NCBI RefSeq assembly: GCF_023556315.2
Contig: NZ_CP116221.1
Coordinates: 3,300,001 to 3,364,000 of the forward strand
From: Psychroserpens ponticola
GTDB lineage: Bacteria > Bacteroidota > Bacteroidia > Flavobacteriales > Flavobacteriaceae
Direction: 5' to 3'
DNA: 64,000 nucleotides
Under the pieces are notes generated by a model. That model saw only the letters and a program-made list of their open reading frames with translations. It was not told the origin of the DNA and ran no database searches. Positions within the stretch are counted from its first letter, which is position 1. Every line of letters begins with the position of its first letter. A program made the position numbers and the translations under genes. Below, one piece after another: positions 1 through 64,000 of this stretch.

Positions 1-1
1 A

Positions 2-532
2 ATTAATGAGCCAGTATTTGAAGGAGATTACACAATTACTTCAGGAAATTTAACTCCACGAATTGATATTTTCGATACTAGTCTTCCAGGTACTGAAATT
101 AAAAATGTTGTCATATTAGCCAATTTTGATGTAGTTTCTAAAACTATGAATACTAACTTTCCTACTGGTGGAAATTGGTATGACTTAATGGATAACACTG
201 GTAATACGACATACAGTGCTGCAACAATTACGATTCCAGCTGGTCAGTTTCGAATATTTGGGAATTTACCTTCAACCTTAAGTAATGAGACATTTACTGC
301 TACTGAATCTTTTAGTATTTATCCTAATCCAGTAAACACATCATTTAAAACAAATAAAGCATTTGAAAACTTACAAATATTTGATATTACTGGAAAATTA
401 GTAAAATCATTTAATGGTGAATTCACTAAAAATGACGCTTATGATATTTCAGATTTATCACCAAGTCTTTATTTAGTTAAGATTGAAAATAAAAATGGTC
501 AAACTTTGACTTCAAAAATATTAAAACTTTAA
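2..532 (+). CDS. Secreted alpha-amylase family protein, C-terminal part with T9SS sorting domain (5' truncated by window)
   Basis: The reading frame is open from base 2, so the gene starts outside the window. The visible N-terminal part (ANFDVV, NWYDLMDNTG, AGQFRIFGN) resembles the C-terminal beta domain of GH13 alpha-amylases. The last ~75 residues, from SIYPNPV through ITGKLV to the final SKILKL, are a type A type IX secretion sorting domain, so the enzyme is exported across the outer membrane and anchored or released. The catalytic barrel is outside the window, so the amylase call rests on the beta domain only. Followed at once by a terminator; I read it as chromosomal flank of the island. 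Confidence 0.72.
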   Translation: MNEPVFEGDYTITSGNLTPRIDIFDTSLPGTEIKNVVILANFDVVSKTMNTNFPTGGNWYDLMDNTGNTTYSAATITIPAGQFRIFGNLPSTLSNETFTATESFSIYPNPVNTSFKTNKAFENLQIFDITGKLVKSFNGEFTKNDAYDISDLSPSLYLVKIENKNGQTLTSKILKL

Positions 533-562
533 ATTGATTTTATAGCAATTTGAATTAGCCTG

Positions 563-597
563 AAAAAGCTTTCCATTAACTTGGGAAGCTTTTTTTA
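563..597 (+). terminator. Rho-independent terminator of the amylase gene
   Basis: A 12-base-pair stem (563-574 with 583-594, one G-U pair) with an 8-base loop, followed by a T run. It starts 30 bases after the stop codon. The A run before the stem would let it also work leftwards. Confidence 0.8.
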
Positions 598-617
598 TTT
601 AAAATACTCCACAAAAA

Positions 618-643
618 AAAGCCAACTCGTTAAAGTTAGCTTT
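618..643 (-). terminator. Leftward-facing terminator
   Basis: Imperfect 9-base-pair stem (AAAGC and AAC pairs with one mismatch, 8-base loop). Read on the minus strand it is followed by eight T. It ends nothing nearby: the closest minus-strand gene ends at 1227, some 580 bases away. It may be left over from the pre-insertion arrangement. Confidence 0.5.
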
Positions 644-1226
644 CATATTGTACACTACATTGACCTATTCTCGAACCAATCGGTTAATCTATTTGAAAAC
701 TTATTAAAAACCTAAGACTTTAAACAGTAATATTTAGAATAAATTAGACCGCTAACATTCGATTTTCAATCCAACATATCATCATATTCCAATACAGAAA
801 GTGACTCACTAGTATTCATGAACCCTCATTTGTAAACAGTACAAATTTGGAACAAATATTTTCAAAACATTTAAAAGTAAATCAAAATACTACATCTAAT
901 GTGAATTTATAAAAAACTAGTGTATAACTAAAAAAACTACTCTTATTTTTTAAAGCTTACAGAGAAAATGTCGAACTATTTAATGCTAGAATTATAGAAA
1001 TTTGTTATTATAAATCTTTAAAACAAATTAGCTTCTTGCAGTATTTAATTTAAACATTGCAAAGTAAGTGGTAATTTTTTTATATCAAGTTCATTTTCAC
1101 AATATATGCATATTGAATACTTTGTTTTATATTAAAGAGGAGAGTAGTATTAAAAATATATCGATAATGCGCAGAATAGGCTAAGTTAGTATATCCTTAC
1201 GGAATATATAATATAGCTTATTATAC
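644..1226. other. Gene-free AT-rich stretch
   Basis: I see no convincing reading frame, RNA gene or strong inverted repeat here. It lies between the chromosomal amylase and the first metal gene, so the left junction of the island could fall inside it. I found no copy of the tRNA-Leu 3' sequence from the right end. Confidence 0.4.
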
Positions 1227-2000
1227 TTAATGATTTGGCTTCTGTTTAAAACACTCACCTAACATTTTATATAGTTCAGGATGCTTCTTTTTAAACAAAT
1301 CTGGACGCTCGAAGAAATATTCTGAGGCTACTGCAAAGAATTCTGCCTGATTTGTGCCTCCATATTTTCGGATATCAGAATGGTTATCATTTATCGCTTC
1401 CATTTCTTTATGGATTAAATTTAACCAAGGTATTGCATATTGATGCTCTAATAGTCGCTCTGGCACACCATCTGTTCTATCATCTAACTTATCTATAAGA
1501 TGTACAAATTCGTGTATACCTGTATTGCTTTTATCACTTGTATTATTAAAACCATGATACAATGCTTTTTTTGATAAAATCATTTGTTTCTCAAAACGTC
1601 CATTTCCGACTAATCCGCCGATATTTCGTGAGTTATCTTTACTGCTAAATCCCATATCCTCATTAAAATTATCTGGATATAAGAGGATGCCACTTAAATT
1701 GGTGTAGTGCCATTCTTTAAAGCCAAAAACAGGAATTACCGCACTAGCTGCAATTAAAATTTTGTCTAATTCTTCTAATTCACACTGCACACCATCTATA
1801 TAAACTTCACTTAAAAATTGCATCATTCGTTGCTGAAAAACAAGTTGCTTGTCTTCTGAAAGATTCTGGTAATAGAGAACATTCTCCATTAATAATTTGT
1901 TCCAATGCTCTGGAAATGACTTTACGCTATGCCGTTTCGCTTTTCGATAAAAATGAATAGTAAACAGAAGAATCACCACAAAAATTAAAATATAGACCAT
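1227..2000 (-). CDS. MtfA-like zinc peptidase (M90 family)
   Basis: 257 residues. An N-terminal membrane segment (about 1-18) is followed by a cytosolic-type M90 domain. The zinc motif HEFVHLIDKLDDRTDGVP starts at residue 163 and a second conserved block, AEFFAVASEYFF, lies near residue 218, where the third ligand is expected. In enterobacteria MtfA inactivates the repressor Mlc; members in Bacteroidetes are mostly uncharacterised, so the substrate here is unknown. It ends the leftward CopA-CopZ transcription unit (15-base gap to copZ), which suggests a link to metal stress, but that is inference. Confidence 0.8.
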   Translation of the reverse strand: MVYILIFVVILLFTIHFYRKAKRHSVKSFPEHWNKLLMENVLYYQNLSEDKQLVFQQRMMQFLSEVYIDGVQCELEELDKILIAASAVIPVFGFKEWHYTNLSGILLYPDNFNEDMGFSSKDNSRNIGGLVGNGRFEKQMILSKKALYHGFNNTSDKSNTGIHEFVHLIDKLDDRTDGVPERLLEHQYAIPWLNLIHKEMEAINDNHSDIRKYGGTNQAEFFAVASEYFFERPDLFKKKHPELYKMLGECFKQKPNH

Positions 2001-2015
2001 ATTATAACGAAAGTA

Positions 2016-2228
2016 TTAATCTACAGATTCAGCCTTGAACCCAACTTTTTGCAATGTAGCCTTTACATCTTCTTCGGTAGCACCGTCGCTTTCAATAGTT
2101 AGAATTTTATCTGGATTAGTGGTATCCACTTTCCAACGTTCTACTCCCTCTTGTTTGTTTAAAAAGGGGGTCACTTTTGATACACACCCACCACAATTGA
2201 TATTTGTTTTAAATTTTAAAGTTTTCAT
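2016..2228 (-). CDS. copZ: Heavy-metal-associated (CopZ-like) copper chaperone
   Basis: 70 residues, a single HMA ferredoxin-like fold. The metal site is CGGC at 12-15, where the usual MxCxxC has Asn-Cys-Gly-Gly-Cys. Such proteins carry Cu(I) in the cytosol to the N-terminal domain of the CopA pump. It is directly downstream of the CopA-type ATPase (23-base gap) in the same orientation. The metal is inferred from this partner. Confidence 0.85.
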   Translation of the reverse strand: MKTLKFKTNINCGGCVSKVTPFLNKQEGVERWKVDTTNPDKILTIESDGATEEDVKATLQKVGFKAESVD

Positions 2229-2251
2229 TGTATTTGAATTTATTATTAATG

Positions 2252-4510
2252 TTAAAGTTTTATTCGTTTAAGTCTTAAACTATTTGCAACTACAGATACG
2301 CTGCTGAACGCCATTGCCATTCCAGCAATCATTGGGTCTAATAAAAACCCATTTATGGGATACAACACTCCTGCTGCAATAGGAATACCGATAATATTAT
2401 AAATGAATGCCCAAAATAGATTCTGACGTATGCCCAACACGGTTCTTTTTGACAGTTCCAATGCTTTTGGAATGGATTGCAAATCTGACGTTATCAACGT
2501 CATTTTTGCTACATCCATTGCTATGTCCGAACCTTTACCCATGGCAATACTTACATTAGCCTGGGCTAAAGCGTGAGAATCGTTGATGCCATCGCCAACC
2601 ATCGCCACTATTTTCCCTTCTGCTTGTAATTTTTCAACAAAAGCAGCTTTGTCCGAAGGCATTACTTCTCCTTGGTAATTTGATATTCCTACCTGTTTTG
2701 CTACAGCAGCTGCGGTTTTATTATTATCTCCTGTAAGCATATAGACTTCGATTCCTCTTTCTTGAAGAGTTTCTATAGCCTTTTTTGAAGTTTCCTTAAT
2801 CTTGTCTGCAATGGCGAGTATCGCCAGCACTTGTTTTTCATTACCAAAGAATATAACCGTTTTAGCCTGCTCTTCGAGACTTTCTGCTGTTTGCATTAAA
2901 GAAGATTCAATTTCAATATTTTTCTCAAGCATTAATTTATGGTTACCTACATAATATTTTGAACCGTTTCTGTTTTCAGCTTGAACACCTTTGCCTGTAA
3001 TACTTTCGAAGGAAACAATTTCAGCTTGTTCAATATTTTGTTCCTTTAAATGGTTGACCACTGCTTCCGCCAAAGGATGTTCTGATTGTGACTCGATAGC
3101 CAAAAGAATTTCCTTGTATTCATTGTCATTTTCAAGTTTATCCCTCCAAAGGATATCAGTTACTAATGGTTTTCCTTCTGTAATTGTGCCTGTTTTATCA
3201 AGAATGACAGCATTCACTTTATGACCGAGCTCTAAACTTTCGGCATCTTTAATGAGAATATTATTTTCAGCTCCTTTGCCAATACCCACCATTATGGCGG
3301 TTGGTGTTGCCAATCCTAATGCACAAGGACAAGCAATAACCAATACTGCTACAGAAGTTAATAAGGCTTGTGAAAATCCATTATCGCCTCCTACAGACAT
3401 CCAAACGATGAACGTAATGATAGATATCCCTAGAACAACAGGAACAAATATTCCTGCAATTTTGTCGACCAGTTTTTGTACAGGTGCTTTGCTACCTTGC
3501 GCTTCCTGAACCATTTTAATGATTTGGGACAACAAGGTTTCTCCACCTACTTTTTCGGCAGTAAATTGAAAACTTCCTTTTTGGTTTACAGTACCTGCGA
3601 AAACTTTTTCACCCTTTGATTTTTCTACTGGAACAGGCTCTCCTGTAATCATACTTTCATCTACATACGAGCTTCCTTTGGAAACTTTTCCATCTACAGG
3701 AATCTTTTCTCCTGGACGAACCAAAATAGTTTGACCAACTTGTACTGATGAAATGGGAATTTCCTTCTCTTCTCCATTCTCAATAATTTTTAAAGTTTTA
3801 GGCTGTAACCCCATCAGCTTTTTAATAGCCGAAGAAGTATTTGACTTTGCCTTTTCTTCCAATAGTTTTCCCAACGAAATAAATGTAATAATTACCGTTG
3901 CTGCTTCATAATAGACATGAGGCTCTATACCTCGACTCAACCAAAATTCAGGAAAAAACGTATTGAATATACTAAACAAAAAAGCGATTCCGGTACTCAG
4001 GGCTACCAAGGAATCCATATTTGCTTTACCGTATTTGGTTTGCTTATAAGCATTGATAAAAAAGCTGCGCCCAAACCAAAATAAGATAGGAATAGTTAAT
4101 GCCAAGGATATCCATTTCCCAGGTTCCCATTGCATAAAAAACATTCCTAAAATAAAAATTGGAAGAGTAAGAATAGCTGACCAGATGGTACGGTATTTTA
4201 TATCTTGGTAGTGCTTCTGCTGAAGTTCTTGTTGTACTTCTGAAGGGTTTTCTGCATCTATGATAATATCATAACCTACCTCACGAAGCGCGTTTTGAAT
4301 TTGATTTGGACTCAACTCCTTATCGTATTCCACAAGAACAGAACTATTTGCGAAATTGACGCTTGCATCAAATACACCTTCTGTGTGTTTTAATACAGAT
4401 TCAACGCTCGCTGCACAAGATGCACAGGTCATTCCTGTAACGGGAAATGATTCTTTTATTCCCTGTTTATGGTTCTTTTCTTTGGTTTCAAATACGTTAA
4501 TTGTCTCCAT
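2252..4510 (-). CDS. copA: Copper-translocating P-type ATPase (CopA type)
   Basis: 752 residues, normal for P1B-1 pumps. One N-terminal HMA domain with CASC at 29-32, then eight expected membrane segments, TGEP at 289-292, the CPC transport motif at 394-396, phosphorylated Asp in DKTGT 438-442, SEHPL at 476-480 and MVGDGIND at 637-644. The residues after the hinge motif are SHALAQAN rather than the textbook APALAQAD; Bacteroidetes copies often differ here. Exports Cu(I)/Ag(I) from the cytosol. Start codon gives a leader with a 17-base palindrome just upstream, a likely operator. First gene of the unit with copZ and the M90 peptidase. Confidence 0.93.
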
Positions 4511-4522
4511 AATTCTATTCTT

Positions 4523-4539
4523 ATTTGTACACTACAAAT
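4523..4539. promoter_or_regulatory. Palindrome in the copA leader, candidate operator
   Basis: Perfect 7-3-7 inverted repeat, ATTTGTA-CAC-TACAAAT, centred 21 bases before the copA start codon. Size and place fit a metal-responsive regulator site. The cognate regulator is not shown by the sequence; the two HMA-AraC proteins of the island are candidates. Confidence 0.45.
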
Positions 4540-4685
4540 TTCAGGATTAAAAGACTATAATGTGTTACGTAATATGCTGAATGATTTGTAGAATTTGCTG
4601 ATATCCCATACTATTAACAGAGTTTGGTTTGTTAATAGTGATTTTATGGAAATAGGGTTCAATGAATTCTATGCAATAGAAAGTT

Positions 4686-5537
4686 TTACTCCACTTTAAT
4701 TGAAAAATTATCAACAAATAATTCAATATTACCCGCAGTAGGATTAGCTGTTGCACCAATTTGTACACGTTCGTAAAAGGTAGGTTCTTGTAAAGTGAAA
4801 TCAATTCCTTGATTTGTAAATACATCACTAAAAATCTGTGCATTGGGCATATTCATAGCACTTTCATTGATAACTTCTGTTCCGTTAATAAGTAATCTAT
4901 TAAGTCCGTTTTCAGTATCAGACATAGTCATTTCCCATTGTACCGAAACCCATTGGTTTCTTGGAAACGCGAAATTAGTTTGTTGTAAGGTAGTCCCTGA
5001 TATTTTCCCTCTTTCTATGGAAAGATAATCATTACCTCCAGACATTATAAGTCTAACTCCAGGACATTGATTTTCCGAACCGTAATTGTCGCCAACCGAA
5101 GGGTCCCAACAAGAACAACATTCTAAATCAATGAGCAATAAATTTTCCAAAGATTCAGTTCCGGTTATGTAGAAATCAGTTGTTATTGTTACCTCATCTC
5201 CTGATTTTATATTTAATCCGTTCTTCTCAATATCTATTTTTGATAATTGCGAATCCGATTGATATGCAAGAAAACGAAGTGCATTTTGTCCCTCAGTAAA
5301 TTCTGCATTCGTTATAGAAATTTCATTAATAGCATTTGAAGGGTCGGTTTGTTGTATTGTGGACCATCTTGTACCGTTTGAAGGAAACAATTCATCTAGC
5401 AAATCATTTTGGGTTTCAAATCCGTCTTCGAAAATGAAGTTTTCAGTCGTAGGTTCTTCAGTGTTGTTATCATCTGTACCACAAGCCACAAAAATTGATG
5501 AACTGATAACAAAAAACAATATTTTATAATTTTTCAT
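4686..5537 (-). CDS. Surface or periplasmic lipoprotein, LamG/lyase-like beta-sandwich
   Basis: 283 residues with a lipoprotein signal peptide; the lipobox Cys is residue 19 (FVACGTDD). The mature part has the pattern of polysaccharide-lyase or LamG-like beta-sandwich proteins (FEDGFETQ near the start, NQWVSVQWEMTMS, and a C-terminal FVDNFSIKVE strand). A CCSCW cluster in the middle is unusual and could bind metal or form disulfides. Stands alone between copA and the CDF gene, with 202 non-coding bases upstream. Function unknown; the fold call is by resemblance. Confidence 0.6.
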   Translation of the reverse strand: MKNYKILFFVISSSIFVACGTDDNNTEEPTTENFIFEDGFETQNDLLDELFPSNGTRWSTIQQTDPSNAINEISITNAEFTEGQNALRFLAYQSDSQLSKIDIEKNGLNIKSGDEVTITTDFYITGTESLENLLLIDLECCSCWDPSVGDNYGSENQCPGVRLIMSGGNDYLSIERGKISGTTLQQTNFAFPRNQWVSVQWEMTMSDTENGLNRLLINGTEVINESAMNMPNAQIFSDVFTNQGIDFTLQEPTFYERVQIGATANPTAGNIELFVDNFSIKVE

Positions 5538-5740
5538 AATAAATTAACGTCTTAATTATTAAGTTGTTGCGATTACTTTGCTTAATTGTCTTGTATATGT
5601 TAAGTAGTGTTGTTAAAAAGCAATTCCGTTTCGGATAAATACAAACCAAATTTTTCTTATTCTCAAAATGCACGAGCCATCAGTTTTTTCAACAACTCGC
5701 ACTATGTTTTACACACGTCTTTGTTGTAATTAGTCTTAGT

Positions 5741-6535
5741 TCACTTACTCAATTTAAGTATCCTAAATGCACCCTGAATTACCAAAACAAAGACAATCGT
5801 TCCTATAATCAAATCTGGTTTATTGGAATTTAACCAGTAGACTAAAAGTCCAGCAATTATTACACCTGTATTGATTATTACATCATTTGAGGTAAAAATC
5901 ATACTTGCTTTCATATGAGCTTCGTCTTTACTTTTCGATTTTTGAAGCAAGTACAAACAAATTCCATTTGCGATAAGAGCAAAAATAGAAACGATAATCA
6001 TTGTCGAAAAATTAGGTAGTTTTTCTTCATTAAAGAATCTCCTTAAAACTTCTAAAAATCCGATAATCGCGAGTGTGATTTGGAAATATCCAGCAAGTTT
6101 TGCAATCCGCTTTTTTTTAATCAACGTTCTACCAACAGCAAACAAACTAATTCCGTAAACGAAACTGTCTGCTAACATATCCAAACTGTCCGCAACAAGT
6201 CCCATTGATTTTGAAATGAAGCCAGTTGTCATTTCAATAATAAAAAAAGCAAAGTTGATTGCGAGAACTGTCCAAAGTAATTTTTTTTGATTTGTTTCTT
6301 CTTTGAATTCGATTTGGTCTATTTCTTCTGTTGTCAATAATTTTGCGCCTAAATTAAGTTGTAAAATTGATTGTTCTATTTCCTCAATTTGACCTTGGTG
6401 AAAAACGGTCAGTTTTCGGTTAGTAATATCAAAATCGAGATTCGCTATACTCGAAATCCCATCCAATTTCATTCGGATTAAATTTTCCTCTGAAGGACAG
6501 TCCATTTTAGATATTTCAAATACTGTTTTTTTCAT
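5741..6535 (-). CDS. CDF-type cation transporter with N-terminal HMA-like domain
   Basis: 264 residues. Residues 1-75 resemble a degenerate HMA domain whose site reads MDCPSEE at 11-17, so only one Cys remains. From 88 onward there are about five or six membrane segments of the cation diffusion facilitator type with the metal-site motif ADSLDMLADS at 115-124. It lacks the usual cytosolic C-terminal domain. Likely exports Zn(II), Co(II) or a similar ion. It lies two bases after the TonB receptor gene and shares its unit, close to a Fur-family gene, so Fur-type metal control is likely. Confidence 0.82.
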   Translation of the reverse strand: MKKTVFEISKMDCPSEENLIRMKLDGISSIANLDFDITNRKLTVFHQGQIEEIEQSILQLNLGAKLLTTEEIDQIEFKEETNQKKLLWTVLAINFAFFIIEMTTGFISKSMGLVADSLDMLADSFVYGISLFAVGRTLIKKKRIAKLAGYFQITLAIIGFLEVLRRFFNEEKLPNFSTMIIVSIFALIANGICLYLLQKSKSKDEAHMKASMIFTSNDVIINTGVIIAGLLVYWLNSNKPDLIIGTIVFVLVIQGAFRILKLSK

Positions 6536-6537
6536 AT

Positions 6538-8721
6538 TTAATCATTGTCTTCGTTACCAAAAGGTTTGATAATTACTCCTATACTAAAAATAAAGCCATC
6601 CGTTGGTGCATATATTTCGGGAAAAACGGGATTGTCGTGTGGTGGTAAAACCAAAGGTGAAAACCTACTTTGTCTTCTGTCTGTAAAGTTTTCAAAATTT
6701 ACAAAGGTTGTTCCCCATTTGAAATTTCGTATTGCCACAAAACCCATTGTAACAAAATCCGTCGTTTCTGTGCCGTTAGACAAAAACTGCTTTCCTGTGT
6801 AAAAAGTTTCATAACCTATTCGCCATTTATCAGATTCGTACATCAAAATGCTACCTGCGTTGTATTTTGCTGTGAGTGGTTTTTGCGGATTTCCTGCCAA
6901 ATAGTTCAGTTTTGTGTCAATGAGTGCGTAGTTTATAAACCATCTAAAATCTTTGTATGTAAACTTGATATTAGTTTCCGCTCCTTTGCTTATTATTTTG
7001 TCGGTTGCATTTTCAAACGTAAAAAACCCATCATTTGTTGAATTTAATAATAGTCCTTTGTTAATAGCTGAAACGTAGAAGAGTTGGTTAACGCTAAAAC
7101 CTACCGCATCGAATAACCTTGTTTGGTAGTTCATATCAAAATTAACACCATTAGAACGTTCGGCTTTAAGTACAGCTTTATCTATGGCGAGAACATTTTC
7201 AAAATTTATATTTTCAGCTTCTTCTGTAAAAATATCAGGAATTTTATAGCCTAAACCACCACCAATTCTGCTTGAAAATCCGCTATTATTCTTATAAAGT
7301 AAGGAAATCCTTGGTAGCGGAAAAAAACCGAAATCCGTATTGTAGTCTGCTCTTAATCCTGTTTCTAAAATCCAATTATCTGAAATGTCGTAAATGTTGT
7401 TGACAAACATTCCATAGGTAAGGTCTTTTTGGTCGCGTTGTAATGCTGCATTATTATTTTCATCAAAATTTGATGAGTATAAATTTGCACCAAAAATCCA
7501 GTCTGTTTTTTGAGATGCTCTTTGATATGTAATTTCTGTGAATGTATTGGTTTGTTTACCATCAAAACTAAAATCTGGAATTGTAAGTTTTCTATCGAAA
7601 AACGATATACTATTTTTGATATTTAAAGTGCTTACCGAATCTATTTGAGTTTGATAAACTGCTTGACCGCTCAATCTTTTTGAGATATTTTCTTCGGTAT
7701 ATTGATGGATTCCATTTTCTCCACTTTCAATTTTTGTGATGTCGCCACCAATTCTGTCATCATAAGTACCATTTAGTCCTATCCAAAAAGTTGTTTTTTC
7801 TGAAGGATAATAAAAGAATTTGGGGTTAAAAGACAACGAAGTAGTTTTTGGCAGATTGCTAAAACCATCATCTTCTGGGTCATACGCTTTTTGGTAATGA
7901 CCAGAACCGTATAGAGAAATTCCAAACTTTTCATTCCGTTTGCTGTAAAATACATTCGCTGTACTTCCCAATGCCTGTGTTTGGGTCAACATAATATTCA
8001 GAGTAGGTTCTTCGTCAGGTGTTTTAGATACCATATTTATCAAACCAGCAATAGCTCCACCACCATAGAGTGTTGAAGAACTTCCTTTAATGATTTCAAA
8101 TTGCTTTAAGTCTAATGGCGGAATTTGTAAAATACTTAAACCGCTGGAAAAACCACTATATAAAGGAAATCCGTCTCTTAAAAGTTGTGTGTATCGGCCA
8201 TCCAAACCCTGAATTCTAATATTTGTATTTCCACTACTTAATGAGGTTTGTTGCATTTGTATTCCTGTACTTTCACGAAGCACCATTGAAATATTTGTAG
8301 GATTCATAACCGCTTTTTCGCCTAATTCCTCTGCTCCAATAAATTCTATTCTCGTTGGAATTTTCTTGACGGTCCTCGTACTTCGTGAAGATTGTATGAC
8401 TACTTCGTCCAGTTCATTTCCGCCAGGTTTAAGTTTGAAAGTGAACGTTTTTTTTGCGCCAACTTCAATAGTTGTTTCTATGGTTTTAAAACCTACGTAT
8501 GAAATTTTGAGGATATGGTTTCCGTTCGGAATTTCTGTAAACTTTGCAATACCGTTAAAATCAGTAATCGCTCCTTTTTCAAATTCCTCGAAATAAACGG
8601 TTGCTCCAGGTAATGGCTCGTTGGTTTCTGCATCAGTAATGAAAATAGAAATATCGCTGTTCTGTGCGAAGGAAATAAATGATATAGCGAAAAATAATGA
8701 AGTTAAAAATGCTTTTGCCAT
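6538..8721 (-). CDS. TonB-dependent outer-membrane receptor
   Basis: 727 residues. Signal peptide to about residue 19 (ending FAQ), then a carboxypeptidase-regulatory-like beta domain (about 23-95, ITDAETNEPLPGATV), a plug domain (about 115-225, ending in a GSSSTLYGGGAIAGLIN segment) and a 22-strand type barrel. Takes up a metal complex or other ligand using TonB energy. Operon with a CDF transporter and downstream of a Fur-family gene suggest a metal-linked ligand, but uptake and export in one unit is odd. The gene has its own promoter and candidate operator in the 66-base gap after fur. Confidence 0.9.
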   Translation of the reverse strand: MAKAFLTSLFFAISFISFAQNSDISIFITDAETNEPLPGATVYFEEFEKGAITDFNGIAKFTEIPNGNHILKISYVGFKTIETTIEVGAKKTFTFKLKPGGNELDEVVIQSSRSTRTVKKIPTRIEFIGAEELGEKAVMNPTNISMVLRESTGIQMQQTSLSSGNTNIRIQGLDGRYTQLLRDGFPLYSGFSSGLSILQIPPLDLKQFEIIKGSSSTLYGGGAIAGLINMVSKTPDEEPTLNIMLTQTQALGSTANVFYSKRNEKFGISLYGSGHYQKAYDPEDDGFSNLPKTTSLSFNPKFFYYPSEKTTFWIGLNGTYDDRIGGDITKIESGENGIHQYTEENISKRLSGQAVYQTQIDSVSTLNIKNSISFFDRKLTIPDFSFDGKQTNTFTEITYQRASQKTDWIFGANLYSSNFDENNNAALQRDQKDLTYGMFVNNIYDISDNWILETGLRADYNTDFGFFPLPRISLLYKNNSGFSSRIGGGLGYKIPDIFTEEAENINFENVLAIDKAVLKAERSNGVNFDMNYQTRLFDAVGFSVNQLFYVSAINKGLLLNSTNDGFFTFENATDKIISKGAETNIKFTYKDFRWFINYALIDTKLNYLAGNPQKPLTAKYNAGSILMYESDKWRIGYETFYTGKQFLSNGTETTDFVTMGFVAIRNFKWGTTFVNFENFTDRRQSRFSPLVLPPHDNPVFPEIYAPTDGFIFSIGVIIKPFGNEDND

Positions 8722-8748
8722 TTGCTAATTCTGTTTTTAAGAATAGTA

Positions 8749-8783
8749 CAAATGTAAATTGCTTTTAGTGCAACTCGATTGCA
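8749..8783 (-). promoter_or_regulatory. Promoter -7 element and candidate Fur-family box before the TonB receptor
   Basis: On the minus strand TACATTTG (8756-8749) matches the Bacteroidetes -7 consensus TAnnTTTG. About 12 bases upstream of it lies TGCAA-CTCGA-TTGCA (8769-8783), a perfect 5-5-5 inverted repeat. It covers the -33 region, so binding there would repress. The neighbouring fur gene makes a Fur-family protein the natural candidate. No good -33 TTG at standard spacing is visible. Confidence 0.5.
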
Positions 8784-8787
8784 AAGA

Positions 8788-9198
8788 TTATTTGTTGCAA
8801 TTATCGCATAAACCTTTTACGACCATATTTGCCTGTTGTAGTTTGAAGTTTTTAGGAAGTTGAATTTTGGGAATTGGAACATCAAAAAGGCAGAATGTTT
8901 TATCGCAGTTTGTACAATAAAAATGGTAGTGCAAATCCTTTGGGTCACAGTTACAGCCTTCGGCGCAAATAGCATATTTGGTCATTCCAGAGCCATCTTC
9001 AATGCTATGGATGACTTTGTTTTCCTCAAAGGTTTTTAATGTTCTAAAAATAGAACTCCTGTCTGTATAAGCTAATGCGTTTTCAATATCTTTTAGTGAT
9101 TGGGCTTTTTCTTGGCTTAATAGATGGCGTAAAACCACAGTTCGGACTGCGGTATTTTTTACCTTTTTTATTTCTAGTATTTCTTCTTCAGTTTGCAT
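8788..9198 (-). CDS. Fur-family transcriptional repressor
   Basis: 136 residues. An N-terminal winged helix (about 15-80, with TDRSSIFRTLKTFEENKVI as recognition region) and a C-terminal dimer domain. Structural zinc pairs CTNC near 95-98 and CDNC at the C-terminus, plus a metal-binding block with CNCDPKDLHYHF. It lacks clear features that would split Zur from Fur or PerR. It precedes the TonB receptor and CDF genes on the same strand. A TGCAA-N5-TTGCA palindrome sits just after its stop codon. Confidence 0.87.
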   Translation of the reverse strand: MQTEEEILEIKKVKNTAVRTVVLRHLLSQEKAQSLKDIENALAYTDRSSIFRTLKTFEENKVIHSIEDGSGMTKYAICAEGCNCDPKDLHYHFYCTNCDKTFCLFDVPIPKIQLPKNFKLQQANMVVKGLCDNCNK

Positions 9199-9224
9199 TT
9201 CCTAATGTATTGTTTTTTTGCGAG

Positions 9225-9317
9225 TTATAGAAAAACAACTACTTCACTTTTAAGAGTTGGCTTTTTAAAAACAGCTTTCTTTTCTTGAATTGGTGAACAA
9301 GTGTTTCTGATTTTCAT
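9225..9317 (-). CDS. Possible 30-residue peptide coupled to the HMA-AraC gene
   Basis: The ATG overlaps the stop codon of the upstream AraC-type gene by one base (TAATG), which favours translational coupling. The product is basic with one Cys and no recognised domain. It is so short that chance is a real alternative. Confidence 0.3.
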   Translation of the reverse strand: MKIRNTCSPIQEKKAVFKKPTLKSEVVVFL

Positions 9318-9883
9318 TAGATATCATCCAAAGATTTTCGGTTTTTATTCACAGATTTTTTAAACTGTGTGGGTGTCATTCCTGTTATCTTTTTAAACTG
9401 ATTGCTTAAATAGGCGACACTACTATAGTTCAAGATATGAGCTATTTCACTTAAGGTTAACTCATCGTAAACTATGAGTTCTTTAGTGCGTTCAATTTTC
9501 TGGTTTATGATGTACTGCTCGAATGTGATACTTTCTACCGACGAGAATAGGGAACTTAAATATTTATAATCAAGATGTAATTTTTCACTTAAATAGTCTG
9601 CCCACTTTATATTTAGCTCATCAGTTGAGTGATAGATTTTATCTACAACCAAAGTTTTCATTTGTTCAATAAGTTGACTTTTACGATCATTAATTAAGCT
9701 GAAGCCAGAATCTTGAAGTGCTTTAGAAAAAATGCTTTTAGTTTCCTCACTTAAAGGCGTTGTTAATTCAACCTCTCCTAATTTAATTGAGCCATATGGA
9801 ATAGCCAGTTCTTGTAAAATGTTGGATACTGCCGAGGTACATCTTGGACAAACCATATTTTTTATGTAGATAATCTCGCTCAT
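9317..9883 (-). CDS. HMA-AraC fusion transcriptional regulator
   Basis: 188 residues. The N-terminal ~70 form an HMA-like domain with the metal site NMVCPRC (Cys 12 and Cys 15). The C-terminal ~80 are an AraC-type double helix-turn-helix (TLSEIAHILNYSSVAYLSNQFKKITG). The design suggests a sensor in which Cu(I) or Ag(I) bound to the HMA domain changes DNA binding. About 35% of residues match a second copy at 26182-26763 by eye. Lies between metal-uptake/CDF genes and the Cus cluster. Targets not known. Confidence 0.85.
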   Translation of the reverse strand: MSEIIYIKNMVCPRCTSAVSNILQELAIPYGSIKLGEVELTTPLSEETKSIFSKALQDSGFSLINDRKSQLIEQMKTLVVDKIYHSTDELNIKWADYLSEKLHLDYKYLSSLFSSVESITFEQYIINQKIERTKELIVYDELTLSEIAHILNYSSVAYLSNQFKKITGMTPTQFKKSVNKNRKSLDDI

Positions 9884-9895
9884 ATTATATATGAT

Positions 9896-10075
9896 TTAAA
9901 ACAATGTCATGCCTGCTTTTGAAAGAGAATAATAATAGGCCATAGCGGCTGCTAATATGACAATTATTATTATTGCTAGTATGCCAATAATTTTATCTTT
10001 TCTTGATATATCACTTTTCAATTGATGCTTATTTCTTTTATTCTTCCTTCGATTCCTTCTACTATCGCTCATCAT
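9896..10075 (-). CDS. Small membrane protein, 59 residues
   Basis: Starts at one of two adjacent ATG codons (10075 or 10072). A very basic N-terminus (SRRNRRKNKRNKHQLK) is followed by a single hydrophobic helix at about 29-50 and a short tail. It is only 12 bases upstream of the HMA-AraC gene on the same strand, so probably cotranscribed. No family recognised. Basic-plus-helix layout suggests an inner-membrane protein with its N-terminus in the cytosol. Confidence 0.6.
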   Translation of the reverse strand: MMSDSRRNRRKNKRNKHQLKSDISRKDKIIGILAIIIIVILAAAMAYYYSLSKAGMTLF

Positions 10076-10087
10076 CTTACTATTATT

Positions 10088-10783
10088 TTAGAAAGATTCA
10101 TCTTCTATGAGATTATTTTTTGAAAAAGTATTAATGTACTCCTTGACTTCATTTGAAAGTTCTTCAAATACAACTTTTCTTATACCGAATCTCCACTTTT
10201 TCCTCATAATGATATAAGGTTCGAAACCAGAACGAATGCACCCTTTCAATGATGGGATGTTTTCTCTATCGACAAATACTATTATCTTTTTATACCCTAT
10301 CCTAAACCCTAATTCTGCAATCTCAGACATCGCAAATGGCATTATACCAAATCCCCTGTAATCTGGATTAGTAAAGACGCCTTCAACTAAGGCCTCGCCA
10401 TTATTCAACCTAGGGAATAATTCACCAAAATAGTTCTTGATTTTATCATTCTCTTTAAACCCTATTAACCATTGTCTATAACAAACATTATCTTCATTAT
10501 CAATTGCTGAATAGCAATGTTTTATATTTTCATTGATTAACCTTTTATGTCTATAAGACTCATTTAGTGTACCAAAATCTGATTTTTCAAATAAACGAAT
10601 TGATACCTTAATCTTAGATTTTGGACTATTGAATTCTTTAGTGCTAATTCTTTGAAAACCTATGGATACTTTATCAGAATAAAAGCGCGTTAAAAGGTTT
10701 TCAAAAACAATAATGGCATTACCTTTCGATAATAATTTGAAGGCAATTATTGAACGATCTAAAATAGTTTTAACTTTTGTCAT
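10088..10783 (-). CDS. GNAT-family N-acetyltransferase
   Basis: 231 residues. The C-terminal half carries the acetyl-CoA site: VEGVFTNPDYRGFGIMPFAMSEIAE contains the R-G-F-G-I loop (usual Q/RxxGxG/A), then a beta strand KKIIVFVD and NIPSLKGCIRSGFEP, the typical last helix of the fold. Substrate cannot be told from the sequence. It is between CusB and the small membrane protein, same strand. Its link to metal resistance is unclear; it could modify a lipid, amine or protein. Confidence 0.75.
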   Translation of the reverse strand: MTKVKTILDRSIIAFKLLSKGNAIIVFENLLTRFYSDKVSIGFQRISTKEFNSPKSKIKVSIRLFEKSDFGTLNESYRHKRLINENIKHCYSAIDNEDNVCYRQWLIGFKENDKIKNYFGELFPRLNNGEALVEGVFTNPDYRGFGIMPFAMSEIAELGFRIGYKKIIVFVDRENIPSLKGCIRSGFEPYIIMRKKWRFGIRKVVFEELSNEVKEYINTFSKNNLIEDESF

Positions 10784-10836
10784 GATATTTTTAATTATAA
10801 CTTATACTTATAAATAATCTGCATACATACTAATAT

Positions 10837-12639
10837 CTAATTAAATTCGGCTTTTACTTCACCACAGGTTAACATTGCTTCACCATAATATGGGTTGCGA
10901 ATTTCTTTTTCTATACTCAACCAATAAGCACCTTTGTTATTATCTGCCATAGGACAAAACTCACTGAATACTTTTTGGTTAATTCCAAAAAGCTTTACGC
11001 TACTTATCATATGTGCTGAAAGGTGCTTGAAATGTCCTCTTTGTGTTGCTATTTCTGGACTGTTTTGAATAGCATTGGCAGAAGTTCTCAACTCTTTTTG
11101 AATAGTCATCCAGTGGTTATGCGCTTTCTCGTCCTTAAGCAGCTTCATGTCTACTTTTGCTAAATTCTTTCCTATGTTTTTCGCAGCTATTTGTGCCTCA
11201 TTATTATTATCATTAACCAAAGCATCTTTTAAAAGAATGTAATCATCAAAAACCTGCTTTAACTGGTTTTGAAATTTGTTTGAAACTTCAATCCTTTCGT
11301 TCATTTGTGAATGATTAGTTTCATCCATTTTGTCTTCAGCATTATCTCCTTGCATTCCTAAATGTCCTTCGTGTCCAGTTGTCGTTTTACCTCCTTCGGC
11401 GTTCATCATAGATTTTTTACCCTGTAATTGGGCTGCTGCATCTACCGTAAATGTTCCGTTAGTTACCACTTCATCTCCATTTTCAAGACCTTCAAGAATG
11501 GTGTAGCTATCACCATTGGCATTGCCTAATAGAACTTCTCTCATTTCAAAAACAGACTCATTTGGCTTTGTTTTAATATAGACAACAGAGCGTTCACCTG
11601 TCCACATAACAGCAGTAGCTGGAACAGTAACTGTACTTTTAGAACTTGATTGAATTCCTTCAACTTTGCCTTCAACAAACATTCCCGGTTTAAACTTGTC
11701 TTTTTTATTATTTAACACAGCTCTCACTACTATTGTTCTGGTTGCAGAATTTAATAGTGGATCTATAAATGAGATTTTTGCATCAAAGACTTCATTTCGA
11801 TAAGCATTTGTAGTGACTTTAATAGATTGTCCTTCTTTTAATAAAGCTATTTGATTTTCATAAGCATCGAATTCTGCCCAAACGGTATTAAAATTTGCGA
11901 TTTTATATAATGGTTGACCCTGTTTTACATAGTCACCTTCTTCTACCATTTTATGAATTACAGTCCCAGAAACCGTTGCAAACACCGGAAAGTTCTCTTG
12001 TACCTTTCCAGCGTTTTCAATAGCGTTAATTTGCTTTTCTGAAAGTTTCCATAGCTTAAGTTTATTTCTCACAGCTTTGTAAAGTTCCGGCTGTGATTCT
12101 TTTAGAGATGAAGCTGTAAGCAATTCTTGCTGTGCGGCAACTAACTCTGGTGAGTAAATGGTTGCTAAACGTTGTCCTGCACCAACACGTTCTCCAGTAG
12201 AATTAACATAAAGTTTTTCAATTCTTCCACCAAAATAAGTGACTTGTACTGCATTAGACTCTTCGTTAGTCATAATCTTACCAGACAACTTTAACGAATT
12301 ATCTTCCATTTGTCCTTGTCCCACAACAGATGTTTGGATATTAGCCAAAGCCATCGCATTTTCGGTCATTTTAATTTCGTTGGCATTAAGACCATCAGCA
12401 CCAGTATCAGCAGGGATTAATTCCATCCCACAAATGGGACAATCACCTGGCTCATTTTTCATAATTTGAGGGTGCATAGAACAAGTCCACATTTGGTCAG
12501 AAGCAATTTCTTCTGAATGCTCGTGGTTATCTTTAAGATTATTTGTCGCCTTATCCGCAGAATTTCCACCGAATATTAGAAAGCCGCCTAACAGGCCAAC
12601 AATCAATGCAACACCTATATAAATGGTGTTTTTATTCAT
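10837..12639 (-). CDS. cusB: CusB-type periplasmic adaptor with N-terminal metal-binding and C-terminal DUF3347 domains
   Basis: 600 residues, longer than typical CusB (~400). N-terminal membrane anchor (7-24), then a heavy-metal-binding domain with WTCSMHPQI at 51-59 and CPICGM at 67-72, the adaptor hairpin/lipoyl/barrel core (about 95-405), a His/Met-rich linker (GHEGHLGMQGDN, NHSQMNERIE) and a DUF3347 domain (about 455-600, ending CPMADNNKGAYW and LTCGEVKAEF). Bridges CusA and the TolC-family channel in the periplasm and passes Cu(I)/Ag(I). Unusually, cusA and tolC are 7 kb upstream on the same strand rather than adjacent. Confidence 0.9.
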   Translation of the reverse strand: MNKNTIYIGVALIVGLLGGFLIFGGNSADKATNNLKDNHEHSEEIASDQMWTCSMHPQIMKNEPGDCPICGMELIPADTGADGLNANEIKMTENAMALANIQTSVVGQGQMEDNSLKLSGKIMTNEESNAVQVTYFGGRIEKLYVNSTGERVGAGQRLATIYSPELVAAQQELLTASSLKESQPELYKAVRNKLKLWKLSEKQINAIENAGKVQENFPVFATVSGTVIHKMVEEGDYVKQGQPLYKIANFNTVWAEFDAYENQIALLKEGQSIKVTTNAYRNEVFDAKISFIDPLLNSATRTIVVRAVLNNKKDKFKPGMFVEGKVEGIQSSSKSTVTVPATAVMWTGERSVVYIKTKPNESVFEMREVLLGNANGDSYTILEGLENGDEVVTNGTFTVDAAAQLQGKKSMMNAEGGKTTTGHEGHLGMQGDNAEDKMDETNHSQMNERIEVSNKFQNQLKQVFDDYILLKDALVNDNNNEAQIAAKNIGKNLAKVDMKLLKDEKAHNHWMTIQKELRTSANAIQNSPEIATQRGHFKHLSAHMISSVKLFGINQKVFSEFCPMADNNKGAYWLSIEKEIRNPYYGEAMLTCGEVKAEFN

Positions 12640-12644
12640 AATAT

Positions 12645-13361
12645 TTATTTTTTAGTTTTTGTCTTTTTATTTATTTTTCTAACAGTAGGCGAACTTGTAT
12701 ACCAAAGTAAAAACCCGCTGAGTACTGTTATTAATCCTAAAAGTGAAAAAGCTCTTAGAACTATTGTATTAAAATTGTCTCGCCCTTGATAATCCATCGT
12801 ATGCGTCATCCAGAGAAAGTCAAACCAGCGCCAATCTCGATGACGTACTGTTTGAAAAGCTCCATTTTCAATTGCCACATAAGCCTTAAGATTTTCATCA
12901 GTTTTATATGAAATCTCATAAGCTGGCAATGGTCTTCCGCGATACTCGTGATGATCGCCTACAGTTTCAATCCTTTGTATTTTATCAAATTCTAGATCAG
13001 CCAACATATAGCGCTCTGCTACTTTAATTGCTTCCTGTTCTGTAAGTTCACCTTTCTTTTCTCCTGTAAGTGCATTATAAAGTGTTGCTTCATTAATCCA
13101 ATAATAAGGTTTGTTATCAATTTCTAATAGCTCTAAAGATTTAATGCTTTGCTCATTTTCTAACTCAGATGTAGCAATCAAGTTATTAAATGCTGTTTGT
13201 TCTGTAATTTCTTTTTTAAATTGGTCACCGTGAATCTCATCAATATCCGTCCAACTGAAATACATTCCACTAATAGTCCACATCAAAAATTGAATACCTA
13301 AAAAGAAGCCCAAATAACGATGTGCTTTTCTAATTTTTATTGCTGTCTTTCTTTTTACCAT
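12645..13361 (-). CDS. PepSY-domain membrane protein
   Basis: 238 residues. An N-terminal membrane helix (about 14-33, FLGIQFLMWTISGMYFSW), a periplasmic PepSY part (EQEAIKVAERYM and related), a HRDWRWFDFLWMTHTMD segment typical of iron-regulated PepSY_TM proteins, and a C-terminal helix. Such proteins are linked to siderophore or metal reduction. Five bases upstream of cusB and one base downstream of the DUF2911 gene, so part of the Cus unit. Confidence 0.8.
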   Translation of the reverse strand: MVKRKTAIKIRKAHRYLGFFLGIQFLMWTISGMYFSWTDIDEIHGDQFKKEITEQTAFNNLIATSELENEQSIKSLELLEIDNKPYYWINEATLYNALTGEKKGELTEQEAIKVAERYMLADLEFDKIQRIETVGDHHEYRGRPLPAYEISYKTDENLKAYVAIENGAFQTVRHRDWRWFDFLWMTHTMDYQGRDNFNTIVLRAFSLLGLITVLSGFLLWYTSSPTVRKINKKTKTKK

Positions 13362-13362
13362 T

Positions 13363-13971
13363 TTAATTTACTTCAAATGGAAATTCAACAACAACCTTCT
13401 CCCAACTCAAACTCATTGTACCTGATACATCGGAAGTCTTTATTATCTTATATTCTAAATGTTCCTGAACTTCTTCGGAAATTTTAGGGGTTACTTTAAA
13501 TTGCAATACATCATCTTTCTCGTCATATTCATCTTTCCCGTGTTGATCCCAATTGGTATTGAAAATGATTGTCCATTCTTCCTCATTAGGAATTACAAAA
13601 AATCCGTATTTGCCAGCTTTGAACTCTTTTCCTTCAATGGTTAAATCTTTATTGGTTTCTAACCAAGTTGCATTATGTGCGCCAGCTTGCCACACCTGAT
13701 TGTAAGCCAACAATCCACCAAATATTATTCTATCTCTAACTCCAGGTGATGAATAGTCGATATGAATATGAGCATCACCTATCATTGCCATAGTTGAAGT
13801 ATGTGGACTTAATATTTTCTTTGACGGCTTTGATGTAGTTTCAGTTTGTGATTGCTCTGGAATTATTTTGGTTTCTTTTTTATCTTGCTTACAAGACGTA
13901 AAAAGAAGAGCGCATAACAATAGAGTAAAAAGAATTCGTAGTTTCATGTGTTTATATTTATTGTTTTTCAA
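13363..13971 (-). CDS. DUF2911 lipoprotein
   Basis: 202 residues with lipobox Cys 27 (LLFTSCKQ). An internal ATG at residue 9 gives a more regular signal peptide with Cys at 19, so 13947 is an alternative start. The mature part matches DUF2911: STMAMIGDAHIHIDYSSPGVR, QVWQAGAHNATWLE and KAGKYGFFVIPN. The His-rich HIHIDYSSP block is conserved in the family; its function is unknown. Cotranscribed with PepSY and cusB. Confidence 0.85.
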   Translation of the reverse strand: MKNNKYKHMKLRILFTLLLCALLFTSCKQDKKETKIIPEQSQTETTSKPSKKILSPHTSTMAMIGDAHIHIDYSSPGVRDRIIFGGLLAYNQVWQAGAHNATWLETNKDLTIEGKEFKAGKYGFFVIPNEEEWTIIFNTNWDQHGKDEYDEKDDVLQFKVTPKISEEVQEHLEYKIIKTSDVSGTMSLSWEKVVVEFPFEVN

Positions 13972-14042
13972 TGGTTACATGGTACATCCATTTAATTATT
14001 CCCTTGGGTATCAGGGTTTAGTTATAGATGTTTCATATGATT

Positions 14043-14522
14043 TTATTTTTTATTTCTTGAAGAAGAATGTGTTTTAATGATTTTCCATTTTTCATCTATT
14101 TTCTTTAGAATGGAAGTTGCCACTCCTTTCTTAGCTATAGTTCTACTTTCACCTTCCTCATTGGGTTTTAATACAATGGTATAAACATACGTTTCTGTTG
14201 TAAACGCATAAATGCCATCAACCTGAACATCGATTTCATAATCTGAAAATGTAAAGTTTTTAAAGTGTCCCAATTCTGGGCCTAAATGATGCTCTATGTA
14301 ATGTGCATAGGTGCCTTCTACACCTCCTGATTCAAACACCTTGGAATCTTCTGTGAACAATTCAAATGTTCCCTCGATCGTTAAGTTTTGTAATGCATCT
14401 TTGTAGGCTTTCATTACTGTTAATACTGCTTCATAATCGCTAGTACTGTTTTTTTTAGTTTGCCCATTTGTGACCGTTACAAAAAGAATCATTATTAGTG
14501 TTGTTGTTTTTAGGGTATTCAT
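14043..14522 (-). CDS. Secreted NTF2/SnoaL-like protein
   Basis: 159 residues with a signal peptide (to about residue 20, VTNGQT). The rest has the cone-shaped NTF2-like pattern: helix VMKAYKDALQNLTIEGTFEL, LFTEDSKVF, then beta strands with YVYTIVLKP and ending WKIIKTHSSS. Members bind small ligands or are structural; activity unknown here. It sits 70 bases upstream of the DUF2911 gene on the same strand. Confidence 0.75.
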   Translation of the reverse strand: MNTLKTTTLIMILFVTVTNGQTKKNSTSDYEAVLTVMKAYKDALQNLTIEGTFELFTEDSKVFESGGVEGTYAHYIEHHLGPELGHFKNFTFSDYEIDVQVDGIYAFTTETYVYTIVLKPNEEGESRTIAKKGVATSILKKIDEKWKIIKTHSSSRNKK

Positions 14523-14561
14523 AAATTCAATTTTAAGTTATTATAATTGTCTTCTATTTTC

Positions 14562-14696
14562 TTAACTAAATATTTGTAGTATTAATGCTCCAATAACAAT
14601 TACTGCAATGATTGTATATAATATATAATTAAACCACTTTTTTAGGTTAGTCTGTTTTGTTTTTTTGCCACATCCACTTTTACAACATTCTTTCAT
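14562..14696 (-). CDS. Small Cys-rich membrane protein, 44 residues
   Basis: Begins MKECCKSGCGKKTK, with three Cys in the first nine residues, followed by a single membrane helix (about 23-42) and a short tail. The Cys cluster ahead of the membrane suggests metal binding on the cytosolic face. It lies 39 bases upstream of the NTF2-like gene and same strand. No named family known to me; the composition argues for a real gene. Confidence 0.6.
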   Translation of the reverse strand: MKECCKSGCGKKTKQTNLKKWFNYILYTIIAVIVIGALILQIFS

Positions 14697-15137
14697 TAAT
14701 CTTGTTAGTTTCTATAATTTAATTAAAGCAATTCAACTTATTAAATAATACCTGAGAATGAGAAGCTTGCAACTAAAACTATTTTACATCAAAAATGCTT
14801 ACTTCTCATAATCAAGTACTCTTCACTAAACTTCTCCTTTTCAAAAGTTTTTATTTGCCTGACACAGGAAGAGAGAGGGATACTGATGATTTAATTATAG
14901 GGATTTATTCTCTCTCCTATGTTCAGGCTGCTATTAACCAAATCAACTTTTTTTTCAATTATCTTGTGCCTAATAAGGGAAGGGATTTACATATACCATA
15001 ACATTACACCCTTCCCGAACTAGGACTTTTATAGAACCATAAAAAGTAAATTTTCAACTTATAAACTTTCAACAATGAAAAGTTCTATTTCTTCTTTATG
15101 AAATTGATATCTCATTGATTTCCCATTTGAGCTTACT
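14697..15137. other. Gene-free stretch with two inverted repeats
   Basis: No convincing gene. An imperfect ~20-pair hairpin spans 14858-14927 (CCTGA arms with purine/pyrimidine GAGAGA-TCTCTC middle) and a perfect 8-pair one spans 14977-15016 (GGGAAGGG with CCCTTCCC). Neither has a T run, so not classical terminators. It separates the DUF3347 group from the NTF2/DUF2911/Cus group. Confidence 0.5.
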
Positions 15138-15686
15138 CTAATTGGTAATCTCCTTTTGCACTTTTCCACATTTAAGCATTTTGTTACCATAGTATGGATT
15201 TCTTACTTCATCACTTATACTTAACCAAGCACTACCTTTATCGTACATTGGACAAAACTGTTGGTAGAGTGTGTTTTCAGTTCCTGTAATAGCAATCATG
15301 TCAGTTATGTCTTTGCTTAATGTTTTGAAATGCTCTCTTTGATGATCGAGTTCACTTTTTGCAATATGCTCTGCGTGTTCCATTGCATCTTCAATAATTT
15401 CGACAAGCTCCATTTGTTCTTCACCTGTATAGGCAGTTTTATCAAAGGCTTTAAAAGAGTTTACTAATTTAGAACCAGCTTCAGCTGCTTTTTTTGCATC
15501 ATCTGCTACTAATGCGTCTTTTAAATTGAAGTAATCGGTAAGGATTACTTCTGCTTTAGCATCATTATTTTTCTTCATTTTACTATGTTCCATTTTACTA
15601 TGATCATGATTATGTCCATCTTGTGCATAAGTAAAAGATACTGCTAACAATAGCATTGCTGCTATACTCATTTTTAAGTTTTTCAT
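15138..15686 (-). CDS. Secreted DUF3347 protein, copy 1
   Basis: 182 residues. Signal peptide to about residue 21 (VSFTYAQ), then a His/Met stretch ([17 protein letters not shown]) and a DUF3347 domain of two helical halves ending [13 protein letters not shown] and [15 protein letters not shown]. The Cys-Pro-Met and Cys-Gly pieces are conserved between all three copies in this island and are plausible copper ligands. Very similar to the protein at 16161-16766. Periplasmic copper buffer is my inference. Confidence 0.85.
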
Positions 15687-15707
15687 TTTTTAGATTTTAA
15701 ATATTAA

Positions 15708-16160
15708 TTATAAACTGTCTTTTAATTTTGTGACCCAATTGATTATTTCTTTTGTTTCTGCTTCTGAAAACTTTGCATCTTTATGAATCAAGGTGTAAGA
15801 GTCCAAAGGCATTTCATCACTTTCAATCTGTTTGATAATAGACCGTAACTTGCTTTTCTTTCTTCGACTGGATAAAGAATCCCATTCGTTGAAGTTGAGT
15901 TCAGTTTTTCCTTCTTTAATATGATCTTCTAAAAACCAAGCAACGGGTTGAATCCTATTATACCAAGGATATTGGGTGTTATTACTGTGGCAATCATAGC
16001 AGGATACCTGTATCTTTTTTTGAATAGTTTCTGGAACATTATTAACCAGCATAAAATCGGTAGAAGGAACAGTATCACTTTGGTTGCGTGTTGTGGGAAT
16101 AAACTGAATTCCAACTAACGCTATCAATAAAACCAATGCTATGATCTTTACTACCTTCAT
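15708..16160 (-). CDS. Haem-binding domain protein
   Basis: 150 residues. An N-terminal membrane helix (about 4-21) followed by the haem-binding domain: CYDCHSNNTQYPWYNRI has the CxxCH attachment motif with the typical WY after it. The C-terminal half has the usual EIINWVTKL ending. Probably an inner-membrane-anchored periplasmic c-type haem protein. It is sandwiched between two DUF3347 genes with gaps of 0 and 21 bases, so the three are one unit. Confidence 0.85.
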   Translation of the reverse strand: MKVVKIIALVLLIALVGIQFIPTTRNQSDTVPSTDFMLVNNVPETIQKKIQVSCYDCHSNNTQYPWYNRIQPVAWFLEDHIKEGKTELNFNEWDSLSSRRKKSKLRSIIKQIESDEMPLDSYTLIHKDAKFSEAETKEIINWVTKLKDSL

Positions 16161-16766
16161 TTAGTTAATCTCTTTTTGCACCTTACCACATTTCAACATT
16201 TTGCTTCCATAGTAAGGGTTTTTAACATCTTTACTCATACTTAGCCAAGCGCTTCCGCCATCATACATTGGGCAAAACTGTTCATATAAAGTGTCTTCTG
16301 TTCCTGTAATAGCAACCATATCAGTTACATCTTTACTCAATATTTTGAAATGCTCACGTTGGTGGGCTATATCACTTTCAGAAATATGCTCTGCGTGCTC
16401 TACTGCATCTTCAATAATATCCTTTAAATCGGCTTTTTGTGTATCTGAAAAATTTGATGAAACATCAAGATTCTCTAAACTCGTTGCTAGAGTTGCACCA
16501 AGGTCTTTGGCCTTAGCATTATCATCTGATACTAGAGCATCTTTAAGATTGAAGTAGTCATTTAAAATGGTTTGGGAATTACCCTCTCCACCCATCGCCA
16601 TTTCTTTTTTATTGCCATCGTGATGACCATCGGTATTATCGTGGTTCATTTCTGAATGGTCTTCTTTTGCACTTTTCTCATCTTGTTTATTGTCTTTGCA
16701 AGATGTCACTGTAAAGCTTACAAGTGCTATTGCTATAATCCCTATTGATAATTTTGATTTTTTCAT
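16161..16766 (-). CDS. DUF3347 lipoprotein, copy 2
   Basis: 201 residues. Lipobox Cys 23 (FTVTSCKDN), then a His/Met-rich stretch (HSEMNHDNTDGHHDG) and a DUF3347 domain ending FCPMYDGGSAWLS and [13 protein letters not shown]. The C-terminal 130 residues are close to copy 1, so a recent duplication with different membrane attachment: this one is lipid-anchored, the other secreted. Abuts the haem-binding gene. Confidence 0.86.
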   Translation of the reverse strand: MKKSKLSIGIIAIALVSFTVTSCKDNKQDEKSAKEDHSEMNHDNTDGHHDGNKKEMAMGGEGNSQTILNDYFNLKDALVSDDNAKAKDLGATLATSLENLDVSSNFSDTQKADLKDIIEDAVEHAEHISESDIAHQREHFKILSKDVTDMVAITGTEDTLYEQFCPMYDGGSAWLSMSKDVKNPYYGSKMLKCGKVQKEIN

Positions 16767-16824
16767 TTTGTTATAATTTAAGTTTGTGTTTATTAATTGT
16801 TATTACTGATTTTTGATAAGTGTC

Positions 16825-17211
16825 TTATAATTTTTCAATGACGTTTTTCAGCATTGCTGTTATTTCACTAGCAACATCATTCAATTTTTCGTTTTCCACA
16901 GCCTGCATTGATGCCATTGGGTTTACAGCTGCAACTTCGATGACGCCAGCTTCAATTTCCTGTACTATGACATTGCAGGGCAACATCGTTCCAATTTTAT
17001 CTTCCGCTTGCAAAGCTTTATGTGCATAAGGCGGATTGCAAGCCCCAAGTATCCTATACTTTTTAAAGTCTATATCCAGTTTTTTCTTTAGGGTTTTTGT
17101 TACATCAATTTCTGTAAGGATTCCAAAACCTTCTTCCTTTAATCCTTGTGTCACTTTCTCGATGACCTCTTCAAAAGTTCCATTGATTGTCTTATTAAAA
17201 TAATAGTTCAT
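16825..17211 (-). CDS. DUF302 protein
   Basis: 128 residues, no signal peptide. Matches DUF302 by EEVIEKVTQGLKEEGFGILTEID at the start, then the ILGACNPPYAHKALQAE motif and MLPCNVIVQE. Family members occur near metal and sulfur genes; the conserved Cys residues (ACNPP, LPCN) may bind metal or be redox-active. Function not established. Same strand as, and 19 bases after, the multicopper oxidase. Confidence 0.85.
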   Translation of the reverse strand: MNYYFNKTINGTFEEVIEKVTQGLKEEGFGILTEIDVTKTLKKKLDIDFKKYRILGACNPPYAHKALQAEDKIGTMLPCNVIVQEIEAGVIEVAAVNPMASMQAVENEKLNDVASEITAMLKNVIEKL

Positions 17212-17230
17212 CTTTTTATTTTTTAGTTAT

Positions 17231-19603
17231 TTAAAATCTTGCTAATAGTCCACCACCCAATCCATATCGGTTATTGTAGTTAGCTTGGATTGAAAAATTA
17301 CGCGAAAGAATGTATGCAACCCCTACTAACCATTGTGTTTCACTTTCAAATGATTTGTTATTCTCTAAATCATTGACCCATCCAAAATCTGCTCTGTATT
17401 CGTATTCGCCTTCCAGAAAAATTCTTGGAAAAATCAATAATTCTCTGTCCAAACGTATTCTTGGGCGTAGCTGATGGTCCATACTCACATCTACATTAAA
17501 TCTATAAGGTGTAAAATATTTTACACCAACCAATCCTACGGTATTAAATGTATCGTAAGAATCTGGTGTTGACGTTTCGGTATTTACTCCTGCATAAACA
17601 CGTACCCAATCGTTCAGATACCTATTATAACTTATTTCGGCTTCAAGATTTTGGTCGTAATCGAACTCTGTTCTCAAACCAAATTCATTTCGGATATTGC
17701 TCGACGTTAAAAAGAGTTCATTAAAATTTGAACCTGCACGAGCCAATCCCCACGAATAATAATGGTCTGTCTCATCGATAAGTTTCTGAACTGGGTAATC
17801 TTCCATTCTTTCATCCCTTGGGGTATCGTAACTAAACACTCTTGCCATACCACCCATCATATGGTACAATACGTGACAATGAAAGAACCAATCGCCATAC
17901 TCTTCGTTATAAAATTCAATAATAACTTTCTGCATTGGTGGTACGTTCACTGTATGCTTTAATGGTGAGCGTTCGCCATTTTCGTTGATGACCCTGAAGT
18001 AATGACCGTGCAAGTGCATTGGATGGTGCATCATAGTTAAGTTATTCAACGTAATTCTGGTTACCTCGCCTCCTTTTATATTTATCTTATCGGTTTCTGA
18101 TAATGGCACACCATTCATACTCCACACATAGCGATTCATATTGCCTGTTAGGTTAAGTAGCAGTTCATTTACCGGTAAATCTGCCCTAAATTCGGTTTTT
18201 TCTTTTGCCTCTAAAAAATCATAGTTGAAGTAGGTCTTTCGCTCTTCATAATCAAAAGAAGTAGAATCCTTCTGCATCATTGGCATATTGTGCATATGAC
18301 CTTCCATTTTATTTGATGCTCCATTATGGCTCATTGACATCGAGTCTTTTTTCATTCCCATTGTATCATCCATCTTCATATCCATTTGGTCATTCATTTT
18401 GCCATCTTTCATCGACATCTTATCGTTCATCCCCATTTTCATCTCGCCGTCCTTCATATTCATCTTCATTCCATACTTCTGCATTAAAACTTCGGGTGTA
18501 TTCTTCTTCTTGTTTCCAACCATTGCAGGTGCTCCCATTTTCATATCCATTGTTGCCATTTGCTTCATCATCGCTACCTTATCAGGTCTATCAATTCTTT
18601 TGGCTGGGTAAAGAGTGCCATTACCTAACTGTATAGAGGTATGACCTGAACCATCTTGAGCGGTTGCGGTAATTTCTATGGTTCCTTCCGGAATAGTGAT
18701 AATTACATCATACGTTTCGGCTATGCCAAAGAGAAATCTGCTTTTGGAAACGGGTTGCACATCAACACCATCACTGGAAACCAACATTGGGTTACCTCCG
18801 CCAAAGTCCATCCAATAATAGGTAGAAGCCGATGCGTTGATAAAGCGAAGCCTTACTTTTTCGCCAGCCGTAAATTCTGGATACTCTGCCAGTTTTTTAC
18901 CGTTGGACAAAAATGCGGGGTAATAAATGTCAGCAATATCAGCTCCTTCCATACGGTCTCTCCAAAATTTAAGTTGAGCACCAAATGCACCTTCTGAAAT
19001 GACTCTACTTAATGGCACTGCTGTACCTTTTTTAACTTGATACCACTCGTTACCTCTTTTAAGGTTTCGTAATATATTCATTGGTTTTTCATTGGTCCAA
19101 TCTGACAATACCACGACTAAATCTTTATCATATCCCAATGTTTTTTCTTCTGGTTGAATGACAATAGACCCATAAACACCTTTTTGTTCTTGTAGCATTG
19201 TGTGGGAATGGTACCAATATGTTCCCGATTGATTGATTGGAATTCTGTACTGAAATGTTGTGCCAGGCTTTATTGGTGGTGTGGTTAAATAGGGAACGCC
19301 ATCGTAAAAGTTGGGAAGTATCAATCCGTGCCAATGCACTGAAGTTTCTTGATCCATTTTATTGGTAACATTTATTATGGCAAGGTCTCCTTCATTAAAT
19401 TCCAAAACAGGTCCAGGAATACTACCATTGATGGTCATTGCATTGGCAGTAACACCACCAAGTGTCATTTCATTTTTCTCTATAGTAAGGTTGTATTCCT
19501 TTATTATTCGTCCTTCTTCGTTTCTGTCCTCACCGTTTGTCCCTACTTGGGCAAATGTGTATGGGGCCAATAATAATAGAAGAATTGTATTAATTGTTTT
19601 CAT
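17231..19603 (-). CDS. Multicopper oxidase fused to a CopB-like outer-membrane domain
   Basis: 790 residues; ordinary CopA oxidases are about 550-620. Signal peptide to 19 (FAQ). Three cupredoxin domains with copper ligands HWHG at 90-93, HSH at 132-134, HPMHLHGH near 525 and HCHVLYHMM near 576. A Met-rich linker (about 345-450; DNA 18253-18570) has many MxM pieces such as MKMNMKDGEMKMGM. The last ~175 residues (DHYYSWGLARAG to the final LLARF) look like CopB, a beta-barrel normally encoded separately. Oxidises Cu(I) and may export or sequester copper at the outer membrane. Confidence 0.88.
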   Translation of the reverse strand: MKTINTILLLLLAPYTFAQVGTNGEDRNEEGRIIKEYNLTIEKNEMTLGGVTANAMTINGSIPGPVLEFNEGDLAIINVTNKMDQETSVHWHGLILPNFYDGVPYLTTPPIKPGTTFQYRIPINQSGTYWYHSHTMLQEQKGVYGSIVIQPEEKTLGYDKDLVVVLSDWTNEKPMNILRNLKRGNEWYQVKKGTAVPLSRVISEGAFGAQLKFWRDRMEGADIADIYYPAFLSNGKKLAEYPEFTAGEKVRLRFINASASTYYWMDFGGGNPMLVSSDGVDVQPVSKSRFLFGIAETYDVIITIPEGTIEITATAQDGSGHTSIQLGNGTLYPAKRIDRPDKVAMMKQMATMDMKMGAPAMVGNKKKNTPEVLMQKYGMKMNMKDGEMKMGMNDKMSMKDGKMNDQMDMKMDDTMGMKKDSMSMSHNGASNKMEGHMHNMPMMQKDSTSFDYEERKTYFNYDFLEAKEKTEFRADLPVNELLLNLTGNMNRYVWSMNGVPLSETDKINIKGGEVTRITLNNLTMMHHPMHLHGHYFRVINENGERSPLKHTVNVPPMQKVIIEFYNEEYGDWFFHCHVLYHMMGGMARVFSYDTPRDERMEDYPVQKLIDETDHYYSWGLARAGSNFNELFLTSSNIRNEFGLRTEFDYDQNLEAEISYNRYLNDWVRVYAGVNTETSTPDSYDTFNTVGLVGVKYFTPYRFNVDVSMDHQLRPRIRLDRELLIFPRIFLEGEYEYRADFGWVNDLENNKSFESETQWLVGVAYILSRNFSIQANYNNRYGLGGGLLARF

Positions 19604-19604
19604 T

Positions 19605-20825
19605 TTATTTATTTACTAAATAATTTATTAAAGCAGACTCGAGATAGTATCCTTTAGTGGATTCTATTAAATTGATTTGAAATTTGAGTTGTAACTCTTG
19701 CACATCCAGCACATCATTAAAATCAATAGTACCAGTCTCATAATTCTTAATAAGAATCTCTTCTGCATCGTTAGCCTGCTTTAAATTATCGGTCTGAACA
19801 TTAAACATAATCCTAGTTGAATTTCGATTGTATTGAGCTTGTGCCAAGAGTGTTTCAAGTTTGTTTAACCTATCTTCCTTTTGAGAATTTATTTCTAATT
19901 GTTTTAGCTCATTTTGTTTTGTGATAGACTTATATTTATTATTAAAAATTGGGATAGAAATTGAAACCATAGGCATTACAATGTCTTTTCCATTATCAAT
20001 GAAACTCATATCTGGACGTTCTGACACAGGCACATAATCCAAACCAAAACCAATATTGGGGGCACTCTCTTTTTGGTTCAATAATTCGGCTTCTTCAATA
20101 GATTCATATAATTTATCGTACTTAATAAGTTCTGGATTAAGCTGAAGGTTGTCAGTCAAAACAAGCACGTCCTCTTCTGGAACTATCATTTGATTTACTA
20201 CCACTACAGCAATATTTTCATCACGATTTAAGAGATTATTGAATACCGCTTGCTCCGCCAAATAATCTTGTTCTAACACTTCTTTTTGCTGAACCAATTC
20301 GTTCTGTCTAATCTGAAGCCGAAGCACATCAACCGCAGATGCTTTGCCAACCTCTAATGAGGTTAATGCAAGGCGTTCATAGGTTTCCAAGAGCTCAATG
20401 TTTTCATCTAGAACAAGCTGTTTCGCCCGTATGGCATACAGTTTATAATAGGACTGTGATACCGATAGTGCCAGTTTTCTTTTAGCAATTGTTATGTCCA
20501 TATATTGAGTTTCCGCAACAGAACTTGCATAGTTCTCTCTAGCTGTGATGGTGCCAAACCAAGGCAACATTTGTTTTACAGAAAACCGTGCACGTTGTGC
20601 TCCTGTTCGTGTTTCGGGTTCACTTACAAAATAACCTGCGCTTACTTCTGTATTAGGGAATGTGTTTACCTCGTTTACCTTTTCTTCAGCTATATTATAG
20701 CGTAATTCAAAAGCTTGAATTTCAGGATTGTTCTTTTCTGCTTCCTGAATATAGGATGCTAAATCTTGTGCATTTACTTCCGCGAAAGCGAAAAAAACAA
20801 GTCCTATTAAAATTATATATCTCAT
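19605..20825 (-). CDS. cusC: TolC-family outer-membrane efflux protein (CusC-like)
   Basis: 406 residues with signal peptide to about 19 (AEVNAQ). Two repeats of long amphipathic helices typical of OEP/TolC: the ALTSLEVGKASAVDVLRLQIRQNE and IKNYETGTIDFNDVLDVQELQLK segments are the equivalent helix pieces of each half. Forms the outer-membrane exit of the Cus pump. Overlaps cusA by four bases and abuts the oxidase. Confidence 0.88.
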   Translation of the reverse strand: MRYIILIGLVFFAFAEVNAQDLASYIQEAEKNNPEIQAFELRYNIAEEKVNEVNTFPNTEVSAGYFVSEPETRTGAQRARFSVKQMLPWFGTITARENYASSVAETQYMDITIAKRKLALSVSQSYYKLYAIRAKQLVLDENIELLETYERLALTSLEVGKASAVDVLRLQIRQNELVQQKEVLEQDYLAEQAVFNNLLNRDENIAVVVVNQMIVPEEDVLVLTDNLQLNPELIKYDKLYESIEEAELLNQKESAPNIGFGLDYVPVSERPDMSFIDNGKDIVMPMVSISIPIFNNKYKSITKQNELKQLEINSQKEDRLNKLETLLAQAQYNRNSTRIMFNVQTDNLKQANDAEEILIKNYETGTIDFNDVLDVQELQLKFQINLIESTKGYYLESALINYLVNK

Positions 20826-23800
20826 TTTGTCGCTCTTTTTAATTGAAATTCTTGTTTCCAGCTAAATAAGACTGGTACAACAAACAGGGTTACAAGTGCA
20901 ATTAACATCCCCCCAAATGATGGAATTGCCATTGGAATCATGATATCACTACCTCTGCCTGTTGACGTTAATACTGGTAACAGTGCAAGAATGGTAGTTG
21001 CTGTTGTCATTAAACATGGACGTATTCGTTTTTCTCCTGCCTCCACTACAGATGCCCTTATTTCCTGTTTTGTTTCTGGTGTATTTCTATCGAAGGTTTG
21101 GGTCAGATAAGTTGCCATAACCACACCATCATCGGTTGCAATACCGAAAAGGGCGATAAAACCAACCCAAACGGCGACACTTAAATTAATGGTGTGCATT
21201 TGAAATAGGTCTCGTAAATTCTCCCCAAAAAAGTTGAAGTTTAAGAACCAATCTTGACCATAAAACCAAATCATTAAAAACCCTCCAGCAAAAGCCACAG
21301 CAATTCCCGTGAATACCATTAATGATGTGCCAACGGATCGGAACTGGAAATAGAGAATAAGAAAAATTATTGCTAGAGCCAGAGGCACAACGACACCAAG
21401 TGTTTTTTCTGCCCGTAATTGATTTTCATAAGTACCTGTAAAGCGATAGTTAATCCCTTTAGGAACGATAAGTTCTCCACTATCGATTTTTGATTGGATA
21501 AGGGCTTGTGCATTTTCCACCACATCTACTTCGGCAAAACCATCTATTTTATCAAATAGAACGTAGCCGACTAAAAATGTATCTTCACTTTTTATCACTT
21601 GTGGTCCTTGCTCATATCTAATAGTAACAAGCTCGCTTAATGGAACTGGGCTTCCTTTTTCAACAGGCACATAGATGTCTTTTAAATCATTAGGATTTGC
21701 CCTTAATTCCCTTGGGTAGCGCACTCGAATACCGTAACGTTCCCTGCCTTCAACAGTTTGCGTAAGAACCATTCCACCCACAGATATTTGTATAATTTGT
21801 TGAACTTCTTCTATGGTAACACCATAACGCGCCAATCGCTCTCTGTCAATATCCAATAATAGATATGGTTTACCTACAATACGGTCAGCAAAAACAGCTT
21901 CATCTTTTACTCCATCTGCTTCTTTTAGGATGTTTTCCAGTTTTACTCCAAAGGCTTCAATCTCTCTTAAATCTTGTCCTTTAACCTTAATACCCATTGG
22001 TGCTCGCATACCCGTTTGAAGCATTACCAAACGTGTTTCGATAGGTTGTAATTTAGGTGCTGAAGTAACTCCCGGTAGCTTTGTAACTCTAACAATTTCC
22101 TTCCAAATATCATCCGGGGACTCAATTTCAGGTCGCCAGTTTCTAAAGTATTCGCCATCATCATCTGGTATCAGTTGTGAACGATGAACTGAAAATGGAT
22201 CTTTAATTTTGGAAAGATCATAATCTGCTCCTTCATTGATTTCACTATTTGGGTTAACAACTAAACTTCCGTCTTTCAGAATAAAAAGTCCGTCATCGTC
22301 TACTTTAAAACGTTGCCTTTTTCTATTCTCATTTAGAATGTATTCAGATTTATACTGAATGACATTTTCATACATTGATAATGGCGCTGGATCTAATGCA
22401 GATTCTGTACGACCAGATTTACCTACTACCGTTTCGATTTCAGGAATACTGGCCACAGCCATATCCAATTGTTGTAGTACTCGTTTGTTCTCTTCAACAC
22501 CCGCGTGAGGCATCGAGGTAGGCATCAGCAGGAAAGAACCTTCATTAAGGGATGGCATAAACTCCTTACCTGTATTTTTCATAATCAATACCCCAAAAAT
22601 TATAATGGCGGTGGGCAGGGAAAGAAACAACAGCTTATTCCGTAATGCCCAATTTAAAATACGCACATAATACTTTCTGAAAAGTGTGAATACACCTAGA
22701 AGACCAAAACAGATAAGACCTACGAAAATCAAATTTATAAGAATACTTCGGTCTACGCCAAGCGGTCTCCAATACTCTGCCAATAAGAATATAATGGCAA
22801 AAGCTGATACAAATATGTTGATAGTATTGGCGCGTTTTGAGGTAATCATTTCCTTTAACAAGAGGATACCCACTACACCAAACGCTACTAATATTAATCC
22901 TAGCGGATATCCAAAAATAAGGGATACAATACCTAAAATAATCATTGCTCCATTTAGCATATAACTAAAAGAAGTCTTTATGTTACGCTTTTTAAATAAA
23001 TATGCTGCGAACGGTGGGATTAAAAATAAGGCCACAATTAGGGATGCTGTTAGAGCAGCCGTTTTGGTAAAAGCCAATGGTCGAAACAATTTCCCTTCAG
23101 CGCCTATCATCGTGAATACAGGAATAAAACTTATAATTGTGGTTAGTACCGCTGTCAATATTGCCCCAGAAACTTCGGCAGTTGCATTGTACACTACCGC
23201 GTTCATTGGCAGGTTTTCATCATTTTCATCAATATGCCGAAGCACATTTTCTGTAAGAATAACACCTACATCGACCATTGTTCCGATAGCAATGGCGATA
23301 CCTGACAAGGCCACAATATTGGCGTCTACATTAAACAGCTTCATTGAAATAAAAACCATTAATACCGCAACAGGTAATAATCCCGAAATCAATAACGAAG
23401 CTCTTAAATTGAACACCATCATAATGATTACAAAAATGGTTATAAGAATCTCTAATGACAGCGCTTCGTCAAGTGTGTCTAATGTTTCTTGTATAAGTTC
23501 TGTTCTGTCATAAAAGGGAACAACGGTAAGTTGTGATGTTCTACCGTCACTTAATGTTTTAGAGGGCAAGCCTGAACTTAATTCACTTATTTTCTCTTTA
23601 ACGTTATTGATGACCTCCATTGGGTTAGCGCCGTATCGCGCCACAACAACTCCTCCCACAACTTCGGCACCTTCTTTATCTAAAAGGCCTCTTCTTGTTG
23701 CTGGACCGTGGGAAACTTTTGCAATATCCTTTAAGCGTATTGAGGTAAAATTTTCTGATGTTACTACAGCGTTTTCCAGATCAGCGATGGATTTGACATA

Positions 23801-24559
23801 TCCCAAACCACGTATCAGATATTCCGCTTGATTGATTTCCAAAGTCTGTGCGCCAACATCCTTATTACTTTGTTTAACTGCTTTTACAACTTCATTTAAA
23901 CCGATTTTATACTGCTTCATCAACTCGGGGTTGACATCTACTTGGTATTCCAAAACATAACCACCAATTGAGGCGACTTCAGAAACACCACTTGCTGAAG
24001 ACAGTGCATATTTTACATAGAAATCTTGAATACTTCGCAGTTCCTGCAAATCCCAACCACCAGTTACATTTCCGTTTTCATCACGACCTTCTAGAGTATA
24101 CCAATATATTTGTCCCAATCCTGTAGCGTCTGGTCCTAATGCCGGATTTACACCATCTGGTAAAAGTCCTGCTGGTAGCGAATTTAACTTCTCAAGTATT
24201 CGGCTTCGGCTCCAGTAGAATTCGATATCTTCTTCAAATATGATGTAGATACTAGAGAATCCAAACATCGAAGAACTACGAATAGTTTTTACACCTGGTA
24301 TACCAAGTAGTGATGTAGTTAGTGGATAAGTAATTTGGTCTTCAATATCTTGTGGTGAACGACCATCCCATTTAGTGAATACAATTTGTTGATTTTCGCC
24401 AATATCTGGTATAGCATCTACTGCTACAGGATTTCGCGGAAATGAGCCTGTATTCCATTCAAAAGGCGCATTTACAACACCCCAAGCCACAAATAACGTT
24501 AGTAACAAAACAGCTACTAGTTTATTTTCTATTAAAAATTTGATGCTTTTATTTAGCAT
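20822..24559 (-). CDS. cusA: CusA/CzcA-type heavy-metal RND pump
   Basis: 1245 residues against ~1045 for most family members. Twelve core membrane segments; the DVGVILTENVLRHIDEND segment of TM4 and IATDDGVVMATYLTQ of the second half are present. Two additions explain the length: a hydrophobic insert of ~115 residues between the halves (KKRNIKTSFS to about RKYYVRILNW, some four extra segments) and a charged periplasmic insert (RKRQRFKVDDDGLF to GEYFRNWRPEI). Exports Cu(I)/Ag(I) or divalent metals using proton motive force with the CusB adaptor at 10.8 kb. Confidence 0.92.
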   Translation of the reverse strand: MLNKSIKFLIENKLVAVLLLTLFVAWGVVNAPFEWNTGSFPRNPVAVDAIPDIGENQQIVFTKWDGRSPQDIEDQITYPLTTSLLGIPGVKTIRSSSMFGFSSIYIIFEEDIEFYWSRSRILEKLNSLPAGLLPDGVNPALGPDATGLGQIYWYTLEGRDENGNVTGGWDLQELRSIQDFYVKYALSSASGVSEVASIGGYVLEYQVDVNPELMKQYKIGLNEVVKAVKQSNKDVGAQTLEINQAEYLIRGLGYVKSIADLENAVVTSENFTSIRLKDIAKVSHGPATRRGLLDKEGAEVVGGVVVARYGANPMEVINNVKEKISELSSGLPSKTLSDGRTSQLTVVPFYDRTELIQETLDTLDEALSLEILITIFVIIMMVFNLRASLLISGLLPVAVLMVFISMKLFNVDANIVALSGIAIAIGTMVDVGVILTENVLRHIDENDENLPMNAVVYNATAEVSGAILTAVLTTIISFIPVFTMIGAEGKLFRPLAFTKTAALTASLIVALFLIPPFAAYLFKKRNIKTSFSYMLNGAMIILGIVSLIFGYPLGLILVAFGVVGILLLKEMITSKRANTINIFVSAFAIIFLLAEYWRPLGVDRSILINLIFVGLICFGLLGVFTLFRKYYVRILNWALRNKLLFLSLPTAIIIFGVLIMKNTGKEFMPSLNEGSFLLMPTSMPHAGVEENKRVLQQLDMAVASIPEIETVVGKSGRTESALDPAPLSMYENVIQYKSEYILNENRKRQRFKVDDDGLFILKDGSLVVNPNSEINEGADYDLSKIKDPFSVHRSQLIPDDDGEYFRNWRPEIESPDDIWKEIVRVTKLPGVTSAPKLQPIETRLVMLQTGMRAPMGIKVKGQDLREIEAFGVKLENILKEADGVKDEAVFADRIVGKPYLLLDIDRERLARYGVTIEEVQQIIQISVGGMVLTQTVEGRERYGIRVRYPRELRANPNDLKDIYVPVEKGSPVPLSELVTIRYEQGPQVIKSEDTFLVGYVLFDKIDGFAEVDVVENAQALIQSKIDSGELIVPKGINYRFTGTYENQLRAEKTLGVVVPLALAIIFLILYFQFRSVGTSLMVFTGIAVAFAGGFLMIWFYGQDWFLNFNFFGENLRDLFQMHTINLSVAVWVGFIALFGIATDDGVVMATYLTQTFDRNTPETKQEIRASVVEAGEKRIRPCLMTTATTILALLPVLTSTGRGSDIMIPMAIPSFGGMLIALVTLFVVPVLFSWKQEFQLKRATK

Positions 24560-24568
24560 GGAAATAAG

Positions 24569-24661
24569 TTTTAAGTAATTATAGTTCTTGTTGAAAAAAC
24601 AATTAACAAGCAGTTTAGTCCAAACAAATTAATGTTGGACTACAGTACTAATTACTTAAAA
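24569..24661. repeat. Nested inverted repeats between the HYC_CC_PP gene and cusA
   Basis: An outer perfect 13-base inverted repeat (24569-24581 with 24649-24661) encloses two hairpins: a 6-pair one (24587-24592 with 24605-24610) and a perfect 8-pair one (24616-24623 with 24635-24642). The three fill nearly the whole 103-base gap, giving a three-way junction in the leftward transcript. No T run follows. Regulatory leader or mRNA-processing site are options. Confidence 0.55.
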
Positions 24662-24662
24662 A

Positions 24663-25079
24663 TCAAATAAGGAAGGTTTGGTCTAAAACTTGAATATCCC
24701 TGACCAAGGGAGGAGGAGAATAATCTCTAAAAGTATCATTTTCTGTTTCTGATTCAGTAAACAGGTTGATATAAGTATAAATGAAAGCTGCAACAAATAA
24801 CTGCTGCTCTTTTTCTAATTTATCAAAAGAAGTTTTTAAGTTATCCTGACCATCAACAATGAATTGCTCATCACTACAGCAGTCCTTCTTAGTAATGTCA
24901 CATTCTTTTGTAGAAGGCTTTTCCTTAACCTCCATACCACAAGTTTCTGCCGAACCAAAGATTGTTGAATCCACTAGGGTATTACCACAATAATGACTAT
25001 CGATAGTAAAAGAGACCGTCGATAATAGCACCAAAAGTGCCATCGAAAATGATGATATTTTATAAAAAATCTTTTTCAT
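24663..25079 (-). CDS. HYC_CC_PP family protein, copy 1
   Basis: 138 residues with a signal-type N-terminus (about 1-24). The family signature is visible: SHYCGN near 28-33, a CC pair in KKDCCSD, and YSPPPLVRDIQVL at the end. These small Cys-rich exported proteins occur beside Cus-type genes in Bacteroidetes and are of unknown function. First gene of the leftward cusA unit. A second copy at 25581-26003 points the other way, with about 500 bases between them. Confidence 0.85.
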   Translation of the reverse strand: MKKIFYKISSFSMALLVLLSTVSFTIDSHYCGNTLVDSTIFGSAETCGMEVKEKPSTKECDITKKDCCSDEQFIVDGQDNLKTSFDKLEKEQQLFVAAFIYTYINLFTESETENDTFRDYSPPPLVRDIQVLDQTFLI

Positions 25080-25580
25080 TAATATTACAAAGTTACAAAA
25101 ATTTTAACACTACAAGTTTGTTTAACATAATTTTAGATAGATTAAATATTTTATATTTTATTTGTTTTTATAAATTTCATAACACTGTTTTTATATTCAC
25201 CCCAGCCAAAACAAAGTAATCAAATTATTTCATCTTCATTAAAACAAATATTTTGTTGATATTTTTTGTTTTAGTAAACCCCTTTAAAAACTGTTTCATT
25301 TTCTAAATATAAATCACCCTTATTTCTAGATAAAATTTATGGATGTCCATCATATTTAACCAGACCATCATAAGAATTGAATTTATATCTTATAAACTTT
25401 CTTAACCCATATTTTATTGAAATATGATATATATCATTTTTCTGTTTAACCTTTAAGATTACATTTGCGTAATTGGATTATTGTTATTTATATATAACAT
25501 ATTGATATTTAGAATCCTAAATGAATTTTATTTAATTCAGAAAAAAACTAAACGTTAAACAATAATGCTTACCTTTAAAT
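25080..25580. other. Divergent intergenic region between the two HYC_CC_PP genes
   Basis: About 500 very AT-rich bases without a gene. It holds a 14-base palindrome at 25424-25437 followed by a rightward -7 element (see separate entry). On the minus strand TAACTTTG (25095-25088) is a possible -7 element for copy 1, 17 bases from a TTG, but would leave almost no leader. Confidence 0.5.
25424..25467 (+). promoter_or_regulatory. CRP/FNR-like palindrome and -7 promoter element
   Basis: ATGATATATATCAT (25424-25437) is a perfect palindrome that fits the FNR/CRP half-site spacing TGAT-N4-ATCA. Downstream lies TACATTTG (25460-25467), the Bacteroidetes -7 consensus. Assuming a start near 25471-25474, the palindrome centre is at about -41 to -43, the position of a class II activator, which would explain the lack of a -33 TTG. 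It points to the HYC_CC_PP/HMA-AraC/cytochrome genes. Confidence 0.5.
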
Positions 25581-26003
25581 GTGAAATCTTTTTTAACTAA
25601 AATATTGTCCTTCTTTTTAGCAGTATCTATACTGTTTACCACCTCTTCATATTCGGTGAATATGCACTTTTGCTGTAATCAATTAGTGGATATGGCTTTT
25701 TTTAGTAAAGCGGAGCTCTGTAAAGACATAGTCCAAAAGAAAGATTCACCATTCAAACAATGTACTTCAATGCAAGAAAAAGAGTGTTGCGATACTCAGA
25801 CTTTTGTAAAAGAAGGAAATGATACCTTCAAAAAGTCAAATACCATTTTAGAAGTTGACACGTTAGTTTTCTTAAACACGTTTATTTACACTTACATCAA
25901 TCTGTTTGAGGGACTAGATAAAAATGTTGTTCCATTTAAACAGTACAGGCCACCCTTATTGGCTAAAGATATACTGATTCTCAACGAGACTTTTTTAATT
26001 TGA
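25581..26003 (+). CDS. HYC_CC_PP family protein, copy 2
   Basis: 140 residues, GTG start. The GTG is chosen because the N-terminus then matches copy 1 in length and gives a complete signal sequence (KSFLTKILSFFLAVSILFTT); the overlapping ATG one base earlier hits a stop at once. Signature is HFCCNQ where copy 1 has HYCGN, then KECCDTQ and YRPPLLAKDILILNETFLI. Divergent from copy 1 and upstream of the second HMA-AraC regulator. Confidence 0.83.
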   Translation: MKSFLTKILSFFLAVSILFTTSSYSVNMHFCCNQLVDMAFFSKAELCKDIVQKKDSPFKQCTSMQEKECCDTQTFVKEGNDTFKKSNTILEVDTLVFLNTFIYTYINLFEGLDKNVVPFKQYRPPLLAKDILILNETFLI

Positions 26004-26181
26004 TTTTCTACACAGCGGATTGAACACATCAATTTGCACGCACTATATATTCAAAGTATAACTTCTGGATAAAAATTGTTATACCCAATTCTGAACAACA
26101 GTTGTTCACACCATTAAACCAGTAAAAACTAAACATTCTAATCTATTGAGCGTAACGCGAAATAGTAATACATAATATATT

Positions 26182-26763
26182 ATGAGTGTACCAAAAGAAT
26201 TTTGGATCAAAAATATGGTCTGTAATCGATGCTTGAAAGTAATCAAGCAAGAATTACAAGAGTTGGGTGTGACGGTTCTTTCATTAGAGTTAGGAAGACT
26301 TTTGGTAGAAGCAACGAGTGAAACTGTTGATGATATTATAGATAATGTAACCGATACTCTTAATTCAAATGGTTTCGAAATTGTACAAAGTGAATCTGAA
26401 ATGCTTGTAGAGCGAATAAAAATTATTTTAATTGAGCAACTTGTTGAATTGCCCTTACATATAAAGATAAAGACTTCTGAACTCTTAGCTTCAGCACTTC
26501 ATCGAGACTACAAGACTTTGAGCAAATTATTCTCTACCAGTGAAAAGACAACCATCGAAAAATACTTTATCAAACTCAAAATAGAGAAAGTGAAAGAACT
26601 CATTCAACTGAAACAACACTCTTTTTCTGATATAGGATACTTGTTAGACTATAGCAGTGTAAACCACTTGTCAAGACAATTCAAAGCAGAAACAGGAATG
26701 AGCATGACAGACTATAAAAATACTGAAGGCTGGGAGCGGAATTTCTATGATGAAATTATATAG
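26182..26763 (+). CDS. HMA-AraC fusion transcriptional regulator, second copy
   Basis: 193 residues, paralogue of 9317-9883. N-terminal HMA-like domain with NMVCNRC (Cys 13, Cys 16), then a linker and an AraC-type DNA-binding domain (SFSDIGYLLDYSSVNHLSRQFKAETG). The HMA part ends with the same ESEMLVERIKIILIEQLV transition helix region as in copy 1 (KSQLIEQMKTLVVDKI). Two sensors in one island suggests control of separate regulons, perhaps the leftward Cus unit and the rightward cytochrome unit. Confidence 0.86.
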   Translation: MSVPKEFWIKNMVCNRCLKVIKQELQELGVTVLSLELGRLLVEATSETVDDIIDNVTDTLNSNGFEIVQSESEMLVERIKIILIEQLVELPLHIKIKTSELLASALHRDYKTLSKLFSTSEKTTIEKYFIKLKIEKVKELIQLKQHSFSDIGYLLDYSSVNHLSRQFKAETGMSMTDYKNTEGWERNFYDEII

Positions 26764-26846
26764 ATAAAAAAGAAAGTTATGCAGATAAAAGATCTCTATG
26801 CTAATTAAATTTAAAAACCCTTTAAACCAAATAAAATTAAAAGAAA

Positions 26847-27278
26847 ATGAAAACAAAAAAAATCATAATCAGCTTAACACTCACAGGCGTGCTGTACATT
26901 TTATTAGTGGGCTTTATTTCTACTACCAAGAGCAGTAATTACGAAGCTATTCAACAAAAAAAATGGGTGGCTCCTTCAAGTGCAGATAAGATTGTCAACC
27001 CTCTAAAAGGAGATGCAAAAGCAGCAGCTTCTGGCAAAAGACTTTACAAGGCAATGTGCTTTGTATGTCATGGTCCAAAAGGAAAAGGTGATGGTATGGC
27101 TGGTGCTGGATTAACGCCAAAACCATCAGACCTGACTAGTGAAGAATTTCAATCGCAAACTGATGGAGCTATTTTCTGGAAAATTGCAGAAGGAAGATCA
27201 CCTATGGCTTCTTACAAATCATCAATCCCAGAAAAAAAACGCTGGGAAATTATTAACTATATAAGAACACTTAAATAA
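26847..27278 (+). CDS. c-type cytochrome
   Basis: 143 residues. N-terminal hydrophobic anchor or signal (about 5-24), then one class I cytochrome c domain: haem motif CFVCH at 71-75 and likely axial Met in SPMASYKSS. Periplasmic electron carrier. Its stop codon overlaps the start of the next gene by one base, so translation is coupled with the outer-membrane protein. Confidence 0.88.
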   Translation: MKTKKIIISLTLTGVLYILLVGFISTTKSSNYEAIQQKKWVAPSSADKIVNPLKGDAKAAASGKRLYKAMCFVCHGPKGKGDGMAGAGLTPKPSDLTSEEFQSQTDGAIFWKIAEGRSPMASYKSSIPEKKRWEIINYIRTLK

Positions 27279-28465
27279 TGAAAAAGCTAATTATTTTATT
27301 ACTAATTGTTGGATTTGGTCATACATCATATGGGCAAACGTACAATGACTTTAAGACTGATAGCATTGAAGCATCTAAACCTTTCAAACCAAGTAAAACA
27401 CAGTTTATGATTAGAGGTTATGGTCATACTGGATTAAACACTCTCAGCAGTGAAGACAAAACGGAATCATCTTATGTAGGTTCTGCATTTGCTCCTATTT
27501 TCTTATTCAAACATTCTGACAAACTTATGTTTGAAGCAGAACTTGAGTTTGTGCTTGGAGGTAACGAATTAGAAGTAGGTTTGGAATATGCAGATGTTAT
27601 GTATATTCTAAATAAGAACATGACGGTTCGCGCTGGAAAATTTCTCCTTCCTTTTGGAACCTTTATGGAACGACTACATCCAGCTTGGATTAACAGATTA
27701 CCAACCAGACCTTTAGGTTTTGGTCATGATGGTATTGCGCCTTCATCAGGTATTGGTGTAGAACTTCGAGGTGCTTTTGATCTTGGAGGACCTTCTTTAA
27801 ACTATTCGGTTTATTCAACTAATGGTCCAAGACTAAAGGATGGTAGTGAAGAACCCGAAGAAGCAGGTATGCTTATGTTTCAAAATTTTGAAGACAACAA
27901 TAACAGTAAAGCATTTGGTGGACGTATTGGGTTATTACCTTTTGCAGATTCCTCAACTGAAATAGGATTTTCTGCATATTCTACTAATGGAGCTGGAGCA
28001 ACAGACACGACATATGAAAATGTTGGAGCGTTTTTATATGCAATTGATTTTGCTTTCGTAAAACAAATACCTGCCATTAAAGGATTTATTGATATAAAAG
28101 GACAATACAATAATTCTGATATTGATGATGCTACTTTTACAGAAACTCATGAAGATGGAGATGAAGAGGAATATACCTTCGACAATAAAAGTAATTCTTT
28201 TTATACTCAATTAAGCTATCGGCCAACAATGGCAAGTAGTGATTTTTTGAAAAAGTTAGAACTAGTTGGTAGGTATTCAAATCTCAATACACCTGAAGGT
28301 GCTGAATGGGAAGAACAATCTGACCAATATACCTTTGGCTTAAACTATTGGCTAACTTGGAGATCCGTGATAAAAGTTGCATACGAGACAACAGACAGCG
28401 TTGGCGGACATGATGGAGGTGGCACAACTAATGGCTTCTTTGTACACTGGGCTATTGGATTCTAA
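27278..28465 (+). CDS. Outer-membrane beta-barrel protein (porin-like)
   Basis: 395 residues with a signal peptide (about 1-19, GHTSYGQ). The rest has alternating strands with Gly/aromatic girdles, an NKNMTVRAGKFLLPFGTF segment typical of phosphate-selective-porin-like barrels, and ends FFVHWAIGF with a C-terminal aromatic. An acidic loop (HEDGDEEEY) could bind cations. Partner of the preceding cytochrome and following haem lipoprotein; could be a porin for metal ions or a scaffold for electron transfer. Substrate unknown. Confidence 0.72.
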   Translation: MKKLIILLLIVGFGHTSYGQTYNDFKTDSIEASKPFKPSKTQFMIRGYGHTGLNTLSSEDKTESSYVGSAFAPIFLFKHSDKLMFEAELEFVLGGNELEVGLEYADVMYILNKNMTVRAGKFLLPFGTFMERLHPAWINRLPTRPLGFGHDGIAPSSGIGVELRGAFDLGGPSLNYSVYSTNGPRLKDGSEEPEEAGMLMFQNFEDNNNSKAFGGRIGLLPFADSSTEIGFSAYSTNGAGATDTTYENVGAFLYAIDFAFVKQIPAIKGFIDIKGQYNNSDIDDATFTETHEDGDEEEYTFDNKSNSFYTQLSYRPTMASSDFLKKLELVGRYSNLNTPEGAEWEEQSDQYTFGLNYWLTWRSVIKVAYETTDSVGGHDGGGTTNGFFVHWAIGF

Positions 28466-28487
28466 TAAATATATAAACACACAAATT

Positions 28488-28790
28488 ATGAAAACAATAA
28501 ATAAAATAGTTATAACCTGCATAATGCTACTTATAACAGGGGGAATAATTAGCTGTTCTTCTACAAAGGATAAATATACAGATGTTACGGATATTGAAGA
28601 TGAATTTAAAATTGAAAAATCTGGCGCACAATTGTGGGGAGAAGCTTGTAACAGGTGTCATTTAGCACCATCTCCAGCAGATTATAATGATACAGATTGG
28701 AATACTATTAGCTTACATATGAGAGTTCGAGCTAATTTAACAGAAAAGGAAATTACTAAAATTGAAACTTTCTTAAAATCTGCCAATTAA
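28488..28790 (+). CDS. Small c-type haem lipoprotein
   Basis: 100 residues. The start at 28488 is chosen over an upstream in-frame ATG (28377) because it yields a proper lipoprotein signal with Cys 23 (GGIISCSST) and does not run into the barrel gene. One haem motif CNRCH at 54-58. Short for a cytochrome, with no obvious Met axial ligand apart from HMRVRAN. Probably periplasmic, outer- or inner-membrane anchored, and acts with the cytochrome two genes upstream. Confidence 0.82.
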   Translation: MKTINKIVITCIMLLITGGIISCSSTKDKYTDVTDIEDEFKIEKSGAQLWGEACNRCHLAPSPADYNDTDWNTISLHMRVRANLTEKEITKIETFLKSAN

Positions 28791-28802
28791 TAGCTGATTA
28801 CG

Positions 28803-28842
28803 CATTCCCTTACCGATAGTTTAAAATGGGTTTTTGGGAATG
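28803..28842 (+). repeat. Hairpin between haem lipoprotein and Met-rich lipoprotein genes
   Basis: CATTCCC (28803-28809) pairs with GGGAATG (28836-28842), 26-base loop. No T run follows, so a weak attenuator or processing site at most. It sits in the 95-base gap before the long operon. Confidence 0.3.
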
Positions 28843-28885
28843 TGATTATTAATTACAAATGAATGTTTAACTAAAAACAAATATT

Positions 28886-29395
28886 ATGAGAAAACTAGTA
28901 ATTATTCTATCTGCAATTGGGCTTTTAAGCTTAAACAGTTGCAATCAAGAAACAGACGTAAAAGCAATGCTTCAAAATTCTGAAACAAGGAGTGAAATCA
29001 TTAAAAACATTGCAGAAAACCACGATTTCTTGACAGAATTTATGGAGAATATGCAAGGAAACAATCACGCAATGCAAATGATGCAGGGCAATAAAAAAAT
29101 GATGGGTAATATGATGAAAGGCGAAGGCATGCAAATGATGATGAAAGATAGCATCATGATGAAACAAATGATGGGCAACAAACCAATGATGCACTCAATA
29201 ATGCAAGGAATAATGAAGGACGGCAATATGATGGGTAACATGATGAAGATGATGCACAAAAAAGGAATGATGAGCGAGGACTGTATGGAATCCTGTTCCA
29301 AGATGATGAACGAAAAAGGCATGAATATGAATAAAATGGATATGATGAATAAAACAGATGGAACGACCGAAGAAGACCCTACTGAGCATCACTAA
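28886..29395 (+). CDS. Met-rich lipoprotein, probable copper binder
   Basis: 169 residues. Lipobox Cys 19 (LSLNSCNQ). From about residue 50 to 155 nearly every third residue is Met, in units such as MMQGNKKMMGNMM and MKMMHKKGMM; no other recognised domain. Met-rich arrays bind Cu(I)/Ag(I) by thioethers in the oxidising periplasm. First gene of the 19-kb co-directional series. The repeated ATG codons create spurious antisense frames. Confidence 0.8.
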   Translation: MRKLVIILSAIGLLSLNSCNQETDVKAMLQNSETRSEIIKNIAENHDFLTEFMENMQGNNHAMQMMQGNKKMMGNMMKGEGMQMMMKDSIMMKQMMGNKPMMHSIMQGIMKDGNMMGNMMKMMHKKGMMSEDCMESCSKMMNEKGMNMNKMDMMNKTDGTTEEDPTEHH

Positions 29396-29422
29396 TTTTT
29401 TAATAATTAAATAATATAAACA

Positions 29423-29689
29423 ATGAAAAATCACTGGATATGGATGGTTATCGGTTGTGGGATTCCACTTCTATTCATCTTTTTTGCCCCCTCATTTGGG
29501 ATAGGAAGCGGCTCTTCCCTCTTTACTTTTATAATAATAATGTTTGGTATTCACTTATTTATGCCTCATGGTTCACATGGGCATGGCGGACATAAACACG
29601 AAAGTCAAAATCATAAGAGTCACGACCAAAACCAAATAGAATCAACAGAGAAGCCTATTGTAAAACACAAAGGACATCAACATCATTAA
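29423..29689 (+). CDS. Small membrane protein with His-rich tail (DUF2933-like)
   Basis: 88 residues. Two membrane helices (about 5-22 and 30-46) followed by a His-rich tail (HGSHGHGGHKHESQNHKSHD ... KGHQHH). Resembles DUF2933-type proteins of copper/silver clusters. The tail could bind several metal ions. Cotranscribed with the Met-rich lipoprotein and the HMA protein. Confidence 0.7.
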   Translation: MKNHWIWMVIGCGIPLLFIFFAPSFGIGSGSSLFTFIIIMFGIHLFMPHGSHGHGGHKHESQNHKSHDQNQIESTEKPIVKHKGHQHH

Positions 29690-29701
29690 AAGCTAAACAC
29701 A

Positions 29702-29920
29702 ATGAAACAAAAATTTCAAATAGACGGAATCAGTTGTGGTGGATGTGTCGCAAGAGTCAAAAAGACCCTTGAAGAACATCCAAATATTGAAAAAGCACAA
29801 ATTTTTTTAGCGCCAAAAGGTGCTACAATCATAACAATGACAGAAAACCTGACAGTCGATGAATTACAAAAACAACTCGATAAACTTAACGGGTTTACTA
29901 TAACAGAACTAAAACAATAA
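29702..29920 (+). CDS. HMA-domain metallochaperone, second copy
   Basis: 72 residues, a single HMA domain with GISCGGC at 9-15. Related to copZ at 2016-2228 but not close. Probably a cytosolic Cu(I)/Ag(I) or other soft-metal carrier for one of the P-type pumps. Gap of 12 bases upstream, 19 downstream. Confidence 0.82.
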   Translation: MKQKFQIDGISCGGCVARVKKTLEEHPNIEKAQIFLAPKGATIITMTENLTVDELQKQLDKLNGFTITELKQ

Positions 29921-29939
29921 CAATTAAAACCCAAAAAAT

Positions 29940-30158
29940 ATGCATTTATACGACGGACATTTTGGAGGTATGCACCTTATCTGGTGGATTATATGGATCA
30001 TCCTTCTTGCTTGGATTTTCTTCATCCCAGCAGATATACCATATCAAAAAACAAAAAAACAAAACCCATTGGATTTACTAAAAAATCGCTTTGCAAAAGG
30101 TGAAATATCCAAAGAAGAATTTGAAGAGTCAAAAAAGATTTTAAAATCAGACAACTAA
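29940..30158 (+). CDS. SHOCT-domain small membrane protein
   Basis: 72 residues. His-containing start (HLYDGHFGGMHLIWW), one membrane helix (about 13-30) and a C-terminal SHOCT motif (DLLKNRFAKGEISKEEFEESKKIL). SHOCT domains are short oligomerisation pieces. Common in Bacteroidetes metal clusters; role unknown. Confidence 0.82.
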   Translation: MHLYDGHFGGMHLIWWIIWIILLAWIFFIPADIPYQKTKKQNPLDLLKNRFAKGEISKEEFEESKKILKSDN

Positions 30159-30174
30159 TTTAAAACATAAAATT

Positions 30175-30453
30175 ATGTATCGATTAAACGTAAAAAAATT
30201 TGGTTTTGCATTCGGTCTCACAGGAGCCTTGATTTATCTAGGCTGTATGATCGTAATGATTACAGCAGGTCAAGAAGGCAGTATTACCTTTTTTAATAGC
30301 CTCCTACATGGTTTAGACACTACCAATATAATTAGAATGGACGTTTCCTTATTGGAGGCAATCTTTGGTATTATTCAAACATTTATACTGTGGTGGCTAA
30401 TTGGTGCTTGCATTGGCGCATTTTATAATGCTCAACTAAAAGTTAACAAATAG
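30175..30453 (+). CDS. DUF5676 family membrane protein
   Basis: 92 residues with two membrane helices (about 9-30 and 62-85). The N-terminal FGFAFGLTGALIYLGCM and the second helix with WWLIGACIGAFYN fit DUF5676. Function unknown; members occur near metal transporters. Inner membrane. Confidence 0.78.
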   Translation: MYRLNVKKFGFAFGLTGALIYLGCMIVMITAGQEGSITFFNSLLHGLDTTNIIRMDVSLLEAIFGIIQTFILWWLIGACIGAFYNAQLKVNK

Positions 30454-30468
30454 AGAAACCTTATAAAT

Positions 30469-31173
30469 ATGATGGAATATGTCTGGTTTATATGGTCACT
30501 TATCATTATTGCTCTTTGGGCAGTTATTTATGTGTCAAAAAAAGGAGTTAGAAAAGAAATGCTCAAAATGAGCTTGATTACTATGCCTTTTGGTTTTACA
30601 GAACCCTTGTTTGTCCCAGAATATTGGTTCCCGCCATCACTTTTCAATTTGGCCGCAAAAACAAGCTTTGATATTGAAAGCCTTATTTTTTCATTTGCCA
30701 TTGGTGGCATTGGCATAGTACTTTACAATATTATTTTTAAAAGAGGCCTTGTCAACATACCACATAGCGAACGAAGTCATAACAAACATCGCCTGCATAT
30801 TTATATTCTTTTTACACCAGTTATCCTATTCATTCTTCTGTCGCTATTTACGTCACTTAACCACATTTATTGCAGCATTATAGCTTTGTTCATAGGTGGG
30901 TTAGTGACACTTTATTGTCGTCCAGATTTGAAAGGAAAGATTTGGGTTGGAGGAATATTGTTCACTGTATTGTACTTCATTTATTTCGGAAGTATCCTTC
31001 CATTCTATCCTCAATATGTGGAGTTATACTGGAACCTGGACAACCTGACCAAAATTCTAATACTAGGTGTTCCAATAGAAGAATTGCTCTTCGCATTCAC
31101 CTTTGGAATGTACTGGTCAGGATTGTACGAACATTTGTATTGGAGAAAACTAATTAAATCCGTTGAAATATGA
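30469..31173 (+). CDS. Lycopene cyclase domain membrane protein
   Basis: 234 residues with about six or seven membrane helices. TEPLFVPEYWFPPSLF and the C-terminal GVPIEELLFAFTFGMYWSGLYEHLYW block match the lycopene-cyclase domain (CarR/CrtY type), including the EE pair thought to be catalytic. No other carotenoid genes are near, so true cyclase activity is doubtful. Stop codon overlaps the next start by four bases. Confidence 0.75.
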   Translation: MMEYVWFIWSLIIIALWAVIYVSKKGVRKEMLKMSLITMPFGFTEPLFVPEYWFPPSLFNLAAKTSFDIESLIFSFAIGGIGIVLYNIIFKRGLVNIPHSERSHNKHRLHIYILFTPVILFILLSLFTSLNHIYCSIIALFIGGLVTLYCRPDLKGKIWVGGILFTVLYFIYFGSILPFYPQYVELYWNLDNLTKILILGVPIEELLFAFTFGMYWSGLYEHLYWRKLIKSVEI

Positions 31174-32564
31174 AAGACACCAAATCAGGACTAAAGACGG
31201 GCGATCTAGCTTGTAAAATTTCAGACACTATCTGTTTGCCAGATTCAAAATTGCCTCGTGTGGTTATCATCGGAGGAGGATTTGCAGGTTTAACGTTGGT
31301 AGAAAAACTGAAACACAAAGAGGTACAGGTGATACTCTTCGATAAAAATAACTTCCATCAATTTCAACCCTTACTATATCAAGTAGCAACAAGTGCTTTA
31401 GAACCTGATAGCATTGTTTTTCCTTTCAGAAAACAAATTAATGGATATAAAAATATAGTGTTCCGTTTAGCCGAAGTCGAAGAAATTCAAGCTTCATCAA
31501 ATACAGTTGTGACTAATAAAGGAAAAGTTCATTATGACTACCTCGTATTGGCAACAGGTACCACTACTAATTTTTTTGGTATGGATGCTGTTGAACAAAA
31601 CAGCTTGGGTATGAAAGATATTCGAGATTCCCTGAACATCCGTCATATGATGCTGCAAAATCTGGAACAGGCTGCCATCACCTGTGATGATGACGAACGC
31701 GATGCTCTCACAAATTTTGTAATTGTAGGTGGTGGTCCTGCTGGTGTAGAAATGGCAGGAGCTTTGGCTGAATTCTGTAAATACATCCTTCCAAAAGATT
31801 ATCCAGAATATCCTGCTTCAATAATGAACATTTATTTAGTAGAAGCATCAGGCGAGTTATTAGGTGCAATGTCTGATAAAGCTTCAGTCAAAACACTTAA
31901 ATATCTAGGAAATCTAGGAGTTGAAGTCTTGTTAAATGAGTCTGTAACTGATTATGACGGAAGGGAAGTCAGAACAAAAAGCGATAAATTAATACTAGCC
32001 AGAAATCTTATCTGGACAGCTGGCGTAAAAGGGCAATTTCCTAAAGGAATTGATGAAAAGTATCTGGTACGTGGCAACCGTTTAAAAACCGATTCCTATC
32101 TAAAAGTAGAAGGATATGAAAACATTTTTGCAATAGGTGATATAGCAGCTATAATTACAGAAGAGACACCAAAAGGTCATCCACAAGTGGCCCAAACAGC
32201 AATTCAACAAGGAAAATATTTGGGCAATTCAATACTGAATATCATAAATAACAAACCCATAAAATATTTCAAATATAAAGACAAAGGTTCATTGGCAACT
32301 GTAGGTAAACGCAAAGCCGTAGCAGATATAGGTACGTTCAAATTTGGTGGATACTTTGCTTGGCTATTATGGTCTATTGTGCATTTAATGTCAATAAGTG
32401 GCTTCAGAAATAGATTGATGGTTGGTTTTAATTGGGCGGTTAGCTATTTCACCTATGAAAAGAGCAACCGCCTAATTATTAGGAATTTCAAAAAACCTGC
32501 AACAACTTCTGAAGAAAGCAAAAAGTCAAATATCAAAACATTAGAAAAGAATACTGTTCAATAA
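31170..32564 (+). CDS. ndh: Type II NADH dehydrogenase-like FAD oxidoreductase
   Basis: 464 residues. FAD Rossmann motif GGGFAG at 35-40, NNFHQFQPLLYQVAT typical of NDH-2, second NAD(P) motif VGGGPAGVEMAGAL near 183-196, and NIFAIGDIAA near the C-terminal half. A C-terminal amphipathic helix region (HLMSISGFRNRLMVG) should attach it to the membrane. Oxidises NADH to quinone without proton pumping. The first ~30 residues are an extra, charged extension with two Cys. Confidence 0.87.
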   Translation: MKDTKSGLKTGDLACKISDTICLPDSKLPRVVIIGGGFAGLTLVEKLKHKEVQVILFDKNNFHQFQPLLYQVATSALEPDSIVFPFRKQINGYKNIVFRLAEVEEIQASSNTVVTNKGKVHYDYLVLATGTTTNFFGMDAVEQNSLGMKDIRDSLNIRHMMLQNLEQAAITCDDDERDALTNFVIVGGGPAGVEMAGALAEFCKYILPKDYPEYPASIMNIYLVEASGELLGAMSDKASVKTLKYLGNLGVEVLLNESVTDYDGREVRTKSDKLILARNLIWTAGVKGQFPKGIDEKYLVRGNRLKTDSYLKVEGYENIFAIGDIAAIITEETPKGHPQVAQTAIQQGKYLGNSILNIINNKPIKYFKYKDKGSLATVGKRKAVADIGTFKFGGYFAWLLWSIVHLMSISGFRNRLMVGFNWAVSYFTYEKSNRLIIRNFKKPATTSEESKKSNIKTLEKNTVQ

Positions 32565-33889
32565 TGCAAAAGATAAAAACATATAGTCCCATTCATACTT
32601 TGTTTAGCGCCACATCTAAAGGCCTAAACAATACGGGTATTTTGCTTCTCATTACTGTCATTATTGCAATGGCTTGGGCCAATTCCCCTTGGCAAGAAAT
32701 GTACCGTGGTTTAATGAAAACAGAAATTTCATTTGCTGTAGGCAGTTTTGAAATTACTGAACCCTTATTGCTCTGGATTAACGATGGATTGATGGCATTA
32801 TTCTTCCTTCAAGTAGGACTAGAACTAAAAAGAGAAATATTGGGTGGAAAACTATCAACTCTTCAAGATACTGTACTTCCAATTGGTGCTGCCATAGGTG
32901 GGATGGTTTTTCCTGCCCTTATTTACTTCCTCTTCAATACTACGGGAGAAGCCTCACAAGGTTGGGGTATTCCTATGGCGACCGATATTGCATTTTCAAT
33001 AGGAATATTGGCTCTTTTCGGAAAGCGTTTACCTGCAGCATTGCGAATTTTTCTAGTAACGCTTGCAATCGTTGATGACTTGGGCGGTGTTTTAGTAATA
33101 GCGCTTTTTTATACATCGGGCATTTCTACAATGAATTTGTTACACGCATTGCTTTTCTTCGGCGTATTGATTATTGGCAATTATGCCGGAATACGAAAAA
33201 CATGGTTTTACGCAATTATAGGGATAGGAGGCGTTTGGCTAGCTTTCTTTTTCTCTGGGGTTCATCCTACTATTGCTGGGATACTGACAGCTATTGCAAT
33301 TCCAGGACGTGTAAAAATTAAGGAAGATACTTTTCTAAAACGTTTAAGTACACTTCATTCTCGATTTCTGAAAATAAAACCTGTAAAGGGAGCACTCATT
33401 TCTAGCGAGCAGCTCGAAATACTGGAAGAAATTAAGTCAACAAGTTCAGAAGCTGAAACACCGCTTCAAAAGTTAGAAAAAGCATTAAATCCTATTGTCG
33501 GCTTTTTAGTGTTGCCCCTTTTTGCACTAGCAAACGCAGGGATTCATCTGCACGGTGAAGTTGGTCAGGTATTGCTCAATCCCATTAGTTTAGGGATAGG
33601 TGCTGGATTGATTTTAGGAAAGTCCATTGGAATCATCTCTATTTCAAGACTACTTGTGGCTTTAAAACTAGCCAAATTACCCGATGCTGTAAATTGGAAT
33701 CAACTTTACGGTGTCGCATTTCTAGGAGGAATAGGCTTTACAATGTCTCTTTTTATCAATGAATTGGCTTTCGCAAATGAAGAATTCATCTATACAGCAA
33801 AAGTCGGCATTCTGTTTTCTTCACTTATCGCAGGAATAATAGGTTCAATCATTTTAATTAAAAGTTCAAGAAAAATAAAAATCGCATAA
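32564..33889 (+). CDS. nhaA: NhaA-type Na+/H+ antiporter
   Basis: 441 residues, about 12 membrane helices. The ion site AIVDDLGGVLVIALFY carries the paired Asp residues of NhaA; PMATDIAFSIGILALFGKR and the LGGIGFTMSLFINELAF block are also family hallmarks. A ~45-residue cytosolic loop (RVKIKEDTFLKRL to KALNPIVG) is usual. Exports Na+ and controls pH. Overlaps the preceding stop codon by one base. Confidence 0.93.
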   Translation: MQKIKTYSPIHTLFSATSKGLNNTGILLLITVIIAMAWANSPWQEMYRGLMKTEISFAVGSFEITEPLLLWINDGLMALFFLQVGLELKREILGGKLSTLQDTVLPIGAAIGGMVFPALIYFLFNTTGEASQGWGIPMATDIAFSIGILALFGKRLPAALRIFLVTLAIVDDLGGVLVIALFYTSGISTMNLLHALLFFGVLIIGNYAGIRKTWFYAIIGIGGVWLAFFFSGVHPTIAGILTAIAIPGRVKIKEDTFLKRLSTLHSRFLKIKPVKGALISSEQLEILEEIKSTSSEAETPLQKLEKALNPIVGFLVLPLFALANAGIHLHGEVGQVLLNPISLGIGAGLILGKSIGIISISRLLVALKLAKLPDAVNWNQLYGVAFLGGIGFTMSLFINELAFANEEFIYTAKVGILFSSLIAGIIGSIILIKSSRKIKIA

Positions 33890-33891
33890 TA

Positions 33892-35247
33892 ATGAAGAGC
33901 ATCACAACAAAAAATAATAAGCTTTCCCTAATAGGTTCCATATCTCTTGGCACGGGTGTAATGATTGGTGCTGGCATATTTGTTCTTATGGGGCAAATCG
34001 CCGAATTGGTGGGCGATTTATTCCCAATTGCATTTATTGCGGGAGCAATCGTAGTAGGTTTTAGTTCATATTCCTACGTAAAGTTCTCAAACGCTTTTCC
34101 ATCGTCTGGAGGTGTTGTCAAATTTTTGAGCAAATCATACGGACCGGGAACGACAACTGGTGTCTTTTCTTTGTTGATGTATGTCTCAATGGTAGTTTCT
34201 GAAAGTTTGGTAGCGGGTACTTTTGGAGCTTATACGCTTCGGCTATTCCCTGAGAGCTTTGCTGGCTACGCATCCATTCTTGGCATTCTGCTGTTGGTTA
34301 CGGCCTATATCGTGAATATTCTAGGGAATAAAGTCATTGGTGCTACAGCAACCTTTACGGCAATCATCAAGGTTGTTGGTATTGCATTACTGGCCATAGC
34401 AGGTCTAATAGTTTCCGGATTTGCAGATATTACAGGAAACTATATCCCACAAAATACCGAAGCGTTACCACAGGGATTTGCCTTTGTAGCTGCATTGGCA
34501 TTGGCAATCCTTGCCTATAAAGGGTTCACTACAATTACAAATCAGGGTGGGGATATTAAAAACCCTCACAAGAACCTTGGGCGGTCTATTGTGTTTTCCA
34601 TTCTTATTTGCACGCTTATATATGTTGCATTAGCACTGGCTGTTGCAGGAGGCTTGAGTATCCCTGAAATAATTGAAGCAAAAGACTATGCCTTGGCTGC
34701 TGCTGCAAAACCCGTTTTTGGGGAATGGGGTTCTTGGATTACCATAGCAATAGCTATTATCGCAACCTTTTCAGGTGTTATCGCAAGTGTGTTTTCGGCA
34801 TCACGCTTGTTGGCTATGTTAAGTAATATGAAACAAGTACCGTCCTTAAAAAGGATGGGGGATTTTAAAAATCCCGCTCTCATATTCACGGTTTCACTGG
34901 CAATTTTACTTACTGTTTTATTTGATTTAACAAGGATTGCTTCTATAGGAGCCATCTTTTACCTCATTATGGATATTGCAATTCATTGGGGACTATTTCG
35001 TCACTTGAGAAAAGAAGTGGACTTTCTACCAATCATTCCATTAATAGCTATTGTAATGGATATTGCAGTGCTTACAGCATTTCTTTATATAAAATATCTG
35101 AACGACCCACTGGTGCTTATCGTAGCGGCAATAGGGATTATTCTAATTATTGTTGCGGAACGTGTTTTTATGATTTCGCATACAGACGATGACGGCAATA
35201 TGCCGATGGGAATGGAAACTACAAGTAACAAAAACAATAAAAAATAA
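33892..35247 (+). CDS. APC-family amino acid permease
   Basis: 451 residues with 12 predicted membrane helices. First helix SLGTGVMIGAGIFVLMGQIAE has the broken GxG substrate loop; FTTITNQGGDIKNPHKNLGR and the SRLLAMLSNMKQVP segment are typical of APC permeases. Imports an amino acid or exchanges it, possibly for pH control. Substrate not readable. Tail is hydrophilic with Met/Asn. Confidence 0.87.
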   Translation: MKSITTKNNKLSLIGSISLGTGVMIGAGIFVLMGQIAELVGDLFPIAFIAGAIVVGFSSYSYVKFSNAFPSSGGVVKFLSKSYGPGTTTGVFSLLMYVSMVVSESLVAGTFGAYTLRLFPESFAGYASILGILLLVTAYIVNILGNKVIGATATFTAIIKVVGIALLAIAGLIVSGFADITGNYIPQNTEALPQGFAFVAALALAILAYKGFTTITNQGGDIKNPHKNLGRSIVFSILICTLIYVALALAVAGGLSIPEIIEAKDYALAAAAKPVFGEWGSWITIAIAIIATFSGVIASVFSASRLLAMLSNMKQVPSLKRMGDFKNPALIFTVSLAILLTVLFDLTRIASIGAIFYLIMDIAIHWGLFRHLRKEVDFLPIIPLIAIVMDIAVLTAFLYIKYLNDPLVLIVAAIGIILIIVAERVFMISHTDDDGNMPMGMETTSNKNNKK

Positions 35248-35268
35248 TTAATAAAAAAAACAATTTAT

Positions 35269-36282
35269 ATGAAAAATATAGCAGTTATAGGATACGGAGT
35301 CATTGGCAAAAGAGTTGCTGATGCCATTAATTTACAAGATGATATGAGGCTTACGGGTGTGTGTGATATCATTAGCGATTGGCGCATTCAAAATGCCGTA
35401 AGAAAGGAATATGATATTTATGCTGCCACTTCGGAAGCTAGTAAAGAAATGAAAAATGCTGGCATTCCCGTAAAAGGAAGTATGCAAGACCTTTTGGAAA
35501 AAGTTGACCTGGTTGTGGACTGTACGCCCAAAAAGATTGCAGCACAAAACGTGACAATTTATAAGGAAAAAGGCATCAAATTTATAGTTCAGGGTGGCGA
35601 AAAACACGAAACTACAGGACATTCCTTTAGTGCAGAAAACAATTATAAATCAGCTTTAAATTTAGATGCTACACGGGTAGTTTCCTGTAATACCACTTCT
35701 ATCTTAAGAACATTGACCGCTCTAAAAAGAGCTGGTTTATTGGATTATGCCAGAGGAACACTTTTAAGAAGAGCTACAGATCCTTGGGAAAGCCATCTAG
35801 GCGGTATTATGAATACAATGGTTCCCGAAAGAGATATTCCGAGCCATCAAGGTCCTGACGCTAAAAGTGTCGATCCTGATTTGGATGTCATCACTGCCGC
35901 TGTAAAAGTGCCAGAAACCTTAAGTCATATGCATTACTGGAATGTAAAATTAAAGAAAAAAGCTAGCAAAGAAGAAGTGCTTGATGCCTTTAAAACATCT
36001 AGTCGTATAAAGCTAATTCAATATGATCAAGGCTTAGTTTCAAACAATACCATTAAGGAAATGTTCTTGGATATGGGAAGACCTTGGGGCGATATGTACG
36101 AAGTGGCGCTATGGGAAGATATGCTGAAAGTTGTTGGTGACGAACTTTTTTACGCTTACGTAGTAGATAACCAAGCTATTGTAATCCCTGAAACTATTGA
36201 TGCTATTAGAGCACTTACAGGAATTGAAAAAGACGCATCAAAGTCTATTTTGAAAACGAATAAAAGCCTTTCAATTACATAA
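35269..36282 (+). CDS. Archaeal-type (type II) glyceraldehyde-3-phosphate dehydrogenase
   Basis: 337 residues. N-terminal Rossmann GYGVIGKRVADAI, catalytic Cys 140 in VVSCNTTSIL, RRATDPWESHLGGIMNTMVP and the PSHQGPDAK block. This class is normal in archaea and rare in bacteria; the usual bacterial Gap has a different SCTTN motif. Interconverts glyceraldehyde-3-phosphate and 1,3-bisphosphoglycerate with NAD(P). Works with the aldolase and phosphofructokinase of the same cassette. Confidence 0.9.
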   Translation: MKNIAVIGYGVIGKRVADAINLQDDMRLTGVCDIISDWRIQNAVRKEYDIYAATSEASKEMKNAGIPVKGSMQDLLEKVDLVVDCTPKKIAAQNVTIYKEKGIKFIVQGGEKHETTGHSFSAENNYKSALNLDATRVVSCNTTSILRTLTALKRAGLLDYARGTLLRRATDPWESHLGGIMNTMVPERDIPSHQGPDAKSVDPDLDVITAAVKVPETLSHMHYWNVKLKKKASKEEVLDAFKTSSRIKLIQYDQGLVSNNTIKEMFLDMGRPWGDMYEVALWEDMLKVVGDELFYAYVVDNQAIVIPETIDAIRALTGIEKDASKSILKTNKSLSIT

Positions 36283-36283
36283 A

Positions 36284-36907
36284 ATGGCAAATACCAAACA
36301 AATAAAAAAGCGCTACGATCGCATAGCCAAATACTTTGACTCATTGGAAAGACCAATGGGAACAAGAGGCTTTGCTAAATGGCGAAAAGAACTTGTTCAG
36401 CAAGCAACTGGTAAAACGCTAGAAGTTGGGGTCGGTACTGGTAAAAATATCCCTCATTACCCCGATAATGTAAACCTAACAGTTATTGATTTTAGTAAAA
36501 ACATGCTAGAAAAAGCCAAACTAAAGAACACGAATACTTCACATAATATCACCTTCCTTGAAATGGATGTGCAAAATATGGCCTTTGAGGATAACACCTT
36601 TGATACTGTGATTACAAGTTGTGTATTCTGTTCTGTTCCAAATCCTGTAAAAGGTCTAAAAGAAATTAAAAGAGTTCTAAAACCAGATGGCAAGCTCATC
36701 ATGTTAGAACACGTTAGAAGTAATGGTAAAGTGTTAGGTAAACTAATGGATTGGTTCAATTTTATACCACTAAATATTATGGGTGCTAACATTAATCGTA
36801 GAACCAAACAAAATTTAACAAAAGCTGGGTTCAACGATGTTAATGTGACTGAACTATGGAAGGATATTGTAAAATACTTCTATGTAAAAAATGAAAAATT
36901 AATATAA
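36284..36907 (+). CDS. Class I SAM-dependent methyltransferase
   Basis: 207 residues. SAM-binding motif [15 protein letters not shown], motif [14 protein letters not shown] and [21 protein letters not shown]-terminal [19 protein letters not shown] is typical of the UbiE/phospholipid-methyltransferase-like group. C-terminal [11 protein letters not shown]. Substrate unknown; a lipid, quinone or metalloid could fit. Lies between GAPDH and aldolase, one base after the former. Confidence 0.85.
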
Positions 36908-36929
36908 GGAAGCTATAAAAAATAGAATT

Positions 36930-37991
36930 ATGAGTACATACGAAAACATAATACAAAACCTTGGAGACAAAGCTGATTTTTACTTAGATCACATTTGCGA
37001 AAAAATCACAAAAGATGAGTTGCAAACGCCTAGCAAAAATAGCCTTGACAATGTATTTGCTAATAGCAACCGGAATCCACAGGTACTAAGAAGCCTTGCC
37101 CAATTGTACAATCACGGCAACCTAGCAAACACAGGCTACTTGAGTATCCTTCCTGTCGACCAAGGTATTGAGCATAGCGCAGCTTTTTCATTCTATAAAA
37201 ACCCAGATTATTTTGATCCAGAAAATATTATAAAATTGGCGATAGAAGCCGGTTGTAATGGAGTGGCTTCCACCTTTGGTGTTCTTGGGCTCAACGCCCG
37301 AAAATATGCCCATAAAATTCCGTTCATCGTAAAGATTAACCACAATGAACTACTTACCTATCCCAATAAGTATGACCAAACATTATTTGGAAAAGTAAAA
37401 TCTGCTTGGAATATGGGAGCCGTTGCCGTGGGTGCTACCATTTATTTTGGTTCGGAAGAAAGCAACAGGCAACTTAAAGAAATTTCCGAGGCTTTTGAAG
37501 AGGCTCACAATTTAGGTATGGCTACCATTTTATGGTGCTATACCCGAAACGAAGCTTTTAAAACCGAAAAAGAAGATTATCACGCCGCTGCCGATGTAAC
37601 TGGACAGGCCAATCACTTGGGTGTTACTATTCAAGCAGATATCATTAAGCAAAAATTATCTACAAACAACTTTGGTTTCAAAGAAATAGGTTTTGGAAAA
37701 TATGATGATGAAATGTATGGAACGTTGACAACAATCCATCCTATTGACCTTTGCAGGTTGCAAGTAGCTAATTGCTATATGGGGAAAATCGGATTGATTA
37801 ATTCAGGAGGAGGTTCCAAGGGTAAATCTGATTTGACGGAAGCGATAACAACAGCTGTAATCAATAAAAGAGCTGGAGGTTCTGGATTGATAATGGGAAG
37901 AAAAGCATTTCAAAAACCCTTTAGCGAAGGCGTAAAAGTATTACAATCTGTTCAGGAAGTTTATCTGGATGATAAAATTAGTATTGCATAA
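36930..37991 (+). CDS. fbaB: Class I fructose-bisphosphate aldolase (DhnA/FbaB type)
   Basis: 353 residues. The [16 protein letters not shown] block, [13 protein letters not shown] and the [13 protein letters not shown] phosphate loop mark the archaeal-type class I aldolase (Schiff-base Lys expected in the strand after [23 protein letters not shown] region). Splits fructose-1,6-bisphosphate to triose phosphates or does the reverse. Acts between the phosphofructokinase and GAPDH of this operon. Confidence 0.9.
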
Positions 37992-38002
37992 CAAAATAAA
38001 GA

Positions 38003-39361
38003 ATGTTCGAAACAGAAGTAAAATCACTTAAGTCACTAAATCATTATCTGGTAAAACTGGTAGAAAGCCGCTTATGGCTTAAGGTTATTATTGCCTTGTT
38101 TTTAGGTGTTGGATTTGGATTGCTATTAAGTCCTCAAAATGGTTGGATTACCAAAGAAACCGCTGATGGTTTAGGTAATTGGCTAGCATTGCCTGGTGTA
38201 CTCTTTCTAAAACTTGTTCAAATGATTATGATTCCATTGATCGTGGCTTCCATCATCACAGGAATCGCCAGTAATGACAAGGATAGTTTGAAAAAATTAG
38301 GTGGTGGCGTATTATTATATTTTCTGGGCACTACCATAGTTTCGGTAAGTCTCGGTGTTATACTATCACAACTTTTTAGACCTGGTCGTTTTTTGCATCA
38401 ACAATCGCTATCGGAACACAACGAAATAATGACCACCTCTACGAAAGATGCCGAACTTTCATTTGGGCTAGAAAATATTCCAGATGCCATTTCAAATCTG
38501 CTTCCCGAAAACCCCTTGGCTTCTATGGTAAATGCCGATATGTTAAGTATTGTGATTTTCACAATTATTATTGGTGTGGCTGTGTTGTCACTTGATGCAG
38601 CTTTACTGCGCCCAGTAAAGATACTTTTAAGTGCCATTCAAGAAGTCTGTATGACGGTGGTGAAATGGTCTATGTTGTTAGTTCCTGTTGCTGTTTTTGG
38701 ACTTATGGCACAGGTTACCTCTAGTGTTGGTTTGAGTTCTCTTTCAGGACTAGCCTACTATGTTGGGGTGGTGTTGCTCGGTCTATTGTTACTGGTGTTT
38801 TTCTATTTAGGGTTAGTTGTTCTTCTTGGAAAAACAAAACCAATGCTTTTCCTAAAAAAAATAAGAGATGTTCAACTATTGGCTTTTTCAACTACAAGTT
38901 CTGCCGCTGTGATGCCCTTATCACTACAAACAGCAGAAGAAGAACTAAAAGTAGATAAAGCCATTAGCAATTTTATCATTCCCATTGGTGCAACCGTCAA
39001 TATGGATGGCACTGCGCTCTATCAAACTATAACGACTCTTTTTATAGCTCAAGCCTATGGACTGGAAATGAGTTTACTAAATATTATTGTGGTCATCGTA
39101 ACCATAGTAGCTGCTTCCATTGGCACCCCAGCTATTCCTGGAGGAGGTGTGGTTATACTCGCTTCTGTTTTAGGAAGTGTTGGTATTCCAGCGGAAGGCA
39201 TCATAATCATCATTGGTGTAGAAAGATTGCTTGGAATGTTTAGGACTGCTGTTAATGTAACTGGTGATTTGACTGCCTGTATGGTTTTCAATAGATTCTA
39301 TGGTAAAACCCCAGTCTTGGAAAGTGAAAAAACAAATGATAAATCAAGTTCAAAACAATGA
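38003..39361 (+). CDS. Dicarboxylate/amino acid:cation symporter (DAACS)
   Basis: 452 residues. Family signature PIGATVNMDGTALYQTI (re-entrant loop/TM7), the SSAAVMPLSLQTAEEEL serine loop (STTSSAAVMP) and GTPAIPGGGVVILASVL (HP2). About eight membrane helices plus two hairpins. Symports glutamate, aspartate or C4-dicarboxylates with H+ or Na+, the latter fitting with NhaA upstream. Ends in a short charged tail; next gene overlaps by four bases. Confidence 0.9.
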   Translation: MFETEVKSLKSLNHYLVKLVESRLWLKVIIALFLGVGFGLLLSPQNGWITKETADGLGNWLALPGVLFLKLVQMIMIPLIVASIITGIASNDKDSLKKLGGGVLLYFLGTTIVSVSLGVILSQLFRPGRFLHQQSLSEHNEIMTTSTKDAELSFGLENIPDAISNLLPENPLASMVNADMLSIVIFTIIIGVAVLSLDAALLRPVKILLSAIQEVCMTVVKWSMLLVPVAVFGLMAQVTSSVGLSSLSGLAYYVGVVLLGLLLLVFFYLGLVVLLGKTKPMLFLKKIRDVQLLAFSTTSSAAVMPLSLQTAEEELKVDKAISNFIIPIGATVNMDGTALYQTITTLFIAQAYGLEMSLLNIIVVIVTIVAASIGTPAIPGGGVVILASVLGSVGIPAEGIIIIIGVERLLGMFRTAVNVTGDLTACMVFNRFYGKTPVLESEKTNDKSSSKQ

Positions 39362-40278
39362 CACTTCTACTCATATTCATATTGTTCATTCTTCCCATTG
39401 TAGCTATAGCCAGCTATCAGCATTACAAGATTAGTAAGCAACCAGCTTATAATGCCAAAGAAACACTGTTGAATTATGAAATAATAGGCTCTGGAGAAAA
39501 CAAACTTATTTTGTTACACGGTTTAACAGGCTCATTGCATTATTGGAAACGCAATTTAGAAAGTATTACAACTACCCATAAGCTACTTTTAGTTGACCTG
39601 CTAGGTTTTGGTGATTCGCCAAAACCACAAAGTGATTATTCCCTTTCAATACAATTGCAAGCTCTTGAATTGATTCTAAACAAAGAAGAATTCAATGATG
39701 GCAAAATAATTATTGCGGGACATTCTATGGGAGCTATGATTTCATTGGCACTATTGGAAAAGCAACCAACTTGGTTCAAAGCAGGAATTTTTATAAGCAC
39801 ACCCGTTTATAAAGATGCAAATGAATTTAAGGAAATTATGTCATCCCATTCATTTGTAGATAGGATTTCAACAAGCAAATTCTCGAAATACATTTGTATG
39901 ATTCATCCCATTTTTATGTCGAGTGCATTCAAACCTAACAACCTCACAGATGATGTTTATGAAGATGCAAAAAAGCATCATTGGCAGAGTTATTATTATT
40001 CACTTACAAAGGTCATCTTGAAAACAGATTTATATGCGATTGCAAAGAAAATTAAGGATAAAGACGTGCTTTTTATTCACGGAGAAAAAGATGACACTGC
40101 ACCTATAGAGAATACCTTGAAATTATCAAAGGAATTTAAAAACCCACAAATAATTACTTCATCTGAAGGAGACCATCAGTTCTTTCTGAAAGAAGCAAAA
40201 TTTGTTTGGAACACAATTCAAGATTTTACTATTTCTGAAAAAAAGTTACAAAAAACCATATCCAATGAGCACGAATAA
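39358..40278 (+). CDS. Alpha/beta hydrolase
   Basis: 306 residues. N-terminal membrane helix (about 1-20), then an alpha/beta hydrolase fold: oxyanion HGLTGSLHYWKRN, nucleophile Ser in GHSMGAMIS, acid HGEKDDTAPI and catalytic His in EGDHQFFLKEA. Likely an esterase, lipase or C-C hydrolase at the inner membrane. Coupled to the symporter by ATGA overlap and overlaps the PFK start by 14 bases. Confidence 0.86.
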   Translation: MTLLLIFILFILPIVAIASYQHYKISKQPAYNAKETLLNYEIIGSGENKLILLHGLTGSLHYWKRNLESITTTHKLLLVDLLGFGDSPKPQSDYSLSIQLQALELILNKEEFNDGKIIIAGHSMGAMISLALLEKQPTWFKAGIFISTPVYKDANEFKEIMSSHSFVDRISTSKFSKYICMIHPIFMSSAFKPNNLTDDVYEDAKKHHWQSYYYSLTKVILKTDLYAIAKKIKDKDVLFIHGEKDDTAPIENTLKLSKEFKNPQIITSSEGDHQFFLKEAKFVWNTIQDFTISEKKLQKTISNEHE

Positions 40279-41239
40279 AATTAAACATATAGGCGTATTC
40301 ACATCTGGAGGCGATAGCCCTGGGATGAATGCTGCACTATATGCCATTGCCAAATCCGCTGAAGCAAAAGGCATAAAAATAAGTGGGTTTCAAAAAGGGT
40401 ACGAAGGGTTGATAGATGATGATTTGATATCATTAAAATCTCACGAACTAAAGAAAATAACCCAAAAAGGCGGTACCATCCTAAAAACAGCACGGAGCAA
40501 ACGTTTTCTAGAATTGGAGGGTCGTAAAAAAGCATTGCAAACTTTAAAAGCAAATAACATAGATGCTTTAATTGCCATTGGTGGTGATGGTACTTTTAAA
40601 GGTCTATTAGCTTTTTCAGAAATATGCGACATTCCGTTTATAGGCATTCCTGGCACTATAGACAACGATATTTTTGGTACTGATTACACCCTTGGTTTTG
40701 ATTCGGCTGTAAACACTGCTATTGAAAATATTGATAAAATAAAAGATACTGCCGAATCTCACAACCGTGTATTTATTGTTGAAGTAATGGGAAGGGATTC
40801 AGGCTACATTGCTATTCATTCCGGGTTAATGGTAGGTGCCGATTCCATCCTTATTCCCGAGAGTGGAAAGGACTTTATTTATCTATTGGACAAGGTTAAG
40901 AATTACGATAGCGAAGATGCTTTCCTTGTCGTGGTTTCAGAAGGCGATGAATTAGGTGCCGAGCTTGTTTCATCAAAAATAAAGGAAGTCAATCCCGATG
41001 TCGATTTACGGATTACGAAGCTTGGGCACGTACAGCGAGGTGGAAACCCGTCTGCTTTAGATAGAATGTTGGGCATTAGACTTGGAGTGGCAGCTGTAAA
41101 AACACTTTTACAAGGCAAAAAAAATGTAATGGTAGGAATCTTAAATAATCAATTGCATCTAACCCCTTTTGAAGAGGTGGTCAAGCAACATCAAGTAGAT
41201 AATGAATTGTATGAACTTTTAGAATTATTTGGAAAGTAA
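40265..41239 (+). CDS. pfkA: 6-phosphofructokinase
   Basis: 324 residues from the ATG at 40265 (an upstream in-frame ATG at 40202 lies inside the hydrolase and adds a non-homologous stretch). TSGGDSPGMNAAL at 13-25, GGDGTFKGL (Gly after Asp, so ATP rather than pyrophosphate type), PGTIDNDIFGTD and MGRDSGYIAIHS are all present. Phosphorylates fructose-6-phosphate, the committing step of glycolysis. Confidence 0.93.
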   Translation: MSTNKIKHIGVFTSGGDSPGMNAALYAIAKSAEAKGIKISGFQKGYEGLIDDDLISLKSHELKKITQKGGTILKTARSKRFLELEGRKKALQTLKANNIDALIAIGGDGTFKGLLAFSEICDIPFIGIPGTIDNDIFGTDYTLGFDSAVNTAIENIDKIKDTAESHNRVFIVEVMGRDSGYIAIHSGLMVGADSILIPESGKDFIYLLDKVKNYDSEDAFLVVVSEGDELGAELVSSKIKEVNPDVDLRITKLGHVQRGGNPSALDRMLGIRLGVAAVKTLLQGKKNVMVGILNNQLHLTPFEEVVKQHQVDNELYELLELFGK

Positions 41240-41242
41240 GAA

Positions 41243-42511
41243 ATGATAGAAGCCTTTAAAAATATCAACCCATTTATCCTCGGACTGCTCATAAGTCTTG
41301 GGATTGGCCTTATTCTAGGGCTGGAACGTGAATATGATAAATTGAAGGAAGAACGAGGTTTTGCAGGTATAAGAACCTTCCCTATTGTAGCTATTATTGG
41401 TTTTATTTTAGGGAACCTTTCCATAATATATACGCCTTGGTTGGTCATTATTATTTCGGCAGCATTTCTACTGTTTTTGTCCTTGAGTCATCTTTCAATC
41501 GTTCAAAAACACGTAATGACAGGGATAACCACTAATATGGCATTATTCGCTACGTTGATTTTGGGTGTTATGGTTGCTAACCATTTGCACAAGGAAGCAG
41601 TTGCGACCGCTGTAGTTGTGGTTACGCTGTTATCATTGAAAACGACCTTCAATACATTCATTAAGAATATTACTTCTGAAGAGCTTTTTGCTTTTATTAA
41701 GTTTTCAATTATTGCGCTTCTTATTTTGCCTTTCTTACCAAATCAAGACTATGGTTCAGAAGGATTACTTAACCCTTTTGAGATTGGAGCAATTATAGTG
41801 ATTGTCTCTTTTCTTAACTTCATCGGCTACTTTCTTGTGAAATATGTAGGTTCTAAACGTGGTATTCTACTCACTGCAATTTTAGGCGGATTGATTTCAA
41901 GTACCGCAGTAGCTTGGATTTATGCTTCCCGAAGTAAGGAATCGCCAGAACTTTCAAAAGAATATGCTGCGGGTATCATTATAGCTTCTGCCATAATGTT
42001 TCCCAGACTTGCGATTCTGGCCTATATTTTCAATAGTGACATACTTTCTTATTTAGTCGTTCCATTTACTCTTCTTACCCTTATCTGTTTGATAAGTGCA
42101 CTGGTATTCATTAAAAAGAATACAGATGTTCCAAAGACAGATATCAATCTGGGTAATCCGCTCATTATCTGGAACGCCCTAGGGTTTGGTGGTATTTATG
42201 TGGTTATCCTATTTGCCGTTTTTTATGGAAATCAATTTTTTGGAGAAAGCGGTTTGTACTATTCAGCCCTAATTGCAGGATTAGCAGATACAGATGCGAT
42301 AACTATAAGTATGACAAAATTTGCTTCCCTAGAAGAAAAACTCACCCTAGCAACCAATGTCATTATTACAGCAACCATAAGTAATATGATTGTGAAACTG
42401 GGTATTACCTATTTCAAAGGTTCCAAAAAAACAGGAAAACTGGTAATGTTAATTTTTGGAAGTGTCGTTGTCGTTGGTATAACCTATATATTAATACAAT
42501 TAGGAAATTAA
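41243..42511 (+). CDS. MgtC/SapB family membrane protein with DUF4010
   Basis: 422 residues, 10-12 membrane helices. N-terminal MgtC-like part (LISLGIGLILGLEREYDKLK, RTFPIVAIIGFILG) and C-terminal DUF4010 part (LLTAILGGLISSTAVAW, ALIAGLADTDAITISM). Role unknown; MgtC proteins act in low Mg2+ and F-ATPase control in pathogens, but this long type is not characterised. Starts four bases after pfkA. Confidence 0.85.
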   Translation: MIEAFKNINPFILGLLISLGIGLILGLEREYDKLKEERGFAGIRTFPIVAIIGFILGNLSIIYTPWLVIIISAAFLLFLSLSHLSIVQKHVMTGITTNMALFATLILGVMVANHLHKEAVATAVVVVTLLSLKTTFNTFIKNITSEELFAFIKFSIIALLILPFLPNQDYGSEGLLNPFEIGAIIVIVSFLNFIGYFLVKYVGSKRGILLTAILGGLISSTAVAWIYASRSKESPELSKEYAAGIIIASAIMFPRLAILAYIFNSDILSYLVVPFTLLTLICLISALVFIKKNTDVPKTDINLGNPLIIWNALGFGGIYVVILFAVFYGNQFFGESGLYYSALIAGLADTDAITISMTKFASLEEKLTLATNVIITATISNMIVKLGITYFKGSKKTGKLVMLIFGSVVVVGITYILIQLGN

Positions 42512-42523
42512 AAAAAAAGTAAA

Positions 42524-43519
42524 ATGAAAACAACCATATTCAGTACACATAAGTTTGAAGAATCCTATCTGCTAAAAGCAAATAACGACAAGCACCAATT
42601 AAAACTGTTAGAAACTCGTTTGACCGAAGAAACTGCAATTCTCGCTACGGGTTCTAAAGTAGTAAGTCTATTTACAGGCGATGATGCATCGGCACCGGTT
42701 CTCGAAAAACTAAGTGCTTTTGGTGTCAAATACATAGCCTTAAGATCCGCTGGTTTCAATCACGTTGATTTAGTAAAAGCAGCTGAATTAGATATGAAGG
42801 TAGCTCGTGTTCCTGCTTATTCCCCTTACGCTATTGCAGAACATACAATGGCATTGATACTCGCACTAAACCGAAAATTGATTAAAGCCCACAACAGGGT
42901 GCGTGATCAGAATTTTTCATTGAACGGTCTTACCGGCTTCGACATTAATGGAAAAACTGTGGGCATAATAGGTACTGGGAAAATAGGTTCTGTATTGGTG
43001 AAAATACTACACGGTTTTGGTTGTAAACTACTTGTTCAAGATGTCATTGAAAATGAAAATCTAATCAATTCTTATAACGTAAGCTATACCGACTGTGAAA
43101 CCATCTGCAAGCAGTCTGACATTATAAGCTTGCACGTACCATTAACGAATTCAACAAAACATTTGATTGATGCAAAGCATATTTCATTAATGAAAACTGG
43201 CGTAATGCTAATCAATACAAGTCGCGGAGCATTGGTCGATACCAAAGCTGTTATTGAAGGACTAAAGACCAAGAAAATTGGCTATTTCGGAATAGATGTG
43301 TATGAGGAGGAAGAAGGATTGTTCTTTGAAGACCATTCTGATGACATTTTGCAAGACGATGTAATTGCACGCTTAATGACTTTCAACAATGTATTGATAA
43401 CCAGTCATCAGGCCTTTTTAACCGAAACAGCATTGACAAACATTGCTGAAACCACCATCTATAATATGGATTGTTTTGAAAGGCAAATAGTCTCTGGAAA
43501 TGAAGTTATGATTGAATAA
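42524..43519 (+). CDS. ldhA: D-lactate dehydrogenase (2-hydroxyacid dehydrogenase)
   Basis: 331 residues. NAD-binding GIIGTGKIGSVLVKIL, SAGFNHVDL, HVPLTNSTKHLI and MLINTSRGALVDTKAV, with catalytic Arg in the last and His in TSHQAFLTETAL. The FGIDVYEEEEGLFFEDHSD segment is typical of LdhA. Reduces pyruvate to D-lactate and so regenerates NAD+, matching a fermentative use of the GAPDH/aldolase/PFK genes. Confidence 0.9.
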   Translation: MKTTIFSTHKFEESYLLKANNDKHQLKLLETRLTEETAILATGSKVVSLFTGDDASAPVLEKLSAFGVKYIALRSAGFNHVDLVKAAELDMKVARVPAYSPYAIAEHTMALILALNRKLIKAHNRVRDQNFSLNGLTGFDINGKTVGIIGTGKIGSVLVKILHGFGCKLLVQDVIENENLINSYNVSYTDCETICKQSDIISLHVPLTNSTKHLIDAKHISLMKTGVMLINTSRGALVDTKAVIEGLKTKKIGYFGIDVYEEEEGLFFEDHSDDILQDDVIARLMTFNNVLITSHQAFLTETALTNIAETTIYNMDCFERQIVSGNEVMIE

Positions 43520-43546
43520 TTAAATCAACTTATAAAACTATATAAA

Positions 43547-44377
43547 ATGAAAAATATACTCGTACCCACCAATTTTTCCGAAAACTGTGACAAAGCTGCA
43601 CAGTTAGGGATAGAAATGGCCAAGCTTTATAATTCTGAAATCCACTTTCTTCATTTAATGAAAACACCTGTCGATTGGGTCAAGTTAGATAAACTAAAGG
43701 AAAAAAGATATCCCGAAACTGTAAAGCAAATAGGTATTGCTAAAGCCAAATTGCGCGAACTAGAAAGAACGGCAGAACACGAAGGGCTTAAGTGCCGAAC
43801 GTTTCTTCAATATGATGCTGGTCATACTGATATTTTAGAACATTCTGGTCATTTTCACCACGATTTCATTATTACTGGGAGTAGCGGAACCAAAGGCGTT
43901 ATCAGGGAAATAACAGGTAGTAACGTAGAAGAAATTGTCCGAAAGGCAAATGCCCCAGTAATTGTGGTAAAAGATGAAGATGTAACATTCCCGTTCAAAA
44001 ACATTGTATTTGTTTCAGATTTCGAGGAAGATATAAGCGAGGCTTTTAGTCAAGTAATATCTATTGCCAAAAAATGTGATGCTCGCACTCATTTATTACG
44101 AATAAATACTAAGACAGATTTTAACAGCATAAAACTTGGTTTAAATCCAATAGAACAGCTATTGAGCAAGTACCCAGAATTAAAAAACTACTCAATGGCA
44201 GTTTATAATGAACCCTCTGTAGAAACTGGCATCAATACTTTTATAAAGCAAAATCCAATAGACTTAATAGCAATGGTTACTCATGGCAAGTCTGATTTTT
44301 TAAGCTTGTTTTCCAAGAGTATTGCTGAAGGTGTCACCAATCATTCAACATTACCTGTAATGACTATACATCTTTAA
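43547..44377 (+). CDS. Universal stress protein, two tandem Usp domains
   Basis: 276 residues. Domain 1 (about 1-145) keeps the ATP-site pattern GSSGTKGVIREITGSNVEEIV; domain 2 (about 146-276) has MVTHGKSDFLSLFSKSIAEGV, a weaker version. Domain starts KNILVPTNFSENC and KNIVFVSDFEED are alike. Members respond to anoxia, starvation and metal stress. Gap 27 bases from ldhA. Confidence 0.88.
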   Translation: MKNILVPTNFSENCDKAAQLGIEMAKLYNSEIHFLHLMKTPVDWVKLDKLKEKRYPETVKQIGIAKAKLRELERTAEHEGLKCRTFLQYDAGHTDILEHSGHFHHDFIITGSSGTKGVIREITGSNVEEIVRKANAPVIVVKDEDVTFPFKNIVFVSDFEEDISEAFSQVISIAKKCDARTHLLRINTKTDFNSIKLGLNPIEQLLSKYPELKNYSMAVYNEPSVETGINTFIKQNPIDLIAMVTHGKSDFLSLFSKSIAEGVTNHSTLPVMTIHL

Positions 44378-44392
44378 AAAAAACGTATTAAT

Positions 44393-44947
44393 ATGTCTGA
44401 TAGATTAAATAAAATTCGAGAAAAGTCATTCTTCAAATTACTCTTTGGAAGAACCGCTTTACCTGCGTTTACAATCTTAGGGATAGCTCTTGTTTATGTT
44501 CTATTAATGTCATTAATTGATCATAGTTCTTTTCCATTTCATATAATTATTGCAACGGCAGCATTAATAAAGACTATATTAATTACAGCCACTACCCTAA
44601 AACAACTTTCAAAACTGATAGATATTTGCCATTCAGTAAAGCAGTTACTATGGGTTTTCGGGTTGATATTATTTATTAGTATTTTTTCATTTGCAACTGA
44701 TTTCACCTGTCTTTACCAATTCGATCATACGGCATTTGAAGGTATTGTTGTTCATTCAAATTCATACATATTTAATCTGTACCACTTTTTTTACTTTAGT
44801 GTAATTACGTTTTCAACAGTTGGATATGGCGATATTACCCCAGTTTCCGAAGTAGCTAGATTTGTTGTTATGCTCGAAATATTTTTAAGCTTTTTACTAA
44901 TCGTTTTTGCCTTGGCAAATATCAAAAAAATACACCTTAATGAATAA
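44393..44947 (+). CDS. Two-pore-loop potassium channel protein
   Basis: 184 residues with four hydrophobic segments (about 22-40, 45-67, 85-103, 150-180) and one pore loop: FSTVGYGDITPVSE holds the K+ filter TVGYGD. No cytosolic RCK domain. Likely allows K+ flux for membrane-potential control. The next gene starts eight bases before its stop. Confidence 0.86.
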   Translation: MSDRLNKIREKSFFKLLFGRTALPAFTILGIALVYVLLMSLIDHSSFPFHIIIATAALIKTILITATTLKQLSKLIDICHSVKQLLWVFGLILFISIFSFATDFTCLYQFDHTAFEGIVVHSNSYIFNLYHFFYFSVITFSTVGYGDITPVSEVARFVVMLEIFLSFLLIVFALANIKKIHLNE

Positions 44948-45779
44948 TATAAATATTATAAAAGCAAGTGGAGAGGAAGTCCCTTTTCAAATTGAAAAAT
45001 TGATAAGTTCATTGCAAAGAGCAGGCGCTGAAAGAGTTATAATTGATCAAATAGTGGAAAATATTGAAGGCGCACTTTATAATGGAATTACTACCAAAAA
45101 AATCTATCAAATGGCTTTCAAAATGTTAAAGGGTAAATCAAGAGTGAGTGCTTCGAGATACAAGCTAAAGAAAGCAATTATGGAACTCGGACCCACCGGC
45201 TTTCCATTTGAAAAATTTGTCGGCAAAATTCTTGAACAGGAAGGCTTTCAAGCAGAAGTTGGTGTCATTGTGCAAGGACATTGTGTACAACATGAAGTAG
45301 ATGTAGCGGCTTTAAAGGACAACAAACACTACATGATAGAATGTAAATATCATAGTGACCAAGGTAGAACTTGTAACGTGAAAATTCCACTTTATATACA
45401 ATCCAGATTTCTGGACGTAGAGAAACAATGGGAAAAGCAACCTGGTCACCAAACGAAGTTTCATCAAGGGTGGGTATATACAAATACGAGACTCACAACC
45501 GATGCTATTCAATATGGCACGTGTATGGGATTAGGTCTGGTAAGTTGGGATTATCCAAGGGGAAATGGTCTTAAAGATAGAATAGACCAATCTGGTCTGC
45601 ATCCATTAACGGCTTTAACAACACTTACAAAAGCTGAAAAAACAAAATTATTAGATAAAGGCATTGTCCTCTGTAAAGAGCTTCACGAAAGTCCCGCTTT
45701 ATTAAAAAAGATAGGAATTGACAAAACAAGATTCAAAAAGATTTTAGAAGATTCAGAAGCGCTATGTAAAAGCACTTAA
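44940..45779 (+). CDS. ATP-cone domain fused to an Mrr-like restriction endonuclease
   Basis: 279 residues from ATG 44940 (an ATG at 44907 lies within the channel gene). Residues 1-90 are an ATP-cone (IIKASGEEVPFQIEKL, ITTKKIYQMAFKML), which binds ATP/dATP. From about 95 a PD-(D/E)xK nuclease: FEKFVGKILEQEGF, HEVDVAAL then MIECKYH as the D...ExK site. Nucleotide-gated DNA cleavage is the natural inference. Not a standard restriction gene since no methylase is near. Confidence 0.82.
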   Translation: MNNINIIKASGEEVPFQIEKLISSLQRAGAERVIIDQIVENIEGALYNGITTKKIYQMAFKMLKGKSRVSASRYKLKKAIMELGPTGFPFEKFVGKILEQEGFQAEVGVIVQGHCVQHEVDVAALKDNKHYMIECKYHSDQGRTCNVKIPLYIQSRFLDVEKQWEKQPGHQTKFHQGWVYTNTRLTTDAIQYGTCMGLGLVSWDYPRGNGLKDRIDQSGLHPLTALTTLTKAEKTKLLDKGIVLCKELHESPALLKKIGIDKTRFKKILEDSEALCKST

Positions 45780-45821
45780 GAATTAATGATATAAAAGTTC
45801 AATAATCTTAAAATAATACAG

Positions 45822-46076
45822 ATGAAAACAGAAGAATTACAAAAACAGAACAGTATAGATTTAGAACCATTTTACCAAGCATTGGAAGATGACTCAAAAC
45901 TACTTGAAGAAGCCATTGAAATATTATTGGGGATGGTAAACTTTGAACCTAAATCCATAAAGAAGTTAGCGCTTCTTATCAAAGAGGACTCCCGCAACCT
46001 ATATAATGAAATAGCGGAATTGAGCAAATCGAACCAAGAAAAAGGAAATACGCCTTCCTGTTGTGGCGGAAATTAG
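45822..46076 (+). CDS. Hypothetical protein with terminal Cys-Cys motif
   Basis: 84 residues, soluble, mostly helical and acidic (EELQKQNSIDLEPFYQALED). Ends PSCCGGN; the vicinal Cys pair could bind metal. No known domain recognised. It is within the long operon, 14 bases before the nuclease fusion gene; the preceding gap of 42 bases is the longest one in the operon. Confidence 0.65.
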   Translation: MKTEELQKQNSIDLEPFYQALEDDSKLLEEAIEILLGMVNFEPKSIKKLALLIKEDSRNLYNEIAELSKSNQEKGNTPSCCGGN

Positions 46077-46090
46077 TAAATAACATATAA

Positions 46091-48022
46091 ATGAAAAACA
46101 ATAAAATAAACGTCCATTTTTTGGGAGCAGCAGGTACAGTAACTGGCTCAAAATATCTGGTGGATACAGGAGATAGAAAAATACTGATAGACTGTGGACT
46201 TTTTCAAGGATTGAAGGAATTGCGCCTTAAAAACTGGGAATATCCACCTGTAAAGGTTTCAGAAATTGATATGGTACTACTTACCCACGGCCATTTAGAC
46301 CATACTGGTTATCTACCTCGATTGGTAAAACAAGGATTTAATGGACCTATCTATGGCACCAATCACACCTTGGACATCGCTAAAATCATTTTGAATGATA
46401 GTGCAAAAATACAGGAGCAAGAAGCTGAACGTGCCAATAAGGAAGGCTATTCCAAACACAGTCCGGCAGAACCACTGTACGATTTAAAGGATGTAGAAAA
46501 AACCATCCCACATTTTAAGGGCATTCCACAAGCACAATGGATTCCGTTATTTGACGGTATCAGAGCTCGTTTCCAATACAACGGACATATTTTAGGTGCT
46601 ACCTACATCGAATTGGATGTAAATGGAAAACATTTTGTTTTTTCGGGAGATATTGGCAGAACCAATGATTTATTGCTTTACCCACCTCTAAAACCTAAAA
46701 AAGCTGATGTGCTTTTCATTGAATCTACTTATGGAGGAAGGTTTCATCCAGATGAAGCGGAAGCACTTCCGCAGATTGAAAAATTAGTCAACGACACCAT
46801 CAATAAAGGAGGAAGCTTATTCGTTCCAAGCTTTTCAGTAGAACGTGCCCAACTGATGATGCTGATTTTTTGGAAATTACTTAAGGAAAAGAAAATTCCA
46901 AAAGTACAAATGATAATGGATAGTCCAATGGGAGCTAGTGTATTGGAATTGTTTCATCGAACAAGGGATTGGCACAGATTGGAGGACAATGAATGTGATG
47001 AAATGTGTTCACACTTCACGGTCGTAAGCAGTTATCGGGAAACAATGGAATTACGAACCGATGAGAAACCTAAAATCGTAATTGCTGGAAGTGGAATGCT
47101 TACAGGAGGACGTATGCTAAACTATCTTGAAACTCAAGCGCAAAACCCAAATAACACTTTGCTTTTTGTAGGCTATCAAGCTGAAGGAACTCGAGGTAGA
47201 AAATTATTAGAAGGCGATAAGGAATTGAAAGTGTACGGAAAAACGGTATCCTTTCAAATGGAAGTAGCCGAAATTCAAGGCCTCTCGGCACACGCAGACC
47301 ACAAAGAACTCATAGATTGGATGAGCAAGATAAAAAATAAGCCAGCGCGAATTTTTATTGTGCACGGTGAAAAAGAAGGTGCAGAAGCACTTCAGAAAGA
47401 CATAATGGAAACTTACGATTGGGATTCTGAAATCCCACAGCTTTATAATATCGAAAATGTATACCTTCTAAATCATATAAAAATGCACACTAAAAAAGCA
47501 AACACCAACTGGCATGTGATAACTGGTGGTCCAAGCACCGGAAAAACTACTGTAATAAATATGCTAGAAAAAAGAGGTTACAAAACGACCATTGAGCATG
47601 CAAGACACTATATAGACACAATGCGTGTAGAAGGCCAAACAGTTGAAGACTTGAGAAACAATAAAAGAAAATTTCAGTTAGGTGTATTAGATATGCAAAT
47701 AGAACAAGAATCCGCCATCCAACCCAAAGATTTGATTTTTTTAGATAGAGCGATTCCAGATGCAATGGCATACTATCAATTTCTAATGCTCGATTATGAT
47801 GAAAAATTACTCAACGCAGTTAAAAACACTTCATATAAAAAAATTTTCATATTAGACCGATTGCCTTTTACAAAAGACTATGCAAGAACCGAAGATGAAG
47901 ACGATCAAAAAAAAATACACCAATTAATAATAGATGTTTATACTTCTTTAGGTTTTCCAATTGTTACAGTTCCAGTTTTGCCACCAACAGAACGTGTAGA
48001 ATTTATTATAAATAACATATAA
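46091..48022 (+). CDS. Metallo-beta-lactamase/beta-CASP nuclease fused to an AAA_28-like P-loop NTPase
   Basis: 643 residues. Residues 1-455 are a beta-CASP ribonuclease: HGHLDHTGYLP at 66-76, then GHILGATYIEL, FSGDIGRTND, GSGMLTGGRMLNYL and HADHKELIDWM (last His ligands). Residues ~472-643 are a separate NTPase: Walker A GGPSTGKTT near 478-486, DLIFLDRAIPDAMAYYQ, and IFILDRLPFTKDYARTEDED; this matches AAA_28/nucleoside kinase-like folds. Most such nucleases end at ~460. The frame is continuous through the junction. RNA processing coupled to nucleotide use is inferred. Confidence 0.87.
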   Translation: MKNNKINVHFLGAAGTVTGSKYLVDTGDRKILIDCGLFQGLKELRLKNWEYPPVKVSEIDMVLLTHGHLDHTGYLPRLVKQGFNGPIYGTNHTLDIAKIILNDSAKIQEQEAERANKEGYSKHSPAEPLYDLKDVEKTIPHFKGIPQAQWIPLFDGIRARFQYNGHILGATYIELDVNGKHFVFSGDIGRTNDLLLYPPLKPKKADVLFIESTYGGRFHPDEAEALPQIEKLVNDTINKGGSLFVPSFSVERAQLMMLIFWKLLKEKKIPKVQMIMDSPMGASVLELFHRTRDWHRLEDNECDEMCSHFTVVSSYRETMELRTDEKPKIVIAGSGMLTGGRMLNYLETQAQNPNNTLLFVGYQAEGTRGRKLLEGDKELKVYGKTVSFQMEVAEIQGLSAHADHKELIDWMSKIKNKPARIFIVHGEKEGAEALQKDIMETYDWDSEIPQLYNIENVYLLNHIKMHTKKANTNWHVITGGPSTGKTTVINMLEKRGYKTTIEHARHYIDTMRVEGQTVEDLRNNKRKFQLGVLDMQIEQESAIQPKDLIFLDRAIPDAMAYYQFLMLDYDEKLLNAVKNTSYKKIFILDRLPFTKDYARTEDEDDQKKIHQLIIDVYTSLGFPIVTVPVLPPTERVEFIINNI

Positions 48023-48062
48023 TAACAATGACTATAATAATGACTATGTTCTTGAATTTAAT

Positions 48063-48082
48063 TTATACAGATAATCGTATAA
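48063..48082. promoter_or_regulatory. Inverted repeat TTATAC-N8-GTATAA
   Basis: Six-base perfect half-sites at 48063-48068 and 48077-48082 in the 123-base gap before the next gene, which is the first real gap after the long operon. Could be a regulator site; could be chance in AT-rich DNA. Confidence 0.3.
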
Positions 48083-48145
48083 ATAATGAAGAAAACATTT
48101 AGTATAATTAATAAACAAAATTATAAAGCATAAATTAAAGATATC

Positions 48146-48787
48146 ATGTTAAAGCTACTATTGTTCTATTTTATTTTAGGGTGCACAAGTATAAAAGCAC
48201 AAAACGAAATGTTCATTAAGCAGATTTCAGGCAGAGTTGTTGTTCGGGAAAATTTTGATAAAGAAGGTGATTTTCTTAACAAACAAACTTTTGAAGCTGG
48301 AGAAGCAATAAAGAAAGATGAATATTACGAAATTAAGGTTGTTACGGAACTGTTTGACAAGAACAAAAAATCAATCGATAAATACAAGACCACATATCGC
48401 TGTAAACCTAATGACGCGAGTATAATGGTAATGGCATTTCCTTTTTCAGATCCAAAATCAAAGGAAACCGAAATCAATACAATTTCTAAAAATTTTAAAG
48501 AGCTCTACGATTTGGAAAACTTGGAAAATATAGAACTTGAAATGAGTTTTGATTCAGGCTTATTGAATTTTTTTGGTTCAAAAAGTAGTATAAAGATTTA
48601 TGACCGAAAATTAGAGAGCAACAAAAGCAATATTAATTCAAAAATCAATATTAAGGCCTATGCGTGGGGAATTCGCATCAAGCAACTCAACTATACCTTG
48701 AATGAAAAACTTAATAATGATGATTTATTGACCTTTCAAAAATTCACAGAAGAAGACAATAGTTATTTTACAATGATATATAAATAA
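48146..48787 (+). CDS. Exported protein of unknown function
   Basis: 213 residues with a signal sequence (to about residue 18, GCTSIKAQ; the Cys might be a lipobox). No domain recognised. Lysine- and Asn-rich, beta-rich pattern with KIYDRKLESNKSN. Seven bases upstream of a small PRPP-synthetase-like gene. Confidence 0.6.
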   Translation: MLKLLLFYFILGCTSIKAQNEMFIKQISGRVVVRENFDKEGDFLNKQTFEAGEAIKKDEYYEIKVVTELFDKNKKSIDKYKTTYRCKPNDASIMVMAFPFSDPKSKETEINTISKNFKELYDLENLENIELEMSFDSGLLNFFGSKSSIKIYDRKLESNKSNINSKINIKAYAWGIRIKQLNYTLNEKLNNDDLLTFQKFTEEDNSYFTMIYK

Positions 48788-48793
48788 AAGAAA

Positions 48794-49087
48794 ATGAATA
48801 ATTACGATACACTTTCAGAAGCCATAAATAATTTACAGGCAAATGGTTATACCTATGATTTCAACTTAAAACCTGAATGTTTGGAGTGTGCCTCGCTAAA
48901 AATTGAAATAAGACCAGAAGCTTTTGATGTTGATGAAACGCATCGTTTTGAAGGTATGAGCAGTACCGATGACAACAGTGTCCTTTATGCCATTTCATCA
49001 AAAAATGGGGTTAAAGGACTTCTGGTAGATGCCTATGGCGTATATGCTGAAAATATTTCGGAAGAAATGAGAAAAAAATTACGATAA
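48794..49087 (+). CDS. Small protein of the type often named phosphoribosylpyrophosphate synthetase
   Basis: 97 residues starting NNYDTLSEAINNLQANGYTYDF, with ECLECASLKIEIRPEAF. Databases commonly name this family as PRPP synthetase, but it is a third of the real enzyme and shows no PRPP-binding loop, so the name should not be trusted. A CLEC pair might bind metal. Cotranscribed with the CopB-type ATPase (20 bases). Confidence 0.65.
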   Translation: MNNYDTLSEAINNLQANGYTYDFNLKPECLECASLKIEIRPEAFDVDETHRFEGMSSTDDNSVLYAISSKNGVKGLLVDAYGVYAENISEEMRKKLR

Positions 49088-49107
49088 CACTAATAAACAA
49101 ACTTATA

Positions 49108-51252
49108 ATGGAAAATCACGAAGATCACAAAAATCACGAGAAAAAAGAAATGGATCACTCTAAAATGAACCACGGTAAAGAAGACCATTCCGAGATGGAC
49201 CACTCGAAAATGGAAGATTCTAAATCGGACGACCATAGCAAAATGGACCACAGTAAAATGGATCATAGTGATGGAGCCATTCCTATGGGAATGGCAGGAC
49301 ATGATCATCATAAAATGATGATTGCTGACTTTAAAAAACGATTTTGGGTAACGTTAGTCCTTACTATACCCATACTGTTCTTCTCGCCAATGATTCAGGA
49401 ATTCTTCGGGTATGAGTTTTTACTTCCAGGAAATCCTTATGTCCTTTTTGCGCTTTCTACCATTGTGTACTTCTATGGTGGTTGGCCTTTTCTTAAAGGT
49501 TTTGTTTCCGAAATAAAAAAAGGCGCACCTGGAATGATGACTTTAATTTCAATGGCAATAAGTGTCGCTTACTTTTATAGTTCAGCAACTGTTTTTGGTT
49601 TGCAAGGCGTTGATTTCTTCTGGGAATTGGCTACACTAATTGCAATTATGCTCATTGGGCATTGGATAGAAATGAAAAGTGTTTTGGGTGCTTCAAAGGC
49701 ACTACAACTATTGGTAAGTATGATGCCTGCGGAAGCTCATCGTGTTATCGGAGATACTATTGAAGATATTGCGCTTGAAGATTTATTAAAAGATGATGTA
49801 ATACTAGTAAAACCAGGGGAAAAAGTTCCAGCTGATGGAATTATTACTGAAGGCTCTAGCTATTTGAACGAATCTATGCTTACAGGAGAGTCAAAACCAG
49901 TAAAAAAAGAAACAAAAGACAAAGTGATTGGTGGTTCTGTGAATGGTAATAGCACTATAAAAGTTAAGGTAGAACATACAGGCAAAGATAGCTATCTCAA
50001 TAAGGTAATCACAATGGTTGAAGAAGCTCAAAAAACCAAATCTAAAATGCAAAATCTTTCAGATAGGGCAGCAAAATGGTTGACTTATATAGCTTTAGCC
50101 ATCGGTTTTGGGACACTTGCAGTTTGGTTGCTTTTGGGCTTTCCATTTGTTTATGCCTTAGAAAGAATGGTAACGGTTATGGTCATTGCTTGTCCGCATG
50201 CACTTGGTCTTGCCATTCCATTGGTCGTTGCAATTTCTACCGCAGTGTCTGCGCAAAATGGATTATTAATCCGAAATAGAACGGCCTTTGAAGAATCACG
50301 TAAAATATCGACTCTGTTATTTGACAAAACAGGAACATTAACCAAAGGAGATTTTGGTGTAACCCGAATTGAATCTGTAAATGCTGCTTATTCATCTGAA
50401 GAAATTTTACGATTTTCAAGTGCATTAGAGCAGAGCTCAGAACATCCTATTGCTGTAGGAATCATTAAAAAAGTTAAGGAAGATAAAATCACAATTCCTA
50501 GTCCAGAAAATTTTAATGCTATTACTGGTAAAGGTGTAGAAGCAAAAGTGGAAGGCAAACAAGTAAAAGTAGTAAGCCCAGGTTATTTAAGAGATGAGAA
50601 AATAACTATTCCTGAAGATGCCTACAGTGATGCTGCAGAAACTGTTGTATTTGTTTTGATTGAAGGAGAATTAGCAGGATATATTGCGCTTGCAGATGAA
50701 ATTAGACCAGAATCCGAAGATGCTATAAAAGTATTTAAAAAGAATAATATTAAAGTTTTTATGGCAACTGGTGATAATGAAAAAACGGCCAAAGCTGTTA
50801 GTGACAAACTTGGATTGGATGGCTATTATGCCGAAGTGCTACCACACCAAAAAGTAGAAATTGTAAAAGAATTACAGGATAAAGGAGAATTTGTTGCGAT
50901 GACTGGTGATGGTGTAAATGATGCTCCTGCATTAGCACAAGCCAATGTTGGAGTTGCTGTAGGTTCAGGTTCCGATATTGCAGCCGAAACTGCAGATATT
51001 ATTTTAGTAAACAGCAACCCACAGGATATAGCCAACTTAATTTTATTTGGTAAGGCTACCTATAACAAGATGATTCAAAATCTAATTTGGGCTACAGGTT
51101 ATAACGTCGTGGCTATTCCATTAGCCGCTGGGGTTTTATATTCTTCAGGCTTTGTTTTAGGACCTGCATTGGGAGCAGTATTTATGAGTTTAAGTACCAT
51201 TATTGTAGCAATTAATGCGCAACTATTAAAAAGAAAAATCGGTAAAAAATAA
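49108..51252 (+). CDS. copB: CPx-type P-ATPase, CopB subgroup (Cu/Ag efflux)
   Basis: 714 residues. The N-terminus (1-72) is His/Met/Asp-rich (HSKMNHGKEDHSEMDHSKME) in place of an HMA domain. TGES near 259, CPH motif (ACPHALGLAIP) near 362 and DKTGT near 406; MTGDGVNDAPALAQ later. The CPH motif defines P1B-3/CopB pumps, different from the CPC pump at 2252. Exports Cu(II), Cu(I) or Ag(I). Stop codon overlaps the MFS start by one base. Confidence 0.92.
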   Translation: MENHEDHKNHEKKEMDHSKMNHGKEDHSEMDHSKMEDSKSDDHSKMDHSKMDHSDGAIPMGMAGHDHHKMMIADFKKRFWVTLVLTIPILFFSPMIQEFFGYEFLLPGNPYVLFALSTIVYFYGGWPFLKGFVSEIKKGAPGMMTLISMAISVAYFYSSATVFGLQGVDFFWELATLIAIMLIGHWIEMKSVLGASKALQLLVSMMPAEAHRVIGDTIEDIALEDLLKDDVILVKPGEKVPADGIITEGSSYLNESMLTGESKPVKKETKDKVIGGSVNGNSTIKVKVEHTGKDSYLNKVITMVEEAQKTKSKMQNLSDRAAKWLTYIALAIGFGTLAVWLLLGFPFVYALERMVTVMVIACPHALGLAIPLVVAISTAVSAQNGLLIRNRTAFEESRKISTLLFDKTGTLTKGDFGVTRIESVNAAYSSEEILRFSSALEQSSEHPIAVGIIKKVKEDKITIPSPENFNAITGKGVEAKVEGKQVKVVSPGYLRDEKITIPEDAYSDAAETVVFVLIEGELAGYIALADEIRPESEDAIKVFKKNNIKVFMATGDNEKTAKAVSDKLGLDGYYAEVLPHQKVEIVKELQDKGEFVAMTGDGVNDAPALAQANVGVAVGSGSDIAAETADIILVNSNPQDIANLILFGKATYNKMIQNLIWATGYNVVAIPLAAGVLYSSGFVLGPALGAVFMSLSTIIVAINAQLLKRKIGKK

Positions 51253-52475
51253 TGAATAGAAATGAAAAGCTCAACAGGATATTTTTAATCTTGTTGAGTT
51301 TATTTGTAGTAATGTTAGGGTATGGTATTTTATTACCAACGCTTCCCTACTATACAGAGAGACTAGCGCTAAAAGATAATTTAGATGCTGATTTAGTCAA
51401 TTTTCACATAGGATTACTCACCAGTATTTATCCTCTATTTCAACTACTTTTCGTTGTGATTTGGGGCAAACTTTCAGACAGATATGGACGTAAACCCATC
51501 ATTATTATTGGTTTGATTGGTTTTGTAATAATGCAATTACTTACAGGTCTTGCCACATCATTAACAATGCTTTATGTAGCACGCATTTTTGGAGGTATAT
51601 TCACTTCTTCAGTTATTCCTGTTAGTAATGCATATTTAAGTGATATTACGTCCGCGAAACGGAGAACAAAAATAATGTCTTGGTCTGGAGTTGCGATTAG
51701 TTCGGGCGTTATATTTGGTCCTGTTATAGGAGGATTCCTATCTCAAGTACCTTTGCATTTAGAATATTCTATTGGAACACTGCACTTAAATCGATTTTCA
51801 GTACCATTTCTTTTTGCCGCACTAATTGGGTTAATAGTCTTACTTATTATATCAAAATGGTTAAAAAATACAGCACGAGTAAATAAGTTTACTAGGGGAA
51901 AAATGAGCATTCGATTTTCATTCAGTAAGTACTTCATCGTTATTTTAATAATATCTTTTGTGATGCAATTCGTCGTCACATTATTTGAAACTGTGTTTTC
52001 TATTTATGGAAAAGACGAATTGGCATTTAATAGTAACCAAGTAGGTATCGGCTTTATGCTTTGTGGTTCAGTAATGGCAATTTTACAACCTGTATTTGCC
52101 AGTTATGGTGAAAAGATTTTATCGGCTAAAAAACAAATTGCTTTGGGATTATTCATTTCAGGAATTTCACTAATCGCTTTTCCTTTTTTTAAAAATGAAT
52201 TCTTCATATACGGGCTAATTATTGTCTTTGCCGCGGGTGGTGCTATGGTAACACCAAACTTGCTCTCTGCAGTCTCATTAATATCACAGGAGAATACTGG
52301 CAGAAATATTTCCATACAAAGTTCGACCAATAGTATCGGTCAGATTTTAGGTCCCGTTTTAGGAACGTGGTTAGTTGCTGGTGGTTTTTATTACCCTTTT
52401 ATTATCGCTGGGTCGGTTGTTTTAGTTACTGTAGGATTTGTTTTACCTTCAATGAAATTGAATAATAAAACGTAG
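51252..52475 (+). CDS. MFS transporter
   Basis: 407 residues with 12 predicted helices. Loop 2-3 motif GKLSDRYGRKPIIIIG is the standard MFS signature; GRNISIQSSTNSIGQILGP in the C-half is typical of drug:H+ antiporters. The TolA/Tet-like arrangement suggests export of a small molecule. Coupled to the CopB pump. Confidence 0.87.
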   Translation: MNRNEKLNRIFLILLSLFVVMLGYGILLPTLPYYTERLALKDNLDADLVNFHIGLLTSIYPLFQLLFVVIWGKLSDRYGRKPIIIIGLIGFVIMQLLTGLATSLTMLYVARIFGGIFTSSVIPVSNAYLSDITSAKRRTKIMSWSGVAISSGVIFGPVIGGFLSQVPLHLEYSIGTLHLNRFSVPFLFAALIGLIVLLIISKWLKNTARVNKFTRGKMSIRFSFSKYFIVILIISFVMQFVVTLFETVFSIYGKDELAFNSNQVGIGFMLCGSVMAILQPVFASYGEKILSAKKQIALGLFISGISLIAFPFFKNEFFIYGLIIVFAAGGAMVTPNLLSAVSLISQENTGRNISIQSSTNSIGQILGPVLGTWLVAGGFYYPFIIAGSVVLVTVGFVLPSMKLNNKT

Positions 52476-52537
52476 CGAATATCTTAGAGTGAAATGTATA
52501 ATTTTTTAAAATAACCAATATAATAATAAGCATTGTG

Positions 52538-53731
52538 ATGATTCATAAATCAACAATTGACAGAAAAGAAAAAAAGCAATTTCACGATAGCACTGATGAT
52601 AATGGATATATCCAATTGCTGCATTCTGGCGAAGAGTATTTTCTTCGACTAAAAAAAATAATTCAGAATGCACAAAAAGAAATACATCTACAAACCTATA
52701 TTTTTGAGGACGACGAAACAGGAAACGATATAGCAGATTGCCTGAAAGAAGCTGCCCAACGAAATGTAAAAGTGTATGTTTTATTGGATGCCTATGGCAG
52801 CGCCTCACTTTCCGATAGTTTTGTTCAGGATTTACAGCAACACGGTATTTTGATTCGTTTCTTTTCCCCTTTATTTTCCCTAAATAATTTTTATATAGGT
52901 CGACGTATGCATCATAAAGTTGTTGTAGCTGATGGAAGTATGGCATTGATTGGTGGTATTAATATTGGTAATAAATATCATGGAAACGCGAATACCGAAC
53001 CCTGGCTTGATTACGCGGTACAATTATATTGTCCTGCTGCAGAAGATTTACAAAAACTATGTCACGATTATTTCTTCAAAAAAGGAAGTTCTAAGAAAAT
53101 ACTACCCGTTTTACATTCTGCTGGTGATGCTCGTATTGGAGTTTTACAAAATGATTGGCTGCAAGGAAAAACAGAAGTTTGTGATGCCTACACAAGAGCT
53201 ATTAGTAATGCCGAAAAGGAAATAGTAATTGTAGCCTCATATTTCTTACCAGGAAGTAAATTGACAAAGGCATTGAAAAAAGCTTGCACCAAAGGAATAA
53301 AAACAAAAGTAATCTTAGCAGGTATCAGCGACGTACCATTAGTGCGCAGAGCTACAGAACATTTGTATACATCTTTACTTAGTCACAATATAAAGATATA
53401 TGAGTGGAACAAATCTGTAGTACATGGCAAAGCAGCTATGGTAGATAACAAATGGTCTATTGTAGGCTCGTTTAATCTGAACAGTCTTAGCTGTTATGGA
53501 AGCATTGAGATGAATGTAGAAATTGAATCCGTCGAATTTGCTAAAAACCTTAACTTAGACTTTGAAAAGGTTATAAGCGAGTGTAGTCAAATTACATTGG
53601 AGACTCTTAGAGAAAGATCAGGGATGTTTAAAAATTTGGCCAATTGGGTTTCTTATCAAATAGTACGTACATCTATGCTTTTTCTCACCTTTCTTCCACA
53701 TTTAAGATTTTTAAAAAACTACAGATTTTAA
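52538..53731 (+). CDS. Phospholipase D-like / cardiolipin synthase-type protein
   Basis: 397 residues from ATG 52538 (GTG at 52535 is an alternative). Two HKD motifs: HHKVVVADGSMALIGG about 127-142 and HGKAAMVDNKWSIVGSFN about 307-324. No N-terminal membrane helices, unlike full cardiolipin synthases, but a hydrophobic C-terminus. Either phosphatidyl transfer or a nuclease-like role. It is 62 bases after the MFS gene. Last gene of the metal half of the island. Confidence 0.87.
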   Translation: MIHKSTIDRKEKKQFHDSTDDNGYIQLLHSGEEYFLRLKKIIQNAQKEIHLQTYIFEDDETGNDIADCLKEAAQRNVKVYVLLDAYGSASLSDSFVQDLQQHGILIRFFSPLFSLNNFYIGRRMHHKVVVADGSMALIGGINIGNKYHGNANTEPWLDYAVQLYCPAAEDLQKLCHDYFFKKGSSKKILPVLHSAGDARIGVLQNDWLQGKTEVCDAYTRAISNAEKEIVIVASYFLPGSKLTKALKKACTKGIKTKVILAGISDVPLVRRATEHLYTSLLSHNIKIYEWNKSVVHGKAAMVDNKWSIVGSFNLNSLSCYGSIEMNVEIESVEFAKNLNLDFEKVISECSQITLETLRERSGMFKNLANWVSYQIVRTSMLFLTFLPHLRFLKNYRF

Positions 53732-54198
53732 AATATTCACCAAAATTTTATATCAGTAAATATTATTTATTGAAACGGCACAACAAAGATTAATCAATTT
53801 TCTAATGTTAGTTCATTATCTTTTAACTTATAATTTAATTATTACTCAAATCACAATAATTGTGTTCCATTATAAAGAAATCAAATAACTAGTTAAATAA
53901 AATTACGATTAGTTATTGATTAATTTAGATTATAGAATTGAATATTTTAATAGAATCTGTGACTATAGATAAATGGATTCGGATACATAAAGTTCTCCTC
54001 TCCTATTTATAGGTGTTTCAAGAGAAATGATACAAATACGGAACAATTATTTTTGAAAATAAGAATAAAGCGAAAAGTCAATAAAACACTTTACATTTTC
54101 CCCAACCACTCCAACATATTAGCTTGTAATCTTATTTGGTTTTGGGCCTGGTTTAATTGCTTCAATGATTATCATAATGTTGAATTTATCTTATTGTA
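53732..54198. other. Gene-free AT-rich stretch between convergent genes
   Basis: 467 bases between the phospholipase-D gene (rightward) and the DUF6527 gene (leftward). I see no gene, strong hairpin or terminator with a T run. It is the border between the metal module and the ubiquitin-like module. Confidence 0.5.
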
Positions 54199-54600
54199 TT
54201 ACAAGTTTGAAAACCAATCTAAAATTCTTCTAAAAATTGATTTTTTAGTCTGTTTGGATTCAAAACCTTTAAAGTATTCAGTTCTTTTTCGTTCTTCAGC
54301 TTCTCGACCAGCTATGATTTCCTCTTCACTCCAATCATATGACCATTCAATAATACCATCTGTTATCCAGTAATGTGACCTACAAGGAAGTTGCCAATTA
54401 CCTATTGATGGATATAAAGTTGGTTTGTTATTTGTTTCTTCAAATGACCATTCAGAAGGATCTAATGGTGTAATTATTTTATTTTTGCATCCACATGGGC
54501 ATAAATGACCAGCAATACCAAATTCTTCCGAAACATATAAAAAACCATCTTTTAGCTCTTTGGGTAAAAAATGTACTTTTAATAACTTAATTTTTTCCAT
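54199..54600 (-). CDS. DUF6527 family protein (zinc-binding, ubiquitin-like cluster)
   Basis: 133 residues. A Cys cluster CPCGCKN (Cys 34, 36, 38) and LPCRSHYWI (Cys 73, His 76) looks like a zinc site. WITDGIIEWSYDW and the preceding blocks match DUF6527, a family found beside ThiF and multiubiquitin genes. Its role in the system is unknown; a binding or protease-like part has been proposed for some such families. Last gene of the leftward operon, overlapping the E1-like gene by 14 bases. Confidence 0.8.
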   Translation of the reverse strand: MEKIKLLKVHFLPKELKDGFLYVSEEFGIAGHLCPCGCKNKIITPLDPSEWSFEETNNKPTLYPSIGNWQLPCRSHYWITDGIIEWSYDWSEEEIIAGREAEERKRTEYFKGFESKQTKKSIFRRILDWFSNL

Positions 54601-55759
54601 TTTCTCCTAAACAGTTTAGTTCATCTATATTGAATAGCATGTGATAATAAGAATTATCGTCGGCATAAAACCCTCTTAATTGTTTATATTTTATAATTGC
54701 TAAACATGCGTTTAAAGCATTAAGTTCTGATATTTGAATATTATTTTTATATACGTCATCAGGTATATCTGTCAACGGAGCCAATTTTTTTTGCATTAAG
54801 CTTCGAGCAGATTCTTTGGAAAAACTACTTACTCTTAATGTACCACTAATTGAACCCATTTCTCTATCAAGTCCCATTCCTACATCTATAAATGGAATTT
54901 CCATTTTAATTAATAACTCAAAAATTTCAGACCTTGAATCTCCTTTATCTACACAAACAAAAGCAAACGTTACACCTTCCAAATCTTTTATTGAATCACT
55001 ATCTATATATTTTGAATAAATATTTACTTCTGAACGAAAATTTTCATAACGTTTTTTATAAACTTCTGATTTTAGTTTTCCAAGCTCCTCTTCTTCTAAT
55101 TTCCCTGGAGAACGAAAAGCATTATGAACATGAAAACGCTTTAAATCAAAACCTTTAATTTCTTTTACAGGAGTTTTAACAAGAAAATCTAGCAAGTATG
55201 AACCTGTACCACCTAACCCAATAACTGCAATAGTATCTAATTCGAATTTATTATTTAAATCGCCTATTTCAGCTCTACTAGTTAGAGTATCTCTATATTT
55301 AAATACAGAATTACTAGATTCATCTACAACTCTAAATGTAAAAGGATTAGCTTCAAATTTTGCGATTGCAGGGCCAGAAATTATTTCAACGTAACTTTCA
55401 ATTTTATCAAACCAATTTTTAAATCCTCCTCTAGGTTTATTTGAAAATGAACGTTGTACAACTAAATCATCAGAAATTAAGTTTAATTTGGTTCCACCTC
55501 CACCCAGGTTTCTTATTGGTGTCCCACCAAGTTCGTGTGGATGACTTCCACAAAAAAATATTTGATGATCTTGCATTTTAATCTGACGTTGATTAACAAA
55601 AACTAAAACAGAAACGATTGCTCCTATTTGTAACTGTCCTTTATCATCAATATATGGGATATCTCGAACCACTAAATAATTACTATCAATTGATAATGCA
55701 TATCCTTTTTTAATTAGTAGCTCGAGGTCTTTATTATAATCTAGTAAAGTACTTAACAT
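54587..55759 (-). CDS. ThiF/E1-like adenylyltransferase with N-terminal E2-like/DUF6791-type domain
   Basis: 390 residues. Nucleotide motif GLGGTGSYLLDFL with Gly 181-186, and FDLKRFHVHNAFR following. Residues 1-170 form a separate domain with FFCGSHPHELGG (Cys 70, HPH) that resembles the E2-like fold; I infer that Cys 70 could carry the Ubl, but no alignment was possible. The usual catalytic loop Cys of E1 is not clear (FAFVCVDKGD is a candidate). Activates the C-terminus of the upstream multiubiquitin protein in the model. Gap of three bases from it. Confidence 0.83.
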   Translation of the reverse strand: MLSTLLDYNKDLELLIKKGYALSIDSNYLVVRDIPYIDDKGQLQIGAIVSVLVFVNQRQIKMQDHQIFFCGSHPHELGGTPIRNLGGGGTKLNLISDDLVVQRSFSNKPRGGFKNWFDKIESYVEIISGPAIAKFEANPFTFRVVDESSNSVFKYRDTLTSRAEIGDLNNKFELDTIAVIGLGGTGSYLLDFLVKTPVKEIKGFDLKRFHVHNAFRSPGKLEEEELGKLKSEVYKKRYENFRSEVNIYSKYIDSDSIKDLEGVTFAFVCVDKGDSRSEIFELLIKMEIPFIDVGMGLDREMGSISGTLRVSSFSKESARSLMQKKLAPLTDIPDDVYKNNIQISELNALNACLAIIKYKQLRGFYADDNSYYHMLFNIDELNCLGENGKN

Positions 55760-55762
55760 ATT

Positions 55763-56422
55763 TTATGATTGTCCAGTATGTTTTACTTTAAAACTCATTC
55801 CATCTTTTACTTTAACAACTCCTCCAGGTGATAAAATACCTTCTGGTTTATTTCCATGTCCTCTTTTATAAGTTACTGAATAAGTTCTTTCGGGATGTTG
55901 TGGGAAATCTGGGAATGCTAATGTTACTACCGCTGTGTATGAAATATTACCTTTTTGAACTTCATGTGGTGTTCCATTAACTATAATGGTAATATTTTTG
56001 TCGTCTAATTCACAACTTATAAATTTTGCTTCATTCTTAATAGCAACTTTATGATCTCTATCATTCTTATATCCTATTTCAATTTCCCCTTTAAGTTGTT
56101 TAAGAAAATACTTTTCAGGATTTTTACCTGCCATAGTTAGAATTTCATCAGGTGTCTTAAAACATTCATCAACTTCTATTTTAATATCGTCAACATAAAT
56201 ATCTAATACTTTATAAGGTTTAGCTACGAATCCTTCAATACCAGGACTCTTTAAGTCTATAACTTCATCAAGTTGAACAGGTTCGAAACCTTTTTGATTA
56301 ATTTTTAAGAGTAACTCGTATTCTTCAACAGGAATTAAACCTGCATTTTCTAAAATTTTTATACCGTTAATTTTAGAGTTTTCACTTTGGTATTTTTTAC
56401 CATTTAATTTGTACTTTTCCAT
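55763..56422 (-). CDS. Multiubiquitin-domain protein
   Basis: 219 residues with up to three beta-grasp (ubiquitin-like) units. The C-terminal one is the clearest: ITIIVNGTPHEVQKG, ISYTAVVTLAFPDF, TYSVTYKRG, GNKPEGILSPG and VVKVKDGMSFKVKHT. Two divergent units precede it (about 1-70 and 70-135). Ends HTGQS, not in Gly-Gly, so conjugation through its own C-terminus would need another route or trimming. Substrate or polymer of the system. First gene of the leftward operon, with its own promoter. Confidence 0.85.
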   Translation of the reverse strand: MEKYKLNGKKYQSENSKINGIKILENAGLIPVEEYELLLKINQKGFEPVQLDEVIDLKSPGIEGFVAKPYKVLDIYVDDIKIEVDECFKTPDEILTMAGKNPEKYFLKQLKGEIEIGYKNDRDHKVAIKNEAKFISCELDDKNITIIVNGTPHEVQKGNISYTAVVTLAFPDFPQHPERTYSVTYKRGHGNKPEGILSPGGVVKVKDGMSFKVKHTGQS

Positions 56423-56472
56423 AAATAGGTTTTTTTTATTATATTTGTTACATTAATGAAATATTGTTGCAT

Positions 56473-56503
56473 CAAAGATACGCTAATTGGCAATGTCTCA
56501 CAA
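56473..56503 (-). promoter_or_regulatory. Predicted promoter of the multiubiquitin operon
   Basis: On the minus strand TATCTTTG (56480-56473) matches the TAnnTTTG -7 consensus, and TTG (56503-56501) lies 20 bases upstream, the normal Bacteroidetes -33 spacing. Leader about 45 bases. Confidence 0.6.
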
Positions 56504-56511
56504 GTGATACA
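56494..56511. promoter_or_regulatory. 18-base palindrome, candidate XRE operator
   Basis: TGTCTCAC-AA-GTGATACA, 7 of 8 positions symmetric, lying across the -33 TTG of the leftward promoter and 43 bases before the XRE start. Size and position fit a repressor of the lambda-type fold that shuts both divergent operons. Confidence 0.6.
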
Positions 56512-56554
56512 CTGTCTTACTTATTAACAACTTTTAAACTTTATTAACATTTAG

Positions 56555-56890
56555 ATGAATTCTGAACTTAATACAAGTCTTTTAGCTGGCATGCTTAAAG
56601 CAAAAAGAGGTAGTACTGGATTAAGAAATACAGCTGCCCAAATTGGAGATATTAGCTCCGCTACACTTTCAAGAATAGAACAAGGTAAACTTCCAGACGT
56701 AGAAACATTTATTAAAATTTGTAAGTGGTTAGAAGTAACTACAGAAACATTTATTATTTCAAATACAAAAACTAAAAATGTTTCTTCAAAAGATAAAATT
56801 CTTGCACATCTACGAGCAGATAGGGAACTTGACCCTGAAACAATGAAAATGCTAACGCAAGTAATAGACTTGGCTTATAATAGAATATAA
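56555..56890 (+). CDS. XRE-family repressor
   Basis: 111 residues. HTH in the N-terminal half: TGLRNTAAQIGDISSATLSRIEQGKLPDVETF, a lambda-cro/XRE type. C-terminal half short and helical. Encoded immediately before an ImmA-type protease, as in ImmR-ImmA switches of ICEs and phages. It probably represses its own and the divergent operon through the palindrome at 56494-56511. The stop codon abuts the next start. Confidence 0.88.
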   Translation: MNSELNTSLLAGMLKAKRGSTGLRNTAAQIGDISSATLSRIEQGKLPDVETFIKICKWLEVTTETFIISNTKTKNVSSKDKILAHLRADRELDPETMKMLTQVIDLAYNRI

Positions 56891-57478
56891 TTGAGTAAAA
56901 AAAGCTACTTAAAAAGGGGCTTCAAAGCCGAGGCAGAAAGAATTTCCAATAATTTTAGAAAAGACATTGGATTAGATATACATGATCATTTGTGTGCTTT
57001 TAAGTTGGCTAATTTTTTAAACATTGAAGTAATTTCTCCTGAAATTCTTGGTATTGATGATAAAGGATTAGATGTATTAATGGGTAATACAAAGAAAAGT
57101 TCTGGATGGTCAGCCTTAACAATGACAAATTCTAGTGATAAAAAGATCATCATACATAATACAAGAGCAAGTGATGCAAGACAACAAAGTGATTTAATGC
57201 ATGAGTTAGCACATATAATATGTAAGCATGAAATTATTGTTCCTGATGGGATAGTCTTACCTAGTTATATGAGGTATTATGATAAATCACAAGAAGCTCA
57301 AGCTGAATACCTTGGAGCTGCTTTACAATTACCTAGAGAATGTTTGGTTTGGGCTTTAACTACTGGTAATATGTCTAAAAGAGAAATATCCACAAATTAC
57401 TCTGCTAGTTTGCAAATGGTTAATTTTAGAATTAATGCAACTGGGATTAGTAAACAAGTAAAATATATTAGGACTTAA
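56891..57478 (+). CDS. ImmA/IrrE-type metallopeptidase
   Basis: 195 residues, TTG start directly after the XRE stop. Zinc motif HELAH at 104-108 with a downstream Glu-containing helix (SQEAQAEYLGAALQLPREC). ImmA-like peptidases cleave their paired repressor after a stress signal; this is the expected role for the XRE protein beside it. The C-terminal half has a HTH-like end (REISTNYSASLQMVNFRINATG). Confidence 0.87.
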   Translation: MSKKSYLKRGFKAEAERISNNFRKDIGLDIHDHLCAFKLANFLNIEVISPEILGIDDKGLDVLMGNTKKSSGWSALTMTNSSDKKIIIHNTRASDARQQSDLMHELAHIICKHEIIVPDGIVLPSYMRYYDKSQEAQAEYLGAALQLPRECLVWALTTGNMSKREISTNYSASLQMVNFRINATGISKQVKYIRT

Positions 57479-57480
57479 GA

Positions 57481-58710
57481 TTGACACTACTAGAGGAATT
57501 ATCAAATAAAGATTTCTTATTTGAGGCATGGAACCAATTAAAAAAAGAAAATGAAGAATCTCATGGGTTGTCAGGACCTACTATAAAAGAGTTTCAAGAA
57601 AACCTTACTACTAATATTTTTAACATTAGACACTTTCTAAAAAAAGGAAATTATAGATTTTCCCAAAATAGAGCTGCTGTTATAAAAAAAGAAAACGGAA
57701 AGTATAGACCATTACAAATACCAGAAATTCGAGATAGAGTTGTTCTTAAAGCACTTGCTATTCTTCTTGAAGAAAACCTCAAAGAATTACTTAAAGACAG
57801 TGAAGGCATAAGTTATGCTTATCAAAAAGGCAAAGGTGTAAAACAAGCTGTGCTTCAAATGAAAAGCATTTTTGATCAAGGAAAACAAATAGTACTTAAA
57901 GCTGATATTGTTAATTTTTTTGAAGAAGTTGATAAAGATTCACTTTTAAAGAGTAAAATATTTCCAAACCTTAAAGATAAAACAATAAATTTTTTAATAG
58001 TAAATGCTCTTAATCAAAAACTTGGAGGATTAAAGCGCTTGGGTAAGAAACATAAAGAATTGTTTAAAAATGCTGGAAAAGGTATTCCTCAAGGTAATCC
58101 ACTTTCTCCATTGCTCTCAAATGTTTATTTGGCAGAGTTTGATCGTCATATGAAAAATGAAAACCATCCAATGGTACGATATGCAGATGATTTTATTGTT
58201 TTATTTGATGATGTCGAAAATGCTAAAGATGGATATAATCTTATTTCAGAATACTTAACTAATGAACTTGGATTAAAAATTCATGTGTTAGACGAGAAAG
58301 ATATGGGGAAAACTACAATTGTAAATCCATTTAATCAAACTCTATCTTTTCTCTCAATTCGTTTTGATGGCAAAAAATTATTACCTCCACGAAATTCTAT
58401 TCCATATCTAAAAAGCAAAATCGCGAAAGAAGTTAAGCAAGGAGAACTTAATGAAGATACTTTTAATTCAGTTTATACAATTATTACAAATTGGATTGCT
58501 TTATACTCGTATTTGGAAATAGATATCTATTTTGATGCGATTGATAATTATTTTATAACAACATTGAAGAAAAAATTTGGTCACGAAAATATTAAAATCA
58601 CTACTTGTGAAAAATTAAAAGCTAGATATTTTAAGGAACGAAATAAAAAAAACAAAGCACCATTTTGGAAAAAAATATTGCCTTCTTTCTCAAAATCAAA
58701 AAGTATATAA
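57481..58710 (+). CDS. Group II-like reverse transcriptase without maturase/endonuclease domain
   Basis: 409 residues, TTG start (no ATG before residue 127). RT domains: RT0 region AWNQLKKENEESHGLSGP, YRPLQIPEIRDRVVLKAL, motif A LKADIVNFFEEVD (Asp 142), motif B GIPQGNPLSPLLSNVYL (200-216), catalytic YADDF at 234-238, and LSFLSIRFDGKKLLP. No retron VTG/NAxxH features, and no HNH or clear domain X beyond a short thumb. Closest in pattern to domesticated group II-like RTs. Third gene of the XRE-ImmA operon, gap two bases, so under the same control. Confidence 0.88.
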   Translation: MTLLEELSNKDFLFEAWNQLKKENEESHGLSGPTIKEFQENLTTNIFNIRHFLKKGNYRFSQNRAAVIKKENGKYRPLQIPEIRDRVVLKALAILLEENLKELLKDSEGISYAYQKGKGVKQAVLQMKSIFDQGKQIVLKADIVNFFEEVDKDSLLKSKIFPNLKDKTINFLIVNALNQKLGGLKRLGKKHKELFKNAGKGIPQGNPLSPLLSNVYLAEFDRHMKNENHPMVRYADDFIVLFDDVENAKDGYNLISEYLTNELGLKIHVLDEKDMGKTTIVNPFNQTLSFLSIRFDGKKLLPPRNSIPYLKSKIAKEVKQGELNEDTFNSVYTIITNWIALYSYLEIDIYFDAIDNYFITTLKKKFGHENIKITTCEKLKARYFKERNKKNKAPFWKKILPSFSKSKSI

Positions 58711-59172
58711 TTTTATATAGAATTATCATTCCACACACATTACGCTTCCCTCCTTGCGTCGTCGCATAAAAAGTGTTCCATTGGCTTTAGTAAAAGAACC
58801 TTTTGGGAATAAATTTTTTCAAGAAACTGGAGTTACAACTTTCGCTTTTACCCAAAGCTCAAGCTACATAACGCAATGACATTATAGTACAAAGTTATTT
58901 GTATAGCTGTTTGCATCAATGGTTAATTTGATAGCTATAATTATATTATGCAAAATATCAATATCTAACCTTCCCTTCCTACCCTATTTTTGAACTGTGA
59001 TAAACAGCAAAAAACAGAATACTAAGACTAATATTTAGTAATATGATTTCAAAACACCTATTTGAATTCTTCAAATTTCTTTGCTTTAACTTAAATAATT
59101 TTAATATCTATCTATCCTAATTTATCTAAAACTAAATACTAAAGTTATATATTTGCTTTACATATAAAGTAT
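58711..59172. other. Non-coding stretch after the reverse transcriptase
   Basis: No clear gene. Its first part (58754-58876) is structured, see next entry; the rest is AT-rich with no repeat I could recognise. The minus strand has a short protein-like run around 58745-58845 but it is broken by a stop. Confidence 0.5.
58754..58876. repeat. Structured block directly after the reverse transcriptase
   Basis: TTGCGT (58754-58759) pairs with ACGCAA (58871-58876). Inside, GCTTT-a-GTAAAAG (58784-58796) pairs with CTTTTAC-cc-AAAGC (58845-58858), a 12-pair helix that a further TTG/CAA extends to 15 with a bulge. Begins 44 bases after the RT stop. May be an RT-associated RNA or a dispersed repeat. Confidence 0.5.
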
Positions 59173-59332
59173 AGCGTTAGCTAGTTAACTTGTATCTGAA
59201 AACCGCCAATTTTCTCAAAAGATATTCCACAAGTTTAGTAGTACTAATGCTCACGTTATGGCGTGGGCTTAGTCTATTTGTGGAATGGGTGCTTGGCGGT
59301 ACCTCAGATACGATAGGCTACAGTTCCACGCT
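59173..59332. repeat. Large nested inverted repeat / structured RNA candidate
   Basis: Four perfect or near-perfect nested stems: 59192-59199 with 59304-59311 (8 pairs), 59202-59209 with 59293-59300 (8), 59224-59232 with 59278-59286 (9), and 59249-59255 with 59262-59268 (7, one G-U) closed by a 6-base loop. Outer arms AGCGT/ACGCT and TAGC/GCTA add more. Strongly non-random. It lies 460 bases after the RT and 54 bases before a lipoprotein gene, and could be an RNA or a palindromic mobile repeat. Confidence 0.7.
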
Positions 59333-59385
59333 TATTGTTTTAACAAACTTCATTTTGGAACTGGGTGATTATAATATTAAATATT

Positions 59386-59985
59386 ATGAGAAACCAAATT
59401 ATCAAATTGATATTCTTATCAATTTTAACTACAACCTACTTTGGTTGTTCTTCTGATTCAAACTCAGATGATTGTGAAACTATTACCTGTCTAAATGGAG
59501 GTACATTTGTGGATTGTGAATGTGAATGTCCACTGGGTTACACAGGAAACAATTGTTCTACCCAAGTAAGACCAAGTAAAGTAATCATTACTAAAGCCAT
59601 AGTTAAGGTATTTCCAAATACCGACAATGGAGAATTTTGGGATCTATCAATTCCAGATGCTGAAGATGCTTTACCTGATATTTACATCACTCTTCAAGAC
59701 TCTAATTTGATTACAATCTATGATAGTCCTACATTTTATGAGAATGTGATTTCTGGTGAAGGCACTTTTTTTGAGTTTACGTTGACACCTCCAGTTGAAC
59801 TTACTGTTTATGACAATCCTTTTCTAGTAAATATTTGGGATTATGACACTACTGGTGAAGATGATTTTATGACAAGCTTTGGATTTTTTGCTTATACATC
59901 AAATAACAATTTTCCTGATATAATTACTGTGGTCAGTCAATCAGATGAGATATTGGTTGACTTGGAGGTAACGTACGAGTGGTAA
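59386..59985 (+). CDS. Lipoprotein with EGF-like domain
   Basis: 199 residues from ATG 59386 (an in-frame ATG 21 bases upstream gives a poorer signal). Lipobox Cys 21 (TTYFGCSSD). EGF-like part (CETITCLNGGTFVDCECECPLGYTGNNC, six Cys in pattern) at about 31-58, followed by a ~130-residue C2-like beta domain (FWDLSIPDAEDALPDIYITL, NIWDYDTTGEDD), which may bind Ca2+. Probably surface-exposed. Followed by a strong terminator. Confidence 0.78.
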   Translation: MRNQIIKLIFLSILTTTYFGCSSDSNSDDCETITCLNGGTFVDCECECPLGYTGNNCSTQVRPSKVIITKAIVKVFPNTDNGEFWDLSIPDAEDALPDIYITLQDSNLITIYDSPTFYENVISGEGTFFEFTLTPPVELTVYDNPFLVNIWDYDTTGEDDFMTSFGFFAYTSNNNFPDIITVVSQSDEILVDLEVTYEW

Positions 59986-59993
59986 CAAGATTA

Positions 59994-60026
59994 GGAAAGC
60001 TGAGTTAAACTCAGCTTTCCTTTATT
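59994..60026 (+). terminator. Rho-independent terminator of the EGF-lipoprotein gene
   Basis: Perfect 11-pair stem (59994-60004 with 60010-60020), 5-base loop, followed by TTTATT. Nine bases after the stop codon. Confidence 0.9.
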
Positions 60027-60038
60027 GACTTTATTAAT

Positions 60039-60551
60039 TTAGTTATTGAATAATTTAGGCATAAATAATAGTGTCAGACCTGATAAAACTAAAGATCCTA
60101 AAGATCCATATAGCAATCGAGAATCATAATTACCTTGCTCTATAGACTCATTTGCATTTAAAGTTATCATTAATCTGCTAATCTCCATGTTAGCAGTTTT
60201 CAATTCTTCATGTAAATCAAATATAGTCTTGTTCATCTCAAGCTGTTCTTTGACATAATTCCTGTTTGTCTTTTGTTCCATCTCAATACGATGCTCTGCA
60301 TTTTCAAGTGACAAATTCAACTTCCTATTTTGTTTCTCGACAGTTTTTAGTTGTGACTTCAGCTCTTCTTCTTTTGGAGAAGTTTTTCCAATGTAATCGT
60401 AACTGTGCTTATAAGCATGAACAATACTGGCTAATAATTCAGATCTCGAGATTTGTTTTTCGTTTGCGATTTGTTGCAATGCCGTTTTTTCATCTGTAGT
60501 AGTTTTAAAACTCATCGTGACGTTTTTCTTTGTATCCGTAGTGTTTTCCAT
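60039..60551 (-). CDS. Ribbon-helix-helix-like protein with coiled coil and membrane anchor
   Basis: 170 residues. Residues 8-45 (NVTMSFKTTTDEKTALQQIANEKQISRSELLASIV) resemble a CopG/Arc-type ribbon-helix-helix DNA-binding fold. Residues about 60-135 are a coiled coil (ELKSQLKTVEKQNRKLNLSLENAEHRIE). The C-terminus is a membrane helix (LLYGSLGSLVLSGLTLLFMP). A DNA-binding protein tethered to the membrane is unusual; possibly positions the element or controls the divergent gene through the upstream operator cluster. Confidence 0.65.
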   Translation of the reverse strand: MENTTDTKKNVTMSFKTTTDEKTALQQIANEKQISRSELLASIVHAYKHSYDYIGKTSPKEEELKSQLKTVEKQNRKLNLSLENAEHRIEMEQKTNRNYVKEQLEMNKTIFDLHEELKTANMEISRLMITLNANESIEQGNYDSRLLYGSLGSLVLSGLTLLFMPKLFNN

Positions 60552-60573
60552 AGTTTACTTGATTTTATTAGTT

Positions 60574-60614
60574 AGGTATACCAGCTCTCTACTCTAGGTG
60601 TAACCTAGGTATAC
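60574..60614. promoter_or_regulatory. Operator cluster between the RHH-like and MerR-like genes
   Basis: AGGTATAC occurs twice, at 60574-60581 and 60607-60614 (33 bases apart, about three helix turns). GGTATACC (60575-60582) is palindromic and CTAGGT-GTA-ACCTAG (60594-60608) is a perfect 6-3-6 inverted repeat between them. Dense symmetric half-sites fit a ribbon-helix-helix or MerR-type binding region serving both divergent genes. Confidence 0.55.
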
Positions 60615-60714
60615 ACATGGTAGATAGTTAGTATAAGTCTACTCATTTTAATACATTGTTGTTTAATTGATTAATTCCTTAATATTTCAAATATAATATT
60701 TTTATAGATAAAAT

Positions 60715-61710
60715 ATGCCTAATAACTTGTTTTTTCTTATTTTTGGAATAATTGTTTTTAATTCCATTAATAAAATGACTAAAGAAACTATAGAAGAAAT
60801 TGGAAACGCTGTATTCGAACAAAGAAATATTAGTCCAACCCATTTAAGTGTCAGTTCTAAAAACATTAACAGTTGGATACGAGGGAAATTGGTGCCATTT
60901 GTCCCAGTACAACAAGCTGAAGATTCAAGCGACCAAGAAATGCCTGCTGCTTCCAATGCAAATAAGAAAAACACATCCATGCCCAAATGGATAAGACTCA
61001 ATCTTGCACAGGCCGTTTGGGTATCAATCGTTAATGAGTTATACAACTTCAAAGTCCCACTAGATAAATTAGAGGAACTGGCTTATAACGTATGGCAAAA
61101 GCCTAGAGAACAAAAGTTTGCCGACAAGGTCTTTGAGCATCATATTAAAGACAATCCAAACAATCTACCTAAGCACGAAATTGATAAACTTAAAAGTCAT
61201 TTAAGAAGCGAGATACTCATGGAGCACTATTTTAGAACTATTATCAACCCATTTACTGAAATTGTCAAATCGGCTTTCTATAGAAATGAGCTGCCTCATA
61301 ACTTCCTATATGTTCCTGAGACAAATGAGTTCATGTTTCATTACCAGCCTCTGAATCTAACTTTAGATTTAACTAGTATCTATCTACAAAAACCGATGAT
61401 TAGTATTCCTATTGTACCAATACTCTCAAAAATACTTTTACAGGAATATGACAATAAAAAGATTAAGGATCTAAATTACCTTTCTAGTATCGAAAAGCAG
61501 ATTAGAGATATTGTCGTTTTTAAAAGACCTAAGGTTGTTGAGATTGCTTTACAGGAGGGAAATATCAAGACAATCGTCGTGACCGAAGAGCACAAAAGCA
61601 GAATACAACTTGCTGAATATATTCTTAAGAATAAAATCAAGAAAGGCTCGAAGCTGCTCATAGATATTAGATCCAATGACCATTATAAGATTACACTTAT
61701 CAAAAAATAA
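60715..61710 (+). CDS. MerR-like HTH protein of the recombinase module
   Basis: 331 residues; ATG 60775 (20 residues later, before TKETIEEIG) is an alternative start. SVSSKNINSWIRGKLVPFVPV and WIRLNLAQAVWVSIVNELYNFKVPLDKLEEL resemble the MerR-type helix-turn-helix and wing. The C-terminal ~180 residues (from about EHYFRTIINPF) are unrecognised. Common next to site-specific recombinases of Bacteroidetes, I believe, so a regulator or excision factor is plausible. Confidence 0.6.
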   Translation: MPNNLFFLIFGIIVFNSINKMTKETIEEIGNAVFEQRNISPTHLSVSSKNINSWIRGKLVPFVPVQQAEDSSDQEMPAASNANKKNTSMPKWIRLNLAQAVWVSIVNELYNFKVPLDKLEELAYNVWQKPREQKFADKVFEHHIKDNPNNLPKHEIDKLKSHLRSEILMEHYFRTIINPFTEIVKSAFYRNELPHNFLYVPETNEFMFHYQPLNLTLDLTSIYLQKPMISIPIVPILSKILLQEYDNKKIKDLNYLSSIEKQIRDIVVFKRPKVVEIALQEGNIKTIVVTEEHKSRIQLAEYILKNKIKKGSKLLIDIRSNDHYKITLIKK

Positions 61711-61730
61711 TTATGAAACTTTAATATAAA

Positions 61731-61847
61731 ATGAAGCACATCGTAGAACTCAATCAGTCCCTGAAAACACAGCCTGGTTTCAATCCTAACAGAGATGGAC
61801 CAGAAATTATGCTTATTCGAAGAGGCAAAACAACTATTAAACGATAA
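61731..61847 (+). CDS. Possible small protein, 38 residues
   Basis: Starts ATG 61731, basic tail (MLIRRGKTTIKR), no domain. Overlaps the next small frame from 61795 in another phase, so at most one may be real, unless they are coupled. Low support. Confidence 0.3.
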   Translation: MKHIVELNQSLKTQPGFNPNRDGPEIMLIRRGKTTIKR

Positions 61848-61947
61848 CGGAACTGATTCTTATACAGATTCAGAAATAAGGGAAATCATATCCCTTTTAA
61901 ACATATTCTCAAATATCATATACCTTAACCTAACACAAAATTCTTAA
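61795..61947 (+). CDS. Small protein upstream of recombinase, 50 residues
   Basis: ATG 61795, begins MDQKLCLFEEAKQLLNDNG. Two amphipathic helices (about 4-15 and 25-42) with many Leu/Ile; sensible amino acid composition and ends six bases before the recombinase ATG. Perhaps a regulator or directionality factor of the recombinase; no family known to me. Confidence 0.5.
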   Translation: MDQKLCLFEEAKQLLNDNGTDSYTDSEIREIISLLNIFSNIIYLNLTQNS

Positions 61948-61953
61948 AAGACT

Positions 61954-63555
61954 ATGAAAAACGTTATACTATATGGAAGGGTTTCTACTGATGAGCAAGC
62001 CGATAAAGGGTTTTCGCTAAGAGATCAAGAACAGAAATTATTAAACTATTGTTCAGTCAATAATTTGAACGTAGTCTTTATTTTCCGTGATGATCATTCA
62101 GCTAAAACTTTCAATCGTCCTGAATTCAAAAAACTGATTAATTTTATAAAAAAGAATAAATCCAAAGTTGATGGACTATTATTTACTAAGTGGGATCGGT
62201 TTTCTAGGAATACTTCCGAGTCTTATAATAAAATAAAAGACTTTAATGAACTTGGAGTAATTGTGAATGCTATTGAACAGCCTCTAGATCTATCTATTCC
62301 TGAACAAGGTCTGATGCTAGCAGTTTATCTTTCCATGCCTGAAGTTGAGAACCACAGACGTTCCTTAAATATTACTGCTGGCATGAGACGTTCTCTGAAG
62401 GAAGGGCGTTACTGTGTTTCTCCACCCAAAGGTTATAGCATGGGACGTGATGAGCAAAATAAACCAATACTCATTCCAAATGAGGATGCTAAATTCATTA
62501 CAGAAGGATTTAAATTATTAAGTAAGGGATTATATAGTCAAAAAGATGTCTTAACCAAATTGCAAGTGAAAGGGCTTAAAACCAGTAAGCCTGCATTTGG
62601 GCGCATCATAAGAAATCCTTTATATAAAGGAGCAATCCGAATTAAAGCCTTTCAAGATGAACCTAAGCAAATTATAAAGGGTATACATGAGCCCTTGATT
62701 TCTGAAGCCATATTTGATAAGGTACAAGATCTTATAAATAACAACTCAAAACAGTACAGAGTTACTCACAAAAAAGTAAATATGAAGTTTCCTTTAAAAG
62801 GGTTTGTACTATGTCCCAGTTGTCTTAAACCACTTAAAGCAAGTACTTCTAAAGGTAGAACTCAATACTATTCTTATTATCACTGTTACAAACCCTGTAA
62901 TACAAGGTACAAAGCTGAAGATGTTGAACTTTGGATGTATTCTTTTTTAAGCGGAATTTCCTTAAATAAAAACGCTCAAAAATTATTAGTCAAAATGATT
63001 GAAAATCGTTTTATGCAGCAAACCAAATCTAAAAAACTCAGCCCAAAGCATTATCAAGAAATTGAATCCCTTGAACTAAAACTTATTAAGTTACAAGATC
63101 TTTATTTGGATGGTGAGTTCAATTCTGATGAATATAAAAGTGCAAAAAAACGTCTTCAGAAAAGATTAAATGAGCTTAAAGAAATTGAAGGGACTTTTAA
63201 AAAATCTAAAGAAATTCTGGGTATTTACAAAAAAGGGATTGAAAAACTTGAATCTTTTGATAAACAGTTTACTCATAGCGATATAGACCGAAAAAGACAG
63301 CTGTTGGGTTCGATTTTTCCTGAAAAGTTCCAATTTGAAAATAATGAAGTTCGAACCGCAGATATCAATCCAATACTCTTAAAGATTGCCAATGTTAATA
63401 AGGTATTGAAAGGGAATAAAAAAAGGGACAAATCAAAAAAAGATGATTTGTCCCAGGATGTACAGGCGGAGAGACTCGAACTCTCACACCTCGCGGCACT
63501 AGATCCTAAGTCTAGCGTGTCTACCAATTCCACCACGCCTGCAACTTTCCAATAA
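61954..63555 (+). CDS. Large serine recombinase (integrase) whose frame runs through the tRNA-Leu antisense
   Basis: 533 residues. Catalytic resolvase domain 1-140 with YGRVSTDEQ (nucleophile Ser 11) and LLFTKWDRFSRNTSESY; recombinase domain about 160-255 (PKGYSMGRDEQNKP); zinc ribbon from CPSCLKP near 288 to YYHCYKPCNTRY near 315; coiled coil about 345-430. From about residue 489 the frame reads the inverse of the tRNA terminator and tRNA (AERLELSHLAALDPKSSVS), so the true C-terminus likely ended earlier before insertion. Integrates and excises the island at the tRNA-Leu region. Confidence 0.9.
   Translation: MKNVILYGRVSTDEQADKGFSLRDQEQKLLNYCSVNNLNVVFIFRDDHSAKTFNRPEFKKLINFIKKNKSKVDGLLFTKWDRFSRNTSESYNKIKDFNELGVIVNAIEQPLDLSIPEQGLMLAVYLSMPEVENHRRSLNITAGMRRSLKEGRYCVSPPKGYSMGRDEQNKPILIPNEDAKFITEGFKLLSKGLYSQKDVLTKLQVKGLKTSKPAFGRIIRNPLYKGAIRIKAFQDEPKQIIKGIHEPLISEAIFDKVQDLINNNSKQYRVTHKKVNMKFPLKGFVLCPSCLKPLKASTSKGRTQYYSYYHCYKPCNTRYKAEDVELWMYSFLSGISLNKNAQKLLVKMIENRFMQQTKSKKLSPKHYQEIESLELKLIKLQDLYLDGEFNSDEYKSAKKRLQKRLNELKEIEGTFKKSKEILGIYKKGIEKLESFDKQFTHSDIDRKRQLLGSIFPEKFQFENNEVRTADINPILLKIANVNKVLKGNKKRDKSKKDDLSQDVQAERLELSHLAALDPKSSVSTNSTTPATFQ
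63418..63454 (-). terminator. Terminator of the tRNA-Leu gene
   Basis: Perfect 10-pair stem GGGACAAATC/GATTTGTCCC (63425-63434 with 63445-63454), 10-base loop, then a run of T on the minus strand (63424-63418). It lies seven bases after the tRNA 3' end and inside the recombinase frame. Confidence 0.88.
63461..63542 (-). tRNA. trnL: tRNA-Leu (UAG anticodon)
   Basis: 82 bases. Acceptor GCAGGCG pairs with CGCCTGT (first pair G-U), discriminator A at 63461, no encoded CCA. D-loop GGTGGAATTGGTAGACAC, anticodon stem CTAGA/TCTAG around loop CTTAGGA giving TAG, variable arm TGCCGCGAGGTGT-like as expected for Leu, and T-loop GTTCGAGTC. It reads CUA/CUN codons. Likely the integration site of the island. 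Confidence 0.95.
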
Positions 63556-63566
63556 ATATTGGGATG

Positions 63567-63596
63567 CAAATATAAACAATACTTTCAATATTCAAA
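63567..63596 (-). promoter_or_regulatory. Promoter of tRNA-Leu
   Basis: On the minus strand TATATTTG (63574-63567) matches the -7 consensus and TTTG (63596-63593) lies 18 bases upstream. Transcript would start near 63560, giving a short tRNA leader. Confidence 0.65.
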
Positions 63597-63631
63597 TAAC
63601 TTTAATTACTAAAAAATCATCTTCATTTTTG

Positions 63632-63639
63632 TATTTTTG
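63632..63639 (+). promoter_or_regulatory. -7 element of the dipeptidase gene
   Basis: TATTTTTG matches the TAnnTTTG consensus, 24 bases before the start codon. No clear TTG at the -33 distance. Confidence 0.4.
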
Positions 63640-63662
63640 AATGAATCTAAAAATAGATACAC

Positions 63663-64000
63663 ATGCAAAACATTCAATCGTATATAAATGACCATAAAGA
63701 CAGATTTCTAAATGAATTAATAGAACTGCTTAAAATCCCTTCTGTTAGTGCAGATCCAGCGTTTAAAGACCATGTTATTAAAACAGCAGATGTCATTAAA
63801 GATAGCTTATTAAAAGCTGGTTGTGACCATGCTGAAATTTGTGAAACTGATGGTTTTCCTATTGTATATGGTGAAAAAATATTTGATGAAAATCTTCCAA
63901 CAGTTCTGGTTTATGGACATTATGATGTTCAGCCTGCAGATCCATTAGAACTATGGGATTCTCCACCTTATGAACCTATCATTAAGAAAACAGACATACA
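63663..64000 (+). CDS. M20-family dipeptidase, N-terminal part (cut by window end)
   Basis: The first 112 codons of an M20 dipeptidase: NELIELLKIPSVSADPAF, then VLVYGHYDVQPADPLELW, whose His and Asp are zinc ligands (HYDVQPAD), and the following Pro-rich DSPPYEP. The C-terminal part lies beyond the window. Looks like chromosomal flank outside the island. Confidence 0.88.
   Translation, partial: MQNIQSYINDHKDRFLNELIELLKIPSVSADPAFKDHVIKTADVIKDSLLKAGCDHAEICETDGFPIVYGEKIFDENLPTVLVYGHYDVQPADPLELWDSPPYEPIIKKTDI

Follow-up and report, generated by a model that had tools for sequence, protein, structure and literature searches.

A candidate two-armed cassette of Psychroserpens ponticola in which an XRE-ImmA pair adjoins a ubiquitin-like operon and a reverse transcriptase

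Gene content, limits and conservation

The window analysed here is the 64,000-nucleotide stretch C1:3300001-3364000 of the Psychroserpens ponticola genome, a single contig of 4.03 Mb. Two divergent operons face each other in it. Genes for a multi-ubiquitin-like protein, a DUF6791-ThiF protein and a DUF6527 protein are read leftward; those for an XRE-type protein, an ImmA-type peptidase and a reverse transcriptase (RT) are read rightward. The ORF list has all six genes where a preliminary description, made from the sequence, had placed them, with start codons 132 bases apart across the gap. Pfam results agree with the families it had named, and its HELAH (ImmA) and YADD (RT) motifs are both in the translations. 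Spacing is 0 bases between XRE and ImmA and 2 bases between ImmA and RT, TTG being the listed start codon of the latter two ORFs. The features are as follows.

54129..58891, no strand: whole conserved block (cassette) common to the window and loci L034 and L038, from blastn homology limits
54199..54600, minus: DUF6527 protein, 133 aa, third gene of the ubiquitin-like operon (Pfam PF20137, 8.4e-25)
54587..55759, minus: E1-like adenylating enzyme, 390 aa, DUF6791 plus ThiF/BubC-like domain (Pfam 3.2e-44 and 1.5e-10)
55763..56422, minus: multi-ubiquitin-like protein (Ubl), 219 aa, C-terminus ...HTGQS (Pfam Multi_ubiq, 6e-26)
56423..56554, no strand: divergent gap common to both operons, 132 bases
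56473..56503, minus: likely promoter of the ubiquitin-like operon, TTG-N20-TATCTTTG, Bacteroidota type, positions read from the sequence
56494..56520, no strand: three predicted XRE half-sites, TGTCTCAC, GTGATACA and TGTCTTAC (shuffle test)
56555..56890, plus: XRE-type repressor, 111 aa (Pfam HTH_3, 3.4e-6)
56891..57478, plus: ImmA/IrrE-type metallopeptidase, 195 aa, HELAH (Pfam Peptidase_M78/IrrE, 8.8e-14)
57481..58710, plus: RT, 409 aa, IPQGNPLSP and YADD (Pfam RVT_1, 2.6e-23)
58711..58966, no strand: boundary element at the outer, RT-side edge, its conservation in L034 and L038 reaching to about 58891

A four-protein E1 alignment retrieved 237 E1 relatives from GTDB contigs, and the best 80 were kept. 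Searching for the six-gene arrangement elsewhere, a check that the preliminary description had proposed, revealed the full order in two of these 80, Maribacter polysaccharolyticus (L034) and Aurantibacter aestuarii (L038), two further genera of the Flavobacteriaceae found via E1 and not via RT. Blastn homology between the three cassettes forms one block ending near 54129 and 58891, within which 55990-56436 (the N-terminal part of Ubl) is not common to all. These limits and the kept order indicate that this six-gene set behaves as a unit, though a rare one. The 2-base ImmA/RT spacing is identical in the three cassettes, XRE is 90% identical to the window protein in L034 and 88% in L038, and RT 93% and 88%. 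Calculated for every gene except Ubl, dN/dS is 0.04-0.17 over all pairs and 0.08-0.12 for RT; such low values show these five genes, RT among them, to be under purifying selection.

RT lies between ImmA and the cassette end. The boundary element holds an end sequence, end B (ACATAACGCAATGACATTATAG, 58866-58887), after which we read a partner arm as following. Related copies are found in the same genome at C1:1496077, 1511929 and 1522750. On folding, end B of the window gives no clear hairpin, unlike those of L103, L111 and L038. The best match to the integron integrase model TIGR02249 in this genome scores 121 bits for a cut-off of 265, none being above cut-off.

E1 and RT have different histories. 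E1 of L034 is 98% identical (dS 0.08) to that of Hyunsoonleella flava (L085) and 72% identical (dS 1.30) to that of the window, whose RT is 93% identical to the L034 protein with a dS of 0.41. Where L034 carries XRE-ImmA-RT, L085 instead carries relatives of the DUF2779 and WYL genes of L033 (assigned by Pfam on L033). Its homology to L034 runs from the Ubl gene start (L034:6737) through the ubiquitin-like arm (94% over 2712 columns), and an outer repeat past the opposite arm is also common to the two (90.7% across 161 bp). These histories and homology limits suggest that an exchange affected the regulator-plus-RT arm as one block and left the ubiquitin-like arm and the ends in place.

The divergent gap and its XRE-ImmA regulators

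The preliminary description saw in the gap a palindrome overlapping a predicted promoter. The palindrome is not above chance: with 9-base arms separated by 0-4 bases within the 132-base interval, the best arm match of 7/9 is equalled in 424/500 dinucleotide shuffles, and shuffles do as well in 451/500 cases for the L034 gap and 155/500 for that of L038. The idea of an element overlapping the promoter survives in another form, that of predicted half-sites. TGTHTYA[CT], a motif picked post hoc from the window, L034 and L038, occurs three times at 56494-56520 in the window gap, four times in L034 and five in L038, counts reached in 0/300 shuffles each. Six other loci provide the independent test, and support from them is mixed. 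L095 with three copies (0/300) and L073 with two (5/300) lie above shuffles; L035 with two (30/300) and L091 and L092 with one each (46/300 and 47/300) are weaker, and the L077 gap has none.

The gap sequence is closely alike in the window, L034 and L038, and CAAAGATACG is invariant in these three and in a Mariniphaga relative (L035). Going by the Bacteroidota promoter consensus, we take CAAAGATACG to be the -7 part of a promoter driving the ubiquitin-like operon. The -33 part of this likely promoter is overlapped by the half-sites. The predicted XRE operator would thus overlap the promoter of the ubiquitin-like operon, which the half-site data support but do not prove.

In the window the HTH gene adjoins a gene for an HExxH peptidase of ImmA fold, the pairing that CapH/CapP requires. 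Among PADLOC models ImmA matches capP (2.4e-7) and RmrA (7.8e-7) about equally weakly, and a sequence search of the PDB gave it no match. In locus L091 a relative of the XRE-ImmA pair separates the ubiquitin-like operon from a type II CBASS operon, which begins 415 bases past ImmA.

The association with ImmA was followed in 84 loci, namely the window, L027-L031 and 78 of the best 80 E1 relatives; L063 and L076, both with an ImmA match, were dropped as their E1 ORF was not recognised. Two loci of one contig (L027 and L036) and the near-duplicates L067/L072 and L091/L092 were all counted. With an ImmA profile built from ORFs of the same loci, some of which have little flanking sequence, an ImmA-type gene is found at most 4.5 kb upstream of E1 in 44 of the 84 loci (43 of the 74 whose upstream sequence spans 2.5 kb or more) and downstream, within the available sequence, in none. 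The tie between ImmA and ubiquitin-like operons drawn in the preliminary description is thus a strong link. ImmA is divergent in 40 of the 44 loci; HExxH is recognised in 39 and not in the other five. The holders belong to seven phyla: Bacteroidota, Pseudomonadota, Planctomycetota, Acidobacteriota, Chloroflexota, Actinomycetota and Verrucomicrobiota. According to labels that rest on one or two Pfam-scanned representatives per group, the partners of ImmA are several XRE types or sigma-factor-like proteins with a small additional gene next to ImmA, while a WYL protein marks one group of loci lacking ImmA. Pfam gave no match for one of the sigma-like groups. On an E1 tree of 67 rows, 62 of them with a hand-typed ImmA label, the label changes at least 16 times, at least 11 of these being forced by well-supported branches. 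With 44/500 shuffles requiring no more changes than this, ImmA is hardly clustered and instead dispersed across the tree, and the number of changes indicates that its pairing with ubiquitin-like operons has arisen or been lost many times.

The reverse transcriptase and ubiquitin-like arms

RT directly follows ImmA in 3 of 47 ImmA genes, and 3 of the 84 ubiquitin-like loci carry it. The joint six-gene system proposed in the preliminary description therefore stands as an order kept in three genera and bounded as a unit, and does not extend to ubiquitin-like operons at large, which are usually without RT. Locus L102 has a different RT-like ORF of 557 aa. In PADLOC the window RT scores best with the generic RT model (201 bits), then with UG17 (137 bits); the group II RT model TIGR04416 gives 200 bits for a cut-off of 300. 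Its best PDB sequence match is 9d5x, a G2L4 RT (E 6e-27).

RT searches covered 296, 395 and 397 genomes with the protein and 385 with a six-RT alignment, in overlapping samples by order, phylum, family and class. At E<=1e-70 the matches were the window itself, G816 (by position the Aurantibacter copy) and four RTs that are more distant, G482 (38%), G744 (43%), G966 (44%) and G1137; 27 further genomes with weaker matches in the phylum scan (5e-35 or weaker) were left uncounted. Around three of the distant RTs (L132, L133, L137) RT is the sole one of the six window proteins to find a match, and L032, around another, was judged by eye to stand apart from ubiquitin-like operons. A long direct-repeat pair lies just before all four, with repeats of 118 bp in G744 and G966, 92 bp in G482 and 109 bp in G1137 that are 98-100% identical within each genome and 348-381 bp apart. 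None of 18 RT loci of weaker similarity has such a pair; among these, L010 shows a pair of 22 bp, and beside the RT of L016 lies a long array whose repeats are about 70% alike. Self-comparison of 48-64 kb detected no long repeat pair before the window RT, which ImmA abuts. In this form of RT, the ImmA switch may have replaced an RNA or repeat partner.

These data bear on whether RT is a passenger, a standalone enzyme that landed behind ImmA in one Flavobacteriaceae lineage with no joint function. The preliminary description had itself named an RT operon unrelated to its neighbour elsewhere as an outcome that would count against it, and this is partly what is seen: the four distant relatives stand apart from ubiquitin-like operons, RT is rare among the 84 loci and the ubiquitin-like arm occurs with other regulator arms. 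The passenger explanation is nevertheless somewhat unlikely in the face of the constant 2-base spacing to ImmA in three genera and the purifying selection on RT. Moreover, all three close-clade RTs found are inside the six-gene block, and the L085 and L033 genomes, which have close ubiquitin-like arms, give no RT match at E<=1e-40.

On the side of the ubiquitin-like arm, Ubl matches PDB 9cd2 over residues 5-218 (E 1e-9) and BubA, PDB 9ea8 (E 0.0035). E1 carries a BubC-type E1 domain, as in the Bub pathway; its fold matches include BubC, ThiF and MccB, BubCD being tied with ThiF at the top. The DUF6527 protein has a metal-binding-like CxCGC...C..H pattern whose C36, C38, C73 and H76 are invariant in 59 sequences. 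Its AF2 model (pLDDT 90) has no Foldseek match at E<=0.001.

Protein conjugation is a putative role of this arm. E1 could instead modify the Ubl C-terminus by adenylation or small-molecule addition, yielding a modified signal or a toxin-like protein. Ubl picks were made at 70 of 85 loci; excluding four judged mis-picks (L029, L030, L080, L087), all 66 proteins end in Ser and none in Gly-Gly. No Pfam match to an E2 or to JAB was found in the three proteins of the arm, E1 showing DUF6791 and ThiF alone. MccB, among the fold matches, performs adenylation or small-molecule addition on its peptide. We consider this explanation unlikely, as BubCD, joint top fold match, comes from a pathway whose paper, Ye 2026, reportedly refers to protein conjugation in its title, and the uncharacterised DUF6791 could act as the transfer domain.

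Proposed mechanism and relation to known systems

We favour, with a probability of roughly 0.6, the hypothesis of a mobile cassette with two arms that serves in stress or defence and is governed by a CapH/CapP-like switch. XRE bound to the half-sites of the gap would hold both operons down in quiet cells. DNA damage or phage replication would generate an activating ligand (ssDNA for the published CapP), and the ImmA peptidase activated by it would cut or displace XRE, leading to expression of both arms. The Bub-type E1-like enzyme would then activate the ubiquitin-like protein for a putative protein modification, while RT would be made and presumably synthesise DNA, phage protection being a conceivable outcome. 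This hypothesis is supported by the tight six-gene spacing, the ImmA link, the half-sites, the purifying selection, the CBASS neighbour in L091 and the published CapP mechanism and Bub-operon regulators (PMC13373217). The weak CapP/RmrA match, the failure of ImmA to match a PDB sequence, the five ImmA loci without recognised HExxH, the mixed half-site test, the operon's lack of a recognised E2 or JAB and the rarity of RT weigh against it. A selfish role for the cassette, as an addiction or stabilisation module, is quite improbable: sharp ends, repeated boundary elements and arm exchange fit such a module, and XRE-ImmA pairs also control mobile elements, but CBASS (L038) and Gabija (L103) genes lie in neighbouring stretches and Pfam finds no toxin family among the six proteins.

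The cassette model that we favour invites a bolder proposal, which we hold to be distinctly unlikely. Since CapP is activated by ssDNA (PMC13373217), RT-made DNA may feed ImmA, a positive feedback that would latch the response and drive the ubiquitin-like arm too. A brief phage or damage signal would then become a latched response. We know of no earlier case of an RT amplifying a CapH/CapP-like switch and swapped with the regulator as one arm. The cassette, possibly active in a stress or anti-virus response, would tie ubiquitin-like modification to reverse transcription, so far studied apart in bacterial immunity, through one DNA-damage-type switch. It is a compact system for asking whether RT products serve as alarm signals, and natural swaps that leave a near-identical ubiquitin-like arm with another regulator could separate the roles of the arms.

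Among known systems, G2L4 and group II intron RTs share with the window RT its best PDB match; it differs from group II introns by a group II RT score below cut-off and by the lack of any Rfam match at E<=1 within 53700-59400, with no intron RNA around the gene. Profile similarity also relates it to DRT10 (UG17), which needs a SLATT protein (PMC12632851). No SLATT match was found in the ten Pfam-scanned proteins of 54199-63555, and generic and group II models score higher than UG17.

The PolyUbl operons of Iyer 2006, which combine a 'domain X'-E1 with a metal-binding protein Y (PMC1779556, Table 1 row 6e), resemble the left arm in their Ubl of one to three repeats, their metal-binding protein and an E1 fused to a non-JAB N-domain. 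According to that paper, most newly found Ubl families have neither a terminal Gly nor another highly conserved C-terminal residue, whereas Ser ends all 66 Ubl proteins here; its passages on these operons mention no XRE-ImmA-RT arm linked to them (PMC1779556).

The locus is like the Bub pathway in its multi-ubiquitin-type Ubl (BubA) and BubC-type E1 domain. It differs in that DUF6791 replaces the JAB half, no separate E2-like BubB gene is recognised and an RT arm is added; from PDB titles we take BubD to be the JAB half fused to E1, and BubB to be a separate, presumably E2-like, gene. CapH/CapP has in common with the window pair an HTH repressor and HExxH peptidase beside an operon and a gap with repeated half-sites. 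Here the pair sits between two divergent operons, and its peptidase, a candidate CapP, matches RmrA about as well. No title among the literature matches listed, a set outside which the main Bub papers fall, joins a multi-ubiquitin operon with an RT. PMC13373217 reports CapW or CapH+CapP with 219/544 Bub operons and cleavage of CapH by CapP, and states that phage protection by Bub operons had yet to be demonstrated. The gene set that the preliminary description did not recognise is accordingly not new in its pairing of ImmA with a ubiquitin-like operon (PMC13373217). To this known combination of a ubiquitin-like operon with an ImmA-type controller, the locus adds an RT arm, conserved across three genera, and evidence of arm exchange.

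Gene partners of the Ub-like operons

In two Ub-like loci DUF6791 and ThiF are carried, as judged by eye, on two separate overlapping ORFs (L029:3153-4338 and L030:4742-5942), and the E1 and its N-domain are therefore separable. A second partner set of these operons consists of an AAA ATPase and a subtilase-type protease of about 390 and 800 aa, labels that come from Pfam on L093 only. It is found in loci L028, L060, L061, L093, L097, L099, L100, L102, L106 and L109, none of which (0/10) gave a match to ImmA.

Twin repeats upstream of distant RT relatives

Distant relatives of the window RT have twin direct repeats of 92-118 bp immediately upstream of the RT. The two copies lie 348-381 bp apart and are 98-100% identical within one genome.

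Twin direct repeats at four distant RT loci
L132: 6051-6168 and 6431-6548, upstream of RT
L133: layout as in L132, reverse strand
L032: 8610-8701 and 8991-9082, upstream of RT
L137: 6215-6323 and 6563-6671, upstream of RT

A 22-base core is common to three of the four loci. L132 and L133 differ from each other at identical places in both repeat copies, which look, by their sequence, as if they had been homogenised. One possible explanation for the repeats beside these RTs is an RNA template; a copying mechanism is another.

Ends, cargo and surroundings of the cassettes

Two different ends, both reading outwards, seem to delimit the cassettes of Flavobacteriaceae: A (ACATAACG-short-AATTATAG) and B (ACATAACGCRGWACATTATAG). 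By eye, they are frequently separated by 3-12 kb and arranged in tandem.

Positions of end motifs
Window: 58866 (end B, RT side)
L034 (Maribacter polysaccharolyticus): 4276 and 9272
L038 (Aurantibacter aestuarii): 4264, 9339, 9403, 14015
L085 (Hyunsoonleella flava): 3165, 3344, 9273, 9476
L103 (Ub-like cassette locus): 4297, 4362, 9165, 9230, 14303, 14368
Whole contig C1 of the window's genome, further end-repeat copies: 1496077, 1511929, 1522750, 1536686

A loose version of the end pattern is present in 75 of 149 genomes of the family. It matches only about 147 times, and its reversed control about 70 times (totals summed from the table), so many of the matches are due to chance.

Across a boundary element from the Ub-like cassette lie Gabija GajB (L103:839-2728, 815 bits) and, in A. 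aestuarii, CBASS genes with a phospholipase effector and a cyclase (L038:9667-13425). The cargo of 18 stretches between end motifs (L138-L155; 44 of 90 ORFs scanned) is mixed: some carry PADLOC matches, among them restriction genes of types I and II; others carry what by eye are ordinary metabolic or efflux-like genes. Genes adjoining the C1 copies look ordinary as well, that is, not defence genes alone.

Beyond the cassette, window 60039-63555 encodes a weakly NikA-like protein (18.8 bits, under the cut-off). After it comes a large serine recombinase, which at its end runs into a minus-strand tRNA-Leu gene (63460-63542). An integrated element may have its boundary here, about 3 kb away from the cassette.

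Abutting ends form hairpins in L103, L111 and L038; no such hairpin was obtained on folding the window copy of the end element. By analogy, the hairpins of these abutting cassette ends may be likened to attC sites, of which they are reminiscent.
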